A stretch of 64,000 bases of DNA from Bacteroidales bacterium (GTDB taxonomy: Bacteria; Bacteroidota; Bacteroidia; Bacteroidales; UBA932): positions 102,116 through 166,115 of the forward strand of contig JAFVAU010000016.1 in assembly GCA_017480345.1 (NCBI GenBank). Direction: 5' to 3'. The translations under genes and the position numbers were made by a program. Below the pieces are notes generated by a model that searched no databases, was not told where the DNA came from, and saw nothing but the letters and a program-made list of their open reading frames with translations. Numbering within the stretch: the first letter of the stretch is position 1; the number at the start of each line of letters is the position of its first letter. Positions 1 to 64,000 of the stretch are shown one piece after another.

Positions 1-1620
1 AAGCGTATTGCTCTTGGTGATGGTGAGTTCCTGACCCAGGAGTGCGGTGAGCTGATGGTCGTCATTGTTCAGGAGCTTCGCGAAATCGTAATTCAAGGTA
101 TTGGTATTACGATAACGGGTGCGGAAGGCTTCCTTGTGCTGATTGGAAGGCGTATTCTTTACGGTGGAGTTGTTGGCCACATAATAAGTAGTCATGCCGT
201 AGAAGCGGTCGTCCGTCTGGGTGTATTTTTCCAGACCGCCTTCAATCTTTAGTTTCAGGTTGTCGATGATGGTCCAGTTAAAGGCGGCATTGGCGTTCCA
301 CGTGGTACGGATACGACGGGAATCATTGTCGGCCACAGACTGGAGCGGCGGGGCGTTGTCACCATAATCCTGCTCTTCATCCACGCCCACGGAAGTGGCG
401 ATAAGCGGAATGGGCGTATAGGAGACAGCATGCTTGAGACGGCCGTTACCGGCGGTGGAGCCGGTATCGTTGATACCGTTGGCGCCGCCACCGCGTACAT
501 TCACGCGGGAATAACGCACATTGGCATCAATGGAAGTAGTGGCAGACGTCTTGAAATTGGCCTTGAAATTCAGGTTGTCACGGGTGTAGTTGGAACCCAC
601 CATGATGGCCTGGTCGCCCATATGGGCATAGCCGATGGTCCAGTTGGCGTTCTCACTGCTGCCGGACACGGAGAAATCTGCGGAGAACGTTGTGCCCGTG
701 CGTCCGAAAACGGCACTCACCCAGTCGTTGCCGGCCAGGTTGCTGTACAGGTCCATGTCAGAGAAGGAGCCGAAGTAAGGCTCATAATAGGAACTCAGAT
801 TGTCCCGGACCTTGCCCAGCTCATACTGGAACATCACGAAGTTCGCGGGATCCATGGCCTTGATGGCATTCTTGTTGGCCATGGTCTTGGCTCCGAAATA
901 AGTATTGAACTTAACGGAAATCTTCTGGCCTTTTTCCGCGTTCTTGGTGGTCACGATCACAACGCCGTTGGCACCACGGGAACCGTAGATGGCGGTGGAG
1001 AAGGCGTCCTTCAGAACGTCGATGCTCTGGATTTCGGAGGACGGGATGTCGTTGATGGATTCCACCGGGAAACCGTCCACAATGTACAGAGGGGCGCTGT
1101 CCTGGGTAATGGAACCGCCACCACGGACACGGATTTTGATGTCCGCGTCGGGGTCGCCTTCCGTAGTCACAACGGACACACCGGCCATCTTACCGGAGAG
1201 GGCCTGGGAGACCGTGGTAACCGGCTGCTCGGCCAGCTTGTCGGAGCCCACGGAGGAGACGGAGCCCAGCAGGTCACGACGTTTGACCGTCGCATAACCC
1301 ACAACGACCACCTCATCGAGGAAGGTCTGGTCAGCCTTAAGGACGACGTTGATTTCCGTCTGTCCTGCAATGGGAACAATCTGGTCTGCCAATCCGATGA
1401 AGGTGAAAACCAGATTCACTGCATTCTCGGGAAGCGTAAGCACATAGTCACCGTCAATACCGGTGATGGTACCAATGGTGGTTCCTTCCACCATGACACC
1501 GGCACCGATGAGCGGTTCACCCGTTTCGTCCGTGACAATACCTTTGACGGTAGTCTGGGCGCTCAAGGTGAGTGCTGTCATCATTCCCAGCAGCGCAAGA
1601 AAGAATTTCTTTGCTTTCAT
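1..1620 (-). CDS. SusC/RagA-family TonB-linked outer-membrane receptor (N-terminal part)
   Basis: Outer-membrane, TonB-dependent importer of oligosaccharides, here the probable glycan receptor of the pectin locus. Translating the minus strand from the ATG at 1620 gives a signal peptide ending LTLSAQ, then a carboxypeptidase-like barrel-sandwich domain (TVKGIVTDETGEPLIGAGV), a TonB box-like segment (FLDEVVVVGYATVKR) and the SusC plug signature GSVSSV...GKMAGVSVVT...IRVRGGGSI, with LYIVDGFPVES soon after. The frame stays open to base 1, so about 540 N-terminal residues of a protein usually near 1000 residues are present; the barrel and the expected SusD partner lie outside the window. The start is 33 bases after the pectate lyase stop, which suggests the same transcript. 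Family assignment is firm; pectin specificity is inferred from neighbours. Confidence 0.93.
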   Translation of the reverse strand, partial: MKAKKFFLALLGMMTALTLSAQTTVKGIVTDETGEPLIGAGVMVEGTTIGTITGIDGDYVLTLPENAVNLVFTFIGLADQIVPIAGQTEINVVLKADQTFLDEVVVVGYATVKRRDLLGSVSSVGSDKLAEQPVTTVSQALSGKMAGVSVVTTEGDPDADIKIRVRGGGSITQDSAPLYIVDGFPVESINDIPSSEIQSIDVLKDAFSTAIYGSRGANGVVIVTTKNAEKGQKISVKFNTYFGAKTMANKNAIKAMDPANFVMFQYELGKVRDNLSSYYEPYFGSFSDMDLYSNLAGNDWVSAVFGRTGTTFSADFSVSGSSENANWTIGYAHMGDQAIMVGSNYTRDNLNFKANFKTSATTSIDANVRYSRVNVRGGGANGINDTGSTAGNGRLKHAVSYTPIPLIATSVGVDEEQDYGDNAPPLQSVADNDSRRIRTTWNANAAFNWTIIDNLKLKIEGGLEKYTQTDDRFYGMTTYYVANNSTVKNTPSNQHKEAFRTRYRNTNTLNYDFAKLLNNDDHQLTALLGQELTITKSNTL

Positions 1621-1652
1621 TTGCTTTTGGTTGTTAGTTAATTAATAATATG

Positions 1653-3491
1653 TTAAAGTTTTGTATATGTTCCGTTCTTGTTCTGCCCTTCCACAATGTC
1701 GCGGACCAGATAGTGGAGGTACATTTCCAGGTTGGTATAGCGTTTCTGAGGGTCAAGCGTATAGGCATTGGGCTCCCCTACCCAATCCGGGAAATTACTC
1801 CGGGTTTCACCGGAATAAGAGGGCCATGTGGTACCGTAGGTAGACCCCACATCCTCCATATTCTTGATGACTTTCCCCGTCTTGCTCTTGACATCCTTGC
1901 AGATACGGGTATCCACCGCATCCCGCTTCAGCGAAGCGCCCGCCCAGTTGCAAACCGCATCCAAGGCATCGGCGGCCGAATGGGTGGTGGTGTAAGCCTC
2001 CTTCTCGTCTTTCCCCTTGACAGGGAAGGCCGACGAACTGATGTGCCCTTCATAAGACTTATCGTAGTCGTCGTAAGCCTTCTTCCAATAAACGCCGTCA
2101 GGATAAGCCGCATCAACACTAGGATAATCATGGTTATAGTTACCGGAGAGGTAAAGATAGGCCCAGTCATAAGGGTAATACTTCTTTACGTCTATTTCCT
2201 CTTCTTTCCCATTCACAATCTGTTTCTCTTTCACAGTAGTGGAATAGCCGCCGTCGGCCTCAATGAAATACTTCTTGTCATTGGAATCGGGCCCTTTCTT
2301 GTAATAGTTGTTCACCATGTTGAAGTGGCCGCCTTCACCGCCATAACACCCGTTGCTGCTGCCCCAATTGTACACCACACAGTTGCGGAAATCCACATTG
2401 CCGCGGTACGTATCGGTAGATTTGCCATTCTCGTCATACAGATACTGATGATCGAAACGGGGAGTACGATTCATGTGGTGAGCCAGCATATTGTGATGGA
2501 AAGAAGCGTTCTTTCCTCCCCAGATTCCGCCGTAGCCATGGGTTTTCTTGGAGTGGATGCTCTGGTTCATGCTTTCCGCAATGAGACACCACTGCATGGT
2601 GAAGTTGGCATTGGCGTAGAAAGAGGCCGACTCATCGATGGACCAGCTCATGGAGCAATGGTCCAGGATGATATTGTTCTGGTAGCGTCCCCAGATGCAG
2701 TCTTCACTGTCACCGGCATTCGGACCCTCATCTCCCAGACGGAAGCGAAGGAAACGGATAATCACGTTGTCGGCACCGACATACGTCGTATAATTCTTCA
2801 GGCAGATTCCATCGCCCGGAGCCGTCTGACCGGCAATGGTCAAGTCTCCTTTTTCAATCTTCAACTGCGACTGCAGCTCGATGACACCGGCCACATCGAA
2901 TACAATCGTGCGGGCGCCAGACTGCTTAACTGCCCAGCGAAGGGTACCCTCGGAACCATCATCGGACAATTTGGTAACGTGAAGCACCTTACCGCCCCTG
3001 CCGCCGGTGGTGTACATGCCGCCTCCTTCGGCTCCGGGGAAGGCCAGGGCGCCCATATTCTCCTCGGAAGCGGGAATTTTGAAATCGGCATATTCAATGG
3101 TCTCAGGAGTAGGATCCGGAGGCGTAACGCTGGAACTGCCGGTGGTAGCTTTCAGGGCCGTTGAGAAGGCCGACATGCCGCCACTGCCCACACTGCGAAC
3201 GGCAAAATTGTATTCCGTCCCTTCGGTCAGGCCAGTAACAGTGGTTTCTGTAGCAGACACCTGGCCGGATTTGACCTCCGTCATGCCCTGCAGCAGACGC
3301 CACTGATAGGAATCTGCACCGGAAACGGCCGACCAGGAGAAGACAAGTGCCGTCTCCGTGGCCGACTTCAGCTGAACTCCCCCGGGCACGGCCGGAGCCA
3401 CAGCGCTCTCATCCCCGGAAGGGTTGTCCTTCCCTCCGCAGGCCGCCAGGATACCCAGGCATCCGATCAGGGCAAAAAGTTTCGTCTTCAT
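1653..3491 (-). CDS. Pectate lyase (PL1-like) lipoprotein with a fibronectin type III domain
   Basis: Predicted to cleave polygalacturonan by beta-elimination at the cell surface or in the periplasm. The 612 residues start with a lipoprotein signal (LGILAACGG). A fibronectin III-like domain covers about 35-118 (PGGVQLKSATETALVFSW). A parallel beta-helix lyase domain follows from about 140: LAFPGAEGGGMYTTGGRGG, GARTIVFDVAG, LTIAGQTAPGDGI, NVIIRFLRFRLGD, ILDHCSMSWSIDE and HHNMLAHHMNRTPRFDH are typical of family 1 pectate lyases. The start codon overlaps the stop of the GH105 gene by four bases, so the two are translationally coupled. Its unsaturated products would be the substrates of GH105. 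Family is confident; the exact pectin fraction attacked is inferred. Confidence 0.9.
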   Translation of the reverse strand: MKTKLFALIGCLGILAACGGKDNPSGDESAVAPAVPGGVQLKSATETALVFSWSAVSGADSYQWRLLQGMTEVKSGQVSATETTVTGLTEGTEYNFAVRSVGSGGMSAFSTALKATTGSSSVTPPDPTPETIEYADFKIPASEENMGALAFPGAEGGGMYTTGGRGGKVLHVTKLSDDGSEGTLRWAVKQSGARTIVFDVAGVIELQSQLKIEKGDLTIAGQTAPGDGICLKNYTTYVGADNVIIRFLRFRLGDEGPNAGDSEDCIWGRYQNNIILDHCSMSWSIDESASFYANANFTMQWCLIAESMNQSIHSKKTHGYGGIWGGKNASFHHNMLAHHMNRTPRFDHQYLYDENGKSTDTYRGNVDFRNCVVYNWGSSNGCYGGEGGHFNMVNNYYKKGPDSNDKKYFIEADGGYSTTVKEKQIVNGKEEEIDVKKYYPYDWAYLYLSGNYNHDYPSVDAAYPDGVYWKKAYDDYDKSYEGHISSSAFPVKGKDEKEAYTTTHSAADALDAVCNWAGASLKRDAVDTRICKDVKSKTGKVIKNMEDVGSTYGTTWPSYSGETRSNFPDWVGEPNAYTLDPQKRYTNLEMYLHYLVRDIVEGQNKNGTYTKL

Positions 3492-4642
3492 AGCTTTTCT
3501 CTTTCAAGCGCCGCCCAGATGAGAGGGCCCATGCCCTTGGGGTCATTGGAGCGGACCGGTTCATTAATATAATAGTCGTAGTCTCCCTTACGGTTCTGCT
3601 TGCCGCCCAGGCCGGCCACCTCGCAGCAGCTATCCAGGTTCACAAGGCCGTCTTCGTCCACGCGGACAAAGGTGGAAAGGAGGGAGTCATAGGCCTTCAA
3701 GGCCTCTTCCCGGCGGCCGATGGCACCCAGACGGCAACCCTTGAGCCAGGCATACACAAACATGGCATTGCAGGTGGCCTCCAGGTAGTTGCCTTCGCGG
3801 GAAGGGCAGTCCAGAACCTGGTACCAAAGGCCCGTTTCCTTGTCGGCATAAAGGGGCAGCGCCTTATAGACATTATTGAGAATGCCTTTCAATTGGACCT
3901 TATAAGCATCCTCGGGGATTATCTCTATTACGTCCACCAGGGCCATGACATACCAGCCCAGGGCCCGGCCCCAGGCGTGGGCACTCTGCCCCGTCTCGGG
4001 ATTGCACCAGAACATCTCCCGGGAGGCGTCATAGGCATGACGCAGCAGGCCGGTGGCAGGGTCGAAGGTCTTGTTATACGCCGTGGAGAACTGGAGCACG
4101 ATGTCTCCGTAATTCTTCTCCCGTTGCAGGCTGTCCGCCACATAGCGCCGGGTATACTCCGCATAGAACGGCTGGGCCATATACAGACCGTCCAGCCACA
4201 CCTGGTTGGGATAAACGGCCTTGTGCCAGAAGTTTCCTTCCGGGGTGCGGGGCTGGCTCTGCAGCTGGCTGTAGAGTGTATCCATGGCGGCACGGTACTT
4301 TTCCTTGCCGGTAATGTCGTACAGCTGGAACAGCGTACGGCCCGGGCACACATGGTCCGTGGAATAATTGCTCTTCTTGTATTTGTAGATGGTGCCGGTA
4401 GAGTCGATGATGGCGTCGTACCAGGCGTCAACGTAGGAAAGGGCCTCAGGAGATGCATCCAGCATGGCCTTGAGTTCCAGTCCGGTGGTGTAGTTCCATT
4501 TGAGTTTGCCTTCCTGGCCATCCATGTAGCTGGCTTCCGGGTTCCGTGCCATCTCACTTTGGACCACTTGCAAAGACAGCGGCGCCTTGACCGTGCAGGC
4601 GGTCAAGGCAAACGCAGCCAGTATGATACCTAACTTTCTCAT
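3488..4642 (-). CDS. GH105 unsaturated galacturonyl/rhamnogalacturonyl hydrolase, lipoprotein
   Basis: Removes the unsaturated uronic acid left at the non-reducing end of oligosaccharides by pectin or rhamnogalacturonan lyases. The 384 residues carry a lipoprotein signal (AAFALTACTV) followed by an (alpha/alpha)6-barrel. Family motifs seen are GRTLFQLYDITG, VWLDGLYMAQPFYAEY (containing the catalytic Asp position known from YteR), HAWGRALGWYVMALVD and CNAMFVYAWLKG. Length fits the YteR/YesR family. It overlaps both neighbours by four bases and lies between the esterase fusion and the pectate lyase, so it is co-translated with the enzymes that make its substrate. Exact substrate (galacturonan or rhamnogalacturonan derived) cannot be told from sequence alone. 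Confidence 0.9.
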   Translation of the reverse strand: MRKLGIILAAFALTACTVKAPLSLQVVQSEMARNPEASYMDGQEGKLKWNYTTGLELKAMLDASPEALSYVDAWYDAIIDSTGTIYKYKKSNYSTDHVCPGRTLFQLYDITGKEKYRAAMDTLYSQLQSQPRTPEGNFWHKAVYPNQVWLDGLYMAQPFYAEYTRRYVADSLQREKNYGDIVLQFSTAYNKTFDPATGLLRHAYDASREMFWCNPETGQSAHAWGRALGWYVMALVDVIEIIPEDAYKVQLKGILNNVYKALPLYADKETGLWYQVLDCPSREGNYLEATCNAMFVYAWLKGCRLGAIGRREEALKAYDSLLSTFVRVDEDGLVNLDSCCEVAGLGGKQNRKGDYDYYINEPVRSNDPKGMGPLIWAALEREKL

Positions 4643-6300
4643 TTGTTGTTATAAGGGTCCCAGACAATGCCGTCCTGGCTCTGGTACATCACTTTTTCAA
4701 AACTGTACTCCCCTGCCTGAGAGGCATTCAGCCTGTGGCTCCATTTCACCCGCTTTCCGTCAGCCCCGGGGCCGTAATTCTTATACTCCGCGTAGTAAGA
4801 ATTCTTCTTGGTGTCCGGCTTACCGTCCTTCTCCCAGTCGTGCCAGCCTTCCGGCAGAATATGGCCGCCCAGTTCGCACTCGATGAACACCGTCTTGGCA
4901 TAGGCGCCCCAGGGACGGCCCAGGTAGCATTGGGTAACCCCTTCATCGGCCGTGAGCTTGCATTGGTAAAAGACATAGCCGTATTTCTGGCCCTCCAGGG
5001 TGGAGGCGGCCGTCACGTAGCTGTTTTTCTTGGAGCGGATTTCGCAGCCCTCGAAATAGGCGATGCTGGTGCCGAAGATAAAGTCCGTTGTCCCCTCTAT
5101 GTAGCAGTCCTTAAAGTAGTTGCGCTTGATTCCGCCGAATTTTCCGAATCGGCCATAAGTATAAAGGGTATCCTGGTTTCCCAGGAAGCGGCAGCGGTTG
5201 AAAAAGAGGAAGTCCCCGTCCGTGAACACCGCCACGGCCTGGCCTATCTCCTTGCCCTCGCCGGCGCTGTTCTCGAAGCAGATGTCCTCGAAGGTAATGT
5301 AGCTGGCGTGGATATAGACGCTGGCGCTGCCGCTGGTGCCCACGGGGAAATCCCGGCCGGGCCAGAGCTTCTTGGCATATTTGTCATAGGTAAGGATGGT
5401 CTTCCCCGCATCCTCTCCCTTGAAATGCACGCGGAACTTGGTGTGGGGAATGGAAATCTCTTCCTTATAGACGCCGTTACGGATGAGCACCTTCGTAATC
5501 TCCTTGTGGCTGTAGTCGGGAATGGCGTTCACGCCCTCCTGCACCGTCTGATAATCTCCGTGGCCGTCGGCCGATATTACTATATTGTAATAGACCAGGT
5601 GCTGCGCCAGCTCGGGAAGCTGCTCCCGGATGAGGCCGCAGACAATCTCCGTCACCTTGCGGGCGCCGCAGGGCACCAGGTGAGTGTTGTCGTTCTTGCC
5701 GGTGGAAATCATGAAATAGGCCTTGGAGGCCTCGTCTCCCAGCCCCTCCAGCCAGTCCAGGGTGGGGGTGGTAACATCCAGGAGGGTAACGTCCTTTTCT
5801 TCGGCCACGGCCTTCATGGCGGCGGGATAATCTCCGTGGCAGCCCCGGTCCAGGCCTTTTTCCTTGAACCAGCGGCGGGCGACGGGCGTAAGGAGCACCG
5901 GCGTGCCGCCCTTTTCCCGCACCCCGTCAATGAAGAGGCGGAGGTTGTCCTGGTAGGCGCCCCAGGGGGCCGCATAGCGCTCAGGGTCGCTCTCCTTGGA
6001 ATCATTGTGGCCGAACTGGATAAACACGTAGTCTCCGGGCTGTACGGCATTGTAAACCTTGTCCCAGAGGCCCAGGTCACGGAAACTCTTGGTGCTGCGC
6101 CCGTTCTGGGCATAATTGAGCACCTGCACCTGCGAGGGGTCCAGGAAGTTCTGGAACATCATGCCCCAGCCGCGCTCCTCCCCGGCCTTGGGCAGGTCTT
6201 TTTCCGCCATGGTGCTGTCTCCCATCAGATGAATGGTGGTAAAGGAAGAAAGGGCCAGCCACACAAGGGCCGTGCCCATAAGCAAAACTGCTTTTCTCAT
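4639..6300 (-). CDS. Bifunctional pectin esterase: CE12-like acetylesterase fused to CE8 pectin methylesterase
   Basis: One polypeptide of 553 residues carries two pectin de-esterifying domains behind a signal peptide. Residues about 22-235 are an SGNH hydrolase of the rhamnogalacturonan acetylesterase type: block I HLMGDSTMAEKD, block III FVFIQFGHNDSKESD with the GHND signature, and the C-terminal DNTHLVPCGA with the Asp/His pair. Residues about 245-545 are a right-handed beta-helix pectinesterase: ISADGHGDYQTVQEGVNAIP, QAVAVFTDGDFLFF, GNQDTLYTYG, DCYIEGTTDFIFG (catalytic Asp) and CYLGRPWGAYAKTVF. Both active sites look intact. Four-base overlaps join it to GH28 upstream and GH105 downstream. 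De-acetylation plus de-methylation prepares homogalacturonan for the adjacent lyase and hydrolase. Confidence 0.92.
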   Translation of the reverse strand: MRKAVLLMGTALVWLALSSFTTIHLMGDSTMAEKDLPKAGEERGWGMMFQNFLDPSQVQVLNYAQNGRSTKSFRDLGLWDKVYNAVQPGDYVFIQFGHNDSKESDPERYAAPWGAYQDNLRLFIDGVREKGGTPVLLTPVARRWFKEKGLDRGCHGDYPAAMKAVAEEKDVTLLDVTTPTLDWLEGLGDEASKAYFMISTGKNDNTHLVPCGARKVTEIVCGLIREQLPELAQHLVYYNIVISADGHGDYQTVQEGVNAIPDYSHKEITKVLIRNGVYKEEISIPHTKFRVHFKGEDAGKTILTYDKYAKKLWPGRDFPVGTSGSASVYIHASYITFEDICFENSAGEGKEIGQAVAVFTDGDFLFFNRCRFLGNQDTLYTYGRFGKFGGIKRNYFKDCYIEGTTDFIFGTSIAYFEGCEIRSKKNSYVTAASTLEGQKYGYVFYQCKLTADEGVTQCYLGRPWGAYAKTVFIECELGGHILPEGWHDWEKDGKPDTKKNSYYAEYKNYGPGADGKRVKWSHRLNASQAGEYSFEKVMYQSQDGIVWDPYNNK

Positions 6301-7757
6301 AAGGCTTTTCCGTTTACGGTCACGTTGTCAAATACCACATCTTGGGCGTAGTGTACTTCCGCGCCATTTTGGGCGGTGAAAACGCTGTTATGGAAATCCA
6401 GACCACGGATGGGCAGCTCCGGCAGGCCATTGATATAAATGGCCTGCTTGGCGCCGCTGCAAACAATGTGATCAAAATGGATATCCCTGAATTCGGGCGT
6501 GGTTTCATCTACGGGCAGGAGGTCTTCCTTGCCGTCCTCTCCCTTGTCGGACTCCGCCACACCGGCATAATACAGATTGAAGATGACACCGTAGGAGGTG
6601 ATGTCCTTCATATAAATGTCCCGGCACCAGATGTCCTTTACCAGGCCGCCCCGGCCGCGGGTGCTCTTGAAGCGCAGGCCCACGTCCGTTCCCATGAAAC
6701 GGCAGCCGCGCACCAGAATATTCTGCGCACCGCCGCTCATCTCGCTGCCAATCACAAAGCCGCCGTGGCCGTGATAGACGGTGCAGTTCTCGATGACCAG
6801 GTTCTTGCAGGGGATGCCGTAGCGGCGGCCGTCCTCGTCCTTGCCGGACTTGATGCAGATGGCGTCGTCTCCCACGTCAAAGCTGCAGCCGCTCACGTGG
6901 ACGTTCTCGCAGGCCTCGATGTCAATGCCGTCTCCGTTGGTGGAATAATGGGGATTGCGAACCTGGATGTTGCGCACCGTCACGTGCTTGCACCACAGCG
7001 GGTGAATGTTCCAGGCCGGGGAATTCTGGAAAGTGGCATCTTCCAGCAGCACCCGCTCGCAGTTTCTGAGGGAAACCATCACGGGGCGCAGGAAGGTCTT
7101 GATTTCCTGCAGGTCCAGGGAATCGGCCTGCTTGTTGAGGGAACCGGCCGTGAGGCGGGCCTTCTCGTAGCCCTCGTCCGGGTACCAGGTTTTTCCGTCG
7201 TCGGACAACACGCCGCCGGCCTTTACCGTCGGATTCCAGATATCGTCCCCCACCTTGCGCTTTTTCAGTTCCCGCCAGGGGGTTCCGTTTCCGTCAATGG
7301 TTCCCTTGCCGGTAATGGCGATGTCCGTTGCGCCCTCCGCATGGATGGGAGAGAGGCAGCGCTTCATGTCCAGGCCCTCAAAATTGGTTTGGATGATGGG
7401 ATAAAGCTCCTGGTCAGCAGAGAAGACAAGGACAGCGTTGTCGCTCAAATGCAATTCCGTATGGCTCTTGAGGCCGATAGGGCCGGTGAACCAAATGCCG
7501 TCCGGGACCACGAGCCGGCCCCCGCCCTGCTTCTCCAAGGCTTCGAAAGCCTGCGCAAAGGCCTCCGTGCAAAGGGTTACGCCGTCTCCAACGGCACCGA
7601 AGTCCGTAAGCACCACTTCCCTTCCGGGAATGGAGGGAAGCTGCACTGCGGGCATGTCGAAAGGTATATCATGCAAACGTTTGCACTCTTCTGTACAAGA
7701 AAAGAGAGAAATACATAATGTCGTATAAATGAACGACTTAAAGAAAATTTTGGCCAT
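6297..7757 (-). CDS. GH28 polygalacturonase lipoprotein
   Basis: Hydrolyses alpha-1,4-galacturonan or related pectin linkages. The 486-residue protein starts with a lipoprotein signal (TTLCISLFSCTEE). The beta-helix domain shows the GH28 signatures: VVLTDFGAVGDGVT, NGDGIDIE, FDVGDDAICIKSGKD (two catalytic Asp), GHGGFVIGSEMSGG and RFKSTRGRGG. The ATG at 7757 is chosen because it is the only start that supplies the lipoprotein signal. This is the first gene of the minus-strand pectin operon. A -7 element (7778-7785) and a LacI-type palindrome (7798-7807) precede it, and a second perfect palindrome falls inside codons about 25-29 (7672-7685), pointing to tight substrate control. Confidence 0.93.
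   Translation of the reverse strand: MAKIFFKSFIYTTLCISLFSCTEECKRLHDIPFDMPAVQLPSIPGREVVLTDFGAVGDGVTLCTEAFAQAFEALEKQGGGRLVVPDGIWFTGPIGLKSHTELHLSDNAVLVFSADQELYPIIQTNFEGLDMKRCLSPIHAEGATDIAITGKGTIDGNGTPWRELKKRKVGDDIWNPTVKAGGVLSDDGKTWYPDEGYEKARLTAGSLNKQADSLDLQEIKTFLRPVMVSLRNCERVLLEDATFQNSPAWNIHPLWCKHVTVRNIQVRNPHYSTNGDGIDIEACENVHVSGCSFDVGDDAICIKSGKDEDGRRYGIPCKNLVIENCTVYHGHGGFVIGSEMSGGAQNILVRGCRFMGTDVGLRFKSTRGRGGLVKDIWCRDIYMKDITSYGVIFNLYYAGVAESDKGEDGKEDLLPVDETTPEFRDIHFDHIVCSGAKQAIYINGLPELPIRGLDFHNSVFTAQNGAEVHYAQDVVFDNVTVNGKAL
7672..7685. promoter_or_regulatory. Intragenic LacI-type operator in the GH28 gene
   Basis: Perfect 14-base palindrome TGCAAACGTTTGCA. It lies about 72 bases inside the GH28 coding region, 124 bases (centre to centre) from the upstream copy at 7798-7807. 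The CAAACGTTTG core recurs at only two other places noticed in the window, both in promoters next to pectin genes. A second operator downstream of the promoter could support looping or roadblock repression. The role is inferred. Confidence 0.7.
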
Positions 7758-7777
7758 TAGTTTCTTTATATGTGCTG

Positions 7778-7807
7778 CAAAGATAAGGAAAATAATCCAA
7801 ACGTTTG
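7778..7807 (-). promoter_or_regulatory. GH28 operon promoter (-7) with LacI-type operator
   Basis: On the minus strand a Bacteroidetes -7 element TATCTTTG occupies 7785-7778, giving a predicted leader of about 17 bases before the ATG at 7757. The palindrome CAAACGTTTG lies at 7798-7807, twelve bases upstream, inside the -7/-33 interval where a bound repressor would block polymerase. The flank TTTGTGCAAACGTTTG is identical to the operator at 9552-9561. No -33 TTTG at the ideal 19-21 spacing was seen. Confidence 0.65.
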
Positions 7808-7847
7808 CACAAATTTACAAAAAAGTGAAAATAAAAGATTTTCAAAA

Positions 7848-9518
7848 CTACAGAAGGCCGATATCCACCCAGCCGGAATCGTTCTTGGAAACCTGCCGGC
7901 TGCAGAAGAACGCCTGACGGGCGCCTATCCATCGGCCGGGGGCGGCTACAAAAGGCTCGCCGGCATCCGTGAAGGACTCCCCGTCCAGACTGTAGGAAAA
8001 GCGGCAGAGGGCATCGGGAACATTCCCCTCCACCTCCTGCGGCGCCACCTCCAGACGCAGCCAAAGCGTCACTTCCCGGATATCGGGATACTTTACAGCC
8101 GGCACATTGCCGGAACTGTAGGGAAACGCCTGCGGGGTAAGCGTATAATCCAGAAGGGCGAGGGGCTGCACAAGCTCCTGCCCGCCCCTATGCGCATCGG
8201 TACATTCAATATATTGCAGGGCTGCGCCATCGGCCGTATCCACTACGCGCACACCGGCATAGCTCTCCCCCATCACCACAAAACCGGCACATTCTCCCCG
8301 CTCCTTCAGCTGCGGATTGGGATGGAAAGTCAGCTTGGCCGTGGTGGTGAAGCGCTCCGCGGGAAACATCCGCTCCAAGAGATTGGGGCACTCCCAAAGG
8401 CCGATATGCTCCTGCTTCACGCTGTAGAGCCGCACCCCGCCGTCCGGCAGGGCCCTGTGCCAGTAAGGCCCCGGCACCGAGGGGTACTGCCAAGACAGGT
8501 CCAGGCCATACGGGCCTACGGCGGCAGCCGGAAAGCCGTTCCCGACGGAAGACAGCCTCTTTCCGGACACGGCCATCCTGCCGGAGGATACCGGCTGGCC
8601 CACTCCGTCACCGTCCGGGTCTTCCCCTATGAGCGGCCAGCCGTCGGAGCGCCAGGTCATGGGCTGGAGATGGACGATGCGGCCGTAGGCGCCCTTGTCC
8701 TGGAAATGAAGGAACCAGTCTCCCCCGTCGGGGCCCGTTACCCAGGCGCCCTGGTGCGGACCGTTCACCGTTCCGGGGGCCCAGGCCATCACAATCTTTT
8801 CTTCATAAGGGCCGTAAACGCTGCGGGAGCGGAGCACCGTCTGCCAGCCGGTGGCAACTCCGCCGGCGGGGGCAAAGATATAGTACCAGCCGTCCCGCTC
8901 GTAGAACTTGGTCCCCTCAATGGTGGGCTGCGTCAGATGACCGTCGAAAACGATGCGGGAAGGGCCTGTGAGGGCGGTTCCATCGGCCTTCATGGGGGCC
9001 ACGAAGAGGATGCTCTTGAGCCCGGCGCGGGAACCGGCGGCCCCGTGCGAAAGCCAGGCGTTTCCCTCCGAATCCCAAAGCGGGCAGGGGTCTATGAAGC
9101 CTTTTTCCTCCACCACCCAGACGGGAGGCTCCCATCGGCCTGTGACATCCTGCGTCTTAACCATGAAAACGCCCCGGTCCGGGTCTCCTACATAGATATA
9201 GAACCAGCCGTCGTGGTAGCGGATGGCCGGGGCCCAGACGCCGCAGCCATGCTGCACCGCGCCGTGGAATTCGGGGGCGGGATAATCCGCGAGCGCAGCC
9301 CCCACCTGCTCCCAATGGACCAAATCGCGCGAGTGGAGGATGGGAAGTCCCGGGAAGAAATTGAAGGAGGAAGCCGTCATATAATAGTGGTCCCCCACCC
9401 GGCATACATCCGGGTCGGAATAATCGAAATGAAGGACGGGATTGGTGAAATTCACGGTCTCCTTTACGGAGCAGGAGACGGAAAGTGCTATTAAAAGGGC
9501 CGATAACGTACGTTTCAT
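7848..9518 (-). CDS. GH43-family glycosidase lipoprotein (arabinofuranosidase/xylosidase type)
   Basis: Five-bladed beta-propeller glycosidase, probably removing arabinose or xylose side chains from pectin. The start at 9518 (not the longer frame from 9587) gives a lipoprotein signal, ALLIALSVSCSVKE, and 556 residues. Catalytic positions of GH43 are visible: the base Asp in FDYSDPDV (about residue 35), the pKa-modulating Asp in GFIDPCPLWD and the acid Glu in QPTIEGTKFYER. The C-terminal 200 residues resemble the beta-sandwich domain of GH43 xylosidases. The gene is divergent from lacI and shares its operator at 9552-9561. It ends 90 bases before the GH28 start, and that gap holds the GH28 promoter. 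Substrate is not decided by the sequence. Confidence 0.85.
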   Translation of the reverse strand: MKRTLSALLIALSVSCSVKETVNFTNPVLHFDYSDPDVCRVGDHYYMTASSFNFFPGLPILHSRDLVHWEQVGAALADYPAPEFHGAVQHGCGVWAPAIRYHDGWFYIYVGDPDRGVFMVKTQDVTGRWEPPVWVVEEKGFIDPCPLWDSEGNAWLSHGAAGSRAGLKSILFVAPMKADGTALTGPSRIVFDGHLTQPTIEGTKFYERDGWYYIFAPAGGVATGWQTVLRSRSVYGPYEEKIVMAWAPGTVNGPHQGAWVTGPDGGDWFLHFQDKGAYGRIVHLQPMTWRSDGWPLIGEDPDGDGVGQPVSSGRMAVSGKRLSSVGNGFPAAAVGPYGLDLSWQYPSVPGPYWHRALPDGGVRLYSVKQEHIGLWECPNLLERMFPAERFTTTAKLTFHPNPQLKERGECAGFVVMGESYAGVRVVDTADGAALQYIECTDAHRGGQELVQPLALLDYTLTPQAFPYSSGNVPAVKYPDIREVTLWLRLEVAPQEVEGNVPDALCRFSYSLDGESFTDAGEPFVAAPGRWIGARQAFFCSRQVSKNDSGWVDIGLL

Positions 9519-9523
9519 ACCTG

Positions 9524-9569
9524 CAAATGTAAAAAAAATTTGCGATTTGTGCAAACGTTTGTATCTTTG
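9524..9569. promoter_or_regulatory. Divergent GH43/lacI promoters sharing one LacI-type operator
   Basis: Plus strand: -33 TTTG at 9539-9542, a 19-base spacer and -7 TATCTTTG at 9562-9569, leading to lacI. Minus strand: -33 TTTG at 9555-9552, a 20-base spacer and -7 TACATTTG at 9531-9524, leading to GH43. The palindrome CAAACGTTTG (9552-9561) sits between -33 and -7 of lacI and covers the -33 of GH43, so one bound repressor would shut both. The GH43 -7 ends only five bases before its ATG, predicting a nearly leaderless transcript. Confidence 0.75.
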
Positions 9570-9593
9570 CAGAGAAAACGACCACATTGAGCA

Positions 9594-10586
9594 ATGACCA
9601 CCATTCGAGACATAGCACGGGCGCTGGGTATTACCCCCTCCACCGTTTCCCGTGCCCTTTCAGGCAATCCCCGCGTGAAGGAAGAAACCCGCCGGGCCGT
9701 AGAAAAAACCGCCCGTGAGATGGGCTACGAAAGGAATGTTGTTGCGGCCAATCTCCGGAAAGGGCGCTCCATGATTGTGGGCATCGTGATTCCCCGGATT
9801 CACCGCGAATTCTTCTCCAACTGCATCGGCGGCGCAGAGAGCATCCTGAACCAGGCCGGTTATAGTGTGCTCATCTGCCAGACCCTGGAAAGCGTTGAGG
9901 CCGAAATCCAGGCGCTCAAAACCCTCAAGAACTACCGCGTGGCGGGCGTGTTGCTCTCGCACGCCATCAACGCCCCCAACGGGGACCATGTCAAGGAAAT
10001 CCTGGGCAACACGCCCCTTATCCAGTTCGACCGCGTATTTCCGGACCTTCCCGGGGCCAAGATTGTGGGAGCCAACTGCGACGGGGCCTACAAGGCCACC
10101 CGCCACCTGATTGAGGCCGGCTACCGGAAAATCGGCACCCTGGCCGGTTACATGACCTCCCAGGCCTATGTGGAACGCCTGGCCGGTTATCGCATGGCCC
10201 TGGAAGACGCCGGCCTCCCCTTCGACGAAAAACTGGTCTATTACAACACCATTGTCCGGGAAACCGGTTACGAAGCCGGTCTCAAAGCCATCAAGGCCGG
10301 CTGTGACGCCCTGTACAGCGCCGGTGCCTTCTCGGCCCTCGGCGCCATTGACGCCCTCAAGGAGAAAGGCATCCGCGCTCCGGAGGATTTCGGCATCGTG
10401 GGCACCGCCAACGAAGGTTTCACCGCCCTGATGACTCCCTCCCTGAGCACCCTGAACCAGCATCCTTTCGAAATGGGAGAAGCAGCCGCACACGCCTTCC
10501 TCGAAGGCAGGCTGGACACCCAGGTAATTCCTATGGAACTTATTGAAAGACAATCATCAAACAAAAATAACACATGGCAAAAGTAG
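9594..10586 (+). CDS. LacI-family transcriptional regulator of pectin/uronate genes
   Basis: DNA-binding repressor of 330 residues. The N-terminal helix-turn-helix and hinge are clear: TTIRDIARALGITPSTVSRA, then GYERNVVAANLRKGRS. The rest is a periplasmic-binding-protein-like sensor domain (MIVGIVIPRIHREFFSN, GVLLSHAINAP, ALGAIDALKEKGIRAPEDFG, STLNQHPFEMGEAAA). It is divergent from GH43 and overlaps the KDG kinase start by 13 bases, so it is co-expressed with the genes that consume ketodeoxygluconate. The palindromes at 9552-9561, 7798-7807 and 7672-7685 have the central CG symmetry usual for LacI proteins and are its likely operators, including its own promoter. The effector is unknown; a pectin breakdown intermediate such as KDG or galacturonate is the obvious candidate. 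Confidence 0.92.
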   Translation: MTTIRDIARALGITPSTVSRALSGNPRVKEETRRAVEKTAREMGYERNVVAANLRKGRSMIVGIVIPRIHREFFSNCIGGAESILNQAGYSVLICQTLESVEAEIQALKTLKNYRVAGVLLSHAINAPNGDHVKEILGNTPLIQFDRVFPDLPGAKIVGANCDGAYKATRHLIEAGYRKIGTLAGYMTSQAYVERLAGYRMALEDAGLPFDEKLVYYNTIVRETGYEAGLKAIKAGCDALYSAGAFSALGAIDALKEKGIRAPEDFGIVGTANEGFTALMTPSLSTLNQHPFEMGEAAAHAFLEGRLDTQVIPMELIERQSSNKNNTWQK

Positions 10587-11611
10587 TTACCTTCGGCGAA
10601 GTGATGCTTCGCCTGTCCACCCCCGGCTATCTGCGTTTTTCGCAAGCCCATCAGTTCGACGCCACCTTTGGAGGCGGAGAAGCCAACGTGGCCGTTTCCC
10701 TGGCCAACTACGGCGTAGACGCCCACTTCGTAACCCGTCTGCCCCAGAATGACATTGCGCAGATGTGCACCGCCGAGCTCAAGGGCTTCGGCGTAAACAC
10801 GGATTCCATCGTCTATGGCGGAGACCGCGTGGGCATTTACTACCTGGAAACCGGCGCCGTGGCCCGCGGCTCCAAAGTAGTTTACGACCGCGCCCACTCC
10901 GCCATCTCCGAAATCAAGCCCGGCATGGTGGACTGGCACAAAGTCCTTCAGGAGGCCGATTGGTTCCACTGGACCGGCATCACCCCCGCCCTGAGCCAGG
11001 GTGCCGCCGATGCCTGCCTGGAAGCCATCAAAGTAGCCAATGAAATGGGTGTAAAGGTTTCCTGCGACCTCAACTATCGCAAGAAACTCTGGAAATACGG
11101 CAAGAGCGCCTCGGAGGTGATGCCCGCCCTGGTGGAAGGCTGCGACCTCATCCTGGGCAACGAGGAAGACGCGGAGAAGGAATTCGGCATCAAGCCCGAA
11201 GGCTTCGACGCAGAGAAGACCGGCGGAGAGATTGACCAGAGCATTTTCGTGAGCGTGGCCCGCCAGCTCATGGAGAAGTTCCCCCGCTGCAAGAAGGTGG
11301 CTATCACCCTCCGCGGCTCCATCAACGCCAACCACAACACCTGGGGCGGCGTCCTGTACGACGGAAAAACCCTCTGGCAGTCCAGGCGTTACGACATCAC
11401 CCACATCGTGGACCGCGTGGGCGGCGGAGACTCCTTCATGGGCGGTCTGCTGTACGGCCTGCTCGCCTACGAGACAGACCAGGAAGCCATCGAATTCGCC
11501 GCTGCCGCTTCCTGCCTCAAGCACACCATCATCGGTGACTACAACCGCGTTACCGTCTCCGAAGTGGAAGGTCTCATCAACGGCGGCGGTTCCGGCCGTG
11601 TTAGCAGATAG
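10574..11611 (+). CDS. kdgK: 2-dehydro-3-deoxygluconokinase (PfkB family)
   Basis: Phosphorylates 2-keto-3-deoxygluconate to KDPG in the cytoplasm. The 345-residue ribokinase-fold protein starts KVVTFGEVMLRLSTPGYLRF and has the early substrate loop FGGGEANVAVSLANYG. The PfkB C-terminal signature is DRVGGGDSFMGGLLYG, in which the Asp is the catalytic base. A KDG kinase rather than fructokinase is supported by the aldolase gene 63 bases downstream and by the pectin-degrading neighbours. Its ATG lies inside the end of lacI. Two hairpins follow its stop codon before eda. Confidence 0.9.
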   Translation: MAKVVTFGEVMLRLSTPGYLRFSQAHQFDATFGGGEANVAVSLANYGVDAHFVTRLPQNDIAQMCTAELKGFGVNTDSIVYGGDRVGIYYLETGAVARGSKVVYDRAHSAISEIKPGMVDWHKVLQEADWFHWTGITPALSQGAADACLEAIKVANEMGVKVSCDLNYRKKLWKYGKSASEVMPALVEGCDLILGNEEDAEKEFGIKPEGFDAEKTGGEIDQSIFVSVARQLMEKFPRCKKVAITLRGSINANHNTWGGVLYDGKTLWQSRRYDITHIVDRVGGGDSFMGGLLYGLLAYETDQEAIEFAAAASCLKHTIIGDYNRVTVSEVEGLINGGGSGRVSR

Positions 11612-11656
11612 CCGATCAGGTCGGCTATGACGTCATGCCCGGCTCCGACCGGGCAT
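11609..11656 (+). other. Tandem hairpins between kdgK and eda
   Basis: Two perfect stem-loops stand in a row. The first has a 7-base stem TAGCCGA/TCGGCTA with a 5-base loop (11609-11627) and includes the kdgK stop codon. The second has an 8-base stem ATGCCCGG/CCGGGCAT with a 6-base loop (11635-11656). No T-run follows either one, so they look less like terminators than like mRNA-stabilising or processing structures within an operon. Confidence 0.6.
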
Positions 11657-11674
11657 CTAAAGCGAAGATAGATT

Positions 11675-12337
11675 ATGGCAAAATTCAATAAAATCGATAC
11701 CATCAGTATCATCAAGAATACGGGCATAGTACCGGTATTCTACAACAAAGACGCAGAGATTACAAAGAAAGTGGTGAAAGCCTGCTATGACGGCGGCATC
11801 CGCGCCTTCGAGTTCACCAACCGCGGAGACGGCGCCAACGAAGTGTTCAAGGAAGTGATGGCCTTCGTGCGCAAGGAATGCCCTCAGATGGCCCTGGGGG
11901 CCGGCACCATTCTGGATGCCCCCACCGCCGTTCTCTACATGCAGATGGGGGCCGATTTCCTGGTTTCCCCCTGCATGGCCGAAGACGTAGTGAAACTGGC
12001 CAACCGCCGCGGCGTGCCCTACAGCCCCGGCTGCGGCACCGTCACGGAAATCGTGAAAGCCATGGAACTGGGCTGCGACCTGGTGAAGGTATTCCCCGCC
12101 GGAAACGTGGGCGGTCCCTCCTTCGTGAAGAACATCCTGGGTCCCCTGCCCTGGGCCATGGTCATGTGTACTGGCGCCGTGGAACCCACCGAGGAGAACC
12201 TTACGGCTTGGGCCAAGAGCGGCGTCACCGCCGTGGGCATGGGCTCCAAGCTCTTCCCCAAGGACACAGTGGCCGCCGGCAAATGGGAGGAAATCTCCTC
12301 CCTCTGCCGTCAGTGCCTCCAGTGGTTCAAAAAGTAA
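11675..12337 (+). CDS. eda: KDPG aldolase (2-dehydro-3-deoxyphosphogluconate/4-hydroxy-2-oxoglutarate aldolase)
   Basis: Cleaves KDPG to pyruvate and glyceraldehyde 3-phosphate, the last step of galacturonate and glucuronate catabolism. The 220-residue class I aldolase shows GIVPVFYNKD, the catalytic Glu region AFEFTNRGDGA, ALGAGTILDAPTA, FLVSPCMAEDVV, and the Schiff-base lysine in CDLVKVFPAGNVGG. It is the third gene of the lacI-kdgK-eda unit. Its TAA at 12335-12337 directly abuts the convergent GH3 stop codon, leaving no spacer. Confidence 0.94.
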   Translation: MAKFNKIDTISIIKNTGIVPVFYNKDAEITKKVVKACYDGGIRAFEFTNRGDGANEVFKEVMAFVRKECPQMALGAGTILDAPTAVLYMQMGADFLVSPCMAEDVVKLANRRGVPYSPGCGTVTEIVKAMELGCDLVKVFPAGNVGGPSFVKNILGPLPWAMVMCTGAVEPTEENLTAWAKSGVTAVGMGSKLFPKDTVAAGKWEEISSLCRQCLQWFKK

Positions 12338-14419
12338 TCAGTACTTGTAAGAAACCTTCTTGAGAGAATGGGAGCTCCCGCCATAAAGGAGTTCCCATTC
12401 TCCTTTCATGGGAACCATGTCCTGCCGGGCCTCGTCCCAGCTCAGGAAAGTCTCCTCCGTAAGCGGGAGTGCCACCTCGGCCGTCTGCCCGGCAGGAATG
12501 AGCACGCGCCGGAAACCGCGCAGGCTCTTCAGCGGCCCTTCCGTATCATCGGCCTTGCGGACATAGAGCTGGACCACCTCGGCAGCGTCACGCGAACCGA
12601 TATTGGTGACGGGAACCACCAGCTTGCCGTCCTTGACGGAGGCCTCGCCGTAGGCAAATTCCGTATAAGACAGGCCGAAGCCGAAGGGGAAGAGCGGCTC
12701 GCCCTCGAAGTAGCGGTAGGTGCGGCCCTTCATGTCGTAATTCTCGAAATCCGGCAGCTGGTCCACGTTCTTGTAGAAGGTCAGGGGCAGTTTGCCGGAA
12801 GGAACTACGTCTCCGTAAAGGATATCGGAGAGCACGGCGCCACCTTCCTCACCGGGATACCAGGCCTGGAGGATGGCCTCGCAGCTCTCCGTTTCCGGAA
12901 CCAGGCCCATGGCGCTTCCGGAGAAGTTCACCAGAATCAGCTTCTTGCCCGCGTCGTGCAGGGCTTTCAGCAATTCCCGCTGCACCTGCGGCAGTTCTAT
13001 GCTGGTGCGGTCTCCGCCCCGGAAGCCGGGAGCATCCACATCCATTTCCTCGCCTTCATACAGCGGGGAAATACCGCCCGCAAATACCACCACGTCAATG
13101 TCTTTCAGCTGTTTCAGAAGCTGGGCGGCATCCTCTTTCTCCCCTACGATGCCGCAGCCCCTGAGCACCTTCAGCTCCGGGATGCGGGCCTTCAGGCCGT
13201 CGGCCAGGGTGGTGGTGAATTCCGGGATGGGGTTGTAGTTGCCCCACATCATTTCCTTGTCGTCGGCATTGGGGCCCATCAGGGCTATGCGGGTATCGGC
13301 CTTGAGGGGCAGGATGCCGCCCTTGTTCTGCAGGAGCACCACCGTTTCCTCCGCCATTTTGCGGGAAAGGGACCGATGGGCCTCGCCCTCCACGATATCA
13401 TCACTCAGATGGTCCCAGGGGGCGGTATTGTGCGTGAGTTCGCCCAGGCGGATACGCTCGGAAAAGAGCCGGACCAGGGAGCGGTCCACATCGGCCTCGT
13501 CCAAAAGGCCCTGGCCGATGGCTTCGGGAATGAAGCGGTAGCTGTCACCGCAGTTGAGGTCCGTGCCGGCGCGGATGGCTGTGGCGGCGGCGTGGGGGCC
13601 GTCCTCGCTGTAACCGTGGCAGCCGGGCTCGAAGAAATTGGAGATGGCGCCGCAGTCGGACACAATCAGGCCCTTGTAGCCCCACTCTCCGCGCAGGATG
13701 GTGTTAATCAGATAGTCGCTGGCACCGCAGGGAACACCCCGGAAGGCGTTGTAGGCTATCATGACCTCCTTTACATCGGCCTTGGTAACCAGGTCTTTGA
13801 AGGCGGGGAGATAGGTTTCCCTGAGGTCCCGTTCACTCACTACGGCATTGTAGCTGTGGCGGTTCCACTCCGGACCGGAATGCACCGCAAAATGCTTGGC
13901 ACAGGCGTGGGCCTTGAGCACCGGGGCGTCGGAGGGCCCCTGCAGGCCGCGCACCACGGCCATGCCCAGCTGTCCCGTCAGGTAAGGGTCTTCCCCGTAG
14001 GTTTCCATGCCACGGCCCCAGCGGGGGTCACGGAAAACATTGATATTGGGCGTCCAGAAACTCAAACCCTGATACTGCCCCACATGACCGGAGGCTATGG
14101 CCTGGCGGTTTTTCACGCGGGCCTCGTCACTTACGACCGTAAACACCTCATACACAAGCGGCTCGTCAAAAGATGCCGCCATGCCGATGGGCATGGGAAA
14201 AACCGTGGCCTTCCCGCTGCGGGCCACCCCGTGAAGGGCCTCGTTCCACCAGTTGTAGTCCGGAATTCCCAGCCTCTCTATGCCCGCCGTAGAGGACATC
14301 ATCTGGCCGGTCTTCTCTTCAATGGTCATTTGGGCAATGAGTTCACGGGCCTGTTTCTCAGGCGTCTCGGTGCATGCCACGCAAAGGGCAGCCGCACACA
14401 GCAAAAGGGTTTTACGCAT
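12338..14419 (-). CDS. GH3 beta-glycosidase lipoprotein (beta-glucosidase/beta-xylosidase type)
   Basis: Exo-acting beta-glycosidase, probably for side chains of plant glycans. The start at 14419 gives a lipoprotein signal (LCAAALCVACTET) and 693 residues; the longer frame from 14680 only reads through the preceding gene. The GH3 N-terminal domain contains LGIPDYNWWNEALHGVAR, WGRGMETYGEDPYLTGQ, KHFAVHSGPE and the nucleophile motif GLIVSDCGAI. The C-terminal domain has IALMGPNADD and FPFGFGLSYTEFAYG, then a fibronectin III-like domain. It follows the DUF3089 gene by five bases. A near-perfect 15-base inverted repeat (12364-12378 and 12388-12402) in its last codons may act as a terminator for converging transcripts. 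The natural substrate is not decided by the sequence. Confidence 0.9.
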   Translation of the reverse strand: MRKTLLLCAAALCVACTETPEKQARELIAQMTIEEKTGQMMSSTAGIERLGIPDYNWWNEALHGVARSGKATVFPMPIGMAASFDEPLVYEVFTVVSDEARVKNRQAIASGHVGQYQGLSFWTPNINVFRDPRWGRGMETYGEDPYLTGQLGMAVVRGLQGPSDAPVLKAHACAKHFAVHSGPEWNRHSYNAVVSERDLRETYLPAFKDLVTKADVKEVMIAYNAFRGVPCGASDYLINTILRGEWGYKGLIVSDCGAISNFFEPGCHGYSEDGPHAAATAIRAGTDLNCGDSYRFIPEAIGQGLLDEADVDRSLVRLFSERIRLGELTHNTAPWDHLSDDIVEGEAHRSLSRKMAEETVVLLQNKGGILPLKADTRIALMGPNADDKEMMWGNYNPIPEFTTTLADGLKARIPELKVLRGCGIVGEKEDAAQLLKQLKDIDVVVFAGGISPLYEGEEMDVDAPGFRGGDRTSIELPQVQRELLKALHDAGKKLILVNFSGSAMGLVPETESCEAILQAWYPGEEGGAVLSDILYGDVVPSGKLPLTFYKNVDQLPDFENYDMKGRTYRYFEGEPLFPFGFGLSYTEFAYGEASVKDGKLVVPVTNIGSRDAAEVVQLYVRKADDTEGPLKSLRGFRRVLIPAGQTAEVALPLTEETFLSWDEARQDMVPMKGEWELLYGGSSHSLKKVSYKY

Positions 14420-14424
14420 AAGGC

Positions 14425-15396
14425 TTATCGGTTTTGGTGTTTCTCCCTCCACTTGCGGATACGGAGGTTTATGTTTTCCTTGAGGCAGTCCTGATACAGC
14501 CAGGGCTCGCAGCCGTGGATGTCTCCGGTATTCAGGAGACCCTTCAGGATGGGCTTGTACTCGGAGCCGCTGTACCCCGTCACCACCAGGACATGGTGCT
14601 CGGGATTCACCGTGACGGTAATGGTATCTTTGAGGGTGGCCGGCACGGCGTCCGTACGCCAGTTCACCGGATTGATGCACATCACATTGGGCACGGCCAC
14701 ATGGGGCTTGATATACTTGACGTCCTTCACCGTGTTGTAGCAGATGGTAACGCCGGTGTCTTCCGCGCCCCGGGCCGGCCGGATATGCCGGGTGGCCGCC
14801 GTATCGGCCGGTGTCACCTTGTAACCCAGCACATAAGCGGCGGCCAGCTGTTCATAATCCTCGTCGGACATGTATTTGAGCAGTTCCACCACCGCCTTCC
14901 CGCCCTGGCTGAAACCAGCCAGCACAAAGGGTCTGCTGCGGTCACGGGACGCCTGGAAGGCATCGAAGGCCCTTTTCACATCCAGCATGGCCAGATGCTC
15001 CCGGAGCTCCACCAAGTCTTCATTCCGCGAGGCGATGGTGGTGCCGGCCAGGAAACGGTAATACGGAGAATAAAAATTGTTGCCGGGAGCCATATAGGCC
15101 GATATGCGCACGTTTTCCCGGTCCATCCGCGCCCGCTGCACAGGGTTGTAGATATCGGCATAAAAGCAGGTGTCTCCCTGGGGCGTTTTCCAGTCGTTGA
15201 TGCAGGTAGAGATGAAATAAAGGATGTCTCCCCCGGTGGAATCCGGGTCTTGCAGCTGAGTAAACCAGCAGTCCGGACTGGTGTAGTCCGGACGCGGGGG
15301 TATATGACCTACCGGAGGCCTGCAGGCCCCGGCCAGCCCCGTGAATACAAGAAGCGACGCATGCGTCTTAATCCAGACTTTGCAGTTCAATGCCAT
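14425..15396 (-). CDS. DUF3089-family alpha/beta-hydrolase, probable lipoprotein
   Basis: Putative serine hydrolase of unknown substrate. The 323-residue product has a hydrophobic leader ending in a lipobox-like GLAGAC. Family features include DILYFISTCINDW, a conserved Asp/Tyr segment (CFYADIYNPVQRARMDRE), YRFLAGTTIASRNEDLVELR and the nucleophile elbow FVLAGFSQGGKAV, followed by HVLVVTGYSGSEYK. These fit Pfam family DUF3089. It overlaps the end of the MgtC-like gene by 29 bases and is five bases from GH3, so the three probably form one transcript. With glycosidases around it, de-esterification of a glycan is a reasonable guess but only that. Confidence 0.72.
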   Translation of the reverse strand: MALNCKVWIKTHASLLVFTGLAGACRPPVGHIPPRPDYTSPDCWFTQLQDPDSTGGDILYFISTCINDWKTPQGDTCFYADIYNPVQRARMDRENVRISAYMAPGNNFYSPYYRFLAGTTIASRNEDLVELREHLAMLDVKRAFDAFQASRDRSRPFVLAGFSQGGKAVVELLKYMSDEDYEQLAAAYVLGYKVTPADTAATRHIRPARGAEDTGVTICYNTVKDVKYIKPHVAVPNVMCINPVNWRTDAVPATLKDTITVTVNPEHHVLVVTGYSGSEYKPILKGLLNTGDIHGCEPWLYQDCLKENINLRIRKWREKHQNR

Positions 15397-15997
15397 GCAA
15401 CTCCCCTATTTGCTTGAGAAGGCCTTCGGGATAGGCTTTCTTCTTCACAAGAAGGCCCAAATCGGCCTTGTAGCCGTCGGCCTCCTTGCTCCAGGAGAAG
15501 TGGCCCACCTGCTTGCCCAAGGCCTGGATGGCGTTTTCCATGTCTTTGCGTTCCTTGGCGCTCAAGACCACGTTCACCTGCTTCTCTCCCAGTTTTACGT
15601 CAAGATGGTGCGCCGCCTCGGCGCAGAGGAGCAGCAGGACGGAGCAAACAGCAGTGAGTTCATACATCGCAGCGCCGGCAGCCATGCCGATGGCACCCGT
15701 CACCCAGATGCCGGCCGCCGTGGTAAGGCCGCTCACGTGCCGGTTTTTCATGATGATGCCGCCGCCCAGGAAACCCAGGCCGCCCACCACGCTGGCCGCC
15801 ACACGCGCTGCATCGAACTTGTCGGCGCCCGTAAAACCATACTGGGAAATAATCATGAACAGGCAGGCTCCCAGGGCCACCAGAAGGTGCGTTCGGATAC
15901 CCGCCACCTTGCCCGGGAGTTCCCGCTCATAGCCGATGACCCCGCCCACAAGCGCCGCCACCAGAATCCGTACTGTAAAATCTAACGCCATACTCAT
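15368..15997 (-). CDS. MgtC/SapB-family inner-membrane protein
   Basis: Small membrane protein of the MgtC family. In other bacteria members relate to magnesium limitation or modulate ATP synthase; the role here is unknown. The N-terminal half has four to five hydrophobic helices with the family signature LVGGVIGYERELPGKVAGIRTHLLVALGA, split here as LVGGVIGYERELPGK and AGIRTHLLVALGA, plus SVVGGLGFLGGGIIM and GLTTAAGIWVTGAIGMAAG. The C-terminal 80 residues form a soluble ACT-like domain. The start is ATG 15997 or 15991; an upstream in-frame TTG at 16006 is less likely. The -7 element TATATTTG at 16011-16004 would place the transcript start almost on the start codon. Confidence 0.85.
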   Translation of the reverse strand: MSMALDFTVRILVAALVGGVIGYERELPGKVAGIRTHLLVALGACLFMIISQYGFTGADKFDAARVAASVVGGLGFLGGGIIMKNRHVSGLTTAAGIWVTGAIGMAAGAAMYELTAVCSVLLLLCAEAAHHLDVKLGEKQVNVVLSAKERKDMENAIQALGKQVGHFSWSKEADGYKADLGLLVKKKAYPEGLLKQIGELHGIELQSLD

Positions 15998-16003
15998 AAT
16001 GTG

Positions 16004-16011
16004 CAAATATA
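16004..16011 (-). promoter_or_regulatory. -7 element of the MgtC-like gene
   Basis: TATATTTG on the minus strand, matching the Bacteroidetes -7 consensus TAnnTTTG. With the usual spacing, transcription would start near 16000, only about 3-9 bases before the candidate ATG codons at 15997 and 15991. Confidence 0.5.
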
Positions 16012-16100
16012 ATGATTTTTCCGAATAATAGTAAGAGTCTGTTTTGAAAGAAGGAGACCAATCGTTCAGATTGACAATACGAAGTCGGAAGCGGGATACA

Positions 16101-16202
16101 CGCCGTTGTAATGTATGTGAATGGTAATCAACATATTGCGCAAATCAACCTACGCTAAAGCGCATAGGTTGATTTGCATAAGTAATTAATAATCAACGAG
16201 TT
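16101..16202. repeat. 102-base hairpin-bearing direct repeat, copy A
   Basis: Aligns without gaps to 19235-19336, about 79 of 102 bases identical. The centre is an inverted repeat: CAAATCAACCTA (16141-16152) pairs with TAGGTTGATTTG (16166-16177). The two copies flank the reverse-transcriptase remnant, FISUMP lipoprotein and small serine recombinase. The remainder of 16007-16185 shows nothing else recognisable. Confidence 0.8.
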
Positions 16203-16634
16203 GGCGCACCACGGCAGTACCCCGTCCCGGCAGCCATTCCGAAAAAGGCCGGCCCCTGTTTTTGTTGCCGAGACCGGCCGATTCATGGTTTCGGCAACAT
16301 TTTACCCTCGTTTTTGTTGCCGAGAGGCGGCACGGTGAATGCAGCCTGTATCGAAGAAGCCCGCTGCGGTAGTAACCGTACTGGAAAGAAAAAGCCAAAG
16401 GGCCGTTTATCCAGCCAAGGCGGAGCTTATAGGCTGGAAAATACGAGGTGATGCCCAAGTATGAATTCTGTGCAGATGCACGACCACGCCCCGGTAGGCC
16501 GAATAAATGGCCACCTTGTCCATGTTCAGTTCCAGGCCCAGTTGCTCCCGCAAAAAATCCCGCACCAGGGGAATCATTTTCCTGAGCCGGGTTTTACTTC
16601 CGGACACCACGGCGGCTATTTCCAACTTGGTCAT
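16186..16634 (-). pseudogene. Reverse transcriptase C-terminal remnant, frameshifted
   Basis: Reading the minus strand from the ATG at 16634 gives 75 residues including SGSKTRLRKMIPLVRDFLRE, QLGLELNMDKVAIYSAYRGV. This resembles the segment after the catalytic YxDD of bacterial reverse transcriptases (..FLRExLxLELHPDKVxI..GVxFLG). After about 16480 the likely continuation lies in another frame (LGITSYFPAYKLRLG), which runs on to a stop at 16186. No catalytic YxDD segment is found upstream, so the gene is 5'-truncated and frameshifted. It lies directly downstream of a gene whose C-terminus resembles a DGR target. Assignment rests on recalled family patterns and is moderate. Confidence 0.5.
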
Positions 16635-16738
16635 ACGGCGAAAAAAATGCGGTCGGCCTTTGCATAGCTTGGGCTGGCCGCACGGGCACAGCTCGATTCT
16701 TTCATTCTTTTATGACCTCCCGACAAAGCGGTAGGTCA

Positions 16739-16770
16739 ATGCTTGCCCCGGCAGAGCCATGGGCAAGCAT
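16739..16770. terminator. Hairpin after the FISUMP lipoprotein gene
   Basis: Perfect 10-base stem ATGCTTGCCC/GGGCAAGCAT with a 12-base loop, starting 11 bases past the FISUMP gene stop on the minus strand. No T-run follows. It may be a terminator or RNA-stabilising hairpin; in DGRs a hairpin often follows the variable repeat. Confidence 0.5.
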
Positions 16771-16781
16771 AACAAGGAATG

Positions 16782-18164
16782 TTAATTATGGACGGGGCGA
16801 ACAGACTGACCGTATTTGCGGAGGCCGTTGCCCTTATTCTGGTTGCTACTGTTGAAGTCGAGGCGCCAGGCGTATTCGTAGGTGTTGTACTCAGAAGACC
16901 AATAGTCGCCGTCGCTACCCGCATCGTTGAGCCTAAAGCTCCAGCAACCCGCAGCGGGCAGGAAAATCTTCTTGCTGGGATCACTGGTAAGATATACCTC
17001 GTATCCCTTTGTTCCATAAGTGGCAGTATTTGAAATCCAAGTCCATGTGACTCCGTCTGCAGGAGCCCAGTTTGAAGCGTCGTAGATGCTCTTAATATCT
17101 GTTTCAGTAGGCATATGCCACTCGGAGCCCAACTTCTGGGACGCGACATCGTTGGCTGGTGTAAGATTTGCACTGATACTGCTCTCACGATAATCAGATT
17201 CTTCGTATTTTGCCTGCGGATAGGTGGCACCCCAGGCAAAGTAGTCTCCGTAACCGCCGGGGGTGTTGGCGCCGATATTGCACGTTGCCCACTTTACTCC
17301 GTTAATCTCCACATAGGACGGCGCCGGAACTTTCCATGCACTGCTGCTGATAGCCGGGAACTTGATGGCGGCCTTGTAAGACAAGGTCTTGTTGCCGGAA
17401 AGAAGATAAGTCACGTCATCGTAAGTCCCGGCCGTACCGTTGTTGTTCACGAAGGTGAAGGCATAATCTGCTGCGGTTCCATTGGCCGTGGCGCTCAACA
17501 CGCCGCTGAAATTGATGTCGCCGCCATAGATGTAACCCGTGATGGGAGCGCCGACAGCAGCGGTTTCGTCCTGATTAACCGTACCATCGGAAGAAACGGA
17601 TGCGAAGGAAACGGGCTTGAGGTTGTTGCCGCTCAACGTGTACGTGCAATTGTTACGGAAGAAGGTGGTTGTTCCGGAAAGCGGCATGGCAAACTGCACG
17701 AAGCCCTCGGGAGCCTCCATGCTAAGCGTACCGCTCACCACGGTACCGCTCACCGTGTAAGGAGTCTTCTCGGCCTTCAGGTAATAACTGGTATAGCTCT
17801 TGTCAAACTTGAAGGACGTTCCGTCGGCAGAAACCACGGCGTCATTGCTATAGGGAAGGTAGATGGCCGTCATGTTTCCGTTTCCGGGATAGGTAAAGGA
17901 CTCCGCCGTGGCACCGTTGTACTGGGTACGGGTCCAGGCCGAACCGTCATAGGTGAACTTCAAGTACTTGGGGGCGGCGACATTGGAGAAGAACACATAC
18001 ACCGCGTCACCGTTTTCCCAATCGGCCTTGACCGCCTTGGTATCATCGGCACGGGTGATGGTAATGTCATAGGTATATTCTTTGGCTGTCGGCTGCTCTG
18101 TCTCAACTTTATTGCAGGCCACGAGCGCGATAAGGGCACTCAGAACAATCATTGTCTTTTTCAT
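16782..18164 (-). CDS. Lipoprotein with FISUMP-type C-type-lectin-like C-terminus, candidate DGR target
   Basis: Surface lipoprotein of 460 residues (signal LSALIALVACNKVE). Residues about 25-285 are beta-rich and fimbrillin-like (YTYDITITRADDTKAVKADW). The C-terminal 170 residues are a FISUMP/DUF1566-type module: YVEINGVKWATCNIGANTPG, GDYFAWGATYPQAKYEES, LGSEWHMPTETDIKSIYD and YWSSEYNTYEYAWRLDFNSS, ending GLRKYGQSVRPVHN. In the last 40 codons nearly all the variable-looking positions are NNC codons (TAC, AAC, CGC, CTC, GAC, GGC), as expected if AAC codons had been adenine-mutagenised. A reverse-transcriptase remnant lies just downstream but no template repeat was found. Ligand unknown. Confidence 0.82.
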   Translation of the reverse strand: MKKTMIVLSALIALVACNKVETEQPTAKEYTYDITITRADDTKAVKADWENGDAVYVFFSNVAAPKYLKFTYDGSAWTRTQYNGATAESFTYPGNGNMTAIYLPYSNDAVVSADGTSFKFDKSYTSYYLKAEKTPYTVSGTVVSGTLSMEAPEGFVQFAMPLSGTTTFFRNNCTYTLSGNNLKPVSFASVSSDGTVNQDETAAVGAPITGYIYGGDINFSGVLSATANGTAADYAFTFVNNNGTAGTYDDVTYLLSGNKTLSYKAAIKFPAISSSAWKVPAPSYVEINGVKWATCNIGANTPGGYGDYFAWGATYPQAKYEESDYRESSISANLTPANDVASQKLGSEWHMPTETDIKSIYDASNWAPADGVTWTWISNTATYGTKGYEVYLTSDPSKKIFLPAAGCWSFRLNDAGSDGDYWSSEYNTYEYAWRLDFNSSNQNKGNGLRKYGQSVRPVHN

Positions 18165-18183
18165 AATCTTCTTCGTCTTTAGA

Positions 18184-18309
18184 TTACCAACCCACTTCGT
18201 CGTTGAACGGCTTTACAAATTCCGGATCTCCGCTGGCGGCAATCACTCCCTCAAGCCGCATTTCGAAGGTCTCGCACTCGGGCGAGATGTAGGTTTCTTT
18301 TTCTTTCAT
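18184..18309 (-). CDS. Small 41-residue peptide upstream of the FISUMP lipoprotein
   Basis: A 41-residue frame (MKEKETYISPECETFEM, ending FNDEVGW) starts at 18309 and stops 19 bases before the lipoprotein ATG. Bacteroidales often place such short 'KxTYxxPxxE' peptides before surface lipoprotein genes, and the central Ala-Ser-Gly-Asp followed by an acidic tail fits that pattern. Function unknown. A Thr-Tyr-x-x-Pro start and codon use like the neighbours support a real gene. The stretch from 18310 to 18435 upstream is AT-rich with no gene seen and probably holds the promoter of this two-gene unit. Confidence 0.6.
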   Translation of the reverse strand: MKEKETYISPECETFEMRLEGVIAASGDPEFVKPFNDEVGW

Positions 18310-18435
18310 TGTTGTAACAGTTTAAAGTAATTATTTAAGATTAAACACTTGCTAATTAAACAATTGCTACAATCCCCGAATCAAAACCCGAGAAAAGAGG
18401 TCACTGTTCAAATATACGTTCCTTTATTTGAACAC

Positions 18436-18463
18436 AAAAAGGGACGTCCGGATTCGGACGTCC
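18436..18463 (-). terminator. Intrinsic terminator of the small serine recombinase
   Basis: On the minus strand a perfect 9-base stem GGACGTCCG/CGGACGTCC with a 4-base loop (18463-18442) is followed by CTTTTTG. It lies about 130 bases past the recombinase stop. The stretch 18464-18589 between them is AT-rich without a gene. Confidence 0.75.
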
Positions 18464-18589
18464 ACCATGAGCATGGTCATCATTTAAATAATTGACAATT
18501 ATATACTTTAATTTTTGGCAATTCTTCCATTTTGGGTTTTGCTTTTCCGTTAAAATATTTTAATTTTGCCTGTGCAAAAAAAGGAACGT

Positions 18590-19189
18590 TTATTTGAACT
18601 CTCCTCCCTTCTCCCATTGATAAAAAGTCCCCCTGGACACGCCCAAACGCCGGGCAATCGCCGCCTTGGACTCTCCCTGCGCAAGCCACGCCAAAATCTC
18701 CTCCTTCCGTTCATCCAACAAGCGGACTTTGCTTTTTGACCCTTCCGGTCGGCCCACACGCTTTCCCTCGGCCTTACGGCGCGCCAGAGCCTCGCGCGTG
18801 CGCGCAGAAATAAGCCTGCGCTCAATTTCGGCGCTGAGCCCGAAGGCAAAGGCCAGCACCTTGCTCTGGATGTCGTCACCCAGGCGGTAACCTTCCTTCA
18901 CCGTCCACACCTGGCAGCCCTTGTTCATGCACGTGCTCAGGATTTCCATAATCATGTAAAGCTTGCGCCCCAAGCGGGAAATTTCCGTGCAGATGATAAG
19001 GTCCCCTTTCCCCACCCGGCGCAGCAGCTTGCCCAAAGCTCTCTTATCATAGGCCTGCGTACCGGAAATAGTCTCTCTTATCCAGCCGCTAATTTCCATA
19101 CTTTTCCCCCGGCAAAAGCGGGTAATCTCAAACTCCTGGTTCAAGGTAGTCTGATGGTCGGTAGATACCCGGATGTATCCGTAAATCAT
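18590..19189 (-). CDS. Small serine recombinase (resolvase/invertase family)
   Basis: Site-specific recombinase of 199 residues. The resolvase catalytic domain has the nucleophile Ser9 in MIYGYIRVSTDHQTTLNQ, the Arg-rich ISRLGRKLYMIMEIL, LAFAFGLSAEIERRLISART and EALARRKAEGKRVGRPEG. A C-terminal helix-turn-helix (SKAAIARRLGVSRGTFYQWE) completes it. Size and layout match Bacteroidales DNA invertases that flip promoters of surface loci, and resolvases. A -7 element TATTTTTG at 19226-19219 precedes it, next to repeat copy B. No pair of inverted recombination sites was identified nearby, so inversion is only an option; the flanking direct repeats would fit excision instead. Confidence 0.9.
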   Translation of the reverse strand: MIYGYIRVSTDHQTTLNQEFEITRFCRGKSMEISGWIRETISGTQAYDKRALGKLLRRVGKGDLIICTEISRLGRKLYMIMEILSTCMNKGCQVWTVKEGYRLGDDIQSKVLAFAFGLSAEIERRLISARTREALARRKAEGKRVGRPEGSKSKVRLLDERKEEILAWLAQGESKAAIARRLGVSRGTFYQWEKGGEFK

Positions 19190-19234
19190 ACTGTAGATAA
19201 TGAATGGTTATACGGACACAAAAATACGCCACAC

Positions 19235-19336
19235 CGCCGTTGTACGGGATATGACTGGCAATCAAGATATTACACAAATCAACCTACGCCGTTTTGCGTA
19301 GGTTGATTTGCATAAACGATTAACTATCTGCGAGTT
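19235..19336. repeat. 102-base hairpin-bearing direct repeat, copy B
   Basis: Direct-orientation partner of 16101-16202. Here the internal hairpin is perfect: CAAATCAACCTACGC (19275-19289) and GCGTAGGTTGATTTG (19295-19309) form a 15-base stem with a 5-base loop. Differences from copy A fall mostly in the loop and outside the stem, but the stem also varies. Confidence 0.8.
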
Positions 19337-19366
19337 ATAGAACAACGCCGGCACACCGGGCGCAGT

Positions 19367-20737
19367 TCAAATAAGTTCTTTCAGAATTTCCGAAACCGTG
19401 GGATGAGGGAAGACGACCGTCTGAAGGTCGGAAGCCCGCATCCCTTTTTCGATGGCCATGCAGGCACTCTGGATAATCTCCGAACAGGGGTTGCCCAGCA
19501 TGTGGACGCCCAGAATACGGCCGTCGGCGGCATCCAGGACCATCTTGCACAGGCCTTCTCCCCTTTCGTTCTCCGCCACGAAGCGGCCGGAGTACGCCAT
19601 GGGGAGTTTTTTCACCTCCACGGCGATGCCCTTCAAGGCGGCCTCCTGCTCCGTAAGCCCCACGCCGGCCACTTCCGGATTGGTATAGACCACGCCCGGG
19701 ATGGCATTGTAACGCATTTCATCGGCCACTCCCAGGATGGTGTTCACTGCCACTTCGCCTTCGCGGGAGGCGGTATGGGCCAGCATGGAAAAACCCGTCA
19801 CATCACCGGCGGCATACAGGCCGGGCACGTTGGTGCGCATTTGGGCGTCCACCTTTACGCCATAAGGCCTTCCGGCGGGGTTCAGGGCCAGTTCCACGCC
19901 CAATTTTTCCAGGCCGATGCCCTCCAGCCGGGCCCTGCGACCCACGGAGACCAGAATTTTGTCGCCGATAGCCCGCTGCTCCTGCCCATCGGCATCCTTA
20001 AATACAACTTCGTTGCCTTCAACGGCCACCACCTGGCAGCCCAGATGGAAATCCACGCCCTTCTTGGCGTACTGGGCCTGCAGCATGGCGCTGATTTCCC
20101 CGTCCATCGGCCCCAGAATCTTGGGCAGCATTTCCACCACCGTCACCTGCGTTCCCATCGAATTGAAAAAGCTGGCGAACTCCATGCCGATAACCCCGCC
20201 GCCGATGACCACCAGGCGCTCCGGGAGTTCAGGCAACTCCAGGATTTCCCGGTTGGTAAGGACGGTGGTGCCCAGGCCCTCGCGCAGGCCCGGGATGGGC
20301 GAGACGGCCGCCTCGGAGCCCGTACACAGCAGCACGTTCCGGGCCTCATAGGACGCTCCGTTGCAGGAAAGGGTGAAGGCCTCCGAAGAGCGTCCTTCCA
20401 GGACGGCTTCCCCACTGACAACCTCCACACCGGCATTTCGCATCTGCACCTTGATACCTCCCACCAGCTTCTTGACCACCTTGGTCTTGCGCTTGAGGAT
20501 GGCGCTGTAGTCGGGATCGGCCCCCAGGACCGTTATTCCGTAGCGGTCGGCATGATGGGCATAATCCAGCACCTTGGCGCTGTACAGCAGGGTTTTGGTG
20601 GGAATGCAGCCCTCGTTGAGGCATACTCCGCCCAGTTCCCGCTTTTCAAACAGAATTACCTTGAGGCCGGCCTGCCCGGCCTTTCCGGCGGCCACGTAAC
20701 CTCCGGGGCCGCCGCCGACAATGGCTAAATCGTACAT
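19367..20737 (-). CDS. lpdA: Dihydrolipoyl dehydrogenase
   Basis: FAD-dependent E3 subunit that reoxidises dihydrolipoamide in 2-oxoacid dehydrogenase or glycine-cleavage complexes. The start at 20737 (MYDLAIVGGGPGGYVAAGKA) gives 456 residues; the longer frame from 20995 reads antisense to the rhamnosidase end. Visible motifs are the FAD-binding GGGPGG, the redox-active disulfide GGVCLNEGCIPTK, the NAD-binding VVIGGGVIGMEFASFF, the second FAD motif GLYAAGDVTG and the C-terminal FPHPTVSEI with the catalytic His. It starts two bases after the GH78 stop. The partner E1/E2 genes are not in the window. Confidence 0.94.
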   Translation of the reverse strand: MYDLAIVGGGPGGYVAAGKAGQAGLKVILFEKRELGGVCLNEGCIPTKTLLYSAKVLDYAHHADRYGITVLGADPDYSAILKRKTKVVKKLVGGIKVQMRNAGVEVVSGEAVLEGRSSEAFTLSCNGASYEARNVLLCTGSEAAVSPIPGLREGLGTTVLTNREILELPELPERLVVIGGGVIGMEFASFFNSMGTQVTVVEMLPKILGPMDGEISAMLQAQYAKKGVDFHLGCQVVAVEGNEVVFKDADGQEQRAIGDKILVSVGRRARLEGIGLEKLGVELALNPAGRPYGVKVDAQMRTNVPGLYAAGDVTGFSMLAHTASREGEVAVNTILGVADEMRYNAIPGVVYTNPEVAGVGLTEQEAALKGIAVEVKKLPMAYSGRFVAENERGEGLCKMVLDAADGRILGVHMLGNPCSEIIQSACMAIEKGMRASDLQTVVFPHPTVSEILKELI

Positions 20738-20739
20738 GG

Positions 20740-23142
20740 TCAATCGATGATTTCTATGCCCACAGGGGCGTCTACTTGTATTTCTATTCCTTGGCGCCGG
20801 ACGGTAAGCGGGCCGTACGGCGTACCTACCGTGGCCTTCACCCATTCCAGCTGGTCTGTCAGCTGCGGGGCGATGCGCACCCGGCGGTATCCGGGTTCCA
20901 GCGGCACAATACCGGCCAAAGCCTCGTAAAACCAGCTGCCAATGCCGTTGTAGCAGTTGTGCAGGTGGCTGCGGCCGCCGTCCCATTCTTCCCACACGCC
21001 CGTAGCACCGTTATCCAGCATGAAAAGATAGCCCGGATACGTATGCTGCTTCAGAAGGCCGTACAGCCAGTCGGACTCGCGGCTGAGGGTGGCCCAGCGG
21101 GTAATCACGGGAACGCCCACCAGCCCCGTGGCCAGATGATTGCCATAAACCGTGGCGGTGCGCTCCTTCAGGGCCGATACCACCTTTTCCCGCAGCTCGG
21201 ACGGAGTTACCCCCGTGAGCAGCGGATACACCAGATCCAGCTGGCTTCCGGAGGCGTAGGTACCCTCTTCCGGGTGGAAGAAGGCTTGGTGAATCCTCAT
21301 CCCCAAGGCCTCGCGGCGGAGGCGGAAGGCGGCGGCATCGGCCTGCTTGTCCAAAAGCAGGGCCATCTGCTCCAAGGCCTCATACACCTGCATGAGCGCG
21401 CAGTTGTTCACCAGGTCCACGGACGCGGGGTCCTGCACGTCCACGCCCTTGGGGGCGGCCCAGTCTCCCAGGTACCAGCCGCGGTATTTCTCGTCCGGCC
21501 AGCGCTTCAGAAGTCCGTCCACGCTGTAGGCATCCACATAGTCCAGCCAATGTTTCATGGCCGGATAATAACGTTCCACGGGCCTGCGGTCTCCGTAGCT
21601 CAGATAGCTCTGCCAGGAGGCCTGCACCAGGAAGCTGCACCAGTAGGGGCCGCCGCCGGCCGTATAGGGATTGGGGGCCGTATGGGGAAGGCCGCCGTCG
21701 GGGCGCTGGGCATCGGCCCAGGCCTGCAGCCAGTTCAGGTACAGGGGCGCCGTGGAGGCCATGGTCTGCAAAGTGAGGGCGGAAGCCGTGCCGTCCCCGC
21801 CGTAGCCCAGGCGCTCGATGCTGGCGCAGTCCACCATGTAGCCGTTGAAACTCAGGTTCTCCACGGTATGGTCCACCAGGTCATAGATGGCCTGCAGCTC
21901 AAGGTCGCTGCACTGGAAGGCCGATTCCTTGGGAAAGTCCGTGCGCATGCGATGCGCCCTCACCCGCAGGGGTTTCTGCGCCAGGCTGTCTATCTGGATA
22001 TAGCGGAACACATGGTGGTTGAAGCGGTTCACAAAGACATCCCCCTCCGGCTTGCCGGAGCTCACCAACTGGTCATAACCGCAGATTTCGGGGTCGAACT
22101 CCGGAATGTCCACATCACTGTAACGCACCGTCACCACCTGCCCGGCAGGCAGGGGCGGCAGCTGGATTTCGGCCAGGGCGTTGATGCACCGGCCCATGTC
22201 CATGCGCCAGCCGGAGCCGTAGGGCTCCACGGAAACGGGTTCCAGGACTTCCTGTACGCGGCAGGGCTCGCACATCTGCATGGAGGCTTCAATGGGCACG
22301 TCCACCACGTCCACCGGGCCCCAGACGGGCTCCACGCCCGCCTCGATGCGCTCTCCCACAAAGCCGTGGGGGCGCCAGTCTCCCAAGTCCCGATAGCCGC
22401 TCCAGGCACCTTCCCAGGAGGCGTCCGTCACCACAAGGGGCTCCCCTTCCACGTCCAGCTCGGCCTTCACCAGCGGGCCGTCATAAACGGTGCCGAAGGT
22501 GGTTTTCTTGTACCAGCCGGAACCGGCGGCAAGGCAAAGCTCGTTTTCTCCCTTGCGAAGGGCCAGCTCATATACTACAATGAGCGAGCGCTTGTCCAAC
22601 TGGGTCACGGCCGGAGCCAACACCTGGTCGGTCACCTTCTGCCCGTTCAGAAACACCTCGTGATAGCCCAGGGAGTTCACATACAGCAGCCCCTTTCCTC
22701 CGGGGGCGGTAAAACGTTTTCTCAGCAGCGGGGCGCGGCCCTCCCCGGGAACGGCGCCTATATAGGCTCCCCGGAGGGTGTCCGGGGCCACGATGCCCAC
22801 GCCAAAGCGCGTCCAGGCGCTCCAGCGGGACACTTTTCCGTCCTGCCGCCATACCCGCACGCGCCAAAGAGCCTGCTGCCTGGAAGCGAGCATCGGCCCC
22901 TCATAGGGGACCATAATCTGCTCGTCCGACTCCACTTTTCCGGAATTCCAGAGGTCCTTCACCTCCAACTGCCAGGCCACTTGCCGCATGGGTTCCCCGG
23001 AGCGGAGCTTCCAGCTGAAATGGGGCTCGAAGCTGTCGATGCCCAGGGGTTCCACAAGCCCCTCGCAGCGAAGGTCATACACCTCAAAACGCGGGCTGCA
23101 GGCGGCCAGCGCCACAAGCAGCAGCAGGCTGTATTTCTTCAT
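20740..23142 (-). CDS. GH78 alpha-L-rhamnosidase lipoprotein
   Basis: Removes terminal alpha-L-rhamnose, plausibly from rhamnogalacturonan or plant glycosides. The 800-residue protein has a lipoprotein signal (LLLLVALAACSP). The rhamnosidase N-terminal beta domains are seen in PHFSWKLRS, GLLYVNSLGYHEVFLNGQKV and GSGWYKKTTFGT. The (alpha/alpha)6 catalytic barrel includes NLSFNGYMVDCASIERLGYGGDG split as VDCASIERLGYGGDGTAS, with the acidic residues of the active site, YLGDWAAPKGV and GATGVWEEWDGG. The C-terminal GSWFYEALAGI is the usual closing segment. It sits between the M48 protease and lpdA on the same strand, with three-base gaps; the pairing with lpdA is probably only transcriptional. Confidence 0.92.
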   Translation of the reverse strand: MKKYSLLLLVALAACSPRFEVYDLRCEGLVEPLGIDSFEPHFSWKLRSGEPMRQVAWQLEVKDLWNSGKVESDEQIMVPYEGPMLASRQQALWRVRVWRQDGKVSRWSAWTRFGVGIVAPDTLRGAYIGAVPGEGRAPLLRKRFTAPGGKGLLYVNSLGYHEVFLNGQKVTDQVLAPAVTQLDKRSLIVVYELALRKGENELCLAAGSGWYKKTTFGTVYDGPLVKAELDVEGEPLVVTDASWEGAWSGYRDLGDWRPHGFVGERIEAGVEPVWGPVDVVDVPIEASMQMCEPCRVQEVLEPVSVEPYGSGWRMDMGRCINALAEIQLPPLPAGQVVTVRYSDVDIPEFDPEICGYDQLVSSGKPEGDVFVNRFNHHVFRYIQIDSLAQKPLRVRAHRMRTDFPKESAFQCSDLELQAIYDLVDHTVENLSFNGYMVDCASIERLGYGGDGTASALTLQTMASTAPLYLNWLQAWADAQRPDGGLPHTAPNPYTAGGGPYWCSFLVQASWQSYLSYGDRRPVERYYPAMKHWLDYVDAYSVDGLLKRWPDEKYRGWYLGDWAAPKGVDVQDPASVDLVNNCALMQVYEALEQMALLLDKQADAAAFRLRREALGMRIHQAFFHPEEGTYASGSQLDLVYPLLTGVTPSELREKVVSALKERTATVYGNHLATGLVGVPVITRWATLSRESDWLYGLLKQHTYPGYLFMLDNGATGVWEEWDGGRSHLHNCYNGIGSWFYEALAGIVPLEPGYRRVRIAPQLTDQLEWVKATVGTPYGPLTVRRQGIEIQVDAPVGIEIID

Positions 23143-23145
23143 GGC

Positions 23146-23931
23146 TTACTTGCCCTGGGGCCGGTTGTACCCGTCATTGATGCAGCGCCGGGTGATGTGC
23201 TCGATGCGGGTGGCCGTATCCGGATGGGAAGAGAAAATATTGGTGACCGGGCCGCTCTGGGAACCTCCGGAAAGCTTCTGCAACTTTTCAAAGGCCATTA
23301 CCATGGTCCAGGGGTTCTTGCCGGCTTCACAGAGGAAGTTGTAACCGTAGTCATCGGCCTCAGTTTCCATATTGCGGGAGAACTTGGCGTTCAGGACCAT
23401 CTCTCCGATGGCGCCCAGCTGGGAATCCGTGAGCACGGCCACCTTCTGGGAGGTGGAGGCCAGGCCCTGCAGGGTGGCCGACGTGAGCATCTGCTTCTGC
23501 ATCTGCTTGCGCGTGTGATGGAGCGCCACATGGCCCATCTCGTGGCCCAGGACGCCGCAGAGTTCCTCGTCCGTCATGGCATCCATGATGCCGCTATAGA
23601 CGCGGACACTGCCGTCGGCGCAGGCGAAGGCGTTCACCTCGGGAGTCTTGTACACTTTGAAATTGAGGGGCATCTCATTGACGCCGTCCATGCTGTTGAT
23701 GATTTTGCGCAGGCGCTTGGTATAGGGGCTGGACTCCGGCAGAACCTCGCTCTGGGCATCCAACTGGGTAATGTACTGATGCACATAGGCGGCCACCTGG
23801 TCGTCCGTAAGCGAAAGAGCCTGAACGGCGTAGATACCGCCCTGAATCAGACGGCCGGAATCAAGCTGGGAAACAACACCGCAGGAAGAAAGGGCCATCA
23901 CAACGGCCACAAGAGAGAGGAAACGTTTCAT
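23146..23931 (-). CDS. M48-family zinc metalloprotease lipoprotein
   Basis: Periplasmic or outer-membrane protease, probably for protein quality control as in the LoiP/YcaL/BepA relatives. The 261 residues start with a lipoprotein signal (VVAVVMALSSCGV, from MKRFLSLVA). The catalytic zinc motif HEMGH is at about residue 129, within VLGHEMGHVALHHTRKQM, and the third ligand Glu lies in NMETEADDYGYNFL. The SSHPDTATRIEHI segment near the end is typical of this family. A -7 element TATATTTG at 23958-23951 gives a leader of about 16 bases. It is divergent from the DUF1538 gene. Confidence 0.92.
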   Translation of the reverse strand: MKRFLSLVAVVMALSSCGVVSQLDSGRLIQGGIYAVQALSLTDDQVAAYVHQYITQLDAQSEVLPESSPYTKRLRKIINSMDGVNEMPLNFKVYKTPEVNAFACADGSVRVYSGIMDAMTDEELCGVLGHEMGHVALHHTRKQMQKQMLTSATLQGLASTSQKVAVLTDSQLGAIGEMVLNAKFSRNMETEADDYGYNFLCEAGKNPWTMVMAFEKLQKLSGGSQSGPVTNIFSSHPDTATRIEHITRRCINDGYNRPQGK

Positions 23932-23990
23932 AATACTGGTTTAGTTTCCCCAAATATACATATTTTTCCCGAAAGCTCACAGTTTTTTCG

Positions 23991-23998
23991 TACCTTTG
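23991..23998 (+). promoter_or_regulatory. -7 element of the DUF1538-PII operon
   Basis: TACCTTTG ends only five bases before the ATG at 24004, so the usual start point would lie at about 24002. This predicts a leaderless or near-leaderless mRNA. No well-spaced -33 TTTG was seen. Confidence 0.5.
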
Positions 23999-24003
23999 CA
24001 CCC

Positions 24004-25566
24004 ATGAGTAATACCCATGCCGTTCTGAAAGACCTGGTGTACTCCCTGGGAAGCAAGCTCAAGGAGTCACTCGTTTCCGTGTTGCCGGTCAGCCTCATTG
24101 TTCTGGCGCTTTCCCTCACTCCCTGGGTGGACATCTCCGGAGAGGAACTCACCACCTTCGGCGTGGCTACGCTCCTGCTCATCCTGGGTATCGGCCTGTT
24201 CAACCTGGGGGCCGATATGGCCATGACGCCCATGGGACAGTATATCGGAGAAGGGCTCACCTCTTCCAAGAAGATGGGCCTGCTGCTGTCGGTGGCCTTT
24301 GTGATGGGCCTGCTCATCACCATTGCCGAACCGGACCTGGCCGTGCTGGCCTCGCAGGTAAGCGCCGTCATGAACGGAACCGTGCTCATTGTCACGGTGG
24401 GCATAGGCGTAGGTATAATGCTCCTGATCGGCGTCATCAAAATCCTCTTCCACCACGACCTCACCAGCATCCTGATGTTCTTTTACATGATGATGTTCTG
24501 CCTGGCGGCCCTGCTGCTGGATACGGACAACAACTGGCCCCTGGTGTCCATGTGCTTTGACTCGGGCGGCGTCACCACCGGTCCCATCACCGTGCCCTTC
24601 ATCATGGCTCTGGGCGTGGGCATCGCCCTCACGGTGGGCGGCCGCAATGCCAGCGAGAACAGCTTCGGCCTCATCGCCCTGTGCTCGGTGGGCCCCATCG
24701 TGGCCGTGCTGGTGCTCTCCATCCTGTCCAAGGGCAGCCTGGATTTCAACGTCCCGGACTATTCCATGGACAGCATCCTGGCCGAGGGAATGGGACACGT
24801 CCTGGTGGGCTCCATGTTTAACGTGACCAAGTCGCTGGTTTTCATTATCCTCTTCTTTTTTGTGCTGCAGTTCACCGTCCTGAAGCTGCCCCGCACCAAA
24901 ATTTTGCAGATTCTCTTCGGCATCCTCTATACTTTTGTCGGCCTGGTCCTTTTCCTGGCGGCCGTGGAGATGGCTTTCATGCCCATCGGCTTCAAGATCG
25001 GGACCCAATTGGCGGCCCAGCAGCCGGCCCTCATCATCGGCCTGGCCTTTGTGATTGGCATGGTAGTGGTGCTGGCAGAGCCGGCCGTGCACGTACTCAA
25101 CACGCAGGTTCAGGACATCACCGGCGGAGAGGTATCCAAGGGGCAGATGATGACGGCCCTGTCCATCGGCGTGGGTGTTTCCATCGGCCTGTCCGTAATC
25201 AGGGTCTATTTTGACTTCTCCCTCCTGTACTATCTCATTCCCGGGTACGTCCTTTCCCTGGGACTGTCCTTCTTCGTTCCCAAACTGTACACGGCCATTG
25301 CCTTCGACTCCGGCGGCGTGGCCAGCGGCCCGCTAACCTCCAGCTTCATCCTTCCGCTGGTGGTGGGCGCCTGCGTAACCATGCACGGAGAATCCCGCGT
25401 GCTGGAGCTGGCCTTCGGCGTGGTGGCCATGGTGGCCATGACGCCCCTCATCACCATCCAGAGCCTGGGTTTCAAGTCCGTCCTGAGCACCCGCTATCGC
25501 CGGAATACGGCCATGCGCCGCATCCTGGCCTCTACGGAAGAAGACCCCATCATTTACTTCGAATAG
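24004..25566 (+). CDS. DUF1538-family polytopic membrane protein, putative transporter
   Basis: Inner-membrane protein of 520 residues built from two homologous halves. Each half carries a pair of motifs: ITIAEPDLAVLASQV and CFDSGGVTTGPITVPF in the first, VVLAEPAVHVLNTQV and AFDSGGVASGPLTSSF in the second. The duplicated AEP and DSGGV-x-x-GP loops suggest an inverted or tandem-repeat transporter fold with a central substrate or ion site. About twelve hydrophobic segments are visible. The ATG at 24004 is chosen because upstream in-frame sequence is antisense to the protease gene. Two PII-like genes follow within three bases each, so transport is probably gated by PII-type signalling, as with AmtB-GlnK. 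The substrate is unknown. Confidence 0.85.
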   Translation: MSNTHAVLKDLVYSLGSKLKESLVSVLPVSLIVLALSLTPWVDISGEELTTFGVATLLLILGIGLFNLGADMAMTPMGQYIGEGLTSSKKMGLLLSVAFVMGLLITIAEPDLAVLASQVSAVMNGTVLIVTVGIGVGIMLLIGVIKILFHHDLTSILMFFYMMMFCLAALLLDTDNNWPLVSMCFDSGGVTTGPITVPFIMALGVGIALTVGGRNASENSFGLIALCSVGPIVAVLVLSILSKGSLDFNVPDYSMDSILAEGMGHVLVGSMFNVTKSLVFIILFFFVLQFTVLKLPRTKILQILFGILYTFVGLVLFLAAVEMAFMPIGFKIGTQLAAQQPALIIGLAFVIGMVVVLAEPAVHVLNTQVQDITGGEVSKGQMMTALSIGVGVSIGLSVIRVYFDFSLLYYLIPGYVLSLGLSFFVPKLYTAIAFDSGGVASGPLTSSFILPLVVGACVTMHGESRVLELAFGVVAMVAMTPLITIQSLGFKSVLSTRYRRNTAMRRILASTEEDPIIYFE

Positions 25567-25569
25567 CCT

Positions 25570-25935
25570 ATGCCGCAGCAAAAAAACATAGCTCCCGTAA
25601 AACTGGAACTCCTGTTTGCCATCGTGCACAACAGCAAACAGGCGTATTTCTCCAGCCTCATCCAGTCCCGGCAGGCCAACCTGCAGGTCACACTCCCCTG
25701 CAAGGGGACCACGCACCTCATCCTGAACTACCTGGGCCTGGCAGACCGTCCCAAGACCCTGGTGGTGAGCGTCGTGCGCTCAGACGAGGCCGGGGAAATC
25801 ATTTCCCTGCTCCATGAGCATTTCCTAAAAGGAGAGGAGTATAAAGGCATAGCCTTCACTGTTCCCCTCTCCAGCATGATAGGCACCCTCGCCTACGGCT
25901 TCCTCAGCAACGAAAAACAAGTAATCCAAGCATAG
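25570..25935 (+). CDS. PII-like regulatory protein, divergent
   Basis: A 121-residue protein whose pattern fits the ferredoxin-like GlnB/PII fold: beta strand LELLFAIVHNSKQAYF, helix, TLVVSVVRSDEAGEIISLLH and FTVPLSSMIGTLAYGF. It is more diverged than the next gene and lacks an obvious T-loop. It begins three bases after the DUF1538 stop and ends two bases before the second PII gene, so the three are one operon. Probably a partner or regulator of the DUF1538 protein. Assignment to PII is supported by fold pattern and position, not by strong motifs. Confidence 0.65.
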   Translation: MPQQKNIAPVKLELLFAIVHNSKQAYFSSLIQSRQANLQVTLPCKGTTHLILNYLGLADRPKTLVVSVVRSDEAGEIISLLHEHFLKGEEYKGIAFTVPLSSMIGTLAYGFLSNEKQVIQA

Positions 25936-25937
25936 AT

Positions 25938-26252
25938 ATGGCCGACGAAAAGAATTTTGAACTGGTTGTCTGCATCGTGAACGCAGGCTATTCGGAAAAC
26001 GTTATGACCGCAGCCCGGTCGGCCGGAGCGCGGGGTGGCAGCATCGTCCGCGGCCGCGGAAGCGCCAACCCCGAGTCGGAGGAGTTCTTCGGCGTCACCA
26101 TCCAGCCGGACAAGGAGATTGTGCTGGTGCTGGTATCGGCCGATATCAAGGACGCCGTCCTCAAAGCCATCTACAAGAACGCCGGCCTCTCCACCGAGGG
26201 CGTGGGCATCGTCTTCTCCCTCCCCGTCTCCCGCACCACCTTCGACATGTAA
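25938..26252 (+). CDS. P-II family regulatory protein
   Basis: A 104-residue PII-type trimeric signalling protein. Family features are the first strand FELVVCIVNAGYSENVMTAA, the characteristic AGARGGSIVRGRGS turn at the T-loop base, EIVLVLVSADIKDAVLKAI with the nucleotide-site position, and GLSTEGVGIVFSLPVS near the end. The T-loop is short and lacks the uridylylated Tyr of GlnB/GlnK. Being last in an operon with a DUF1538 membrane protein, it likely senses a nucleotide and controls transport. A 22-base-pair hairpin terminator follows. Confidence 0.85.
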   Translation: MADEKNFELVVCIVNAGYSENVMTAARSAGARGGSIVRGRGSANPESEEFFGVTIQPDKEIVLVLVSADIKDAVLKAIYKNAGLSTEGVGIVFSLPVSRTTFDM

Positions 26253-26298
26253 ATCGGCCCGGATTTTGGTGACAGTCAAATAGCTGGCCCTCAGCGTA

Positions 26299-26345
26299 TT
26301 ATAAGAAACTTCTCGTTCAATTTTTGAACGAGAAGTTTCTTATAA
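26299..26345. terminator. Bidirectional terminator with a 22-base-pair perfect stem
   Basis: TTATAAGAAACTTCTCGTTC(AA) at 26299-26320 pairs perfectly with 26324-26345 around a TTT loop. It lies between the convergent PII and NCS2 genes. AT-rich arm ends supply U-rich 3' ends in both directions. Confidence 0.8.
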
Positions 26346-26375
26346 CAATATGTGTATCAATCACTTGGTTGTCAC

Positions 26376-27707
26376 CTAAATGAAGATATACTTGCAGATG
26401 AACAGGGCGGCCAGGATCCACATGGTGATGGAGATGTCCTTGAAGCGGCCGGCCACGGCGTGGCAGCCCACATAGGTGATCACACCCAGGAGGATACCGT
26501 CGGAGATGCTGTAGGCAAGCGGCATCATGATGATGGTCACGAAAGCCGGGATGGCCTTGCAATAGTCGTCCCAGTGGATGCGGGTGACGGAATGCATCAT
26601 CATCACGCCCACGATGATGAGGGCGGGAGCGGTGGCGGCACCGGGGATGGCCAGGAACAGCGGGCTGAAGAACAGGGCCAGGGCGAAGCAGCAGGCCGTA
26701 GAGAAGGCCGTGAGGCCGGTACGGCCGCCTTCACCTACGCCGGCAGCGCTTTCCACATAAGTGGTGGTGGTGGAAGTACCCAGGCAGGCGCCGGCAACGG
26801 TACCGATGGAATCGGCCAGGAACATCTGCTCCATGCCGGGGATGTCGTCTCTGCGGTTTCCTTCGGGAACCAGGTTGGCACCGTGGTGTACGCCGATGAT
26901 GGTGCCCATGGTGTCGAACATATCAATGAACAGGAAGGTGAAAACCACCACCAGCATATCCAGGGTGAAGATGTTGTGCCACTCGAACTGGAAGGCGATG
27001 GGCTTCACGCTGTCCGGAAGGGCCACGACGCCATTCAGTTTGGTAATGGCCTCACCGGTGGCCGGATCCTTGATCACCAGACCCAGGAGGGTGGTGGCCA
27101 GGATGCCCCAGAGCATGCCGCCGCGGACCTTGGCCATGACCAGACCGGCGGTGATGAACAGGCCAATCATGCCCAGCAGGGCCTTTCCTTCGGTGATTTC
27201 GCCCAGGGAAACCAGGGTGGCGTCGTTGTTCACAATGATACCGGCGTTCTGCAGGCCGATGAAGGCGATGAACAGGCCGATACCCGCGCCGATGGCCTTC
27301 TTCAAGGTGCCGGGGATGGCATTCAGCAGCCAGGTACGCACCTTGGTGAGGGTGAGGATGATGAAGAGGATACCTTCAATGAGAACGGCCGTGAGGGCGA
27401 ACTGCCAGCTGTACCCCATGCCCAGGCAGACGGTGTACACGAAGAAGGCGTTCAGGCCCATACCGGGGGCCAAACCGAAAGGTTTCTTGGCATACAGGGC
27501 CATCACCAGGGTACCGATGATGGCGGCCAGGGCGGTGGCGGTAAAGACGGCGCCGCCGGGCATGCCAGGGAGGGCACTGAAGATACCCGGGTTCACGGCC
27601 AGGATATAGGCCATGGTGAGGAAGGTGGTGATGCCGGCCAGAATTTCCGTACGGACGTTGTTCACCTTGGAATCAAAACCGAAAAGCTTTTCGAAAGTTG
27701 GTTTCAT
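26376..27707 (-). CDS. NCS2-family purine (adenine/guanine/hypoxanthine-type) permease
   Basis: Inner-membrane proton-coupled nucleobase importer of the AzgA-like branch. The 443 residues start EKLFGFDSKVNNVRTEILAG and continue ITTFLTMAYILAVNPGIF, as in AzgA/PbuG. Other family marks are GLAPGMGLNAFFVYTV, GAGIGLFIAFIGLQNAGII, FLFIDMFDTMGTIIG, GTSTTTTYVESAAGV and GGRTGLTAFSTA. About twelve to fourteen transmembrane segments are visible. It is followed upstream by an outer-membrane Tsx-like gene and a uracil/xanthine-type permease on the same strand. Exact base preference cannot be read from the sequence. Confidence 0.92.
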   Translation of the reverse strand: MKPTFEKLFGFDSKVNNVRTEILAGITTFLTMAYILAVNPGIFSALPGMPGGAVFTATALAAIIGTLVMALYAKKPFGLAPGMGLNAFFVYTVCLGMGYSWQFALTAVLIEGILFIILTLTKVRTWLLNAIPGTLKKAIGAGIGLFIAFIGLQNAGIIVNNDATLVSLGEITEGKALLGMIGLFITAGLVMAKVRGGMLWGILATTLLGLVIKDPATGEAITKLNGVVALPDSVKPIAFQFEWHNIFTLDMLVVVFTFLFIDMFDTMGTIIGVHHGANLVPEGNRRDDIPGMEQMFLADSIGTVAGACLGTSTTTTYVESAAGVGEGGRTGLTAFSTACCFALALFFSPLFLAIPGAATAPALIIVGVMMMHSVTRIHWDDYCKAIPAFVTIIMMPLAYSISDGILLGVITYVGCHAVAGRFKDISITMWILAALFICKYIFI

Positions 27708-27724
27708 GCCGATTCCCTCCTATA

Positions 27725-28510
27725 TTAGAATACCCATTTCACACCCAGGCAGGGACGGGCCCAGAAGCCCTTGGCGCTGCCGAAATCGTAGGAAAGCTCC
27801 ACCTCGCCGCCCACATTGAAGTTGGGGACACCGAACCACTGGCCCACACTGTACCAGATCTGAGGCTCGGAGAGGAAGACGAAACGGGACTTGCGCCCCT
27901 GGCTCCAGTCGCGATAGTCCGCCGCCTTGTCATCCAGGAAAGGATACACGTCATGATCCTGCCACCAGAAATCGGCAAAGCCGCTGAAGCGCAATCCCTT
28001 GGCGCCGAACAGATCCTGCAGGCCCCAAACCAGGGTAAGCTGCATGGGAATCTGGCTCTTGTAGCCTTCGGGAAGACCGCGGTAGTCCGTCCACTTGTAG
28101 AGCAGTTTCACATTGAGCGTGTTCCGGAAGTCTTTGCTGTGGAAGAAGTAGTCCAGACCCACCAGGAAGGCGTTGTTGATGGAATACTTGTTGTAGATGC
28201 CACCATTGTACTCGACATGGGCGCTGAGGCCGCCCAGCTTGGTGTTCTGCCAGAAATTCAGGCAGCGGGCAATCTCCATGTACGTACCGTTAGGAGAAAT
28301 AATCCTGTTGTCGATACGGTTGTTGAAGTCGTGGTCCACGAAGAAGAAGGTGTTTCCCCAATTGTCATTGTAGAAACCTTCGATGGTGGTGGTTACATGC
28401 TTACGATCCTTGCCGAAATCGTAAAACACCTGGATGTTGGTCTGGGCCGCGGCCAGCTGGCCGAAGGCGAGCGTTGCCACAGCAACGGCGAGAATAGTTT
28501 TTTTAGACAT
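27725..28510 (-). CDS. Tsx-like outer-membrane channel (DUF5020 family)
   Basis: Predicted 12-stranded outer-membrane barrel of 261 residues with a signal peptide ending GQLAAAQ. Alternating beta-strand patterns run to the C-terminal WARPCLGVKWVF, whose terminal Phe is typical of outer-membrane proteins. TNIQVFYDFGKDRKHVTTTI and NWGNTFFFVDHDF resemble DUF5020/Tsx nucleoside-channel proteins. Its place between two NCS2 permeases, with 17- and 33-base gaps, supports a role in outer-membrane passage of nucleosides or bases. No plug domain or TonB box is seen. Confidence 0.8.
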   Translation of the reverse strand: MSKKTILAVAVATLAFGQLAAAQTNIQVFYDFGKDRKHVTTTIEGFYNDNWGNTFFFVDHDFNNRIDNRIISPNGTYMEIARCLNFWQNTKLGGLSAHVEYNGGIYNKYSINNAFLVGLDYFFHSKDFRNTLNVKLLYKWTDYRGLPEGYKSQIPMQLTLVWGLQDLFGAKGLRFSGFADFWWQDHDVYPFLDDKAADYRDWSQGRKSRFVFLSEPQIWYSVGQWFGVPNFNVGGEVELSYDFGSAKGFWARPCLGVKWVF

Positions 28511-28543
28511 AAAACGTAGTTTATGGATTAATATATAAAGTAG

Positions 28544-29896
28544 TTATTTTCTCAGGGAAGGATTGATTTCAAAGTCCACGGCCTTGTCTCCTTGGGGATT
28601 GGAGCCGAATTCATAGTCCTTGCCGGGAAGTACGGCATTGAGGAAGATACCCACCAGGGCAGCCACGGCCAGGCCGCTCAGGGAGGTGAAGCCCAGAGAG
28701 ATGGCGTCGCCGGCACCGTACTTGATGCCGATGGCCAGCACCAGGATGAAGGCCAGGATGAGCACGTTGCGGCTCTTGGTGAAATCCACCACGTTCTCTA
28801 CCACGTTCCGCACGCCCACGGCGGAAATCATACCGTACAGCACCAGGGACACGCCGCCGATGGTGGAAGCGGGCATGCAGGCAATGAGGGCGCTGAACTT
28901 GGGGCAGAAGCTCAGGATGATGGCAAACACGGCCGCAATGCGGATCACGCGGGGATCGAACACGCGGGTAAGGTTCAGAACGCCAGTATTTTCACCGTAG
29001 GTGGTATTGGCCGGGGCGCCGAACAGGGAGGCCAGCATGGTGGCCAGGCCGTCACCCATCAGGGTGCGGTGCAGGCCCGGATCGGCCAGATAGTTTTCTC
29101 CGGTGGTGGAGGAGATGGCGCACATGTCTCCGATATGTTCCATCATGGTTGCCAGGGAGATGGGAACGATGGCGATGACGGCACTGAGCACGAGGCCCCA
29201 GTTGGGATTGGCGAACACATGGAAGGCGGTGTTTTCCCACTGGAAAGGAACGCCGACCCAAGCCGCTTCCTTCACAGGGCTGAAGTCACAGAGGCCGAAG
29301 CAGGCCGCCACCGCATAAGAGCCCAGAACGCCCAGCAGGATGGGGATGATCTTGATCATTCCCCTGCCCCAGATATTGCAAACGATGATGATGGCGATGG
29401 CCAACAGGGCGATCCACCAATTGCTGTTGCAGTTCTGGATGGCGCTTCCGCTAAGCGTGAGGCCGATGGCAATGATGATGGGGCCGGTCACGATGGGCGG
29501 GAAGAAACGCATCACCTTCTTGACGCCGTATGCGGCGATGAACCCTGCCAGCACAAAATAAAGAATGCCTGCCGAGAAAACTCCGATGCAGGCATAAGGC
29601 AATGATTGCGTGGCGTTGAGTCCTTGGGCTTCTCCCATTGAGACTACCGCAGCGTAGCCACCGAGAAAAGCGAAGGACGAGCCCAGAAATGCCGGGACCT
29701 TCATCTTGGTAAGGAGGTGAAAAAGAAGGGTGCCGAGTCCTGCGAAAAGGAGGGTGGCGCTCATGGAGAGACCGGTGATCACCGGAACCAGTACCGTGGC
29801 TCCGAACATGGCGAACATGTGCTGGAGGCCGAGGGTAAGCATCTTACCCATTCCGAGCGTACGGGCGTCATAGATGGCGTTCTGATTTTTTGTCAT
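28544..29896 (-). CDS. NCS2-family uracil/xanthine permease
   Basis: Inner-membrane nucleobase:proton symporter of 450 residues in the UraA/XanQ branch. Recognised segments are LTLGLQHMFAMFGATVLVPV, FLGSSFAFLGGYAAVV, the substrate-site Glu region LATMMEHIGDMCAIS, the following DGLATMLASLFGAPANTTYG and GENTGVLNLTRVFDP. These are diagnostic for the family; the QHMFAMFGATVLVP start is closest to uracil permeases. First gene of the nucleobase transport cluster, with its own -33/-7 promoter and a leader of about 50 bases. No purine riboswitch was recognised in that leader. Confidence 0.92.
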   Translation of the reverse strand: MTKNQNAIYDARTLGMGKMLTLGLQHMFAMFGATVLVPVITGLSMSATLLFAGLGTLLFHLLTKMKVPAFLGSSFAFLGGYAAVVSMGEAQGLNATQSLPYACIGVFSAGILYFVLAGFIAAYGVKKVMRFFPPIVTGPIIIAIGLTLSGSAIQNCNSNWWIALLAIAIIIVCNIWGRGMIKIIPILLGVLGSYAVAACFGLCDFSPVKEAAWVGVPFQWENTAFHVFANPNWGLVLSAVIAIVPISLATMMEHIGDMCAISSTTGENYLADPGLHRTLMGDGLATMLASLFGAPANTTYGENTGVLNLTRVFDPRVIRIAAVFAIILSFCPKFSALIACMPASTIGGVSLVLYGMISAVGVRNVVENVVDFTKSRNVLILAFILVLAIGIKYGAGDAISLGFTSLSGLAVAALVGIFLNAVLPGKDYEFGSNPQGDKAVDFEINPSLRK

Positions 29897-29949
29897 ATAA
29901 TAAAGGTTTGTAGAGTGAATTCCAACCGCACAGGCCTTTAATGACCGGA

Positions 29950-29980
29950 CAAAGGTAGATATTAAATTTTTTTAATACAA
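29950..29980 (-). promoter_or_regulatory. Promoter of the nucleobase transport cluster
   Basis: Minus strand: TTG (29980-29978), a 20-base spacer, then -7 TACCTTTG (29957-29950). The predicted start is near 29946. The rest of 29897-30038 has no gene. Confidence 0.65.
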
Positions 29981-30038
29981 TGCCCCTGTCCATTTTTTTA
30001 CGGAAAAGTTTTCAACAACCCTTTGTGGATAAGACGGC

Positions 30039-30545
30039 TCAGCGGTCTACATAGTAACCAAGACCGCCCTCAAATCCCGTTCCGTCAACGAATTTCTTGA
30101 GAAGCCGGGCGCTTTCTTCCTTGTCAAACATCTCTTCATAGTCGTGATGGTAGGAGGCATCGGGCACCACGTTCACGTCGAAGCGGATTTCCGCCATGCC
30201 CGAAGGAGAGATATTGCCCCAGAAACGGACGGAATGCTCTGCGCGGCCCACATTCTTGCGGCTGTCGTACTTGAGGGTGACCAGCATGTTGCGTTCCGGC
30301 GGAACCACCATCTCATGGTCGCTCTCCAGGACGATGCAGCCGCAGGACGGCTGGATGTCCTTGATCACCAGCGGCACCTTCCCCTTGTTCTCCAGGCGCA
30401 CCAGGACGGTGAGTTCCTGCCCCTGAAGGATGGGATAGTAGTGGCGGACGGGGTCCCGGATTTCCACGGTGGTGTACTGCACCTTCCGGGTGCAGCCCAT
30501 GATGGCCAGAAGGGCCAGCAGAACGAAGGGAACAATCCGTTTCAT
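30039..30545 (-). CDS. DUF1573-domain lipoprotein
   Basis: A 168-residue lipoprotein (signal LLALLAIMGCTRK) with an immunoglobulin-like DUF1573 domain: LTVLVRLENKGKVPLVIKDI, then QPSCGCIV with the family's conserved CGC, and ERNMLVTLKYDSRKNVGR. The ATG at 30545 overlaps the TGA of the upstream gene (TGATG), showing translational coupling. It is the last gene of the five-gene operon starting at 38188. DUF1573 proteins are thought to be small periplasmic beta-sandwich proteins; a structural or chaperone role in the export machine is a guess. Confidence 0.82.
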   Translation of the reverse strand: MKRIVPFVLLALLAIMGCTRKVQYTTVEIRDPVRHYYPILQGQELTVLVRLENKGKVPLVIKDIQPSCGCIVLESDHEMVVPPERNMLVTLKYDSRKNVGRAEHSVRFWGNISPSGMAEIRFDVNVVPDASYHHDYEEMFDKEESARLLKKFVDGTGFEGGLGYYVDR

Positions 30546-32734
30546 CACTTAAAATAGATTTCGTCTATACCCAAATCCCGGGTGTGGGAAGGAACAATGC
30601 GCAGCCGGACCCGGGCAGGCCGTCCGAAACTGGCCGGGCCGCGGAAGGTGACCTTCTCTCCCTCATCCACATAGTCGGACAGGCCTTCCTGGCGGAGGGT
30701 GCCCACATTGCGGTCATCGGCCCAGATTTCAACAGCCTTGGGAGGCGCCATGCGGTGCCGCTCGCTGTTCAGGAAGGACATGGAGAACTCCCCGGACTTT
30801 CCGGCCAGCACATCGGCCGGGAGTTCGATGACCAAATCCTTCTGGGGGAACACCTGCCAGCCCCAGTGGTAGTTCTGAGAGATGCCGGCCACCGCATCCG
30901 TGAGTTTGGTGGTGCGTTCACTGCCGCCGTCATAGCTCACCAGCAGCGGCTGCCGGAGCAGGAGATCGCGGCTCCACGCACTGCCGGCCAGCCACAGCTC
31001 CACTTCGTTTTCATAATCGGCCACATAGACACCCTGCTCGTTCACGCGGTCCATGTGGTCCGGCGCGGCGTATTCGTTGTCTGTCAGAATCCAGAGGTCT
31101 TCTTCCGGGGTCATGATTTTGAGATCCTCCACGGCGGCCCAGACTTCGGGTTTCACCACCCACTCGTCTCCCACATGCTCCGCAAATCCGCCGGAACCCA
31201 GGCCGTGGGAGCGGCACATCTCCAGGAAAGAGAAAGACACGAACTGCCGCGTTTTCTCGTAAATAATCCGCTCGCGATGCGTCATCTCCATGGCACTGGC
31301 CCGCAGGAACACGGAGTAGAATTCCCGGAAATCCTTCTCGAACAGATAGGAATGCAGGGCCTCCTCCATGCCGCCATACAGCGGCAGTTCCAGGGCGCTC
31401 CGACGGGCATGCTCCTCCATGGACAGCACCACCGAGGAATAAAACTGTCCCACATGGGGCATGGCATCGGCATAATAATCCTTCACCATGCGCTCGATGT
31501 CGGCGTCCGGATTAATCAGAAGCTGGGCCAGCAGGAAGGAATACATCTCCTGCTGCATGGAATAGAAATAGCCGCTGCCATTGAGGAACAGGCCCTTCAC
31601 TCCCCTCTTCCTGTATTGGCGGAAACGCTCCTGCATTACATACAGGATGGGATAAGGAGTGAGGTAATCGTCAAAGTTACAGACATAGTCCCAAATGTAC
31701 ACGTTGTCCGTTATCTGCTGCCATCGCTCCAGTTCCCGGAAGAACTGCTGACTGCGCTCGTCCTCGGACTGCCAGGCGCGGGGATATTCGATGGCCGACA
31801 GGAACACGCCCACATTGGCGGGAAGGCGGTGGTCGGGAAGGGCCTTGGTGGTGGAATAGCCGGGAATGAAGAAGGTATGGCCGGGGAAACGGGCGGAGAG
31901 CTTCTCCACGAAGGCCACCACGGCGGGCGTGGCGTTGGTCCTGGTGTTTCCGGCCGTCTCACAGCGGCGGCACATGCACACCCAGTCGTTGTCCGCCGGG
32001 CCGATGGTCATCCTGAGCGGATACTTGAGCCCGTCCCCATACTGGTCCATGATGTACTTCTCCGTCAGTTCCAGCAGTTTGTCCGAAGAAAAGCAGAACT
32101 GATTCTGGTGCACTACGCCGTCGACCCCCTTGGCAAACAGGGACTGGTCCATGTTCTGGAAGCCGAAGGACTGGTCTCCGTTACTGCCCAGCACGCGGGA
32201 GAGATTGTGTCCCCAGATGCCCCAGTCCATCTCCAGGTTGTGGAGAGCCAGCAGCAGGGTCATGTCCGGATTCTGGTTGGTGGGCATATAGATGTCCCTG
32301 TATTCGAAGGGAAAGGTAACCACCGTATCCCGCCCGCTCAGCAGCAGCGGCGGAAGGTCGTCCGTCGAAATGTCCTTGTCTGCCTTTCCTATCATCTTGA
32401 TAAACTGATATGTGAGCCAGATCATCGTGCGCTCGTCCTTGGCCCGGAGCAGGTAACCACCGCCGGGAAGGCGGGAGAAGCCGAAATCTCCGCCAAAATC
32501 ATCGGCCACATGGACGGCCACCTCTATCCCGTCACGGCTTAACAAAGAGGCCTCCGAACGCCGCTGAAGGTGTTTTTTCAGATAATCGCTCATCTTCACG
32601 TCCAGCGCCCGTCCCTGTACGTCGGGATGGACATGATACTGGTGTACGGCATCCGCCCCGCGGACGAAATTGCCGCAGGACAGGGCCAGGAAGCCGGCCG
32701 CAAGCAGGCTAGAAAGTAATCGCAACAGAGACAT
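30545..32734 (-). CDS. DUF4838-domain putative glycoside hydrolase, secreted
   Basis: Large secreted protein of 729 residues with a lipoprotein-like signal (AAGFLALSCGNF). An N-terminal alpha/beta domain resembling that of GH20/GH67 enzymes (IWLTYQFIKMIG) is followed by a DUF4838 TIM-barrel-like region: TFPFEYRDIYMPTNQNPD, WGIWGHNLSRVLG, WVCMCRRCETAGN, FIPGYSTTKALP and VYIWDYVCNFDDYLTPYP. A beta domain closes the protein (EIWADDRNVGTLRQEG, VRLRIVPSHTRDLGIDEIYF). It overlaps the TPR/barrel gene by 26 bases and the DUF1573 gene by its stop. In this operon it could trim or modify the exported polysaccharide, as PgaB or BcsZ do elsewhere; that is inference. Confidence 0.78.
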   Translation of the reverse strand: MSLLRLLSSLLAAGFLALSCGNFVRGADAVHQYHVHPDVQGRALDVKMSDYLKKHLQRRSEASLLSRDGIEVAVHVADDFGGDFGFSRLPGGGYLLRAKDERTMIWLTYQFIKMIGKADKDISTDDLPPLLLSGRDTVVTFPFEYRDIYMPTNQNPDMTLLLALHNLEMDWGIWGHNLSRVLGSNGDQSFGFQNMDQSLFAKGVDGVVHQNQFCFSSDKLLELTEKYIMDQYGDGLKYPLRMTIGPADNDWVCMCRRCETAGNTRTNATPAVVAFVEKLSARFPGHTFFIPGYSTTKALPDHRLPANVGVFLSAIEYPRAWQSEDERSQQFFRELERWQQITDNVYIWDYVCNFDDYLTPYPILYVMQERFRQYRKRGVKGLFLNGSGYFYSMQQEMYSFLLAQLLINPDADIERMVKDYYADAMPHVGQFYSSVVLSMEEHARRSALELPLYGGMEEALHSYLFEKDFREFYSVFLRASAMEMTHRERIIYEKTRQFVSFSFLEMCRSHGLGSGGFAEHVGDEWVVKPEVWAAVEDLKIMTPEEDLWILTDNEYAAPDHMDRVNEQGVYVADYENEVELWLAGSAWSRDLLLRQPLLVSYDGGSERTTKLTDAVAGISQNYHWGWQVFPQKDLVIELPADVLAGKSGEFSMSFLNSERHRMAPPKAVEIWADDRNVGTLRQEGLSDYVDEGEKVTFRGPASFGRPARVRLRIVPSHTRDLGIDEIYFK

Positions 32735-35528
32735 GGGCCATTAGGAGATTACGGTAACTCACGGTGGAACGCTGGTCATACAGGGTATTCCAGGTTCCGG
32801 AGAACTGGATGGCAAGGTTATGGGTGACTGCCCACGAAGCCGTGAACGCCGCAAAGGAGTTCAGGTTGTTGAAGGCAGCGGAATTCTGATAATAATTGAG
32901 GAACTGGATTTCGGGAGCCGTACCGGCGCCGGCCTGCGCCTCCACATACGATTTTCCGCCCTCGAACGGGTAGAAGCGGAGACGGGCCGATCCGTTTACA
33001 AACCAGACATTGTACACCGTACCGCCCATCACCTTGGCTCCCACATAGATGTGGCTGCCGGTATGGCTTGCGCCCAAGGAAGCCGCATACATTTTGTTGT
33101 GGTCCAGCAGATAGCGGAAATTCAGGCCCAGTTCCGTATCCCAGTCGTTCTTCCAGTGAACGGTACCGCTGAGGTCTCCACCCGCAATGGGGAAATAACG
33201 GGTGCCGAAGGAGCCGCCCAGCTTGAGGCTGAACACGGTCCCGAAATGATGGGTCCAGGAAGTGAGGAACTGAAGGCCGCGTCCGCCGGCCGATGTGTAC
33301 ATGAGCAGGTCCTGGTCGTATTCCGCATCGCGGCCGGTAAAGTTGATGCGGGAAGAGAATTCATCGCGCTTCCAGTTGTGGTCGTAGCCCACGGAGGCAA
33401 TCACCATGAGCTGGGAGGCGTTGGTAAAGCGGAACACATCCACGCCGGCATCCACCGTATTGTGCAGCGTACGGGCCCTCAAGGCATTCATGTGGGCCTT
33501 GTACTCCTTTTCTTCCAGCAGGGATGGCTGGTACTTGCTCTGATACACATAGGCAGAATCCCACTCGTGGTTCTTCTCGAACACCAGACCGCGGGTGTAA
33601 CGCACGGCCGGGTCCAAGGGCCGGACGGCCAGGGCCCGGTCCAGCACATCCCGGGCCTGCCGAAACTTCTTTTCCTTGATCAATTTTCCGGCATAACTGT
33701 CGGAGACGGCGGCAAAGCTGCGCTGAAGGTCCTCATCGGCCGGGAAATCGGTCAGGTAAGGGAGCAGGAGGTCGATGGCTTCCGCGTCCCTCCCCTGCGC
33801 CGCATAGATGGAAGCGGCCTTGATGGGGAACACCAGGTCTCCGGGATAAGCGTTCATGCCGCGGAGGGCGAAGGGAAGCGGGTCATCGGCCGTCCGGAGG
33901 GAATAATACAGGGCCCAATAGTCCTTGGGGTCCATCTGCAGGATGTTTTCACAAACGGGATGCAGGCCTGTCAGGGCACCGCTTTGCAATTTCTCTTTCA
34001 AATAAGGATAGGCCGTCTCCTTGTATGCGCCCGAGAGCATCTGGCGGGACAGCGTATCCGTCGCATCCGCATAAGAGGCATACAGGGACTGGAGGGCGGT
34101 CTCGGGCTTGCCCTGCTTCACCAGCAGGGAGGCATAGTCCATGGTCACCTGGTACTCAGGGTCTGTCTTCAGCCGCTCGCGGAGCATGACGACGGCCTTT
34201 TCCGGCTGTCCGCTTTCCCGGTAGCACACGGCAAGCCGCCTCACGGCCACGGTCCTCAGTTCCGGATCCACGGAGCTGCGGCGGACGAATTCCAGCAGCG
34301 GGATGGCCTGCGTGTACTGGCTCTCGCCCATGAAATCGGCCGATTCGGAAATCCGCTGACGGCTGACGGCCAGGTTGAGGTCGTAGTCGTCGGGGAAAAG
34401 ACCAAAGCCCGTATTCAGGCTCCGCCGGGCCGATTCGTGCCGACCCTGGCGGGTGTAAACGTCATGTTCCATCATATACCAGCGGGGAGAATCTCCCTGA
34501 CGGCGCCGCATCTCCTCGATGTAGTGAATGGCATCGTCGTAATAACCCCGCTTGACAGACTGGTTCAGCAGATATTGGAGGGATTCCAGGCTGTGGTCCG
34601 TGTTGTACGTGCGGGTGTAGAGCTGATAGGCGTCGGCCTCGTTTTCCATGCGGGCGCTCTCCGAAAGGAGCTGCTCATACAGCGTCTGCAATTGGGGAGA
34701 ACGATGCTGGGCCAACTGCCCGCGTACCAGCGAGAGGGCGCCCATGTTGCGCCCGGTCTCCATCAGGATGTCCGTGGTTTTCTTGATCAGGGGCACATTG
34801 CCGGGGTTGGCGCCGATGGCCGCCGTGAGGTTGTCCAGGGCATCGTTCAGCTTGCCCCGGCGAATCAGGATATTGGCATAGGCCAGCTGATAGTCGGAAT
34901 CCGTAGGGGTGATGCGGACAATCTCCTTCAGGGCATCCTCGGCCGCCTGGGAGTCGCCGCTTTCCAGGGCCTGTTGGTAGGTGGTCTCCAACACGTCAAA
35001 ATAGTCGCTGTTGATGGAGGCGTCGTTGGGGTATATCTGGGCCAGACGCCTCAGAAGCGTATTGGCCTCCTCGAAGTTGCCCATCTTCTTGTACAGGTCC
35101 ACCTTCCTGAGCCACAGACCCTTCCAGTACGGGTTCACCTCCAACAGCTCGTTCACATAACAGACGGCGCTGGAATAGTTTCCGGTGATTTCCTCCACAT
35201 TCACCAGGAGCGTCTTGGCGTCAATGTAGTGATAATTGATCTGGCAGGCTTTCACCAGATGATAGCGGGCCTTGTCGTAGTCCTTGCCGTTCCACCAGAA
35301 TCGGCCGGCCAGATAATGCAGGCCCGCCTCTTCCGGATAATACTCCAGTCCCTGGTCCAACAGTTCCTTTCCCTTGGCCCAGCGGTGCTGGGAGAAGAGG
35401 TTGGAAACCTTCTCCGCGTATTCCGCCGGTGTCTCGCGCCGCGGAAGGATACTGCGCTGCCTGTTCTGTGCCGGCAAAGCTGCCGTCAGCAGGAAAAGGG
35501 CCCATATGACAAGTTGCAACCTACGCAT
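32709..35528 (-). CDS. TPR protein with C-terminal YaiO-like outer-membrane barrel, probable polysaccharide exporter
   Basis: A 939-residue secreted protein (signal ALFLLTAALPAQ). Residues about 35-680 are tandem TPR repeats (for example AEYAEKVSNLFSQHRWAKGK, HYLAGRFWWNGKDYDKARYH, LAYANILIRRGKLNDALDN). The last 260 residues form a beta barrel of YaiO type: VIASVGYDHNWKRDEFSSR, YFPIAGGDLSGTVHWKNDW, GSARLRFYPFEGGKSYVEA, QAGAGTAPEIQF, ending SVAITF. TPR plus outer-membrane barrel is the layout of PgaA, BcsC and AlgK-AlgE exporters. It overlaps the glycosyltransferase gene by eight bases and the DUF4838 gene by 26. Likely the outer-membrane export channel of the operon. Confidence 0.82.
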   Translation of the reverse strand: MRRLQLVIWALFLLTAALPAQNRQRSILPRRETPAEYAEKVSNLFSQHRWAKGKELLDQGLEYYPEEAGLHYLAGRFWWNGKDYDKARYHLVKACQINYHYIDAKTLLVNVEEITGNYSSAVCYVNELLEVNPYWKGLWLRKVDLYKKMGNFEEANTLLRRLAQIYPNDASINSDYFDVLETTYQQALESGDSQAAEDALKEIVRITPTDSDYQLAYANILIRRGKLNDALDNLTAAIGANPGNVPLIKKTTDILMETGRNMGALSLVRGQLAQHRSPQLQTLYEQLLSESARMENEADAYQLYTRTYNTDHSLESLQYLLNQSVKRGYYDDAIHYIEEMRRRQGDSPRWYMMEHDVYTRQGRHESARRSLNTGFGLFPDDYDLNLAVSRQRISESADFMGESQYTQAIPLLEFVRRSSVDPELRTVAVRRLAVCYRESGQPEKAVVMLRERLKTDPEYQVTMDYASLLVKQGKPETALQSLYASYADATDTLSRQMLSGAYKETAYPYLKEKLQSGALTGLHPVCENILQMDPKDYWALYYSLRTADDPLPFALRGMNAYPGDLVFPIKAASIYAAQGRDAEAIDLLLPYLTDFPADEDLQRSFAAVSDSYAGKLIKEKKFRQARDVLDRALAVRPLDPAVRYTRGLVFEKNHEWDSAYVYQSKYQPSLLEEKEYKAHMNALRARTLHNTVDAGVDVFRFTNASQLMVIASVGYDHNWKRDEFSSRINFTGRDAEYDQDLLMYTSAGGRGLQFLTSWTHHFGTVFSLKLGGSFGTRYFPIAGGDLSGTVHWKNDWDTELGLNFRYLLDHNKMYAASLGASHTGSHIYVGAKVMGGTVYNVWFVNGSARLRFYPFEGGKSYVEAQAGAGTAPEIQFLNYYQNSAAFNNLNSFAAFTASWAVTHNLAIQFSGTWNTLYDQRSTVSYRNLLMAHVSVAITF

Positions 35529-37002
35529 CGGGATTCTGGGCTTGGGGGTGCTGCTGAGGCTGCGGATTCGCCAGGGGCTTACGCTGCTGCACGCCCTTCC
35601 GGGTCATGTTGCCCCATACCATCTGTGTACCCCAAATGTGCTTCCAGTATCCGCGGAGGCTGAAAAAGACATTGATGGGATGGTAAACGACAGGCTCCAG
35701 CAAAGATGCCAGCACGAACCACAGGTAATCCCGCTTTTTCTTGAAAGCGGTTCCCACCCAGGTGTCATACGAAATGAGTACCATGGTCAGGAGCTGGGCA
35801 AAGATATACAGGCCCAGGAAAGCTATCCAAATGGTGGAATAGTTGATGCCCCCCCGCATGAAAAGGTAAATCACCATCAGGTAGCCGGAGAACTCAATGA
35901 CCGGGGCCGTCAGCTCGAAAATCATAATATACGGCAGGGTGAGCATACCGTAACGGCGGTAGTTGCGGTTCCACACCATGTCGTGATGGACCGTGAAGAA
36001 CTGCAGCAGGCCGCGTCCCCAACGTGTGCGCTGGCGGTTGAGCACCTTGAAGTTGGGCGGGCCCTCCGTCCAGCAGCAAGTCTCGGGAATCTGCACCACG
36101 CGATAATCCTCACCGGTATCACACATATAGCGGACCATACGGGCCACCATGTCCATATCCTCCGCAAACGAGTCTCCGTCATAACCGCCGGCCTTAATCA
36201 CAATCTCCCGGTCAAACATGCCAAAACCGCCGGAAACATTCTGCAGGGCATTGATACGGGCCAGGGCCGTCTTGCCAATCAGGAAAGAGCGGGTATACTC
36301 CAAATCCTGGAAAAGCGGAATCAGGCTGTGCGGCGGATGGGTCTCCACCATCTTTCCCTCTTCCACCACGCTGCCGTTGCTCATGCGCATGGAGGCGCTG
36401 ACGGCAATAACCCTGCGGGTGGAAGACATGGTGGGCCAGATAATCCGGTACAGGGCATACTTGTCCAGCACGCAGTCCACATCCGTGCAAACGAAAAATT
36501 TATTGGTCACCACGTTCACCCCGGCGTTGGAAGCATCGGCCTTGGTTCCGCCATTTACCTTGTCCACAACGGTGAGCCGCTTGAAGGCAGGGTTGTCGCT
36601 CCGGGTCTTGTACAGGCCGCGGAAAGGCTTGGTCTTGATTTTCTCCACATACGCATAGGGCACCTTGACCAAGTCGAAATTCTCGATGAGCAGTTCCAGC
36701 GTCTTATCTTTGGAGCCGTCATTCACAATCACCACCTCGAAGTCCGGATAGTCCAGGCTCAGAAGGGATTTCACATTGGTGATAACCGTCTTCTCCTCAT
36801 TATAGGCAGGGGCCACAATGGAGATTCCCGGGGTATAGGGCGATTTCTTGAGCTCGTCTATGGTATAGGCGTCATCGTGATAGGTATAATGCTTCCGGTG
36901 CTCCAAGAAGGCCAGTACAGCCATGGCCACATAACTGAGCAGCACCGCAGCGGAATACACCACCACGAAATAATTGAAGAAATAGTCTATCCACTCAGGC
37001 AT
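35521..37002 (-). CDS. Processive GT2 polysaccharide synthase, inner membrane
   Basis: Membrane glycosyltransferase of 493 residues, related to PgaC/BcsA/hyaluronan synthases. An N-terminal hydrophobic helix (FVVVYSAAVLLSYVAMAVLA) precedes the GT-A domain: ISIVAPAYNEEKTVITNV, VVIVNDGSKDKT, VNGGTKADASNAGVN, FVCTDVDCVLD (DxD), GYDGDSFAEDMDM (TED-like base) and the processivity motif QRTRWGRGLLQF (QxxRW). Three or four C-terminal helices would form the translocation channel. No PilZ domain is present, as expected in a phylum that mostly lacks c-di-GMP. It overlaps its neighbours by eight bases on both sides. The polymer made is unknown. Confidence 0.9.
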   Translation of the reverse strand: MPEWIDYFFNYFVVVYSAAVLLSYVAMAVLAFLEHRKHYTYHDDAYTIDELKKSPYTPGISIVAPAYNEEKTVITNVKSLLSLDYPDFEVVIVNDGSKDKTLELLIENFDLVKVPYAYVEKIKTKPFRGLYKTRSDNPAFKRLTVVDKVNGGTKADASNAGVNVVTNKFFVCTDVDCVLDKYALYRIIWPTMSSTRRVIAVSASMRMSNGSVVEEGKMVETHPPHSLIPLFQDLEYTRSFLIGKTALARINALQNVSGGFGMFDREIVIKAGGYDGDSFAEDMDMVARMVRYMCDTGEDYRVVQIPETCCWTEGPPNFKVLNRQRTRWGRGLLQFFTVHHDMVWNRNYRRYGMLTLPYIMIFELTAPVIEFSGYLMVIYLFMRGGINYSTIWIAFLGLYIFAQLLTMVLISYDTWVGTAFKKKRDYLWFVLASLLEPVVYHPINVFFSLRGYWKHIWGTQMVWGNMTRKGVQQRKPLANPQPQQHPQAQNPDA

Positions 37003-38188
37003 ACCGGCTACTGTCTATCAAATCACACTCAATATGGGCGAAATAAGGCTGATACTCCTCACTCGTCTTTTCCTTCAATTGATAAAAAGCCTTCCGCCCC
37101 ATTTCCCCGTAACGGTAGATAACACGCAGCAGAATCATCCGGGTAACGTAATCCGTCGTCTGAAGGAAGTCATCCACCAGGAACTTGAGAATCTCCTTAT
37201 TCCCGGAGCCGATGGCGCCCATGGCCTCGGCCAAAACCTGGCGCTCGGTAAAGGACGCGCTCAGATAGCGGCGACAAAATTCCTTTTCCGCCGGCACATA
37301 CTCCAACTCTCCCAGGCAACGGATGATGGCGCAGGAAAACGCCTCGTCCCGGCTGGCCTGAAGCATGGAGAGCAGTTCCGCACAATCTTCCTTCCGCCCG
37401 AACAGGCGAATCTCATTGACGGCAAAAATGCGAAGTTCCTCGTTCAGGGGCACCCGGTTGCACCAGCGAATGAAGTTGGGCATGGCCAGGCCGTTCTCAT
37501 TTCTGTAAACCAGCACGTTGTGGTATTTGACCACCATCTCGTCGGTAAACAGCAGGTTGGGGTCTTCCTCCAACACCTTGAAAGGATAGGAGGTCCCGAA
37601 ACGGGCGGCATGCAGGCGGGCGTGCATTTGCAATTTCCGGTCTTTGGTAAAGAGGTATCGGGAGGCGACGGCTTCTTTCAGGTTGGCATCCAAGTCGGCC
37701 ACATCCTTGAAGCCCTGCACACGCTTTCGGGTAGAACCGGAAAGGATTTGGGATTCAAAATAGGCCGGCATCTTGAGCACCTGCAGCAGACGCAGCCAGT
37801 TGGGCCGGCTGATCCGATCTCCCAGGCTCTGTTTCAGTTCCAGGAGAGTGGGAATGAAGCTCCGGCAATGCCGCTCCTTCATCTTGTAGTTCTTGGGAAG
37901 TTCCAGGATGGAGCCAACCTCCGCCAGTTCCAGCGTCCGCTCAGAGAGCACAATCTCCCGCATCCGCTCCCAGTAACGCCTGCTGTTATGGCGGGCCGTT
38001 CGCTCAAAACGGTAATGAGACAAGGTCCGGAACGCATTTCCCAGCACAACCAGCACCAGCAGGAGCAAGCAGATGGCGCCGAAGACAAACCAAGCCCGTA
38101 CCACCGGCGGATATTCCGCCAGACGGTAGTACATGATCAGTATGTAATACTTCCAGTAGGCGTACCTGCTGAGGGTATAATACTCCAT
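36995..38188 (-). CDS. Membrane-anchored HEAT-repeat protein
   Basis: A 397-residue protein with one transmembrane helix near residues 32-52 (AWFVFGAICLLLLVLVVLGN) and a large, probably cytoplasmic, alpha-helical domain. The helical pairs look like HEAT repeats: LLSMLQASRDEAFSCAIIRC, LGELEYVPAEKEFCRRYL, AEAMGAIGSGNKEILKFLVD, VTRMILLRVIYRYGEMGRKA. It is the first gene of the five-gene operon and overlaps the GT2 synthase by eight bases. A scaffold or regulatory subunit of the synthase, replacing c-di-GMP-binding subunits of other systems, is a plausible but unproven role. Confidence 0.75.
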   Translation of the reverse strand: MEYYTLSRYAYWKYYILIMYYRLAEYPPVVRAWFVFGAICLLLLVLVVLGNAFRTLSHYRFERTARHNSRRYWERMREIVLSERTLELAEVGSILELPKNYKMKERHCRSFIPTLLELKQSLGDRISRPNWLRLLQVLKMPAYFESQILSGSTRKRVQGFKDVADLDANLKEAVASRYLFTKDRKLQMHARLHAARFGTSYPFKVLEEDPNLLFTDEMVVKYHNVLVYRNENGLAMPNFIRWCNRVPLNEELRIFAVNEIRLFGRKEDCAELLSMLQASRDEAFSCAIIRCLGELEYVPAEKEFCRRYLSASFTERQVLAEAMGAIGSGNKEILKFLVDDFLQTTDYVTRMILLRVIYRYGEMGRKAFYQLKEKTSEEYQPYFAHIECDLIDSSRYA

Positions 38189-38217
38189 TTACTTGCTCTT
38201 TCTTTTTGGCCACGCAA

Positions 38218-38247
38218 CCCTCACGCCGGTTTACGCCGGCATGAGGG
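38218..38247. terminator. Hairpin between the LruC lipoprotein and HEAT-repeat genes
   Basis: Twelve-base arms CCCTCACGCCGG (38218-38229) and CCGGCATGAGGG (38236-38247) with one G-T wobble-type mismatch and a 6-base loop. It probably ends the transcript that includes the LruC gene; no T-run follows. Confidence 0.6.
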
Positions 38248-38272
38248 CAACGTGAAAAAGGATGGATTTATG

Positions 38273-40348
38273 CTACCACCAGCAGGTTAGCAGCACGCCA
38301 TCCACATCCGTCTTGTACCAGTCTTCGTGCACCGTTCCGTTGGACTTCACCCATTCCTCGTAATGAGGATAGGCCTTGCCGAAGAACTGTTTCTCCCAGA
38401 CATGCTTGGTGAGCGTGGGGCACTTGAAGGCCCACACCAGGCCGGTCTTGCTCATGTAAGGCTCGGAAGCATCCAGGTCTGCATTTTTCAGGGCCACATT
38501 GGCTTCGAAAATGTCCTTATAGGTGTACTCGTAGCGGGAGTCGAAGCCCTTCACGGAGAAGTCGGCCGGACGGTAGCCCTTCAGGTGAATGGGAACGTAG
38601 TTGTCCTTTTCCTTTTCAACGCCGCCTTCCTGCATCTTGATGCGGCCGTTCTTGGCCACGATGTAGAAGTTCTGGTCTGTGGTGTTAACCACAGCCTCAA
38701 TCATGTTGCGAAGGCTCTTCTGGCTCTCCTCCGGGGTCATGTCGGCACGGGGTTTCATCTTGTAGATGACCGTGTAGGTGTACAGGCCACCGGCCACATT
38801 CACATAACCGGGGATGGTGTTGTAGAACACATTGGTCTGAATCTTCTCCAGTGTGTTGGGAGCAGTATAACGCTCACTCAGTTCCGGGCTGTACTGCTCC
38901 GTATGGGCGCCACCCCAGGCTTTGTACTGCTTCAGGGCAGGGTTGAACACATGCTCGGTGTCCTTGCCGTTGTTGCTGTAATAATAGGTGGCCGTGCCTG
39001 CACCGCTACCCGTTTCACGATAGCGGAAAATCTGGCCGATCTCCACCAGCGGACGCAGCGGATCGGTCTCATAGTGGGTGGAATTGCTCTGGACGGCGTT
39101 CATGTGGCTGGAATTGGGCAATGACACGCTGTGAGCGTTCTGCCAGCTGTCCAGGGTCTTGTACTCCTCGATGGACGCCACATACTGCTGGTCGAAGTTC
39201 TCCAGGATAAGGCCCACGCGCTCGGCTTTGGAGCCGCCGATGGCACGCACATGCATAACCACCTTCACCTGCTCTCTCCAACCCTGGGATTTGAGCTGGG
39301 CGTCGGCCACGGTGAGGGCCTCGATGTCGTAATCGATCACAACGTCGTTGAAGTCGTAGTCGTAGGCGCCCTTGCCCATCTCGTCATAGGGCTTGGTAGG
39401 CCAGCTGTCGTCGAACATCACCACACCGCTGGAATGATACATGGTGTAATCTTCGTCGGTGGTCACATAAGGAGCGGGTTCCTGCAGTTTCACGGGGACA
39501 ATGTCCTCGGGAACGTCCGGGATATCCGTAGTTGCGCCATCATCAACGGCATCATCCACCTGGTTTCCGTTGGGCTGGAAAGCGTTATTCACGCTGCCGC
39601 AACCGCAGGCGCAGCCCCAAGGCATGCAATATTCACAGTTGACGCAACCGCCGCAATAGCTGTACTTGTAGGAAACGGCAATATGGTCTTCCACGTTGTA
39701 GGCATCCGTAAGGACATAACCCTCGGCGCAAACGCCACTCTTTCCATTGAGCCAGGAATATACATAGGTGTAACGGAGCGTATGGTTGTGCTCGGCATCA
39801 TACATGACCACATCCTTGGGGTAGGAAGGCGTATTCTGCCATCCGGTAGACGCATTGTTCATCCAGCCGAAATCCCACGGAACATGAACATAACGGGTCT
39901 TGCCAAACTCGCCAAAGGTAATCTTGTCCACGGGGAAGTTTTCCAGGGTGTACACGGCATCGTCGCCGTCGGCCTTGGTGGCAGCGTCAAACACCTTGTA
40001 ATAAACGCTTACCTGGTAAGAGGCGGAAGCCTCGAACAGGAGTTTCACCGTACCGAAGGGCTCCACGTCCCTGCCACCGGTGGGATCGGCCACCTCGGGT
40101 TTGACTTTCTGGGCCACGGTCTTGACGGAGCCGTCTGTTCCTTTGTACTCAATGTACACCACCTCCGTTCCGGCCGGAACGGACATTTCCGCGTAGCTGT
40201 AGTAACCCGTAGGGGTTGCACCGCCAAACAGGTCACGAACTTCTTCGGGAACGTAGGGAGTTTCCGGAGTCTCGACGGTCTTCTTGCAGGATGTCATCGC
40301 AAGGATGGCACAGAGCAAAGACAATCCACTAAAAAGAATTTTTCTCAT
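38273..40348 (-). CDS. LruC-domain (DUF4842) lipoprotein with a cysteine-rich loop
   Basis: Surface lipoprotein of 691 residues (signal LCAILAMTSCKK). The second half carries the LruC/DUF4842 signature around DYDFNDVVIDYDIEAL, an aspartate-rich, probably calcium-binding turn, followed by KVVMHVRAIGGSKAERVGLI and the long beta-rich LruC region. Near residues 230-255 an insert has seven cysteines in about 19 residues (CGGCVNCEYCMPWGCACGC), unusual for an exported protein. It lies downstream of two bactofilin genes and 30 bases from the second, possibly co-transcribed with them. Function of LruC proteins is not established. Confidence 0.82.
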   Translation of the reverse strand: MRKILFSGLSLLCAILAMTSCKKTVETPETPYVPEEVRDLFGGATPTGYYSYAEMSVPAGTEVVYIEYKGTDGSVKTVAQKVKPEVADPTGGRDVEPFGTVKLLFEASASYQVSVYYKVFDAATKADGDDAVYTLENFPVDKITFGEFGKTRYVHVPWDFGWMNNASTGWQNTPSYPKDVVMYDAEHNHTLRYTYVYSWLNGKSGVCAEGYVLTDAYNVEDHIAVSYKYSYCGGCVNCEYCMPWGCACGCGSVNNAFQPNGNQVDDAVDDGATTDIPDVPEDIVPVKLQEPAPYVTTDEDYTMYHSSGVVMFDDSWPTKPYDEMGKGAYDYDFNDVVIDYDIEALTVADAQLKSQGWREQVKVVMHVRAIGGSKAERVGLILENFDQQYVASIEEYKTLDSWQNAHSVSLPNSSHMNAVQSNSTHYETDPLRPLVEIGQIFRYRETGSGAGTATYYYSNNGKDTEHVFNPALKQYKAWGGAHTEQYSPELSERYTAPNTLEKIQTNVFYNTIPGYVNVAGGLYTYTVIYKMKPRADMTPEESQKSLRNMIEAVVNTTDQNFYIVAKNGRIKMQEGGVEKEKDNYVPIHLKGYRPADFSVKGFDSRYEYTYKDIFEANVALKNADLDASEPYMSKTGLVWAFKCPTLTKHVWEKQFFGKAYPHYEEWVKSNGTVHEDWYKTDVDGVLLTCWW

Positions 40349-40378
40349 AGTTTATTAAAATAAAACAATATATTCAGC

Positions 40379-40900
40379 TTATTCTGCCGCAGCGGCCGCA
40401 GGAGCCGGAGCTGCTTCCTTGGCCGGTTTTCCCAGCAGGGAAGACATGGGGGCCGATACCTTGTTGAAGGCGGCCTCGTCAATCACCTGGCACTTTCCGG
40501 TGAAGCGGGCGTCCAGTTCCACCTGGAAGCGCTGGAAATAAAGGTCTCCGTTCACCGTGCAGCCGGCCTTCAGGGAAAGGGTGTCTTTCACATAGAAATT
40601 ACCACCCAGCATGGTGCCGTTGAAATCAATGTAGCTGGCGAAGATATCACCTTTCACCACAGCCTTTTCACCCACCACCACGCGGGCACGGGAATACAGG
40701 CGGCCCTCGAAGGTGCCGTCAATGCGGATGTCATTAAGGGTGGCCATGTCGCCGGAGAACTTGGCACCGGCCGCTATACGGTTGACATCGTTTACGTTAA
40801 CATTATTTGCCATAATCGTGCGGTTCGTTTTTGTTTCGGTTGTATTCTGCTTGGGGGAAGAATCTTCCACTTCCCTGTTGTTATTACCCCAAAGTGCCAT
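40379..40900 (-). CDS. Bactofilin
   Basis: Cytoskeletal beta-helix protein that polymerises without nucleotide, often at the membrane. The 173 residues have a disordered N-terminus, a central bactofilin domain (AGAKFSGDMATLNDIRIDG, ARVVVGEKAVVKGDIFA, TLSLKAGCTVNGDLYFQ) and an Ala/Pro-rich tail. It is a paralogue of the next gene upstream, with the DIRIDG and LSLKAGCTV segments shared, and the two are separated by two bases. Tandem bactofilins may co-polymerise. Start choice: the first ATG; an internal ATG after NRTI would match the paralogue start. Confidence 0.92.
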   Translation of the reverse strand: MALWGNNNREVEDSSPKQNTTETKTNRTIMANNVNVNDVNRIAAGAKFSGDMATLNDIRIDGTFEGRLYSRARVVVGEKAVVKGDIFASYIDFNGTMLGGNFYVKDTLSLKAGCTVNGDLYFQRFQVELDARFTGKCQVIDEAAFNKVSAPMSSLLGKPAKEAAPAPAAAAAE

Positions 40901-40902
40901 TC

Positions 40903-41310
40903 TTACTTCTCTTTTACAGGAGCGGCCGGTTTTTCTGCCGAAGCCTTGGAAGCCACTTTTTCAAATTCACCGTCCGTAAGAACGCGGAGATTACCATTCA
41001 CCTTGGCATCCAGATCTACCTGCAGGCGCTTGAAACGGAGGTCTCCGTCCACGGTGCAGCCGGCCTTCAGGGAAAGCGTATCGGCCACATAAACCGCACC
41101 CTTGGACATGGTTCCGCTGAAGTCTACGTTGTTGCAGATGACATCGCCGTTCACAACGGCCTTCTCACCCACCACAAGGCGTCCCTTGGAGTTGATGGTG
41201 CCGTCAAATTCACCGTCGATGCGAATGTCATTGGAGGAAGTGATTTCTCCTTTGAAAACGGTTCCCGCAGAGATGCGGCTAACCTCATTCATGTTAACAT
41301 TGTTGTCCAT
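40903..41310 (-). CDS. Bactofilin, shorter paralogue
   Basis: A 135-residue bactofilin: SRISAGTVFKGEITSSNDIR, then IDGEFDGTINSKGRLVVGEK, TLSLKAGCTVDGDLRFKRLQ. The N-terminus MDNNVNMNEVSRISAG closely matches residues about 30-45 of the neighbouring bactofilin, supporting a tandem duplication. It lies 29 bases downstream of secA with no promoter seen between, so it is probably expressed from the secA promoter. Confidence 0.92.
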   Translation of the reverse strand: MDNNVNMNEVSRISAGTVFKGEITSSNDIRIDGEFDGTINSKGRLVVGEKAVVNGDVICNNVDFSGTMSKGAVYVADTLSLKAGCTVDGDLRFKRLQVDLDAKVNGNLRVLTDGEFEKVASKASAEKPAAPVKEK

Positions 41311-41339
41311 ACGTATGTGTCATTAAAAGTTATTATCCG

Positions 41340-44300
41340 TTAAACAATGCCTTTACCGTGGCAGTTCTTATACTTGAGGCCGCTGCCGCAGGGGCAGGGG
41401 TCGTTTCTTCCCACCTGCTTGTCCACCTTGACGGGCATGCGGCTGCGCTGCTCGCCGTTGGTGGTGAGCTGGGAAGGATCCGTGTGGCGCAGCTGCTGGA
41501 GGTTGCGGTTAGGCTGCTGGGCGGGGCGGGCCTCCCGGGCATCGGCCGCATCCCTGAGCGGGATGAAGGCGCGGAGCAGGAAGCTGAGCACATGCTCGTT
41601 CAGGTTCTCCAGCATCTCCGTGAAGAGGTTGTAGCTCTCCAGCTTGTACACCACCAGCGGGTCTTTCTGCTCGTAGGCGGCGTTCTGCACGCTCTGACGG
41701 AGGTCGTCCATGTCTCTGAGGTGCTGCTTCCAGTAATCGTCTATGTAGTACAGGATGATGCTGCGGGTAAGGGCCCGAGCAATCTCCCGGCTCTCGGTCT
41801 CGTAGGCCTTTTTCAGGTTCACGCTCAGGGTGAGCTGGCGCTTGCCGTTGGAGATGGGGATGGCAATGTTCTCGTACATGTTGCCCTGCTTCTCGAACAC
41901 CGTCTTGATAACGGGGTTCACCTTCTCCACCATGGTGTTCATACGGCGGTCATAGACCTCCTGCATGTGGGCGGCCAGGCGCTCCGACACCTCGGACGCC
42001 TTGTTATGGTGCACATATTCCTCCGGCGTGAAGCCCAGGTCTATGGAGAGCTTGCCCATCACATATTCCTGGAACTCATCGTAGGCCATGCCTTCGCACT
42101 GCTGGGCAATCACCTCGGCCGTATCCGTCATCATGTTCTGGATGTCTATCTCTATGCGCTCACCGGAGAGGGCGTTGCGGCGGCGGGCATACACGGCCTC
42201 GCGCTGGTAGTTCATCACGTCGTCGTATTCCAGGGTGCGCTTGCGCCAGCCGAAGTGGTTCTCTTCCACCTTCTTCTGGGCGCCCTCGATGCTCTTGGTA
42301 AGCATGCCGGAAACCAGAGGGTCGTCATCGGCCATTCCCAGCTTGTCCACCACGCCGGCAATCCTTTCGGAGCCGAACTTGCGCATGAGGTCGTCTTCCA
42401 GGGAAATGTAGAAGCAGGAGCTTCCCGGGTCTCCCTGACGGCCGGCACGTCCGCGGAGCTGACGGTCCACGCGGCGGCTGTCGTGACGGGTGGTGCCGAT
42501 GATGGCCAGGCCGCCCGCGTCCTTCACCTCCTGGGTGAGCTTGATATCCGTACCACGGCCCGCCATGTTGGTGGCAATGGTCACCTTGCCCTTCTGGCCG
42601 GCCTGGGCCACAATCTCCGCCTCACGGGCATGTTCCTTGGCGTTGAGCACGTTGGCCGTGATGCCGCGGATGCGCATCATGCGGGCCAGGAGCTCGGAAG
42701 TTTCCACGTCGGTGGTACCCACCAGCACCGGGCGTCCGGCCTCGGAGAGTTCCACCACTTTATCGATAACGGCGTTGAACTTGGCCTTCTTGGTCTTGTA
42801 GATGATGTCGTTCTGGTCGTCCCTTATGACTGGCCGATTGGTGGGAATCACCACCACATCCAGCTTGTAGATGTCCCAGAACTCCCCAGCCTCCGTCTCG
42901 GCCGTACCGGTCATACCGGCCAGCTTGTGATACATGCGGAAGTAGTTCTGCAGGGTGACGGTGGCAAAGGTCTGCGTGGCTGCCTCCACCTTCACGTTCT
43001 CCTTGGCCTCCACGGCCTGGTGCAGACCGTCGCTCCAGCGGCGGCCCTCCATGATACGGCCGGTGCTCTCATCCACAATTTTCACCTTATTGTCCACAAT
43101 CACGTAGTCCACATCCTTGGTGAACATGGCATACGCCTTCAGGAGCTGGATCACGGTATGCACCCGCTCGCTCTTGAGGGAGAAGTCCTCCATGAGGGCG
43201 TCCTTCTTCTCCGCCTTCTCCGTAGCGGAGAGGTTCAGGTCATGCGTAATCTCCGCAATGGCCGATCCCATGTCCGGCAGCACGAAGAAGTTAGGGTCAC
43301 TCACGCTCTGGGCCAGGGTGTCGTGTCCCTTGTCCGTCATGTCCACGGTGTTGAGCACCTCGTTGATGACGAAGTAAAGTTCGTCCGTCACCTGGGGCAT
43401 CTCCCGCTCGTTGTCCTGCAGGTAATAGGCCTCCGTCTTCTGCATGAGGGCCTTCATGCCGGGCTCCGAGAGGAACTTGATGAGGGGCTGATATTTGGGC
43501 AGGCCCTTGTAGCAGCGGAACAGGAGTTTGCCGCCCTCGGCCTCGTCACCCGCGGCGATGAGTTTCTTGGACTCGTTGAGCGTGGTGTTCACCAGGGCGC
43601 GCTGCTTGTTGTACAGGTTCTCCACATAGGGCCGATATTCCATGAACTGCTCGTCTCCGGAAGCCTTTTCCATGGGGCCGGAGATGATCAGGGGGGTACG
43701 GGCGTCGTCGATGAGGACGGAGTCCACCTCGTCCACGATGGCGTAATGGTGCTTTCTCTGCACCAGGTCCGTCAGGCGCGTAGCCATGTTGTCACGGAGG
43801 TAGTCGAAGCCGAACTCGTTGTTGGTGCCGAAGGTGATGTCGCACTCGTAGGCCTTCTTGCGGGCCTCGGAGTTGGGCTGGTGCTTGTCTATGCAGTCTA
43901 CGGACAGGCCGTGGAACATATAGAGCGGGCCCATCCACTCGGAGTCACGCTTGGACAGATAGTCGTTCACCGTAACCACGTGCACGCCCTTCCCGGCCAG
44001 TGCGTTCAGGAACACAGGAAGGGTGGCCACCAGGGTTTTACCCTCACCCGTGGCCATTTCCGCAATCTTGCCCTGATGCAGCACGATGCCGCCGATGAGC
44101 TGGACGTCGTAGTGGACCATGTCCCAGGTTATCTCGTTGCCGCCGGCCATCCAGTGGTTGTGCCAGATGGCCTTGACCGTTCCGTCATTGCCGGCTGGAC
44201 CGGCAATCTCCACGAAATCACGGCCCTGGGCAGCGAGGAGTTTGTCGAATTCGGAGGCCGTCACTTCCACCGTCGGGTTCTGGGCAAAGCGGCGGGCGGT

Positions 44301-44651
44301 GGATTTCACGATGGCGAACGCCTCCGGAAGCACTTCCATGAGCACTTTCTCGATGGCCTCGTCCTCGTCCTTCACCAGCTTGTCGCTTTCCGTAGCCAGG
44401 GCCTCTTTCTGCTCTACGGGAATATCCTTTTCCAGTTCCAGCTTGATCTGAGCGATGCGGTCCTCGAAGGGCTTCTCCACCAGCGCAATCTTCTGACGGA
44501 TGGCGGCGCTCCTCTCACGGAGGGCGTCGGTGGAAAGGGCATCGATTTCGGGGTAAACGGCCAGCACCTTGTCCAGGATGGGCCTGACCGCTTTCATGTC
44601 GCGGTCACTCTTGGAACCGAAGATTTTCTTGAGTATATCTGCTACTGCCAT
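41340..44651 (-). CDS. secA: Preprotein translocase ATPase SecA
   Basis: Motor ATPase of the Sec pathway; drives unfolded preproteins through SecYEG. The 1103-residue length is typical for Bacteroidetes SecA. Seen are the DEAD motor with EMATGEGKTLVATLP (Walker A), VDEVDSVLIDDARTPLIISG (Walker B region), the preprotein-crosslinking domain, MAGRGTDIKL and GRAGRQGDPGSS of the second motor domain, the helical wing/scaffold and the C-terminal zinc motif NDPCPCGSGLKYKNCHGKG. A good promoter lies at 44675-44706. Two bactofilin genes follow. Confidence 0.98.
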   Translation of the reverse strand: MAVADILKKIFGSKSDRDMKAVRPILDKVLAVYPEIDALSTDALRERSAAIRQKIALVEKPFEDRIAQIKLELEKDIPVEQKEALATESDKLVKDEDEAIEKVLMEVLPEAFAIVKSTARRFAQNPTVEVTASEFDKLLAAQGRDFVEIAGPAGNDGTVKAIWHNHWMAGGNEITWDMVHYDVQLIGGIVLHQGKIAEMATGEGKTLVATLPVFLNALAGKGVHVVTVNDYLSKRDSEWMGPLYMFHGLSVDCIDKHQPNSEARKKAYECDITFGTNNEFGFDYLRDNMATRLTDLVQRKHHYAIVDEVDSVLIDDARTPLIISGPMEKASGDEQFMEYRPYVENLYNKQRALVNTTLNESKKLIAAGDEAEGGKLLFRCYKGLPKYQPLIKFLSEPGMKALMQKTEAYYLQDNEREMPQVTDELYFVINEVLNTVDMTDKGHDTLAQSVSDPNFFVLPDMGSAIAEITHDLNLSATEKAEKKDALMEDFSLKSERVHTVIQLLKAYAMFTKDVDYVIVDNKVKIVDESTGRIMEGRRWSDGLHQAVEAKENVKVEAATQTFATVTLQNYFRMYHKLAGMTGTAETEAGEFWDIYKLDVVVIPTNRPVIRDDQNDIIYKTKKAKFNAVIDKVVELSEAGRPVLVGTTDVETSELLARMMRIRGITANVLNAKEHAREAEIVAQAGQKGKVTIATNMAGRGTDIKLTQEVKDAGGLAIIGTTRHDSRRVDRQLRGRAGRQGDPGSSCFYISLEDDLMRKFGSERIAGVVDKLGMADDDPLVSGMLTKSIEGAQKKVEENHFGWRKRTLEYDDVMNYQREAVYARRRNALSGERIEIDIQNMMTDTAEVIAQQCEGMAYDEFQEYVMGKLSIDLGFTPEEYVHHNKASEVSERLAAHMQEVYDRRMNTMVEKVNPVIKTVFEKQGNMYENIAIPISNGKRQLTLSVNLKKAYETESREIARALTRSIILYYIDDYWKQHLRDMDDLRQSVQNAAYEQKDPLVVYKLESYNLFTEMLENLNEHVLSFLLRAFIPLRDAADAREARPAQQPNRNLQQLRHTDPSQLTTNGEQRSRMPVKVDKQVGRNDPCPCGSGLKYKNCHGKGIV

Positions 44652-44674
44652 AGTTTGATTCTGAATAAAACATA

Positions 44675-44706
44675 CAAAAATACAAACTTATGGCCGAATA
44701 GGCAAA
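44675..44706 (-). promoter_or_regulatory. secA promoter
   Basis: Minus strand: -33 TTTG (44706-44703), a 20-base spacer, then -7 TATTTTTG (44682-44675). The predicted start is about 20 bases upstream of the secA ATG. Confidence 0.7.
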
Positions 44707-44707
44707 T

Positions 44708-45667
44708 TTATTTCGCGTTATGTGCCCGCGTACGCACGAGGGAACGCAGCTTCCGCACCCGGGGAAGGTCCCGGCAAATCTGACGGAAATACTTGACAGG
44801 CAGCGCACTACGATACCTCACCACCTTCACCAAAGTAAAAAGAATGACAAATAAAAATTTTTCAAAAAGAGGACGGGACACGTCACACAGACGCACCAGG
44901 GAACCCGTGTAATAATTCCGGTACACCACCCGTTCCAAAGGCTCTTCCCGGTACTGCCGGTCATGCACGGCCCGGGCCTCCGGAACAACCCCAACTTTTA
45001 GGCCGCAAAAGTGCAAACGCCGGCACCACTCCCCGTCCTGCCCGTACAGCGGGAAAAGCTCCTCCTCAAAGGGGCCGATTTTCTCCACCACCCGCACCGG
45101 CACCAGCCAATGCGCCGCCATGATGAAGGGCACAGGCTCCGGGGTAGGTACATACTCCAAAACCGCCTCCGCTTCGCTACGGCCCCTCCCACCGACTCTG
45201 TCGGTGGGCCCCTCCCTCTTACATGGCCGAGGGTGGCCATGGGTTTTGGAGCATGCACCTACCCCTGAGCCCGAATACCATTTGGCGAACTGGCGGTCCA
45301 GGTCCTTATAACCTTCAGTCATCTGGAGGGGGCTCAGGACACCATACTCCGGATGGACCTGGGCAGAAGCCACCAGCATTTCCAAGGCACCCGGTTCCAA
45401 CCAAGCATCCTGGTTCAGGAGATAGACGTAGTCATAGCCCTCCCGGATGGCATATTCAAAACCCTTATTATTAGGAATGGAAAATCCTAAATTCTCCGCA
45501 CTTTTTACCAGCACGGCCTGCGGGAAATTCTCCGCCACATAGTCTGCACTTCCGTCCGTGGAAGCATTGTCCCAGACATACAGGTCTGCCGTGACGGAGG
45601 ACAGGCAGCGTTGCAGCCACCGCATCCCGTTATGGGTAACCACTATGACCAGGACCCGCGCAGTCAT
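44708..45667 (-). CDS. GT2 glycosyltransferase carrying an in-frame palindromic-element insertion
   Basis: Cytoplasmic GT-A glycosyltransferase for surface glycan assembly. The start at 45667 (MTARVLVIVVTHNGMRWLQR) overlaps the upstream stop by four bases. Motifs are LYVWDNASTDGSADYVAENF, NLGFSIPNNKGFEYAIREGY, YVYLLNQDAWLEPGA (DxD-like) and FEEELFPLYGQDGEWCRR. Between WYSGSG and PVPFIMAAHWLVP lies a Gly/Arg/Pro-rich stretch of about 40 residues encoded by the palindromic element at 45135-45271. It keeps the frame open but is foreign to the family. Whether the enzyme stays active is uncertain. Last gene of the glnS-flippase-glycosyltransferase unit. Confidence 0.85.
   Translation of the reverse strand: MTARVLVIVVTHNGMRWLQRCLSSVTADLYVWDNASTDGSADYVAENFPQAVLVKSAENLGFSIPNNKGFEYAIREGYDYVYLLNQDAWLEPGALEMLVASAQVHPEYGVLSPLQMTEGYKDLDRQFAKWYSGSGVGACSKTHGHPRPCKREGPTDRVGGRGRSEAEAVLEYVPTPEPVPFIMAAHWLVPVRVVEKIGPFEEELFPLYGQDGEWCRRLHFCGLKVGVVPEARAVHDRQYREEPLERVVYRNYYTGSLVRLCDVSRPLFEKFLFVILFTLVKVVRYRSALPVKYFRQICRDLPRVRKLRSLVRTRAHNAK
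45135..45271. repeat. Structured palindromic element, copy 1 (inside a GT2 gene)
   Basis: Thirty-base arms (45135-45164 and 45242-45271) are inverted copies of each other, 27 of 30 matching. They enclose a 77-base core with a CGCTTCGC hairpin, a perfect 9-base stem CCCACCGAC/GTCGGTGGG, and the segment GGGCCCCTCCCTCTTACA, then TGGCCGAGGGTGGCCATG. The core matches the copy at 52482-52593, while the arms do not. Confidence 0.85.
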
Positions 45668-46485
45668 CGGCCCAGAAGCTTTTTCACAGCCATCCGGAGT
45701 TTCCAGCAGGGGGTATCCGAAGCCTTCCGGAAAGCACGTGCCATGCGGCGGTATTCCACCGTCTCCAAGGGGTCCGGGAAATAGCGGGCATACAGCTCCT
45801 TGTGCTTGTCCCAAAGCTTGTAGCGAATCTCCTTCAGAATCTCGTCAGAGACACCCGTATTGCGGGAATTCCGGCGCGTCCGGTAGTAGAAATACACCTG
45901 AGGAAGCTGGAGCACATGCGGCTCCCCGGGAAGGGCTTGGAAGAGGCTGAGCCAGAAATCCCAGTCTTCGTAACCGTTCACGAAAGAAGTGTCGAAGCCC
46001 GTACCCAGATACAGATCGTGTTCCTGTTTGCGGAAAAAGCAGCTCACATACAGGCAGTTGCGGGACAGCATGGTGGACATGGAGAAGGGCGGCAGGTCCC
46101 AGGAAGTCTCGCTTCCGAAGCGCTCCGCCTTCCCGTAGACCACATTCAGGGAAGGATCCGCTTCCATGGCCTCCACAGCCGCCTTCATGTAGCCGGGCCC
46201 AATCAGGTCATCGGCATCCAGGAAAAGGATATACTTCCCGAAACAACGGTGCATGGCCATGTTGCGGGCGGCCGCCACCCCAATGTTGGAAAGGAGGGGG
46301 ATAAGCGTAAAACGGGCATCCAGCGACACGAACTCGCGAATAACCTCCGTTGAATTGTCGCTGGAGCCGTTCTCCACTACCAGGCATTCCCAGTCCCGGA
46401 AGGTCTGGTCCTGTACGCTTTTAAGGGTCTCCCCCAGATATTCTCCCAGGTTGTAACTGGGAATGATGACACTGACTACGGGCAT
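45664..46485 (-). CDS. GT2 glycosyltransferase
   Basis: Cytoplasmic glycosyltransferase for surface polysaccharide or glycoprotein glycans. The start at 46485 (MPVVSVIIPSYNLGEYLGET) is two bases after the upstream stop and gives 273 residues; the longer frame from 46530 overlaps the upstream gene. GT-A motifs: LVVENGSSDNSTEVI, LSNIGVAAARNMAM, ILFLDADDLIGPGYM (DxD) and NGYEDWDFWLSLFQ (ED acceptor-site motif). It overlaps the next gene by four bases. Donor and acceptor sugars are unknown. Confidence 0.9.
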   Translation of the reverse strand: MPVVSVIIPSYNLGEYLGETLKSVQDQTFRDWECLVVENGSSDNSTEVIREFVSLDARFTLIPLLSNIGVAAARNMAMHRCFGKYILFLDADDLIGPGYMKAAVEAMEADPSLNVVYGKAERFGSETSWDLPPFSMSTMLSRNCLYVSCFFRKQEHDLYLGTGFDTSFVNGYEDWDFWLSLFQALPGEPHVLQLPQVYFYYRTRRNSRNTGVSDEILKEIRYKLWDKHKELYARYFPDPLETVEYRRMARAFRKASDTPCWKLRMAVKKLLGR

Positions 46486-46487
46486 CT

Positions 46488-47465
46488 CTATACGCGTTTT
46501 AGAAGATGGTCTTTTACTTTGAGCAGCCACTCAAGGAGGGAGAATCCTTCCCGGGAGAATTTGCTGCGCATCCATTTGTAGCGGCGGGTCTGGAAGAAAT
46601 GGATGTCTTCTCCGGCAAAAACCCGCACGGAAGGGGCATATCCCCTGAGCGGATTCTGAAGAATGGCTTTCACCGGTTCCAAGCCTTCTTTCCGCACCTT
46701 CATAAGCAGGTCCCGGCTGTTAAGGACATACAGTTTATCCTCTTCTCCGGAAGCCTGGTTGGTGACCATATAATGGAGGATATAGGCATCTGCCAAGTAA
46801 CGGACACCATTCTGCACCTGGCAGTTCCATTCTCCGGGAAGTTCCCGGATGGGGAACCCAAGCTGGGCGTCCGTCTGGGCCAGGGAGGGTTGGTCCGGCC
46901 GGATGCCGGCAGTAAAGCCCTTCAAGTAGTTCTGCTGCCAAGTCCGGAAGAAAGCATGATTCTCAGGCGTATCCCTTACCAGCATCACTCCGCTGTTGAA
47001 ATAGTTCCGGGTGACGCCGGCGTCAAAGCCCAGGCGCTTGCACATATTGATGGTGGCCCGCCGGTGCGGATGCTCCGAAAAAGAGGCATGAAGGTCCGGA
47101 CAGGCGGCCAGAGTGGCATCAAAAGCATCGATGTCTTCCAGACTGCGGGCCACCACCGTATCGGCATCGATAAAGAGAAAATCTCCCTCCACATATTCCC
47201 GCATGCCCGTTTTCAGAAGACGGGAGCGCTGCATGGCCGACTCCGACGCATCCAGGTCTACCACCTTGATTTCCTTGAAAAGCGCTTGAAAGGGATCGGA
47301 AAGCGGACTCTCCCGGAGCCAGCCCTCGGCCGTAAGCCGGTCTGTCAGGAGCGTAAGGACTGCGTCCGGATTGTGGCGGACGCAAGTGGACGCGCTGATG
47401 AAAGCCTGCTCCAGGTACACATCCTCCGGGCCGCTCACCAGGATATATAAAAGTTTCGTAATCAT
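46488..47465 (-). CDS. GT8-like glycosyltransferase
   Basis: Putative retaining glycosyltransferase of 325 residues. The start at 47465 (MITKLLYILVSGPEDVYLEQ) overlaps the flippase stop by four bases; the longer frame from 47543 reads through the flippase gene. A DxD metal motif occurs in GDFLFIDADTVVARSLEDI, and NYFNSGVMLVRDTPENHAFF with WNCQVQNGVRYLADAYILHY match the nucleotide-diphospho-sugar transferase pattern (NSGVML). Closest family by memory is GT8 or a related capsule glycosyltransferase. Sugar specificity is unknown. Confidence 0.78.
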   Translation of the reverse strand: MITKLLYILVSGPEDVYLEQAFISASTCVRHNPDAVLTLLTDRLTAEGWLRESPLSDPFQALFKEIKVVDLDASESAMQRSRLLKTGMREYVEGDFLFIDADTVVARSLEDIDAFDATLAACPDLHASFSEHPHRRATINMCKRLGFDAGVTRNYFNSGVMLVRDTPENHAFFRTWQQNYLKGFTAGIRPDQPSLAQTDAQLGFPIRELPGEWNCQVQNGVRYLADAYILHYMVTNQASGEEDKLYVLNSRDLLMKVRKEGLEPVKAILQNPLRGYAPSVRVFAGEDIHFFQTRRYKWMRSKFSREGFSLLEWLLKVKDHLLKRV

Positions 47466-48919
47466 TTGAGTCTGAATTTGGAAAGGAGATAGTCCTTCTC
47501 CCCTTTCGTGAGGCCATAAATCCAGGCGGCCAGCACCATACAAAGAACGTCAAAAGCGGCCAGCACCAGGAAATTCCACCAGGCGCCATCCGGCAGGAGA
47601 TGCCATAGATGCCACAAGACGGCAAGGGTCAGAAAAGAGGGTGCCAGCATGGGCAAAAGCGCTTCTTTCAGGTATTTCTTCACGGGTAGTCCTGTATCCA
47701 TGTGGACCATCCGGAGCATCACGGCCGATTTCACCAGATACACAGCGATGAATGTCAGATACCCTACATGGGCCGGGAAGTCCAGCGCATACAGGACCCA
47801 GGTAAGCGGGAACACCAGCACAGCCACCGCACTGGTTATCAAGTAATAACGTTTGACGCTACCCTGCGCCAGTTCCAGGATGGTGAGCGTCCCGGGGGTG
47901 AAATCCACCAGGAAGCACACAAGGGTGAGCCGGGTAAAGACCGCAGCCCCGGGGGGAACCACGCCCAGCCAGAGGCGGAGGATGGTTTCGGCCTCGAAAA
48001 GGAAAGGCAGGGACAGGGCCCAGAGCACCCAGAAATAGTATTTGGAGGCCTTGCAGGCCAGATCGTAGGCATAGGACTTGTTGCCGCCCACATAGCTCTT
48101 GGTAAGCTGTGGATTCACGGCCAGGGCAATGTTGGTGGCGAACTGACGTACCACTTGTTCCACCTTGTCGGCCACGCCGCGCGCGGCATTGGCGCCCACC
48201 CCGAAAAAGAGGTTCATGAGTTGGTTGATGCCCTGCGTGTTGAGCATATAGGTGGCCGATCCCACGAAGTTCCAGCCCGTAAAACCGCCCATCTCCTTGG
48301 CCAGGGCCAGGCTTCCGTGCAGAGGACCGCGCGATTCCTCGAAATGGGAACGGCTATACAGGACATAGGCGATGCGGGAAACAAGGGCGGCCAAAGCAAG
48401 CAGCCAGGCATACAGAATAAGGCGGTCGGCCGATGAGAACCATACCATGGCGGCCACACCCAGTTTGAGAACTGCTTCCAGGATGGCTATCCCGGCATAG
48501 GCGCTCATATGCTCATGGGCGTTGATGACGGCCGTATAGGGGATGCTCAAAAGGTTAAAAATGAGCATGAGCATAGATGCCTGGAGGACATGGGCGGCCG
48601 CGCCCAGGCGCTCCGGCGGAATATCCATCTTATGGTACAGATACCACAGTCCGGCACTTTCGGCCAGCAGCACCAGCAGGCAGCAGAACGCGGCCATGAT
48701 GGCCATGCTGGTTCCGAAAACGGTCTTCAAGTGTTCCCGGTCCCCTTTCCCAAGCCCCACGGTAATGTAACGGGTGATGGCCGACGCCACCGTATTCATC
48801 ACCAGCATGAAACCGGTAATGACACCGCTCACGGCGCCATATACGCCCCAGTCCGTCACGCCCAAGGCCTGCAGGATGACACGTGAAGTCACCAGCCCCA
48901 CCACCATCATCACCAGCAT
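47462..48919 (-). CDS. Wzx-like polysaccharide flippase (MATE/MOP superfamily)
   Basis: Inner-membrane flippase for lipid-linked oligosaccharides, about 12-14 transmembrane segments. Family marks: GLVTSRVILQALGVTDWGVY, GVITGFMLVMNTVASAITRY, LSIPYTAVINAHEHMSAYAG and VEQVVRQFATNIALAVNPQL. The first ATG at 48919 seems internal: the frame upstream codes SENSRRIARNTILLYFR, the usual N-terminus of this family, starting at a codon ATA (48973-48971) where relatives have ATG. The real start may therefore be ATA, ten bases past the glnS stop. It is first of four overlapping glycan genes downstream of glnS. Confidence 0.88.
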   Translation of the reverse strand: MLVMMVVGLVTSRVILQALGVTDWGVYGAVSGVITGFMLVMNTVASAITRYITVGLGKGDREHLKTVFGTSMAIMAAFCCLLVLLAESAGLWYLYHKMDIPPERLGAAAHVLQASMLMLIFNLLSIPYTAVINAHEHMSAYAGIAILEAVLKLGVAAMVWFSSADRLILYAWLLALAALVSRIAYVLYSRSHFEESRGPLHGSLALAKEMGGFTGWNFVGSATYMLNTQGINQLMNLFFGVGANAARGVADKVEQVVRQFATNIALAVNPQLTKSYVGGNKSYAYDLACKASKYYFWVLWALSLPFLFEAETILRLWLGVVPPGAAVFTRLTLVCFLVDFTPGTLTILELAQGSVKRYYLITSAVAVLVFPLTWVLYALDFPAHVGYLTFIAVYLVKSAVMLRMVHMDTGLPVKKYLKEALLPMLAPSFLTLAVLWHLWHLLPDGAWWNFLVLAAFDVLCMVLAAWIYGLTKGEKDYLLSKFRLK

Positions 48920-48983
48920 ACGGAAATACAGAAGGATAGTGTTCCGCGCTATCCTTCTGCTATTCTCCGATATGGCTGGTGTT

Positions 48984-50618
48984 CTATTCAGGCTTGTAAC
49001 TGTCTTTCAGGGCCGTGGTCTTGTTGAAGACAGGGTGCTCCGGGGTGGAGTCCCTGTCCTTCACATAGTAGCCCGTGCGCTCGAACTGAACGGCGATGCC
49101 GGAGGCGTCTTCCAGCAGGGCGGGTTCCGCATAGCCTTTGCCCAGCACCAGGGACTCCGGATTCAGGTAATCCTTGTAGTCCTTGTCTTCGGGCACCTGG
49201 GACATGTCGGCCAGGGTGAAGAGGCGGTCGTAATTGCGGAGTTCCAGCTCCTTGGCATGGGAGGCCGATACCCAATGGATGGTGCCCTTCACCGGACGGT
49301 ACTCGGTGGAAGGGTCGTAGGTGCACTTGAGCTCCACCACTTCCCCGTTTTCATCCTTGACCACCTCGTTGCACTTGACGATGTAGGTGTATTTGAGACG
49401 CACCTCTCCGTCGGGTTTGAGGCGGAAGAACTTCTTGGGGGCGTCTTCCATGAAATCGGCCCTTTCAATCAGGAGATTCCCGGTGAAGGGGACCTTGCGC
49501 TTGGCACCCTCCGGATCGGCGGGGTTCAGCGGGCAGTCGAACCACTCCACCTTGCCTTCCGGCCAGTTGGTGATGGTGAGCTTGACGGGATCCTGCACCA
49601 CCATGTAGCGGTTGGAGCGCTCATTGAGGTCCTGACGGACGCACCACTCCAGCAGCTGGATGTCCATGAGCTGGTCCCGCTTGGAAACGCCAATCTTGTC
49701 GCAGAACATCTTGAGGGCGTTGGCGGTGTAACCGCGGCGGCGCACACCGCAGAGGGTGGGCATGCGAGGGTCGTCCCAGCCGCTCACCAGGCCCTTCTGC
49801 ACCAGTTCCAGCAGCTTGCGCTTGGACATGAGGGTGTAGGTGAGGTTCAGGCGGGCGAACTCGTACTGATGGGAAGGATAGATGCCCAGGGTCTGGATGA
49901 ACCAGTCGTACAGAGGCCTGTGAACGTCAAACTCCAGCGTGCAGATGGAGTGTGTGATATGTTCGATGGAATCGCATTGGCCGTGGGTGTAGTCGTACAT
50001 GGGGTAGATGCACCACTTGTCTCCGGTCCGGTGATGGTGGGCGAACTTGATGCGGTACAGCAGAGGATCCCGGAACATCATGTTGGGATGGGCCATGTCA
50101 ATCTTGGCACGGAGCACCTTCTCCCCTTCCGCGTACTTGCCGGCCTTCATCTCCCGGAACAGTTTCAGGTTCTCTTCCGGGGTGCGGTCCCGCCAGGGGC
50201 TGGGGGTGCCGGGCTTGTCCACGGTACCGCGGTTCTCGCGGATCTGCTCCTGGGTTTGGTCGTCCACGTAGGCCAGGCCGCGTTTAATGAGGTCTTCGGC
50301 CCACTCGTAAAGCTGGTCGAAATAGTCGGAGGCATACAGCTCCTTGTCCCAGCGGAAGCCCAGCCACTGGATGTCTTCCTTGATAGAATCCACGTACTCG
50401 GTGTCTTCCTTGGTGGGGTTGGTATCGTCATAACGGAGATTGGTCTTTCCGCCATACTTCTGCGCCAGGCCGAAATTGAGGCAGATGCTCTTGGCATGGC
50501 CCAGGTGCAGATAGCCGTTGGGTTCCGGAGGGAAGCGGGTCATGATGGAGTCCACTTTTCCTTCGGCCAAATCCTTTTCAATGATTTCTTCTAAAAAATT
50601 GAGTTTGCGCTCTTCCAT
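48984..50618 (-). CDS. glnS: Glutaminyl-tRNA synthetase
   Basis: Class I aminoacyl-tRNA synthetase charging tRNA-Gln. Start 50618 (MEERKLNFLEEIIEKDLAEG) gives 544 residues. HIGH motif in FPPEPNGYLHLGHAKSICLN, KMSKS counterpart YTLMSKRKLLELV, and the family segments YDDTNPTKEDTEYVDSIKED and RGYTANALKMFCDKIGVSKR are all present, followed by the two beta-barrel anticodon-binding domains. A -7 element TACCTTTG (50648-50641) gives a leader of about 19 bases. Divergent from fucI; the flippase and glycosyltransferases downstream may share its transcript. Confidence 0.97.
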   Translation of the reverse strand: MEERKLNFLEEIIEKDLAEGKVDSIMTRFPPEPNGYLHLGHAKSICLNFGLAQKYGGKTNLRYDDTNPTKEDTEYVDSIKEDIQWLGFRWDKELYASDYFDQLYEWAEDLIKRGLAYVDDQTQEQIRENRGTVDKPGTPSPWRDRTPEENLKLFREMKAGKYAEGEKVLRAKIDMAHPNMMFRDPLLYRIKFAHHHRTGDKWCIYPMYDYTHGQCDSIEHITHSICTLEFDVHRPLYDWFIQTLGIYPSHQYEFARLNLTYTLMSKRKLLELVQKGLVSGWDDPRMPTLCGVRRRGYTANALKMFCDKIGVSKRDQLMDIQLLEWCVRQDLNERSNRYMVVQDPVKLTITNWPEGKVEWFDCPLNPADPEGAKRKVPFTGNLLIERADFMEDAPKKFFRLKPDGEVRLKYTYIVKCNEVVKDENGEVVELKCTYDPSTEYRPVKGTIHWVSASHAKELELRNYDRLFTLADMSQVPEDKDYKDYLNPESLVLGKGYAEPALLEDASGIAVQFERTGYYVKDRDSTPEHPVFNKTTALKDSYKPE

Positions 50619-50712
50619 GATTTTTTCTGCAATTATCCTCCAAAGGTACATATTTTTTTGTAATTTTTAGTAACTTTAAGGCCGATAACTGATAACCAAA
50701 AACACTTAGGAT

Positions 50713-52482
50713 ATGAATCACCCCAAAATTGGCATCCGCCCCACCATCGACGGGCGCATGAACGGCGTCCGGGAATCCCTGGAAGACCAGACCATGGGCA
50801 TGGCGAAAGCCGTGGCCAAACTCATCAGCAGCAAACTCCGTTACATTGACGGCGCTCCCGTAGAGTGCGTCATTGCCGACAGCACCATCGGCCGGGTGGC
50901 CGAAACGGCCGCCTGCGCGGAGAAATTCGCCCGCGAGGGTGTGGCCGTCACCATCACCGTCACCCCTTGCTGGTGCTACGGCAGCGAAACCATGGACATG
51001 GACCCTCATACCATCAAGGCCGTCTGGGGCTTCAACGGGACCGAGCGTCCCGGCGCCGTGTATCTGGCCGCCGTCCTCGCCGCCCACGCCCAGAAGGGCC
51101 TCCCCGCCTTCGGCATCTACGGACATGACGTCCAGGACGCTGACAACCAGACCATCCCGGCCGATGTGGAGGAAAAGCTCCTCCGCTTTGCCCGCACCGC
51201 CGTGGCCGCCACCTCCCTGCGGGGCCGGTCGTATCTGTCCATCGGCGCCGTGTGCATGGGCATCGCCGGTTCCATCGTGAACCCGGACTTCTTCGAAGAC
51301 TACCTGGGCATGCGCTGCGAAGGCATCGACGAGGTAGAGATCATCCGTCGCATGGAACGGGGCATCTACGACCACGAGGAGTTCGAAAAAGCGCTCAAGT
51401 GGGCCCAAAAGAACTGCAAGGAGTACGAAGATGTGTGCAACCGCCCGGACCTCAAGAAAACCCGGGAAGAGAAGGACAAGGACTGGGAGTTCGTGGTCAA
51501 GATGGCCATTATCATCAAGGACCTTCTGCAAGGCAATCCCAAGCTCAAGGAAATGGGCTTCGGAGAGGAAGCCCTGGGCCACAACGCCATCCTGGGCGGG
51601 TTCCAGGGCCAGCGCCAGTGGACGGACTTCTATCCCAACGGAGACTTCGCGGAGGCCATCCTCAACTCTTCCTTCGACTGGAACGGCATCCGCAAACCCT
51701 TCGTGCTGGCCACGGAGAACGACTCCCTCAACGGCGTGGCCATGCTCCTGGGGCATCTTGTGGCCCAGACGCCCGCCATTTTTGCCGATGTTCGAACCTA
51801 CTGGAGCCCCGAGGCCGTGGAGCGCGTGACCGGTGAGAAACTTGAGGGCAAGGCGGCCGGCGGCATCATCCACCTCATCAATTCCGGCGCCGCCACGCTG
51901 GACGGCAGCGGCCGCTGCCTCCGCGGCGGCAAGCCCGCAATGAAGCCTTTCTGGGAAATCAGCGAGAAGGAGGCCCAGGACTGCTTAGACGCCACGGTGT
52001 GGGTGCCCGCCAACCGGGAATATTTCCGTGGCGGCGGTTTCTCCTCCAAGTTCCTCACCCACGGCGGCATGCCTTGCACCATGATCCGGGTGAACATGGT
52101 CAAGAATCTGGGGCCGGTGCTCCAGCTGGCCGAAGGCTGGACGGTGGACGTCTCCGAGAAGCAGTTCAAGATCCTGGACGAGCGCACGGACAAGGGCTGG
52201 CCCACCACTTGGTTCGCCCCGCGTCTGGACCCGTCCAAGGCCCCGTTCAAAGACGTATATAGTGTTATGAACAACTGGGGAGCCAACCACGGCGCCATTG
52301 TCTACGGCCACGTGGGGGCAGACCTTATTACCCTCTGCTCCATGCTCCGCATCCCCGTGTGCATGCACAATGTGCCCGACGACCAAATTTTCCGCCCCTC
52401 TACCTGGAGGGCCTTCGGCATGGACCCGGAAGGGGCCGATTACAGAGCCTGCCAGGCATATGGACCGCTTTTCAAAAAATGA
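50713..52482 (+). CDS. fucI: L-fucose isomerase
   Basis: Converts L-fucose to L-fuculose, the first step of fucose catabolism. The 589 residues match the length of E. coli FucI (591). Conserved stretches are [60 protein letters not shown], and the Mn-site residues in [19 protein letters not shown], with the later [17 protein letters not shown] fucose permease follows, separated by a palindromic element. No fuculokinase or fuculose-phosphate aldolase is in the window. A weak -7 (TAACTTTA) lies about 35 bases upstream. Confidence 0.96.
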
Positions 52483-52593
52483 GGATAAGCCTGTCTCTTT
52501 CCAAACCGTCGCTTCGCGACCCCTCCCTAAAGGGCCCCTCCCTCTTACACGGCCGAGGGTGGCCATGGGTTTGGAAAGAGACAGGCTTATCCT
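52482..52593. repeat. Structured palindromic element, copy 2 (between fucI and fucP)
   Basis: Perfect 26-base inverted arms (52482-52507 and 52568-52593) enclose a 60-base core with hairpins GTCGC/GCGAC and CCC/GGG, then GGGCCCCTCCCTCTTACA and CGGCCGAGGGTGGCCATG. The core equals copy 1 in the last 38 bases except one. The arms are unrelated to copy 1. The first arm base is the A of the fucI TGA stop. Confidence 0.88.
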
Positions 52594-52607
52594 TAAAATA
52601 AAAATCC

Positions 52608-53912
52608 ATGGATAATAAATCATCAATCTTAAAATACAACGGGGTTAACTATCTGATTCCGTTCATTCTGATTACGGCATGCTTCGCGCTGTGGGGATTC
52701 GCCAATGACATCACCAATCCCATGGTGAAGGCGTTTTCCAAGATTTTCCGCATGAGCGTGACGGAGGGGACCCTTACGCAGGTGGCCTTTTACGGCGGCT
52801 ATTTTGCCATGGCCCTGCCGGCGGCCCTGTTCATCCGCAAGTTCAACTACAAGAGCGGCATCCTCATGGGCCTGGGCCTGTATGCCACGGGCGCATTCCT
52901 CTTCATTGCGGCACGTTCTACGGGCACTTACTGGCCCTTCCTGGTGGCCTATTTCATCCTCACCTGCGGGCTCAGTTTCCTGGAAACCAGCGCCAATCCG
53001 TACATCCTGGCCATGGGCTCTCCCGAGACGGCCACGCGGCGGCTCAACTTTGCCCAGTCGTTCAATCCCATCGGCTCGCTCTGCGGCATGTTCGTGGCCA
53101 TGAACTTCATCCAGGCGCGCCTGAACCCCATGAGTTCGGCCCAGCGTGCCAACCTCCCCGATGCGGAGTTCGCCGCCATGCGCCAGAGCGACCTGGGCAT
53201 CCTCATCAAGCCGTATGTCATCATCGGCCTGGTGATTGTGGCGATGTTCCTCCTCATCCTGCTGATAAAGATGCCGCGGGTGAAGGAGGAGAACAAGGGC
53301 AGCATCCGGGAAACGCTGAGCGACCTGGCGGGCAAAAAACGCTACCGCGAAGGCGTACTGGCGCAGTTCTTCTATGTGGGCGTGCAGATCATGTGCTGGA
53401 CCTTCATCATCCAGTACGGGACGCGCATCTTCATGGAGCGGGGCCTGAGCGAGATTGACGCGGAGGTGTTGAGCCAGCGCTACAACATCGCCGCCATGAT
53501 CATCTTCTGCTGCAGCCGCTTTGTCTGCACCTGGCTCATGAAATACCTTCAGCCCGGCAAAATGCTGCACACCTTCGCCATAGCGGGCATCGGCTGCACC
53601 TTAGGCGTGATTTTCCTGCAGGGCATCGCCGGTCTGTACTGCCTGGTGGCGGTGAGCGCCTGCATGTCCCTGATGTTCCCCACCATCTACGGGATAGCCC
53701 TGGACGGTCTGGGAGAGGACGCCAAGTTCGGGGCCGCCGGCCTCATCATGGCCATCCTGGGCGGCTCCGTGCTGCCTCCGCTGCAGGCCCTCATCATAGA
53801 CCGCGGCACCCTCCTGGGCATGCCCGCCGTGAACGTATCGTTCGTGCTTCCCATGCTTTGCTTCTCAATCATAGCCATTTACGGTTATCGTGTATACAAA
53901 GGTAGGATATAA
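52608..53912 (+). CDS. fucP: L-fucose:H+ symporter (MFS)
   Basis: Twelve-helix major-facilitator importer of L-fucose, 434 residues (E. coli FucP has 438). Family segments: ITACFALWGFANDITNPMVK, FYGGYFAMALPAALFIRKFN, GLSFLETSANPYILAMGSPE (containing the conserved Glu of the proton path), ATRRLNFAQSFNPIGSLCG and VAVSACMSLMFPTIYGIALD. Strict neighbour to fucI supports fucose as substrate, although GlcNAc/glucose permeases are related. The palindromic element between fucI and fucP could modulate the relative expression of the two genes. Confidence 0.93.
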   Translation: MDNKSSILKYNGVNYLIPFILITACFALWGFANDITNPMVKAFSKIFRMSVTEGTLTQVAFYGGYFAMALPAALFIRKFNYKSGILMGLGLYATGAFLFIAARSTGTYWPFLVAYFILTCGLSFLETSANPYILAMGSPETATRRLNFAQSFNPIGSLCGMFVAMNFIQARLNPMSSAQRANLPDAEFAAMRQSDLGILIKPYVIIGLVIVAMFLLILLIKMPRVKEENKGSIRETLSDLAGKKRYREGVLAQFFYVGVQIMCWTFIIQYGTRIFMERGLSEIDAEVLSQRYNIAAMIIFCCSRFVCTWLMKYLQPGKMLHTFAIAGIGCTLGVIFLQGIAGLYCLVAVSACMSLMFPTIYGIALDGLGEDAKFGAAGLIMAILGGSVLPPLQALIIDRGTLLGMPAVNVSFVLPMLCFSIIAIYGYRVYKGRI

Positions 53913-53973
53913 AAATTTTTTGTAACTTTGCACGTTTTATAAGAGACAAAACGATACTTAAACCTATACCAAA

Positions 53974-55164
53974 ATGGGACTTTTACACGCCAGACTGGCC
54001 AAATATGACCTCCCCCAGAAAATGATGGAGAAGGGCATCTACCCGTATTTCCGTCAGATTACCAGCAAACAGGGAACCGAAGTAACCATGGACGGACAGC
54101 AGATCCTCATGTTCGGTTCCAACGCCTATACCGGGCTCACCGGAGACGAGCGTGTCATCAATGCCGGCATCGAGGCCCTCAAGAAATATGGTTCCGGCTG
54201 CGCCGGATCCCGTTTCCTCAACGGTACGCTGGACCTCCACGTTCAGCTGGAAAAAGAACTGGCCGCCTTTGTGGGCAAAGACGAAGCCCTGGTGTTCTCC
54301 ACCGGCTTCACCGTGAACAGCGGCGTCATTCCCCAGCTCCTCACCAAAGACGATTTCATCATCTGCGACGACCGTGACCACGCCTCCATCGTGGACGGCC
54401 GCCGGCTCAGCTTCGCCAAGGGCCTGCACTACAGGCACAACGACATGAAGGACCTGGAGCGCCGCCTGCGCCGCTGCCCCAAGAACTCCGTCAAGCTCAT
54501 CGTGGTGGACGGCGTCTTCTCCATGGAAGGAGACCTGGCCAAGCTGCCGGAGATTGTGGAGCTCAAGCACAAGTATGACAACGTGGTCATCATGGTGGAC
54601 GAGGCCCACGGCCTGGGCGTCTTCGGAAAGCAGGGTCGCGGCGTGTGCAACCATTTCGGCCTGTCCAATGAGATAGACCTCATCATGGGTACCTTCTCCA
54701 AGAGCCTGGCCGCCATCGGCGGTTTCATCGCGGCCGACAAGGTGATCATCAACTACCTCCGTCACACCGCCCGCACCTATATCTTCCAGGCTTCGGACAC
54801 GCCCGCCGCAACGGCATCGGCCCTGGAGGCCCTTCACATTATCCAGAAGGAGCCCCAGCGCATCACCAACCTCTGGGACGTGACCAACTACGCCCTCCGC
54901 CGCTTCCGGGAAGCCGGCTTCGAGATTGGAGAAACCGAGAGCCCCATCATTCCGCTCTATGTCAGGGACCTGGAAAAGACCTTCATCGTCACCAAGCGGG
55001 CCTTCGACAAGGGCGTTTTCATCAATTCCGTGATTCCGCCGGCATGCGCCCCGCAGGACACCCTCATCCGCTTCTCCCTCATGGCCACGCACACGCGTGA
55101 GCAGGTGGACAGAGCGGTGGACGCCCTCACCCAGGTGTTCAAGGAAGAAGGAATTATCAAGTAA
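53974..55164 (+). CDS. spt: Serine palmitoyltransferase (alpha-oxoamine synthase)
   Basis: PLP enzyme condensing serine with an acyl-CoA to 3-ketosphinganine, the entry to Bacteroidetes sphingolipids. The 396 residues start MGLLHARLAKYDLPQKMMEK and continue PYFRQITSKQGTEV, as in Bacteroides SPT. Conserved: LMFGSNAYTGLTGDERVI, GSGCAGSRFLNGTLDLHVQL, DDRDHASIVDGRRLSFAKG, DEAHGLGVFGKQGRGVCNHF and the PLP-lysine loop GTFSKSLAAIGGF. Alternative relatives are 2-amino-3-ketobutyrate CoA ligase and AONS, but the N-terminus and HAS/GSRF features favour SPT. A strong terminator follows. Confidence 0.92.
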   Translation: MGLLHARLAKYDLPQKMMEKGIYPYFRQITSKQGTEVTMDGQQILMFGSNAYTGLTGDERVINAGIEALKKYGSGCAGSRFLNGTLDLHVQLEKELAAFVGKDEALVFSTGFTVNSGVIPQLLTKDDFIICDDRDHASIVDGRRLSFAKGLHYRHNDMKDLERRLRRCPKNSVKLIVVDGVFSMEGDLAKLPEIVELKHKYDNVVIMVDEAHGLGVFGKQGRGVCNHFGLSNEIDLIMGTFSKSLAAIGGFIAADKVIINYLRHTARTYIFQASDTPAATASALEALHIIQKEPQRITNLWDVTNYALRRFREAGFEIGETESPIIPLYVRDLEKTFIVTKRAFDKGVFINSVIPPACAPQDTLIRFSLMATHTREQVDRAVDALTQVFKEEGIIK

Positions 55165-55167
55165 GAA

Positions 55168-55196
55168 AAAGGAGGTTCTACGAAAGAACCTCCTTT
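55168..55196. terminator. Terminator after spt, shared with the convergent aspartokinase-like gene
   Basis: Twelve-base stem AAAGGAGGTTCT/AGAACCTCCTTT with loop ACGAA, followed on the plus strand by GCTTTTTC. The hairpin includes the last codons and stop of the convergent gene ending at 55178. Confidence 0.88.
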
Positions 55197-56437
55197 GCTT
55201 TTTCTACATCCTGCGCATTCACCACCAGGGAGATGGAGAGCTCTTCCCCGCCCTGGGCCGATGCGATGACATTGATGCCCGCCGCCCCCAGTTTCCCGAA
55301 GACGGAACCCGAGGTGCCGGGCACATTCTTCATCCGGCTGCCAAACACCGTCACAATGCCCACGGCCTGGTTAAGGACCACCACGTCGTCCAGCGGGAGC
55401 AGCGGATTGCTCTTGAACAGACTGCGGATGGCCTCACCGGCCAGCTGGTTCTGCTCCTGGGCCACGGCAAAGCTGATGCTGTATTCAGAAGAAGTCTGGG
55501 CAATGAAACGGACGTTCACGCCAGCTTGGGCCAGGCAGGAGAAAATGGCTCCGGACATGCCCACACGGCCCAGCAGGCCCGTGCCATATACGGTTACCAA
55601 AGAAAGGTCCTTCTCTGCAATCACCTCTATCTTATGGGCCGATCCGGTGGAAATCACCGTGCCCTCGAACTGCTCGTCCTCTATATTCTTGACCAGGATG
55701 GGGATGCCGGCATTCTTGGCGGGCCAGATGGCCGACGAAGAGAAGGGCGCCTGGGCCGATGCGCAGAAATGCGCCGCCTCGTCGTAGGTCATGGCCGGGA
55801 TGCCCGCCACGCCCTGGGCCTCTATATGGAACTCGATGCTCTGGGCCTTGAGGACGGAAGCGATGAGCGACGCCATCAGATGGGCGCCGTCCTTGCCTAC
55901 CCGTACCACATAGCCGGAAGTGAGCATGCCGTAACCACCGGAGATGACCACGGGGCCGGGCACCCGCTGGCAGCGGAGCTCTATCTGTTTTCCGGAGGCC
56001 ACCCAGTCAAAGTGCTGGGCGCCAGCAGCATCCTGCCGGCAAATCATAAGCTGGGTGCCGTCCAGGAGGGTTCCTCCCACCTGGGCGTTCACGGCCTCCG
56101 CACAGAGGCGGGAGCACTTGGCCAGCACATAGTCCTCAATGGCCGTGGCCGATGTCTGGACATACATGGCCTCCCTCAGGTAAGTGGCTACGGCATCCAC
56201 CGTTTCATCCACCTTCTGAAGATAAGCGTCTCCCGTGGCCATGGTGCAGAAATGCTCCCGGATGGCCGTCATCTCCTCAAATGCCTGCTGCTTGTCCACC
56301 ACCGTCTTCTGGACGGCGTCCCTGAACAGGGCTTCAATCTTCTTGCCGGGACGGACCACGGCAAGGGTATCCGGGGTGCAGAGGGTTGCAATCTGGGAAA
56401 TGGTGCGGGGTTTGAGAACAAAGGACTTGACAATCAT
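55178..56437 (-). CDS. Degenerate aspartokinase-like protein with ACT domains
   Basis: A 419-residue relative of aspartate kinase. The ACT-domain half is well kept: VISTGSAHKIEVIAEKDLSL, VTVYGTGLLGRVGMSGAIF, CLAQAGVNVRFIAQTSSEYS and GSVFGKLGAAGINVIASAQG. In the kinase half the family's KFGGTSV start is replaced by MIVKSFVLKPRTISQ, and the nucleotide/aspartate motif GRGGSD reads GKDGAH. Catalysis is therefore doubtful; it may be a regulatory pseudo-kinase sensing an amino acid. Start 56437 is the only ATG and is preceded by a good promoter (56461-56493). The upstream part of the long frame is antisense to the next gene. Confidence 0.85.
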   Translation of the reverse strand: MIVKSFVLKPRTISQIATLCTPDTLAVVRPGKKIEALFRDAVQKTVVDKQQAFEEMTAIREHFCTMATGDAYLQKVDETVDAVATYLREAMYVQTSATAIEDYVLAKCSRLCAEAVNAQVGGTLLDGTQLMICRQDAAGAQHFDWVASGKQIELRCQRVPGPVVISGGYGMLTSGYVVRVGKDGAHLMASLIASVLKAQSIEFHIEAQGVAGIPAMTYDEAAHFCASAQAPFSSSAIWPAKNAGIPILVKNIEDEQFEGTVISTGSAHKIEVIAEKDLSLVTVYGTGLLGRVGMSGAIFSCLAQAGVNVRFIAQTSSEYSISFAVAQEQNQLAGEAIRSLFKSNPLLPLDDVVVLNQAVGIVTVFGSRMKNVPGTSGSVFGKLGAAGINVIASAQGGEELSISLVVNAQDVEKAKEVLS

Positions 56438-56460
56438 GGCGTCTACTTTTTTTACAAATA

Positions 56461-56493
56461 CAAAATTACGAATAATCTGCATATTTCCCCAAA
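56461..56493 (-). promoter_or_regulatory. Promoter of the aspartokinase-like gene
   Basis: Minus strand: -33 TTTG (56493-56490), a 21-base spacer, -7 TAATTTTG (56468-56461). The predicted leader is about 20 bases. Confidence 0.65.
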
Positions 56494-56527
56494 ATATTGC
56501 TACTTTTGTAAACAAAGCCCTTCGCTT

Positions 56528-57397
56528 ATGAAAAAAATCATCCTTATAGCACTCCCTCTGCTGGCCCTGGCCTGCACATCGGCCCCCAATCCCTTTCCCG
56601 AAGAGGCACAGCTCTACGATCTGAACTCCGGCGAAGCCCTTACCTCGAAGAAGGCCGCCAAGGCCAAAGCCGTCTACGGAACGCTGCGCTCGCAGCTCTT
56701 CGATTCCCCGCAGTCCGTGAGCTTCGTGCGTTTCAAGGCCGATGACTACCGGCTGGAAGTAGTGGCCGCCGAAGGCCCCCAGGCAGACAGCATCAGCGCC
56801 CTCAGCCTCAAGCACGGGGCGGTGGCCGGCATCAACGGCAGCTATTTCAACATGCGGGAGCTCACGCCCGTCACCTTCGTGAAGGACGACGGCTTCTGGG
56901 TGGGCGGCACCACCCAGGGGGAACTCTTCCGCTCCAACGGCGCCATTTTCATCGACCCGCATAAGCTGGCCGTCGACGCCATCCAGGCCGATACCACCTG
57001 GACCGGCCCGGAAACCAGCTGGGAGGTGATGGCCAGCGGCCCCATCCTGGTGGACGAAGGGCTGGCCGTCACCTACGAAGAAGGCATTGACGGCTGGAAG
57101 GGCTTTTACGCCAAACGCCATCCGCGCTCCTTGGTGGGAACGGATGCCCAGGGCTATGTTTGGCTGGTTGTGGTGGACGGCCGCTCCGAAGGGAACGCCG
57201 AGGGCATGTCCATCGCGGAGCTCACGGACCTGGCCCTTTCCCTGGGGCTTACGGATGCCCTGAACTTGGACGGAGGCGGCTCATCGGCCCTGTGGGTACT
57301 TCCGGAAGGGATTATCTCCCATCCCAGCGACAACGGGACCTATGATAAAAAAGGCCAGCGCATTATTCCTAATGCACTGGTTGTGAAAGAATTGTGA
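56528..57397 (+). CDS. Phosphodiester glycosidase family (NAGPA-domain) lipoprotein
   Basis: A 289-residue exported protein (signal LIALPLLALACTSA, start 56528). The domain resembles the mammalian uncovering enzyme NAGPA and bacterial DUF2233 proteins: VVAAEGPQADSISALSLKHG, AVAGINGSYFNM, SWEVMASGPILVDEG, RHPRSLVGTDAQGYVWLVVV, DGRSEGNAEGMSIAELTDLA and the signature ALNLDGGGSSALWV. Bacterial members cleave sugar phosphodiester linkages in wall or surface polymers; the target here is unknown. A -7 TACTTTTG (56501-56508) precedes it, divergent from the aspartokinase-like gene. Its TGA shares one base with the convergent tRNA-Gly 3' end. Confidence 0.88.
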   Translation: MKKIILIALPLLALACTSAPNPFPEEAQLYDLNSGEALTSKKAAKAKAVYGTLRSQLFDSPQSVSFVRFKADDYRLEVVAAEGPQADSISALSLKHGAVAGINGSYFNMRELTPVTFVKDDGFWVGGTTQGELFRSNGAIFIDPHKLAVDAIQADTTWTGPETSWEVMASGPILVDEGLAVTYEEGIDGWKGFYAKRHPRSLVGTDAQGYVWLVVVDGRSEGNAEGMSIAELTDLALSLGLTDALNLDGGGSSALWVLPEGIISHPSDNGTYDKKGQRIIPNALVVKEL

Positions 57398-57469
57398 GCG
57401 AGATACGAGTCTCGAACTCGCGACCTTCGGCTTGGGAAGCCAACGCTCTACCAACTGAGCTAATCTCGC
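57397..57469 (-). tRNA. tRNA-Gly (anticodon CCC)
   Basis: Minus-strand cloverleaf: acceptor GCGAGAT/ATCTCGC, D-arm GCTCAGTTGGTAGAGC, anticodon arm TTGGC-TTCCCAA-GCCGA with anticodon CCC, and T-arm containing GTTCGAG. CCA is not encoded. The discriminator base overlaps the last base of the convergent lipoprotein stop codon. Confidence 0.95.
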
Positions 57470-57480
57470 GTTTGGGACTA

Positions 57481-57513
57481 CAAATATAACACTTTTTTGC
57501 TAACTTTGGCAAA
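57481..57513 (-). promoter_or_regulatory. tRNA-Gly promoter, overlapping the hisS promoter
   Basis: Minus strand: -33 TTTG (57513-57510), a 21-base spacer and -7 TATATTTG (57488-57481). On the plus strand the hisS -7 TAACTTTG occupies 57501-57508, between these elements, so the two promoters are interleaved. Confidence 0.7.
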
Positions 57514-57523
57514 TTTTAAGAAA

Positions 57524-58864
57524 ATGGCAGTTCAGAAACCTTCCATACCAAAGGGCACGCGGGACTTCGGCCAAAGAGAAATGGCCCGCCGCAACTATAT
57601 TTTCGACACCATCCGCAGCGTGTTCCGCACCTACGGATACCAGGAAATCCAGACGCCGGCCATGGAGAACCTATCCACCCTGCTGGGCAAGTACGGAGAA
57701 GAGGGAGACAAGCTCCTGTTCCGCATCCAGAACAGCGGTGAGAAGGCCGCCCTGGCCCCGGAGAAGGGCCTCCGCTACGACCTAACCGTCCCCTTCGCCC
57801 GCTACGTGGTGCAGCACCAGGCAGAGATTGCCCTCCCCTTCAAGCGCTTCCAGATCCAGCCGGTTTGGCGGGCCGACCGTCCCCAGAAGGGCCGCTACCG
57901 TGAGTTCTACCAGTGCGACGTGGACGTGATTGGCACGCGCAGTCAGGTGAACGAACTGGAACTGGTGCAGATGGTGGATACGGTGTTTGCCAAGCTGGGC
58001 GTGCGCGTGGGCATCCACATCAACAACCGCAAGGTGCTCACCGGCTTCGCAGAGATTGCCGGCGCCCCGGACAAGGTGGTGGACATCACCGTGGCCATCG
58101 ACAAACTGGACAAAATTGGTCTGGAGAAAGTGAAGGAAGAGATGGCCGAAAAGGGCCTCGCCGCTTCCGGCATCGCCGTCATCGGGCAGATCCTGTCCCT
58201 GCAGGGCAGTTTCTCCGAAAAAATGGCTGCCATGAAAAAGCTCTTCGAGGGCGGCAGCGCTTCCGGCGTCAGCTCCGAAATCGGCCTCAAGGGCCTCTCT
58301 GAGCTGGAAGAACTCTTCGGCCTCATGGATGCCGTGGGCATTGACGCTCCCGTGGAGATGGACCTCTCGCTGGCCCGCGGCCTCAACTATTACACCGGCG
58401 CCATCTTCGAGGTGAAGGCGCTGGACTGGGAAATCGGCTCCATCTGCGGAGGCGGCCGCTACGACAACCTCACCGGCATCTTCGGCCTGCCGGACCTCTC
58501 CGGCGTGGGCATCAGCTTCGGGGCCGACCGCATCTACGACGTCCTCACGGGCCTGGAGCTCTTCCCGGACACCCTGGAAAGTACCCGGCTGCTCTTTGCC
58601 GTCATGGGGGCCGATGAGCTCCGCTACACCCTCCCCGTGGCCAAGGCTCTGAGGGCTGCCGGCATAGCCGTGGAGGTGTACCCGGAAGCCACCAAGCTCA
58701 AAAAACAGTTTGAATACGCAGAGCGGAAAGGCATCCCCTTCATCTCCATCAACGGCTCCAACGAGATAGCCGCCGGAGAGGTGAATATCAAGAACTTAGC
58801 CTCCGGAGAGCAGAAGGCCTTCCCGGCCGCAGACCTCCCCGCCATCCTGGCATTCCTAAAATAA
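57524..58864 (+). CDS. hisS: Histidyl-tRNA synthetase
   Basis: Class II synthetase charging tRNA-His, 446 residues from the ATG at 57524 (an upstream in-frame TTG at 57497 is unlikely because it precedes the -7 element). Motif 1 region [20 protein letters not shown], motif 2 [20 protein letters not shown], the histidine loops [15 protein letters not shown] and the motif 3 [13 protein letters not shown] are present. The C-terminal anticodon domain includes [20 protein letters not shown]. Divergent from tRNA-Gly. The tRNA-fMet promoter begins two bases after its stop. Confidence 0.97.
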
Positions 58865-58865
58865 A

Positions 58866-58897
58866 TTTGGAATTCCCGAAAATACTCCTTACCTTTG
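58866..58897 (+). promoter_or_regulatory. Initiator tRNA promoter
   Basis: -33 TTTG (58866-58869), a 20-base spacer, -7 TACCTTTG (58890-58897), eleven bases before the tRNA 5' end. Confidence 0.75.
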
Positions 58898-58908
58898 CAT
58901 TCCCAAAC

Positions 58909-60533
<1,625 letters not shown>

Positions 60534-60736
60534 AGTCGGCGTGTTTTTGCAGATAGTCTTTTACTAAAACTTTAGACAACCGGTCCAGAAACTCCAGCAT
60601 CACTTCTCTTTGCCGGGCATCGGAGAATCCGGCTTTCTGGAGTTTTTCAGAGTACCTTCTATACTCTCCGGGTGTCATACAAATTTAGTCATTTTTTCGC
60701 CAACTCAGACAGTTCAGAGATGGTTTTTTCAAATAT

Positions 60737-61555
60737 TTACATACTTGGATATAATGCCATATGGGAGGAATAGCCCCGGGATGCCTGAAGCATTTCGCTT
60801 ATGTCTTTGAATTGGCCGTAGAGGTCGGACATGTCCACCGCGTCTTTCCCTTTCAAGAGGTCACGGACGCCCTGATAGCAGCGCTCCCCGGCGGCATCGT
60901 TGTCCAGGAAACAGGTGGCGCCGTCGTGCTGCTTGAGGTATTCGGCCGCCTTGCCGAGGTTGTTGACGGAGTTCAGGATGACTACGTCGCAGCTGGGCAG
61001 CTCGCTTCCCTGCATCACGCGCCACGAAAGGAAATCGAACATCCCTTCAAAGACGGCAACTTTCTTCGTGGACGGTTTCGAGGTAATCTTTCCCTCCTTA
61101 TTTATAGTGGTGATTCCCGCTTTGTCGGTTCCCTTATGACCGCTGGGCGACTTCATTGCATAGCCTCCGGCGTTGTTGGGAATTCCCAACAAGGTAAAAT
61201 GCAGGTCCCGCTGCGGGTCATAGACGATAATCTCTTTCAGATATCGCTGGGCCAGGCTCAGCGGAATCTTCCTCCCCTCCAGGTACTGCAGGAGATAGTT
61301 GCTCCGGATGGCCCGGACGGCCTTAATCTGTATGGAGGGACGCTGCTCGACTGCTTCCTTTACGGCCGAACGGAGCGGCGTGGGAACCAGCCTGGCCAGG
61401 AAACTGTAAGCCTCGGCCTGCGAGCATTTCCTCACGCGCATCACCAGGTCCACGTTGGTTCCGCCCTGCGAGAGACCGAAGTCGTACCAGACGTTCTTGA
61501 CCGGATCCACATGCAGGGACGCATTCTTCTCGGAGCGTAGCGGAGAGGTCCACAT
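60737..61555 (-). CDS. Mobile-element DNA primase (CHC2/toprim type), 5' end frameshifted
   Basis: Primase-like protein of 272 residues from the first in-frame ATG. The N-terminal zinc-finger-derived segment reads WTSPLRSEKNASLHVDPVKN and VWYDFGLSQGGTNVDLVM. A toprim domain follows, with AVFEGMFDFLSW (the Glu), CFLDNDAAGERCYQGV (DxDxxG-type acidic motif) and VILNSVNNL. Relatives in Bacteroidales conjugative elements begin 30-40 residues earlier. Here that part (MFDNELYNIPLGKVLEALG) lies upstream from the ATG at 61635 in another frame, with the shift near 61580. One base seems missing in a Gly codon. The shortened protein may be inactive or the frameshift may be an assembly error. Confidence 0.82.
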   Translation of the reverse strand: MWTSPLRSEKNASLHVDPVKNVWYDFGLSQGGTNVDLVMRVRKCSQAEAYSFLARLVPTPLRSAVKEAVEQRPSIQIKAVRAIRSNYLLQYLEGRKIPLSLAQRYLKEIIVYDPQRDLHFTLLGIPNNAGGYAMKSPSGHKGTDKAGITTINKEGKITSKPSTKKVAVFEGMFDFLSWRVMQGSELPSCDVVILNSVNNLGKAAEYLKQHDGATCFLDNDAAGERCYQGVRDLLKGKDAVDMSDLYGQFKDISEMLQASRGYSSHMALYPSM

Positions 61556-61680
61556 ATTCCGGGCCTTCCCGGCCTTGCACCCAGGGCTTCCAGCACCTTC
61601 CCCAGCGGGATGTTGTACAGTTCGTTGTCGAACATACGAAAAAAGTTTATCTTTTTCTCGGTTTTTCCGATTATTCTACT

Positions 61681-61726
61681 TACTTTTGTCAAGTCAAATT
61701 TGACAACGGCGGTTGTTAACTGACAA
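61681..61726 (+). promoter_or_regulatory. Promoter and operator cluster of the HTH gene
   Basis: -7 TACTTTTG (61681-61688) is followed by the perfect palindrome GTCAAATTTGAC (61693-61704) and several TTGTCA/TGACAA half-sites (61686-61691, 61701-61706, 61721-61726). This suits autoregulation by the downstream HTH protein. A 22-codon basic frame (61726-61794) overlaps the HTH start and may be a leader peptide. Confidence 0.5.
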
Positions 61727-61774
61727 TGCAAAGGAAAACAATGCGCCGTAAACGCCCAAATTTGAAAAGGAAAA

Positions 61775-62080
61775 ATGATGGCAAACGAAGTTAAGAATGC
61801 AGCAGTAGAATCTGCTGCCCAGACCGCTCAGACCCCGAATTCAAGGGCCAGAATGCCCTTTTCTCCCGGAACGAAAAAGGGAGCCCGCCTCCGTCCCGTA
61901 TTTGACTTCCTGATGGACGAAAACGTCTCCCTTTCGGAGCTCGGCCGCCGTGTGGGAATCTCCCGCCAAAGCATGAGCACCCGCTTCGCCGTGGACGACT
62001 GCAAAATGTCCGACATGGAAAAGATGGCCGACGCCATCGGCTACGATTTCGAGTGGACCTTTAAGAAGAGGCAGCAGTAG
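61775..62080 (+). CDS. Small helix-turn-helix regulator of the mobile element
   Basis: A 101-residue protein with a disordered, Ala/Thr-rich N-terminus and a C-terminal HTH: LSELGRRVGISRQSMSTRFA, then VDDCKMSDMEKMADAIGYDF, the pattern of XRE/Cro-type repressors. Start is the ATG at 61775 or the next codon, also ATG, at 61778. It is divergent from the primase and convergent with the coupling protein, whose 3' end it overlaps by 20 bases. Probable autoregulator of the element. Confidence 0.78.
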   Translation: MMANEVKNAAVESAAQTAQTPNSRARMPFSPGTKKGARLRPVFDFLMDENVSLSELGRRVGISRQSMSTRFAVDDCKMSDMEKMADAIGYDFEWTFKKRQQ

Positions 62081-63231
62081 CCCCCGGCTCCGGATCCGGC
62101 CGGTTGAGTTCCTTTTGCACGAGGTTATAAACCTCGTTGCGGATGCGCTTATAGTTGAGCCGGACCTCCTTCATGATTGTTTCTTTTGTTGTATCGACGA
62201 CCTGCGGGACTTCCTCCTTGTGGGTCGTCTTTCCGTCCGAGATAATCTCCCCGCAGAACACCTTCGGGTGGATCTTCTGCCGATACTCATCGGCCACGTA
62301 GCCGCAGAAGGAGCCTTGCGACAGCGCCTCTATACGGCTGGCCGGGAGCACATCCCGCTGCTGGAAGGATATGGTGACGTGTTCGGAGGTGTCGCTCTCC
62401 TGATAGGAGCGTGTTTCCTGCTCGAACTTGCCGAACGACTTGGACAGTCCCTCGGCCGTCTCGCCCTTGACAGCACCGGCAAAGACGTTCCCCACCGTGT
62501 TGAAGATGACGTCCGATTCCTTCTTGTCGTAATCTTTCACCAGCTGGGATTTGTCCTGGGCGCCTAGTACCACAGCGACCTTATTCTGCCGGGCCGTGTT
62601 GATGAGGTGGTCCAGGCCTTTCAGGTAGATGGTGGGCAGTTCGTCAATCAGCACGCCGCAGCGCATCATCCCGGGCCGGTTGATAATCTTGAAGAGCTGG
62701 CTCATCAGCATGGCCAGCGTGGTCCCGTAGACCTGCTGACGGGTGGGATTGTTCCCCACGCAGACAATCTTCGGATGCTGCGGGTCGTTGATTTGCAGGG
62801 AGAAATCGTCCCCGGAGAGCGTCCAGTACAGGGTTTCGGAGACAAAGCGGTTGAGTGGCACACGGGCCGATGCAATCTGGCCCTGCAGCTGCTCGAAGGC
62901 CCGGTCCGTTATGGCGTCCTGAAAAGTGTTGCGCTTCACGTCCAGTTCCGGATAGCGCTGCATAATCAGCAGCACGTGCTTGTAGTTCTGCCCCATCAGC
63001 TCGATGAGGTGCGGAAATGTGCAATACTTGCCGCCCTCGTAGATTCGAAGGAACCAGATGAGCATATCCACGTAGCAACGGGCAGACAGTGAGAAGAAAT
63101 CATCCCCCTTGTTCGTCTCCTTGCTGGCGTTTTTCATGATTACCTCGGCAATCTCCGTGGCGTCGATGGGGTCCTGCAGGTAGCGCGGATGGATGGGGTT
63201 GAAGCGGTGCGAGTACAGCGGGTCATCAAAG
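62061..63231 (-). CDS. TraG/MobC-like conjugative coupling protein, 5' end removed by an IS
   Basis: C-terminal two-thirds of a type IV coupling ATPase, which brings the relaxase-DNA complex to the mating pore. The frame continues upstream of the first ATG (63137): FDDPLYSHRFNPIHPRYL, then DATEIAEVIMKNASKE, as in Bacteroidales TraG. Further on are the Walker B-type MMRCGVLIDELPTIYLKG, NKVAVVLGAQDKSQLVKDY, FNTVGNVFAGAVKGETAE and SQGSFCGYVADEY. At about 63231 the coding sequence meets the IS21-like end, so the N-terminal membrane anchor and Walker A are gone. The element is probably no longer self-transmissible. Confidence 0.85.
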
Positions 63232-64000
63232 TGTAGATAGTAAAGTGGATTTCCACCAAAATGGATTTGAAAAAGGGGCCAATGGAAGGCCGTTTCAAAG
63301 GTAAGTAAGTCTCGATTCTTTTCAAAGTTTTTTGAAGATATTTTGTGTTTCTTTCACTCGGTATGAGGGGCCGGTCATGTTAACCATGAAGGCCTTGTGG
63401 CAGAGTCGGTCAACCAGGGCGGAACAGAGGACCTTGTCCTTGATTATTTCCTCCCAGCGCGTGAACGGCAGGTTGGTGGTGATGATTGTGGCCTTGTCTC
63501 CGGTCCTTGTCGATATCATATTGAACAGCAGTTCAGCGCCTTCCTTGTCGAAGCTGACATAGCCCATCTCGTCACAGATGACCAGGTCATACTTGCGGAA
63601 GCGGGATTCCAGGGACTGAAGGGTCTTGTCCGTCTTTGCCTCCCGGATTTGCGTAAGCATGTGAGGCACAGTGGTAAAGTAGACTGTATAACCCTCCATG
63701 CAGGCCTTGATTCCCAGCCCGATGGCGATATGGGTTTTGCCGGTACCTGGATTGCCATACATGACGATATTGCGCCCCGCGCGTATAAAGTCCAAGGTCT
63801 CAAACTCGGGGAGAAGATTCCGGCCATCGGCCGGAAGATCTTCTCTGACAAGTTCAGCGAGGTATTTCATCTGAGGGAAGCCCGCCTTGTGTATGCGCGT
63901 GTACTTCCTATTCTCATAGCGCTGGTCAACCTCCTTCTGGAGAAGCGTGGCGAGGAACCGGCGATAGTCCCAGCCGCTGGAAAGTGCCTGCGCAATCGTA
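63232..64000 (-). mobile_element. IS21-family insertion sequence (one end, istB side)
   Basis: The junction with the interrupted coupling-protein gene falls at about 63232, where the sequence begins TGTAGATAGTAAAGTGG. IS21 ends typically start TGT and carry repeated internal motifs; here AAGTGGATTTCC and AAATGGATTTGA occur as near-repeats just inside (63244-63271). istB follows; istA and the other end lie beyond the window. Confidence 0.85.
63322..64000 (-). CDS. istB: IS21-family helper ATPase IstB (N-terminus beyond window)
   Basis: AAA+ ATPase that selects target DNA and stimulates the IstA transposase. The frame is open to the window end; the visible 226 residues include the N-terminal YRRFLATLLQKEVDQRYENR, Walker A IVMYGNPGTGKTHIAIGLG, Walker B YDLVICDEMGYVSFDKEGA, sensor TIITTNLPFTRWEEII, and ALVDRLCHKAFMVNMTG near the end. 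The usual length is about 240-260 residues, so only a few residues are missing. Confidence 0.94.
   Translation of the reverse strand, partial: TIAQALSSGWDYRRFLATLLQKEVDQRYENRKYTRIHKAGFPQMKYLAELVREDLPADGRNLLPEFETLDFIRAGRNIVMYGNPGTGKTHIAIGLGIKACMEGYTVYFTTVPHMLTQIREAKTDKTLQSLESRFRKYDLVICDEMGYVSFDKEGAELLFNMISTRTGDKATIITTNLPFTRWEEIIKDKVLCSALVDRLCHKAFMVNMTGPSYRVKETQNIFKKL

Follow-up and report, generated by a model that had tools for sequence, protein, structure and literature searches.

Two short palindromic elements lie in the window, by which we mean the whole 64,000-nucleotide stretch of DNA that was analysed. Element 1 sits in frame within a glycosyltransferase family 2 (GT2) gene and element 2 between an L-fucose isomerase gene and a major facilitator gene, and each consists of a structured core (family 1) between two long inverted arms.

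44708–45814 (−): GT2 open reading frame, 368 aa (PF00535), interrupted in frame by element 1
45135–45164 (+): left inverted arm of element 1, 30 nt, locus-specific, complementary to the right arm at 27/30 positions
45165–45241 (+): core of element 1, family 1, from core pattern matches and comparison of copies
45188–45208 (+): variable inner hairpin of element 1, CCC-ACCGACTCTGTCGGT-GGG, read from the sequence and differing among copies and orthologs
45214–45242 (+): conserved stem and pseudoknot module of element 1, CCCTCT-N5-GGCC-GAGGG-T-GGCC, from compensatory changes among 48 distinct sequences
45242–45271 (+): right inverted arm of element 1, pairing with the left arm at 27/30 positions
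50713–52482 (+): L-fucose isomerase gene (PF07881, PF07882, PF02952), upstream of element 2
52482–52507 (+): left inverted arm of element 2, 26 nt, 26/26 complementary
52508–52567 (+): core of element 2, family 1, from sequence, core pattern and folding
52508–52520 (+): hairpin GTCGC-TTC-GCGAC in the core of element 2, read from the sequence
52525–52534 (+): short inner hairpin CCC-TAAA-GGG of element 2, read from the sequence
52540–52568 (+): conserved stem and pseudoknot module of element 2, from core pattern and pair counts
52568–52593 (+): right inverted arm of element 2, pairing with the left arm at 26/26 positions
52608–53912 (+): major facilitator gene (PF07690), downstream of element 2

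An earlier note on this DNA had placed both elements and their arms exactly (30 nt with 27 matching; 26 nt with 26 matching), and the 38-base core end that it described as common to the two, with one difference, was found at 45209–45246 and 52535–52572, against 0 matches in 100 shuffles. When trimmed and folded as single-stranded DNA, element 1 gave z-scores of −3.4 (minus strand) and −4.1 (plus strand), and element 2 of −10.0 (minus) and −8.8 (plus). Orthologs of the GT2 gene vary, some carrying an element at the same place and some not: the site is empty in genome G036 but filled in G005 and G061, so that the state of G036 may be a loss. In G177 and G238, two relatives, the site of element 2 is empty or different, and the native arm is not evident from them.

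Searches with the core in the window's own genome (G000; 2.22 Mb, 46 contigs) and in related genomes showed a dispersed family, not just the two copies. G000 holds 11 strict core matches, among which loci L010 and L011 look like one site on two contigs, and 13 matches to a looser two-mismatch pattern; own arms are present at 11/11 of the strict matches. Of 400 genomes of one Bacteroidales genus, 179 carry the family-1 core, at most 26 copies being found in a single genome, and none carries a match to a reversed control pattern. A stricter core pattern was found in 8 of 61 genomes, every one inside the genus, and in 0 of 24 order-mates from other families. A scan of named genomes gave at least 118 stretches; among the matches listed (80) the sources were Bacteroidales or Bacteroidia MAGs, many of them ruminant-named, and the hosts are gut and rumen Bacteroidales.

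The family-1 core (~60–110 nt) combines a stem and a pseudoknot with two more hairpins. In 48 distinct 29-mers, picked by a pattern (up to 4 mismatches, GGG in the loop) biased towards part of the pseudoknot, pairing in the stem and in the loop-to-upstream pseudoknot was present in 509/528 cells with 21 extra pair types, the pseudoknot variants including CCCTC/GAGGG, CCCCC/GGGGG, CCCGC/GCGGG and CCCAC/GTGGG. None of 2,000 shuffles reached either value, in a comparison uncorrected for relatedness, and a possible pair 11–26 was excluded from the count (paired in only 14/48). The core is thus a structured module with compensatory changes in its stem and pseudoknot. Rfam 15 covariance models, run on 10 loci with E up to 1, gave no match to the element, leaving a known RNA family unsupported by this search; only L003 (mir-196, sub-threshold) and L009 gave a match, the latter to a TPP riboswitch at L009:1333–1429 (−), outside the copy of the element there but near it. 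A phage or plasmid origin was likewise unsupported, with 0 viral contigs carrying the pattern and no match in plasmid and phage collections, and no autonomous gene-carrying copy was noticed incidentally among the scored copies. Of the 128 non-edge copies, 70 are spanned by an ORF, and the even split between orientations (35 vs 35) disfavours selection on a sense-strand RNA.

The arms are specific to each locus. We scored 136 distinct family-1 copies, leaving out 5 edge copies; orthologous copies are included, so that these are not 136 independent events. The own-arm score was at least 28 in 132/136 copies, whereas a cross-locus control, comparing each left flank with the right flank of a random other copy, stayed at or below 22 in 135/136, the lone exception (88) being untraced and perhaps a near-duplicate locus. 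Arms were weak in the other four copies, L026, L031, L162 and L179, with scores among these of 15, 16, 20 and 21. Arm length has a median of 29 nt (IQR 26–31, 130 copies), and of 88 arm pairs without gaps, 22 match perfectly. Identical arms across copies, as in ordinary terminal inverted repeats, were not found. The earlier claim that arms are unrelated between loci stands in so far as each arm matches only its partner at its own locus, but it was too broad, since a loose pattern is common to the 130 arms: a purine tract 17–25 nt from the core, a pyrimidine tract at 7–10 nt and RAAYC adjoining the core. Pairs of copies illustrate both sides of this specificity. The non-orthologous L029 and L038 have an identical 92-nt core, and the identity extends just 8 nt outward on each side; L007 and L010, in one genome, combine identical or near-identical cores with unrelated arms. 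At orthologous loci, arms are often alike while the inner hairpin differs, and some such loci have different arms.

Mismatches between paired arms are strand-biased. Purine-purine mismatches numbered 63 on the core-antisense strand vs 8 (p = 1e-11), and wobble mismatches were biased to the same strand (84 vs 48, p = 0.002). Mismatches between arms concentrate 5–6 and 22–25 nt away from the core, and the middle shows A>G. This asymmetry means either that the core-antisense strand is the folded one or that the copying makes such errors; a leading/lagging-strand test by local GC skew gave a signal too weak for use (46/87 positive, p 0.04–0.07).

The same habit accompanies a second core. Family 2 (~37 nt) is present in 36/300 genomes, and its 13 copies in G000 are near-identical while their arms differ. 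With one edge copy left out before counting, 47 of the 51 scored family-2 copies lay above the highest cross-locus control (26), and the other four scored 23–25. Since family 2 also carries own-locus arms, mirrored arms are not tied to one core.

Sites without the element indicate which arm is native. The nearest relative found, G231, is 78–93% identical at the compared sites and 57% complete, and contains no pattern match for the family-1 or family-2 core. It retains a family-1 fragment at the L405 site and has therefore lost elements; if the insertions at L003 or L009 are old, it must have lost copies there. Ten G000 sites align across in G231, of which only two are clear (L010 and L406) and four ambiguous. 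The copy at L010 is inserted in frame within a signal peptide, giving MKMAHCF-(insert)-FVLLFLVGISMPSYACTS in G000 with an insertion of 96 nt, and G231 and five further genomes have an uninterrupted signal peptide, e.g. MKTAHFFSLLFLFIAIPSFACTS; this reading replaced an initial minus-strand one. The right arm encodes FVLLFLVG, the hydrophobic part of the signal peptide, which is present in the element-free genomes too, and the left arm, an inverted copy of the right, encodes PTKNSSTKT. Once the left arm and core are removed, G000 and L146, which carries the same insertion, align gap-free to G231. Against native G231 sequence the right arm matches at 19/27 positions and the left at 6/27, and 0 of 20,000 shuffles reach 19.

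At L406, in a gene that we take to be DHH-like, the left arm is native (22/24 vs G231; G177 and G225 have homologous loops), its mirror forming the right arm; the insertion adds 54 nt in frame, and other genomes, without the element, have loops of 21–42 nt here. A deletion between TTCC repeats could be an alternative source of the G231 state. The reverse copy at L406 is bounded by a short inverted repeat (~8 bp, imperfect) already in the target; at L010 the reverse copy is clear and a bounding inverted repeat is not. Direct target duplication was seen at neither L010 nor L406, and a diverged 8–9 nt direct repeat is possible at the L012 (GT2) site. Homologous coding sequence in other species without the element identifies the native side, which therefore does not depend on G231 alone. 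A long palindrome already in place before insertion was absent from G231 at both sites. The inverted copying of a flank that the earlier note proposed is thereby borne out over a full arm at L010 and L406, and we infer it elsewhere. Host codons agree with host sequence in one arm and its mirror in the other: the outer part of one arm consists of conserved codons for LTPTL (L029, presumably murB-like), PSGKL (L035) or DLYG (L111, presumably TrmB-like), with the mirror image in the other arm.

The remaining sites are less clear. In G231 the L003, L008 and L009 sites are ambiguous, holding a quasi-palindrome, bare hairpin or short palindrome: the L008 site (L346) is a bare 13-bp hairpin without core and the L009 site a short palindrome. 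The L406 site in G170 (L470) is likewise a bare hairpin without core. The hairpins at L346 and L470 are possibly excision scars, because G231 keeps a core fragment elsewhere. L403, a candidate clean empty site with its right arm at 22/22 in G231, proved ambiguous and is probably a remnant, since nine genomes lack a loop at this place and a family-2 element with related outer arms occupies it in G294. Other sequence is present in G231 at L395 and L404, and neither arm was found there at L396 and L400. At the L012 (GT2), L003 and L035 sites, empty relatives have the outer part of the arm only, and the inner part is absent. The comparison of L029 with G163 may show a deletion scar and was not counted, only the conserved LTPxL codons being used. 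No insertion was caught within a strain among the genomes compared.

Copying goes on after insertion, arms changing in mirror fashion and cores flipping. In 30 ortholog pairs, chosen for arm similarity and not independent, 77 columns changed in mirrored fashion, 54 in a single arm and 11 otherwise in both arms, and the core was inverted relative to its flanks in 15/30. At the GT2 site the arms of G005 and G061 are related and their cores opposite, and the palindrome extends over the DLYG codons in L111 and not in L155. Since arms change after insertion too, some or all of the copying may follow insertion.

Insertions recur in the same variable protein loops in many species, among them the loops at L035/L006, murB-like L029, RsmH-like L403, TrmB-like L111 and GT2 L001. 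At the L035 gene site, 14 of 23 genomes carry 92–186 nt (mostly these elements) and 9 carry 21–45 nt; 12 of the 14 long inserts are multiples of three by hand count. Turnover is seen at L129, in the TrmB-like gene, where a new element in opposite orientation adjoins the remains of an older L111-type element. The same hot spots carry diverged or different insertions in L249, L259, L466 and L469, the first two of which retain a partial family-1 core, and decayed family-1 pieces persist as in-frame protein loops at L444 (G288) and L438 (G231). L276, an insertion at the L034 site, is built of repeated CTGGACCAGGTCCA units and belongs to a different repeat type. A second palindromic repeat, of the GTCATTCTGAACGAAGTGAAGAATCT type and apparently of the CGTC REP kind, encodes CHSERSEES-like peptides in frame; it occurs in the right flank of L003, at L221, L223 and L047, and in other genomes at the L395, L404, L397 and L406 sites, in the same genes as the element and with some hot spots in common.

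We consider it probable, at about two chances in three, that these are short non-autonomous mobile DNA elements whose target flank is reverse-copied in connection with insertion. The moving unit would be the core, of family 1 or 2, with roughly 5–8 flanking nucleotides. A reverse-complement copy of one target flank (~20–27 nt) would be made on the opposite side of the core, after which synthesis would return to the original template, at L406 rejoining at the ~8 bp imperfect inverted repeat, to yield flank, core and mirrored flank without direct target duplication, the arrangement at L010 and L406. Copying may belong to the insertion itself, with a folded single strand that primes on its own flank, and the same kind of fold-back copying would keep correcting the hairpin, so that the two arms co-evolve, with a core able to invert. 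The fold-back or strand-switching copying offered by the earlier note is supported by these data, and may take place during insertion or soon after it.

The best candidate for opening the target and freeing a 3' end is a putative RAYT-like Y1 (HUH) nuclease. A RAYT-like Y1 gene (~300 aa) is present in 163/179 core-positive vs 133/221 core-negative genomes (uncorrected for relatedness) and, among the 25 genomes with 10 or more copies, in 24. It went undetected in 16 core-positive genomes, one of them with 19 copies, and no family-1 or family-2 core lay beside a RAYT at 10 loci (5 genomes, ~1–2 kb per side). We regard this enzyme as the likeliest mobiliser, with somewhat less than even confidence. 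It is possible, though we hold it doubtful, that the elements represent a distinct transposition class, in which an HUH (RAYT-like) nuclease or similar joins the folded single-stranded core to a target end and snap-back primes ~20–27 nt of synthesis, so that terminal inverted repeats are made anew at each target, as in rolling-hairpin replication, and several unrelated cores use one machinery.

Host template switching could instead act alone, a serious contender though one we would not bet on: a core would insert without arms, and polymerase stalled at its hairpin would later build them by quasipalindrome switching at replication forks. Template switching elsewhere creates reverse-complement repeats and maintains their stems, keeping them perfect, in the cited part of PMC8794818, and L111/L155 together with the mirrored changes represent copying after insertion. 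This account has to face arms in 132/136 copies within a narrow length range (IQR 26–31, n = 130), just 4/136 copies without good arms, and identical-core copies, probably young, that already have full arms. Insertion into the loops of pre-existing long palindromes, the arms being simply the target, we find improbable. The bare 13-bp hairpin (L008) and short palindrome (L009) in G231 and the bare hairpin at L406 in G170 would suit it, as would the REP dimers inside target palindromes described in part of PMC3733652; but element-free species have one arm's sequence only at L010 and L406, and the bare hairpins may be excision scars, G231 retaining a core fragment elsewhere.

A retroelement, in which a reverse transcriptase would copy an RNA core at the target and next jump to the target strand, has some appeal, since a pseudoknotted core and G.U-compatible mismatches fit RNA. 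PF00078 reverse transcriptases, however, showed no association with the core (56/179 core-positive vs 58/221 core-negative genomes, p = 0.32) and occur in 4 of the 25 genomes that have 10 or more copies, which disfavours them as mobiliser, although an enzyme outside PF00078 is possible; with gene orientation also unbiased (35 vs 35), we judge this very unlikely. Least credible is an ordinary MITE whose terminal inverted repeats diverge fast under compensatory hairpin selection. The loose pattern common to arms and the mirrored changes speak for it, against which stand pairs in one genome whose cores are identical or nearly so and whose arms are unrelated (L029/L038, L007/L010), the 13 near-identical family-2 cores of G000 with different arms, and orthologous arms that are often alike across species; host codons inside arms contradict it.

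The elements can be set beside several known systems. They resemble REP/REPIN sequences with their RAYT (TnpA-REP) in being gene-free short hairpin repeats, some in coding sequence, with RAYT-like Y1 genes in the same genomes, and the cited part of PMC6006769 describes atypical flanking structures for Bacteroidetes Y1 subclass 2.6. Unlike RAYT-mobilised REPs, they lack a GT[AG]G-type foot tetranucleotide (at most 0.57 bits beyond the core-proximal 5 nt, 130 arms), their cores do not flank RAYT genes (10 loci) and their arms differ between loci. CGTC-tagged REPs and Rickettsia palindromic elements (RPE) are palindromic in-frame gene insertions, present in Bacteroidetes, with no dedicated transposase known according to the cited part of PMC3733652, which also places REP dimers inside palindromic targets having a consensus in common, unlike the present elements. 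Our elements also insert in frame in protein genes, and similar repeats of the GTCATTCTGA type occupy some of their hot spots, but those palindromes are family-wide and 20–40 bp long whereas the long arms here are locus-specific; a CGTC tag with A-T first pairs on such a palindrome was not found in the compared copies. Bacterial MITEs are similarly non-autonomous, palindromic and dispersed, yet their termini are common to copies, while the present arms are at background across loci (135/136).

Coding palindromes in Nematomorpha mitochondria offer a quasipalindrome template-switch comparison (PMC6649704, in the cited part), and organelle double-hairpin or repetitive hairpin elements are, like the present ones, small mobile hairpins (PMC2800124). 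In quasipalindrome template-switch mutation no foreign core is inserted, unlike here, where the core sits between the copies. Target-derived arms are, to our knowledge, not known for the organelle elements. The folded bottom strand of the integron attC site, recognised by a tyrosine recombinase, may be a further resemblance. We found no mobile element with target-derived inverted arms in open-access papers, the scope of the search, which leaves most subscription papers outside it. The insertion signature, a mobile core with long inverted repeats made from each target, we regard as new, although its ingredients are already known and a strict reader may differ.

The transposition outcomes that we know of are direct target duplication, no duplication or a small deletion. 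An inverted target copy at the flank of a dispersed element would add a new outcome to these, would tie mobile hairpins to quasipalindrome template switching and would explain how near-perfect palindromes come about inside conserved genes. The family would also serve as a naturally assembled set of fold-back copying events that can be compared with element-free relatives, and what moves small bacterial palindromes becomes a directly testable question.
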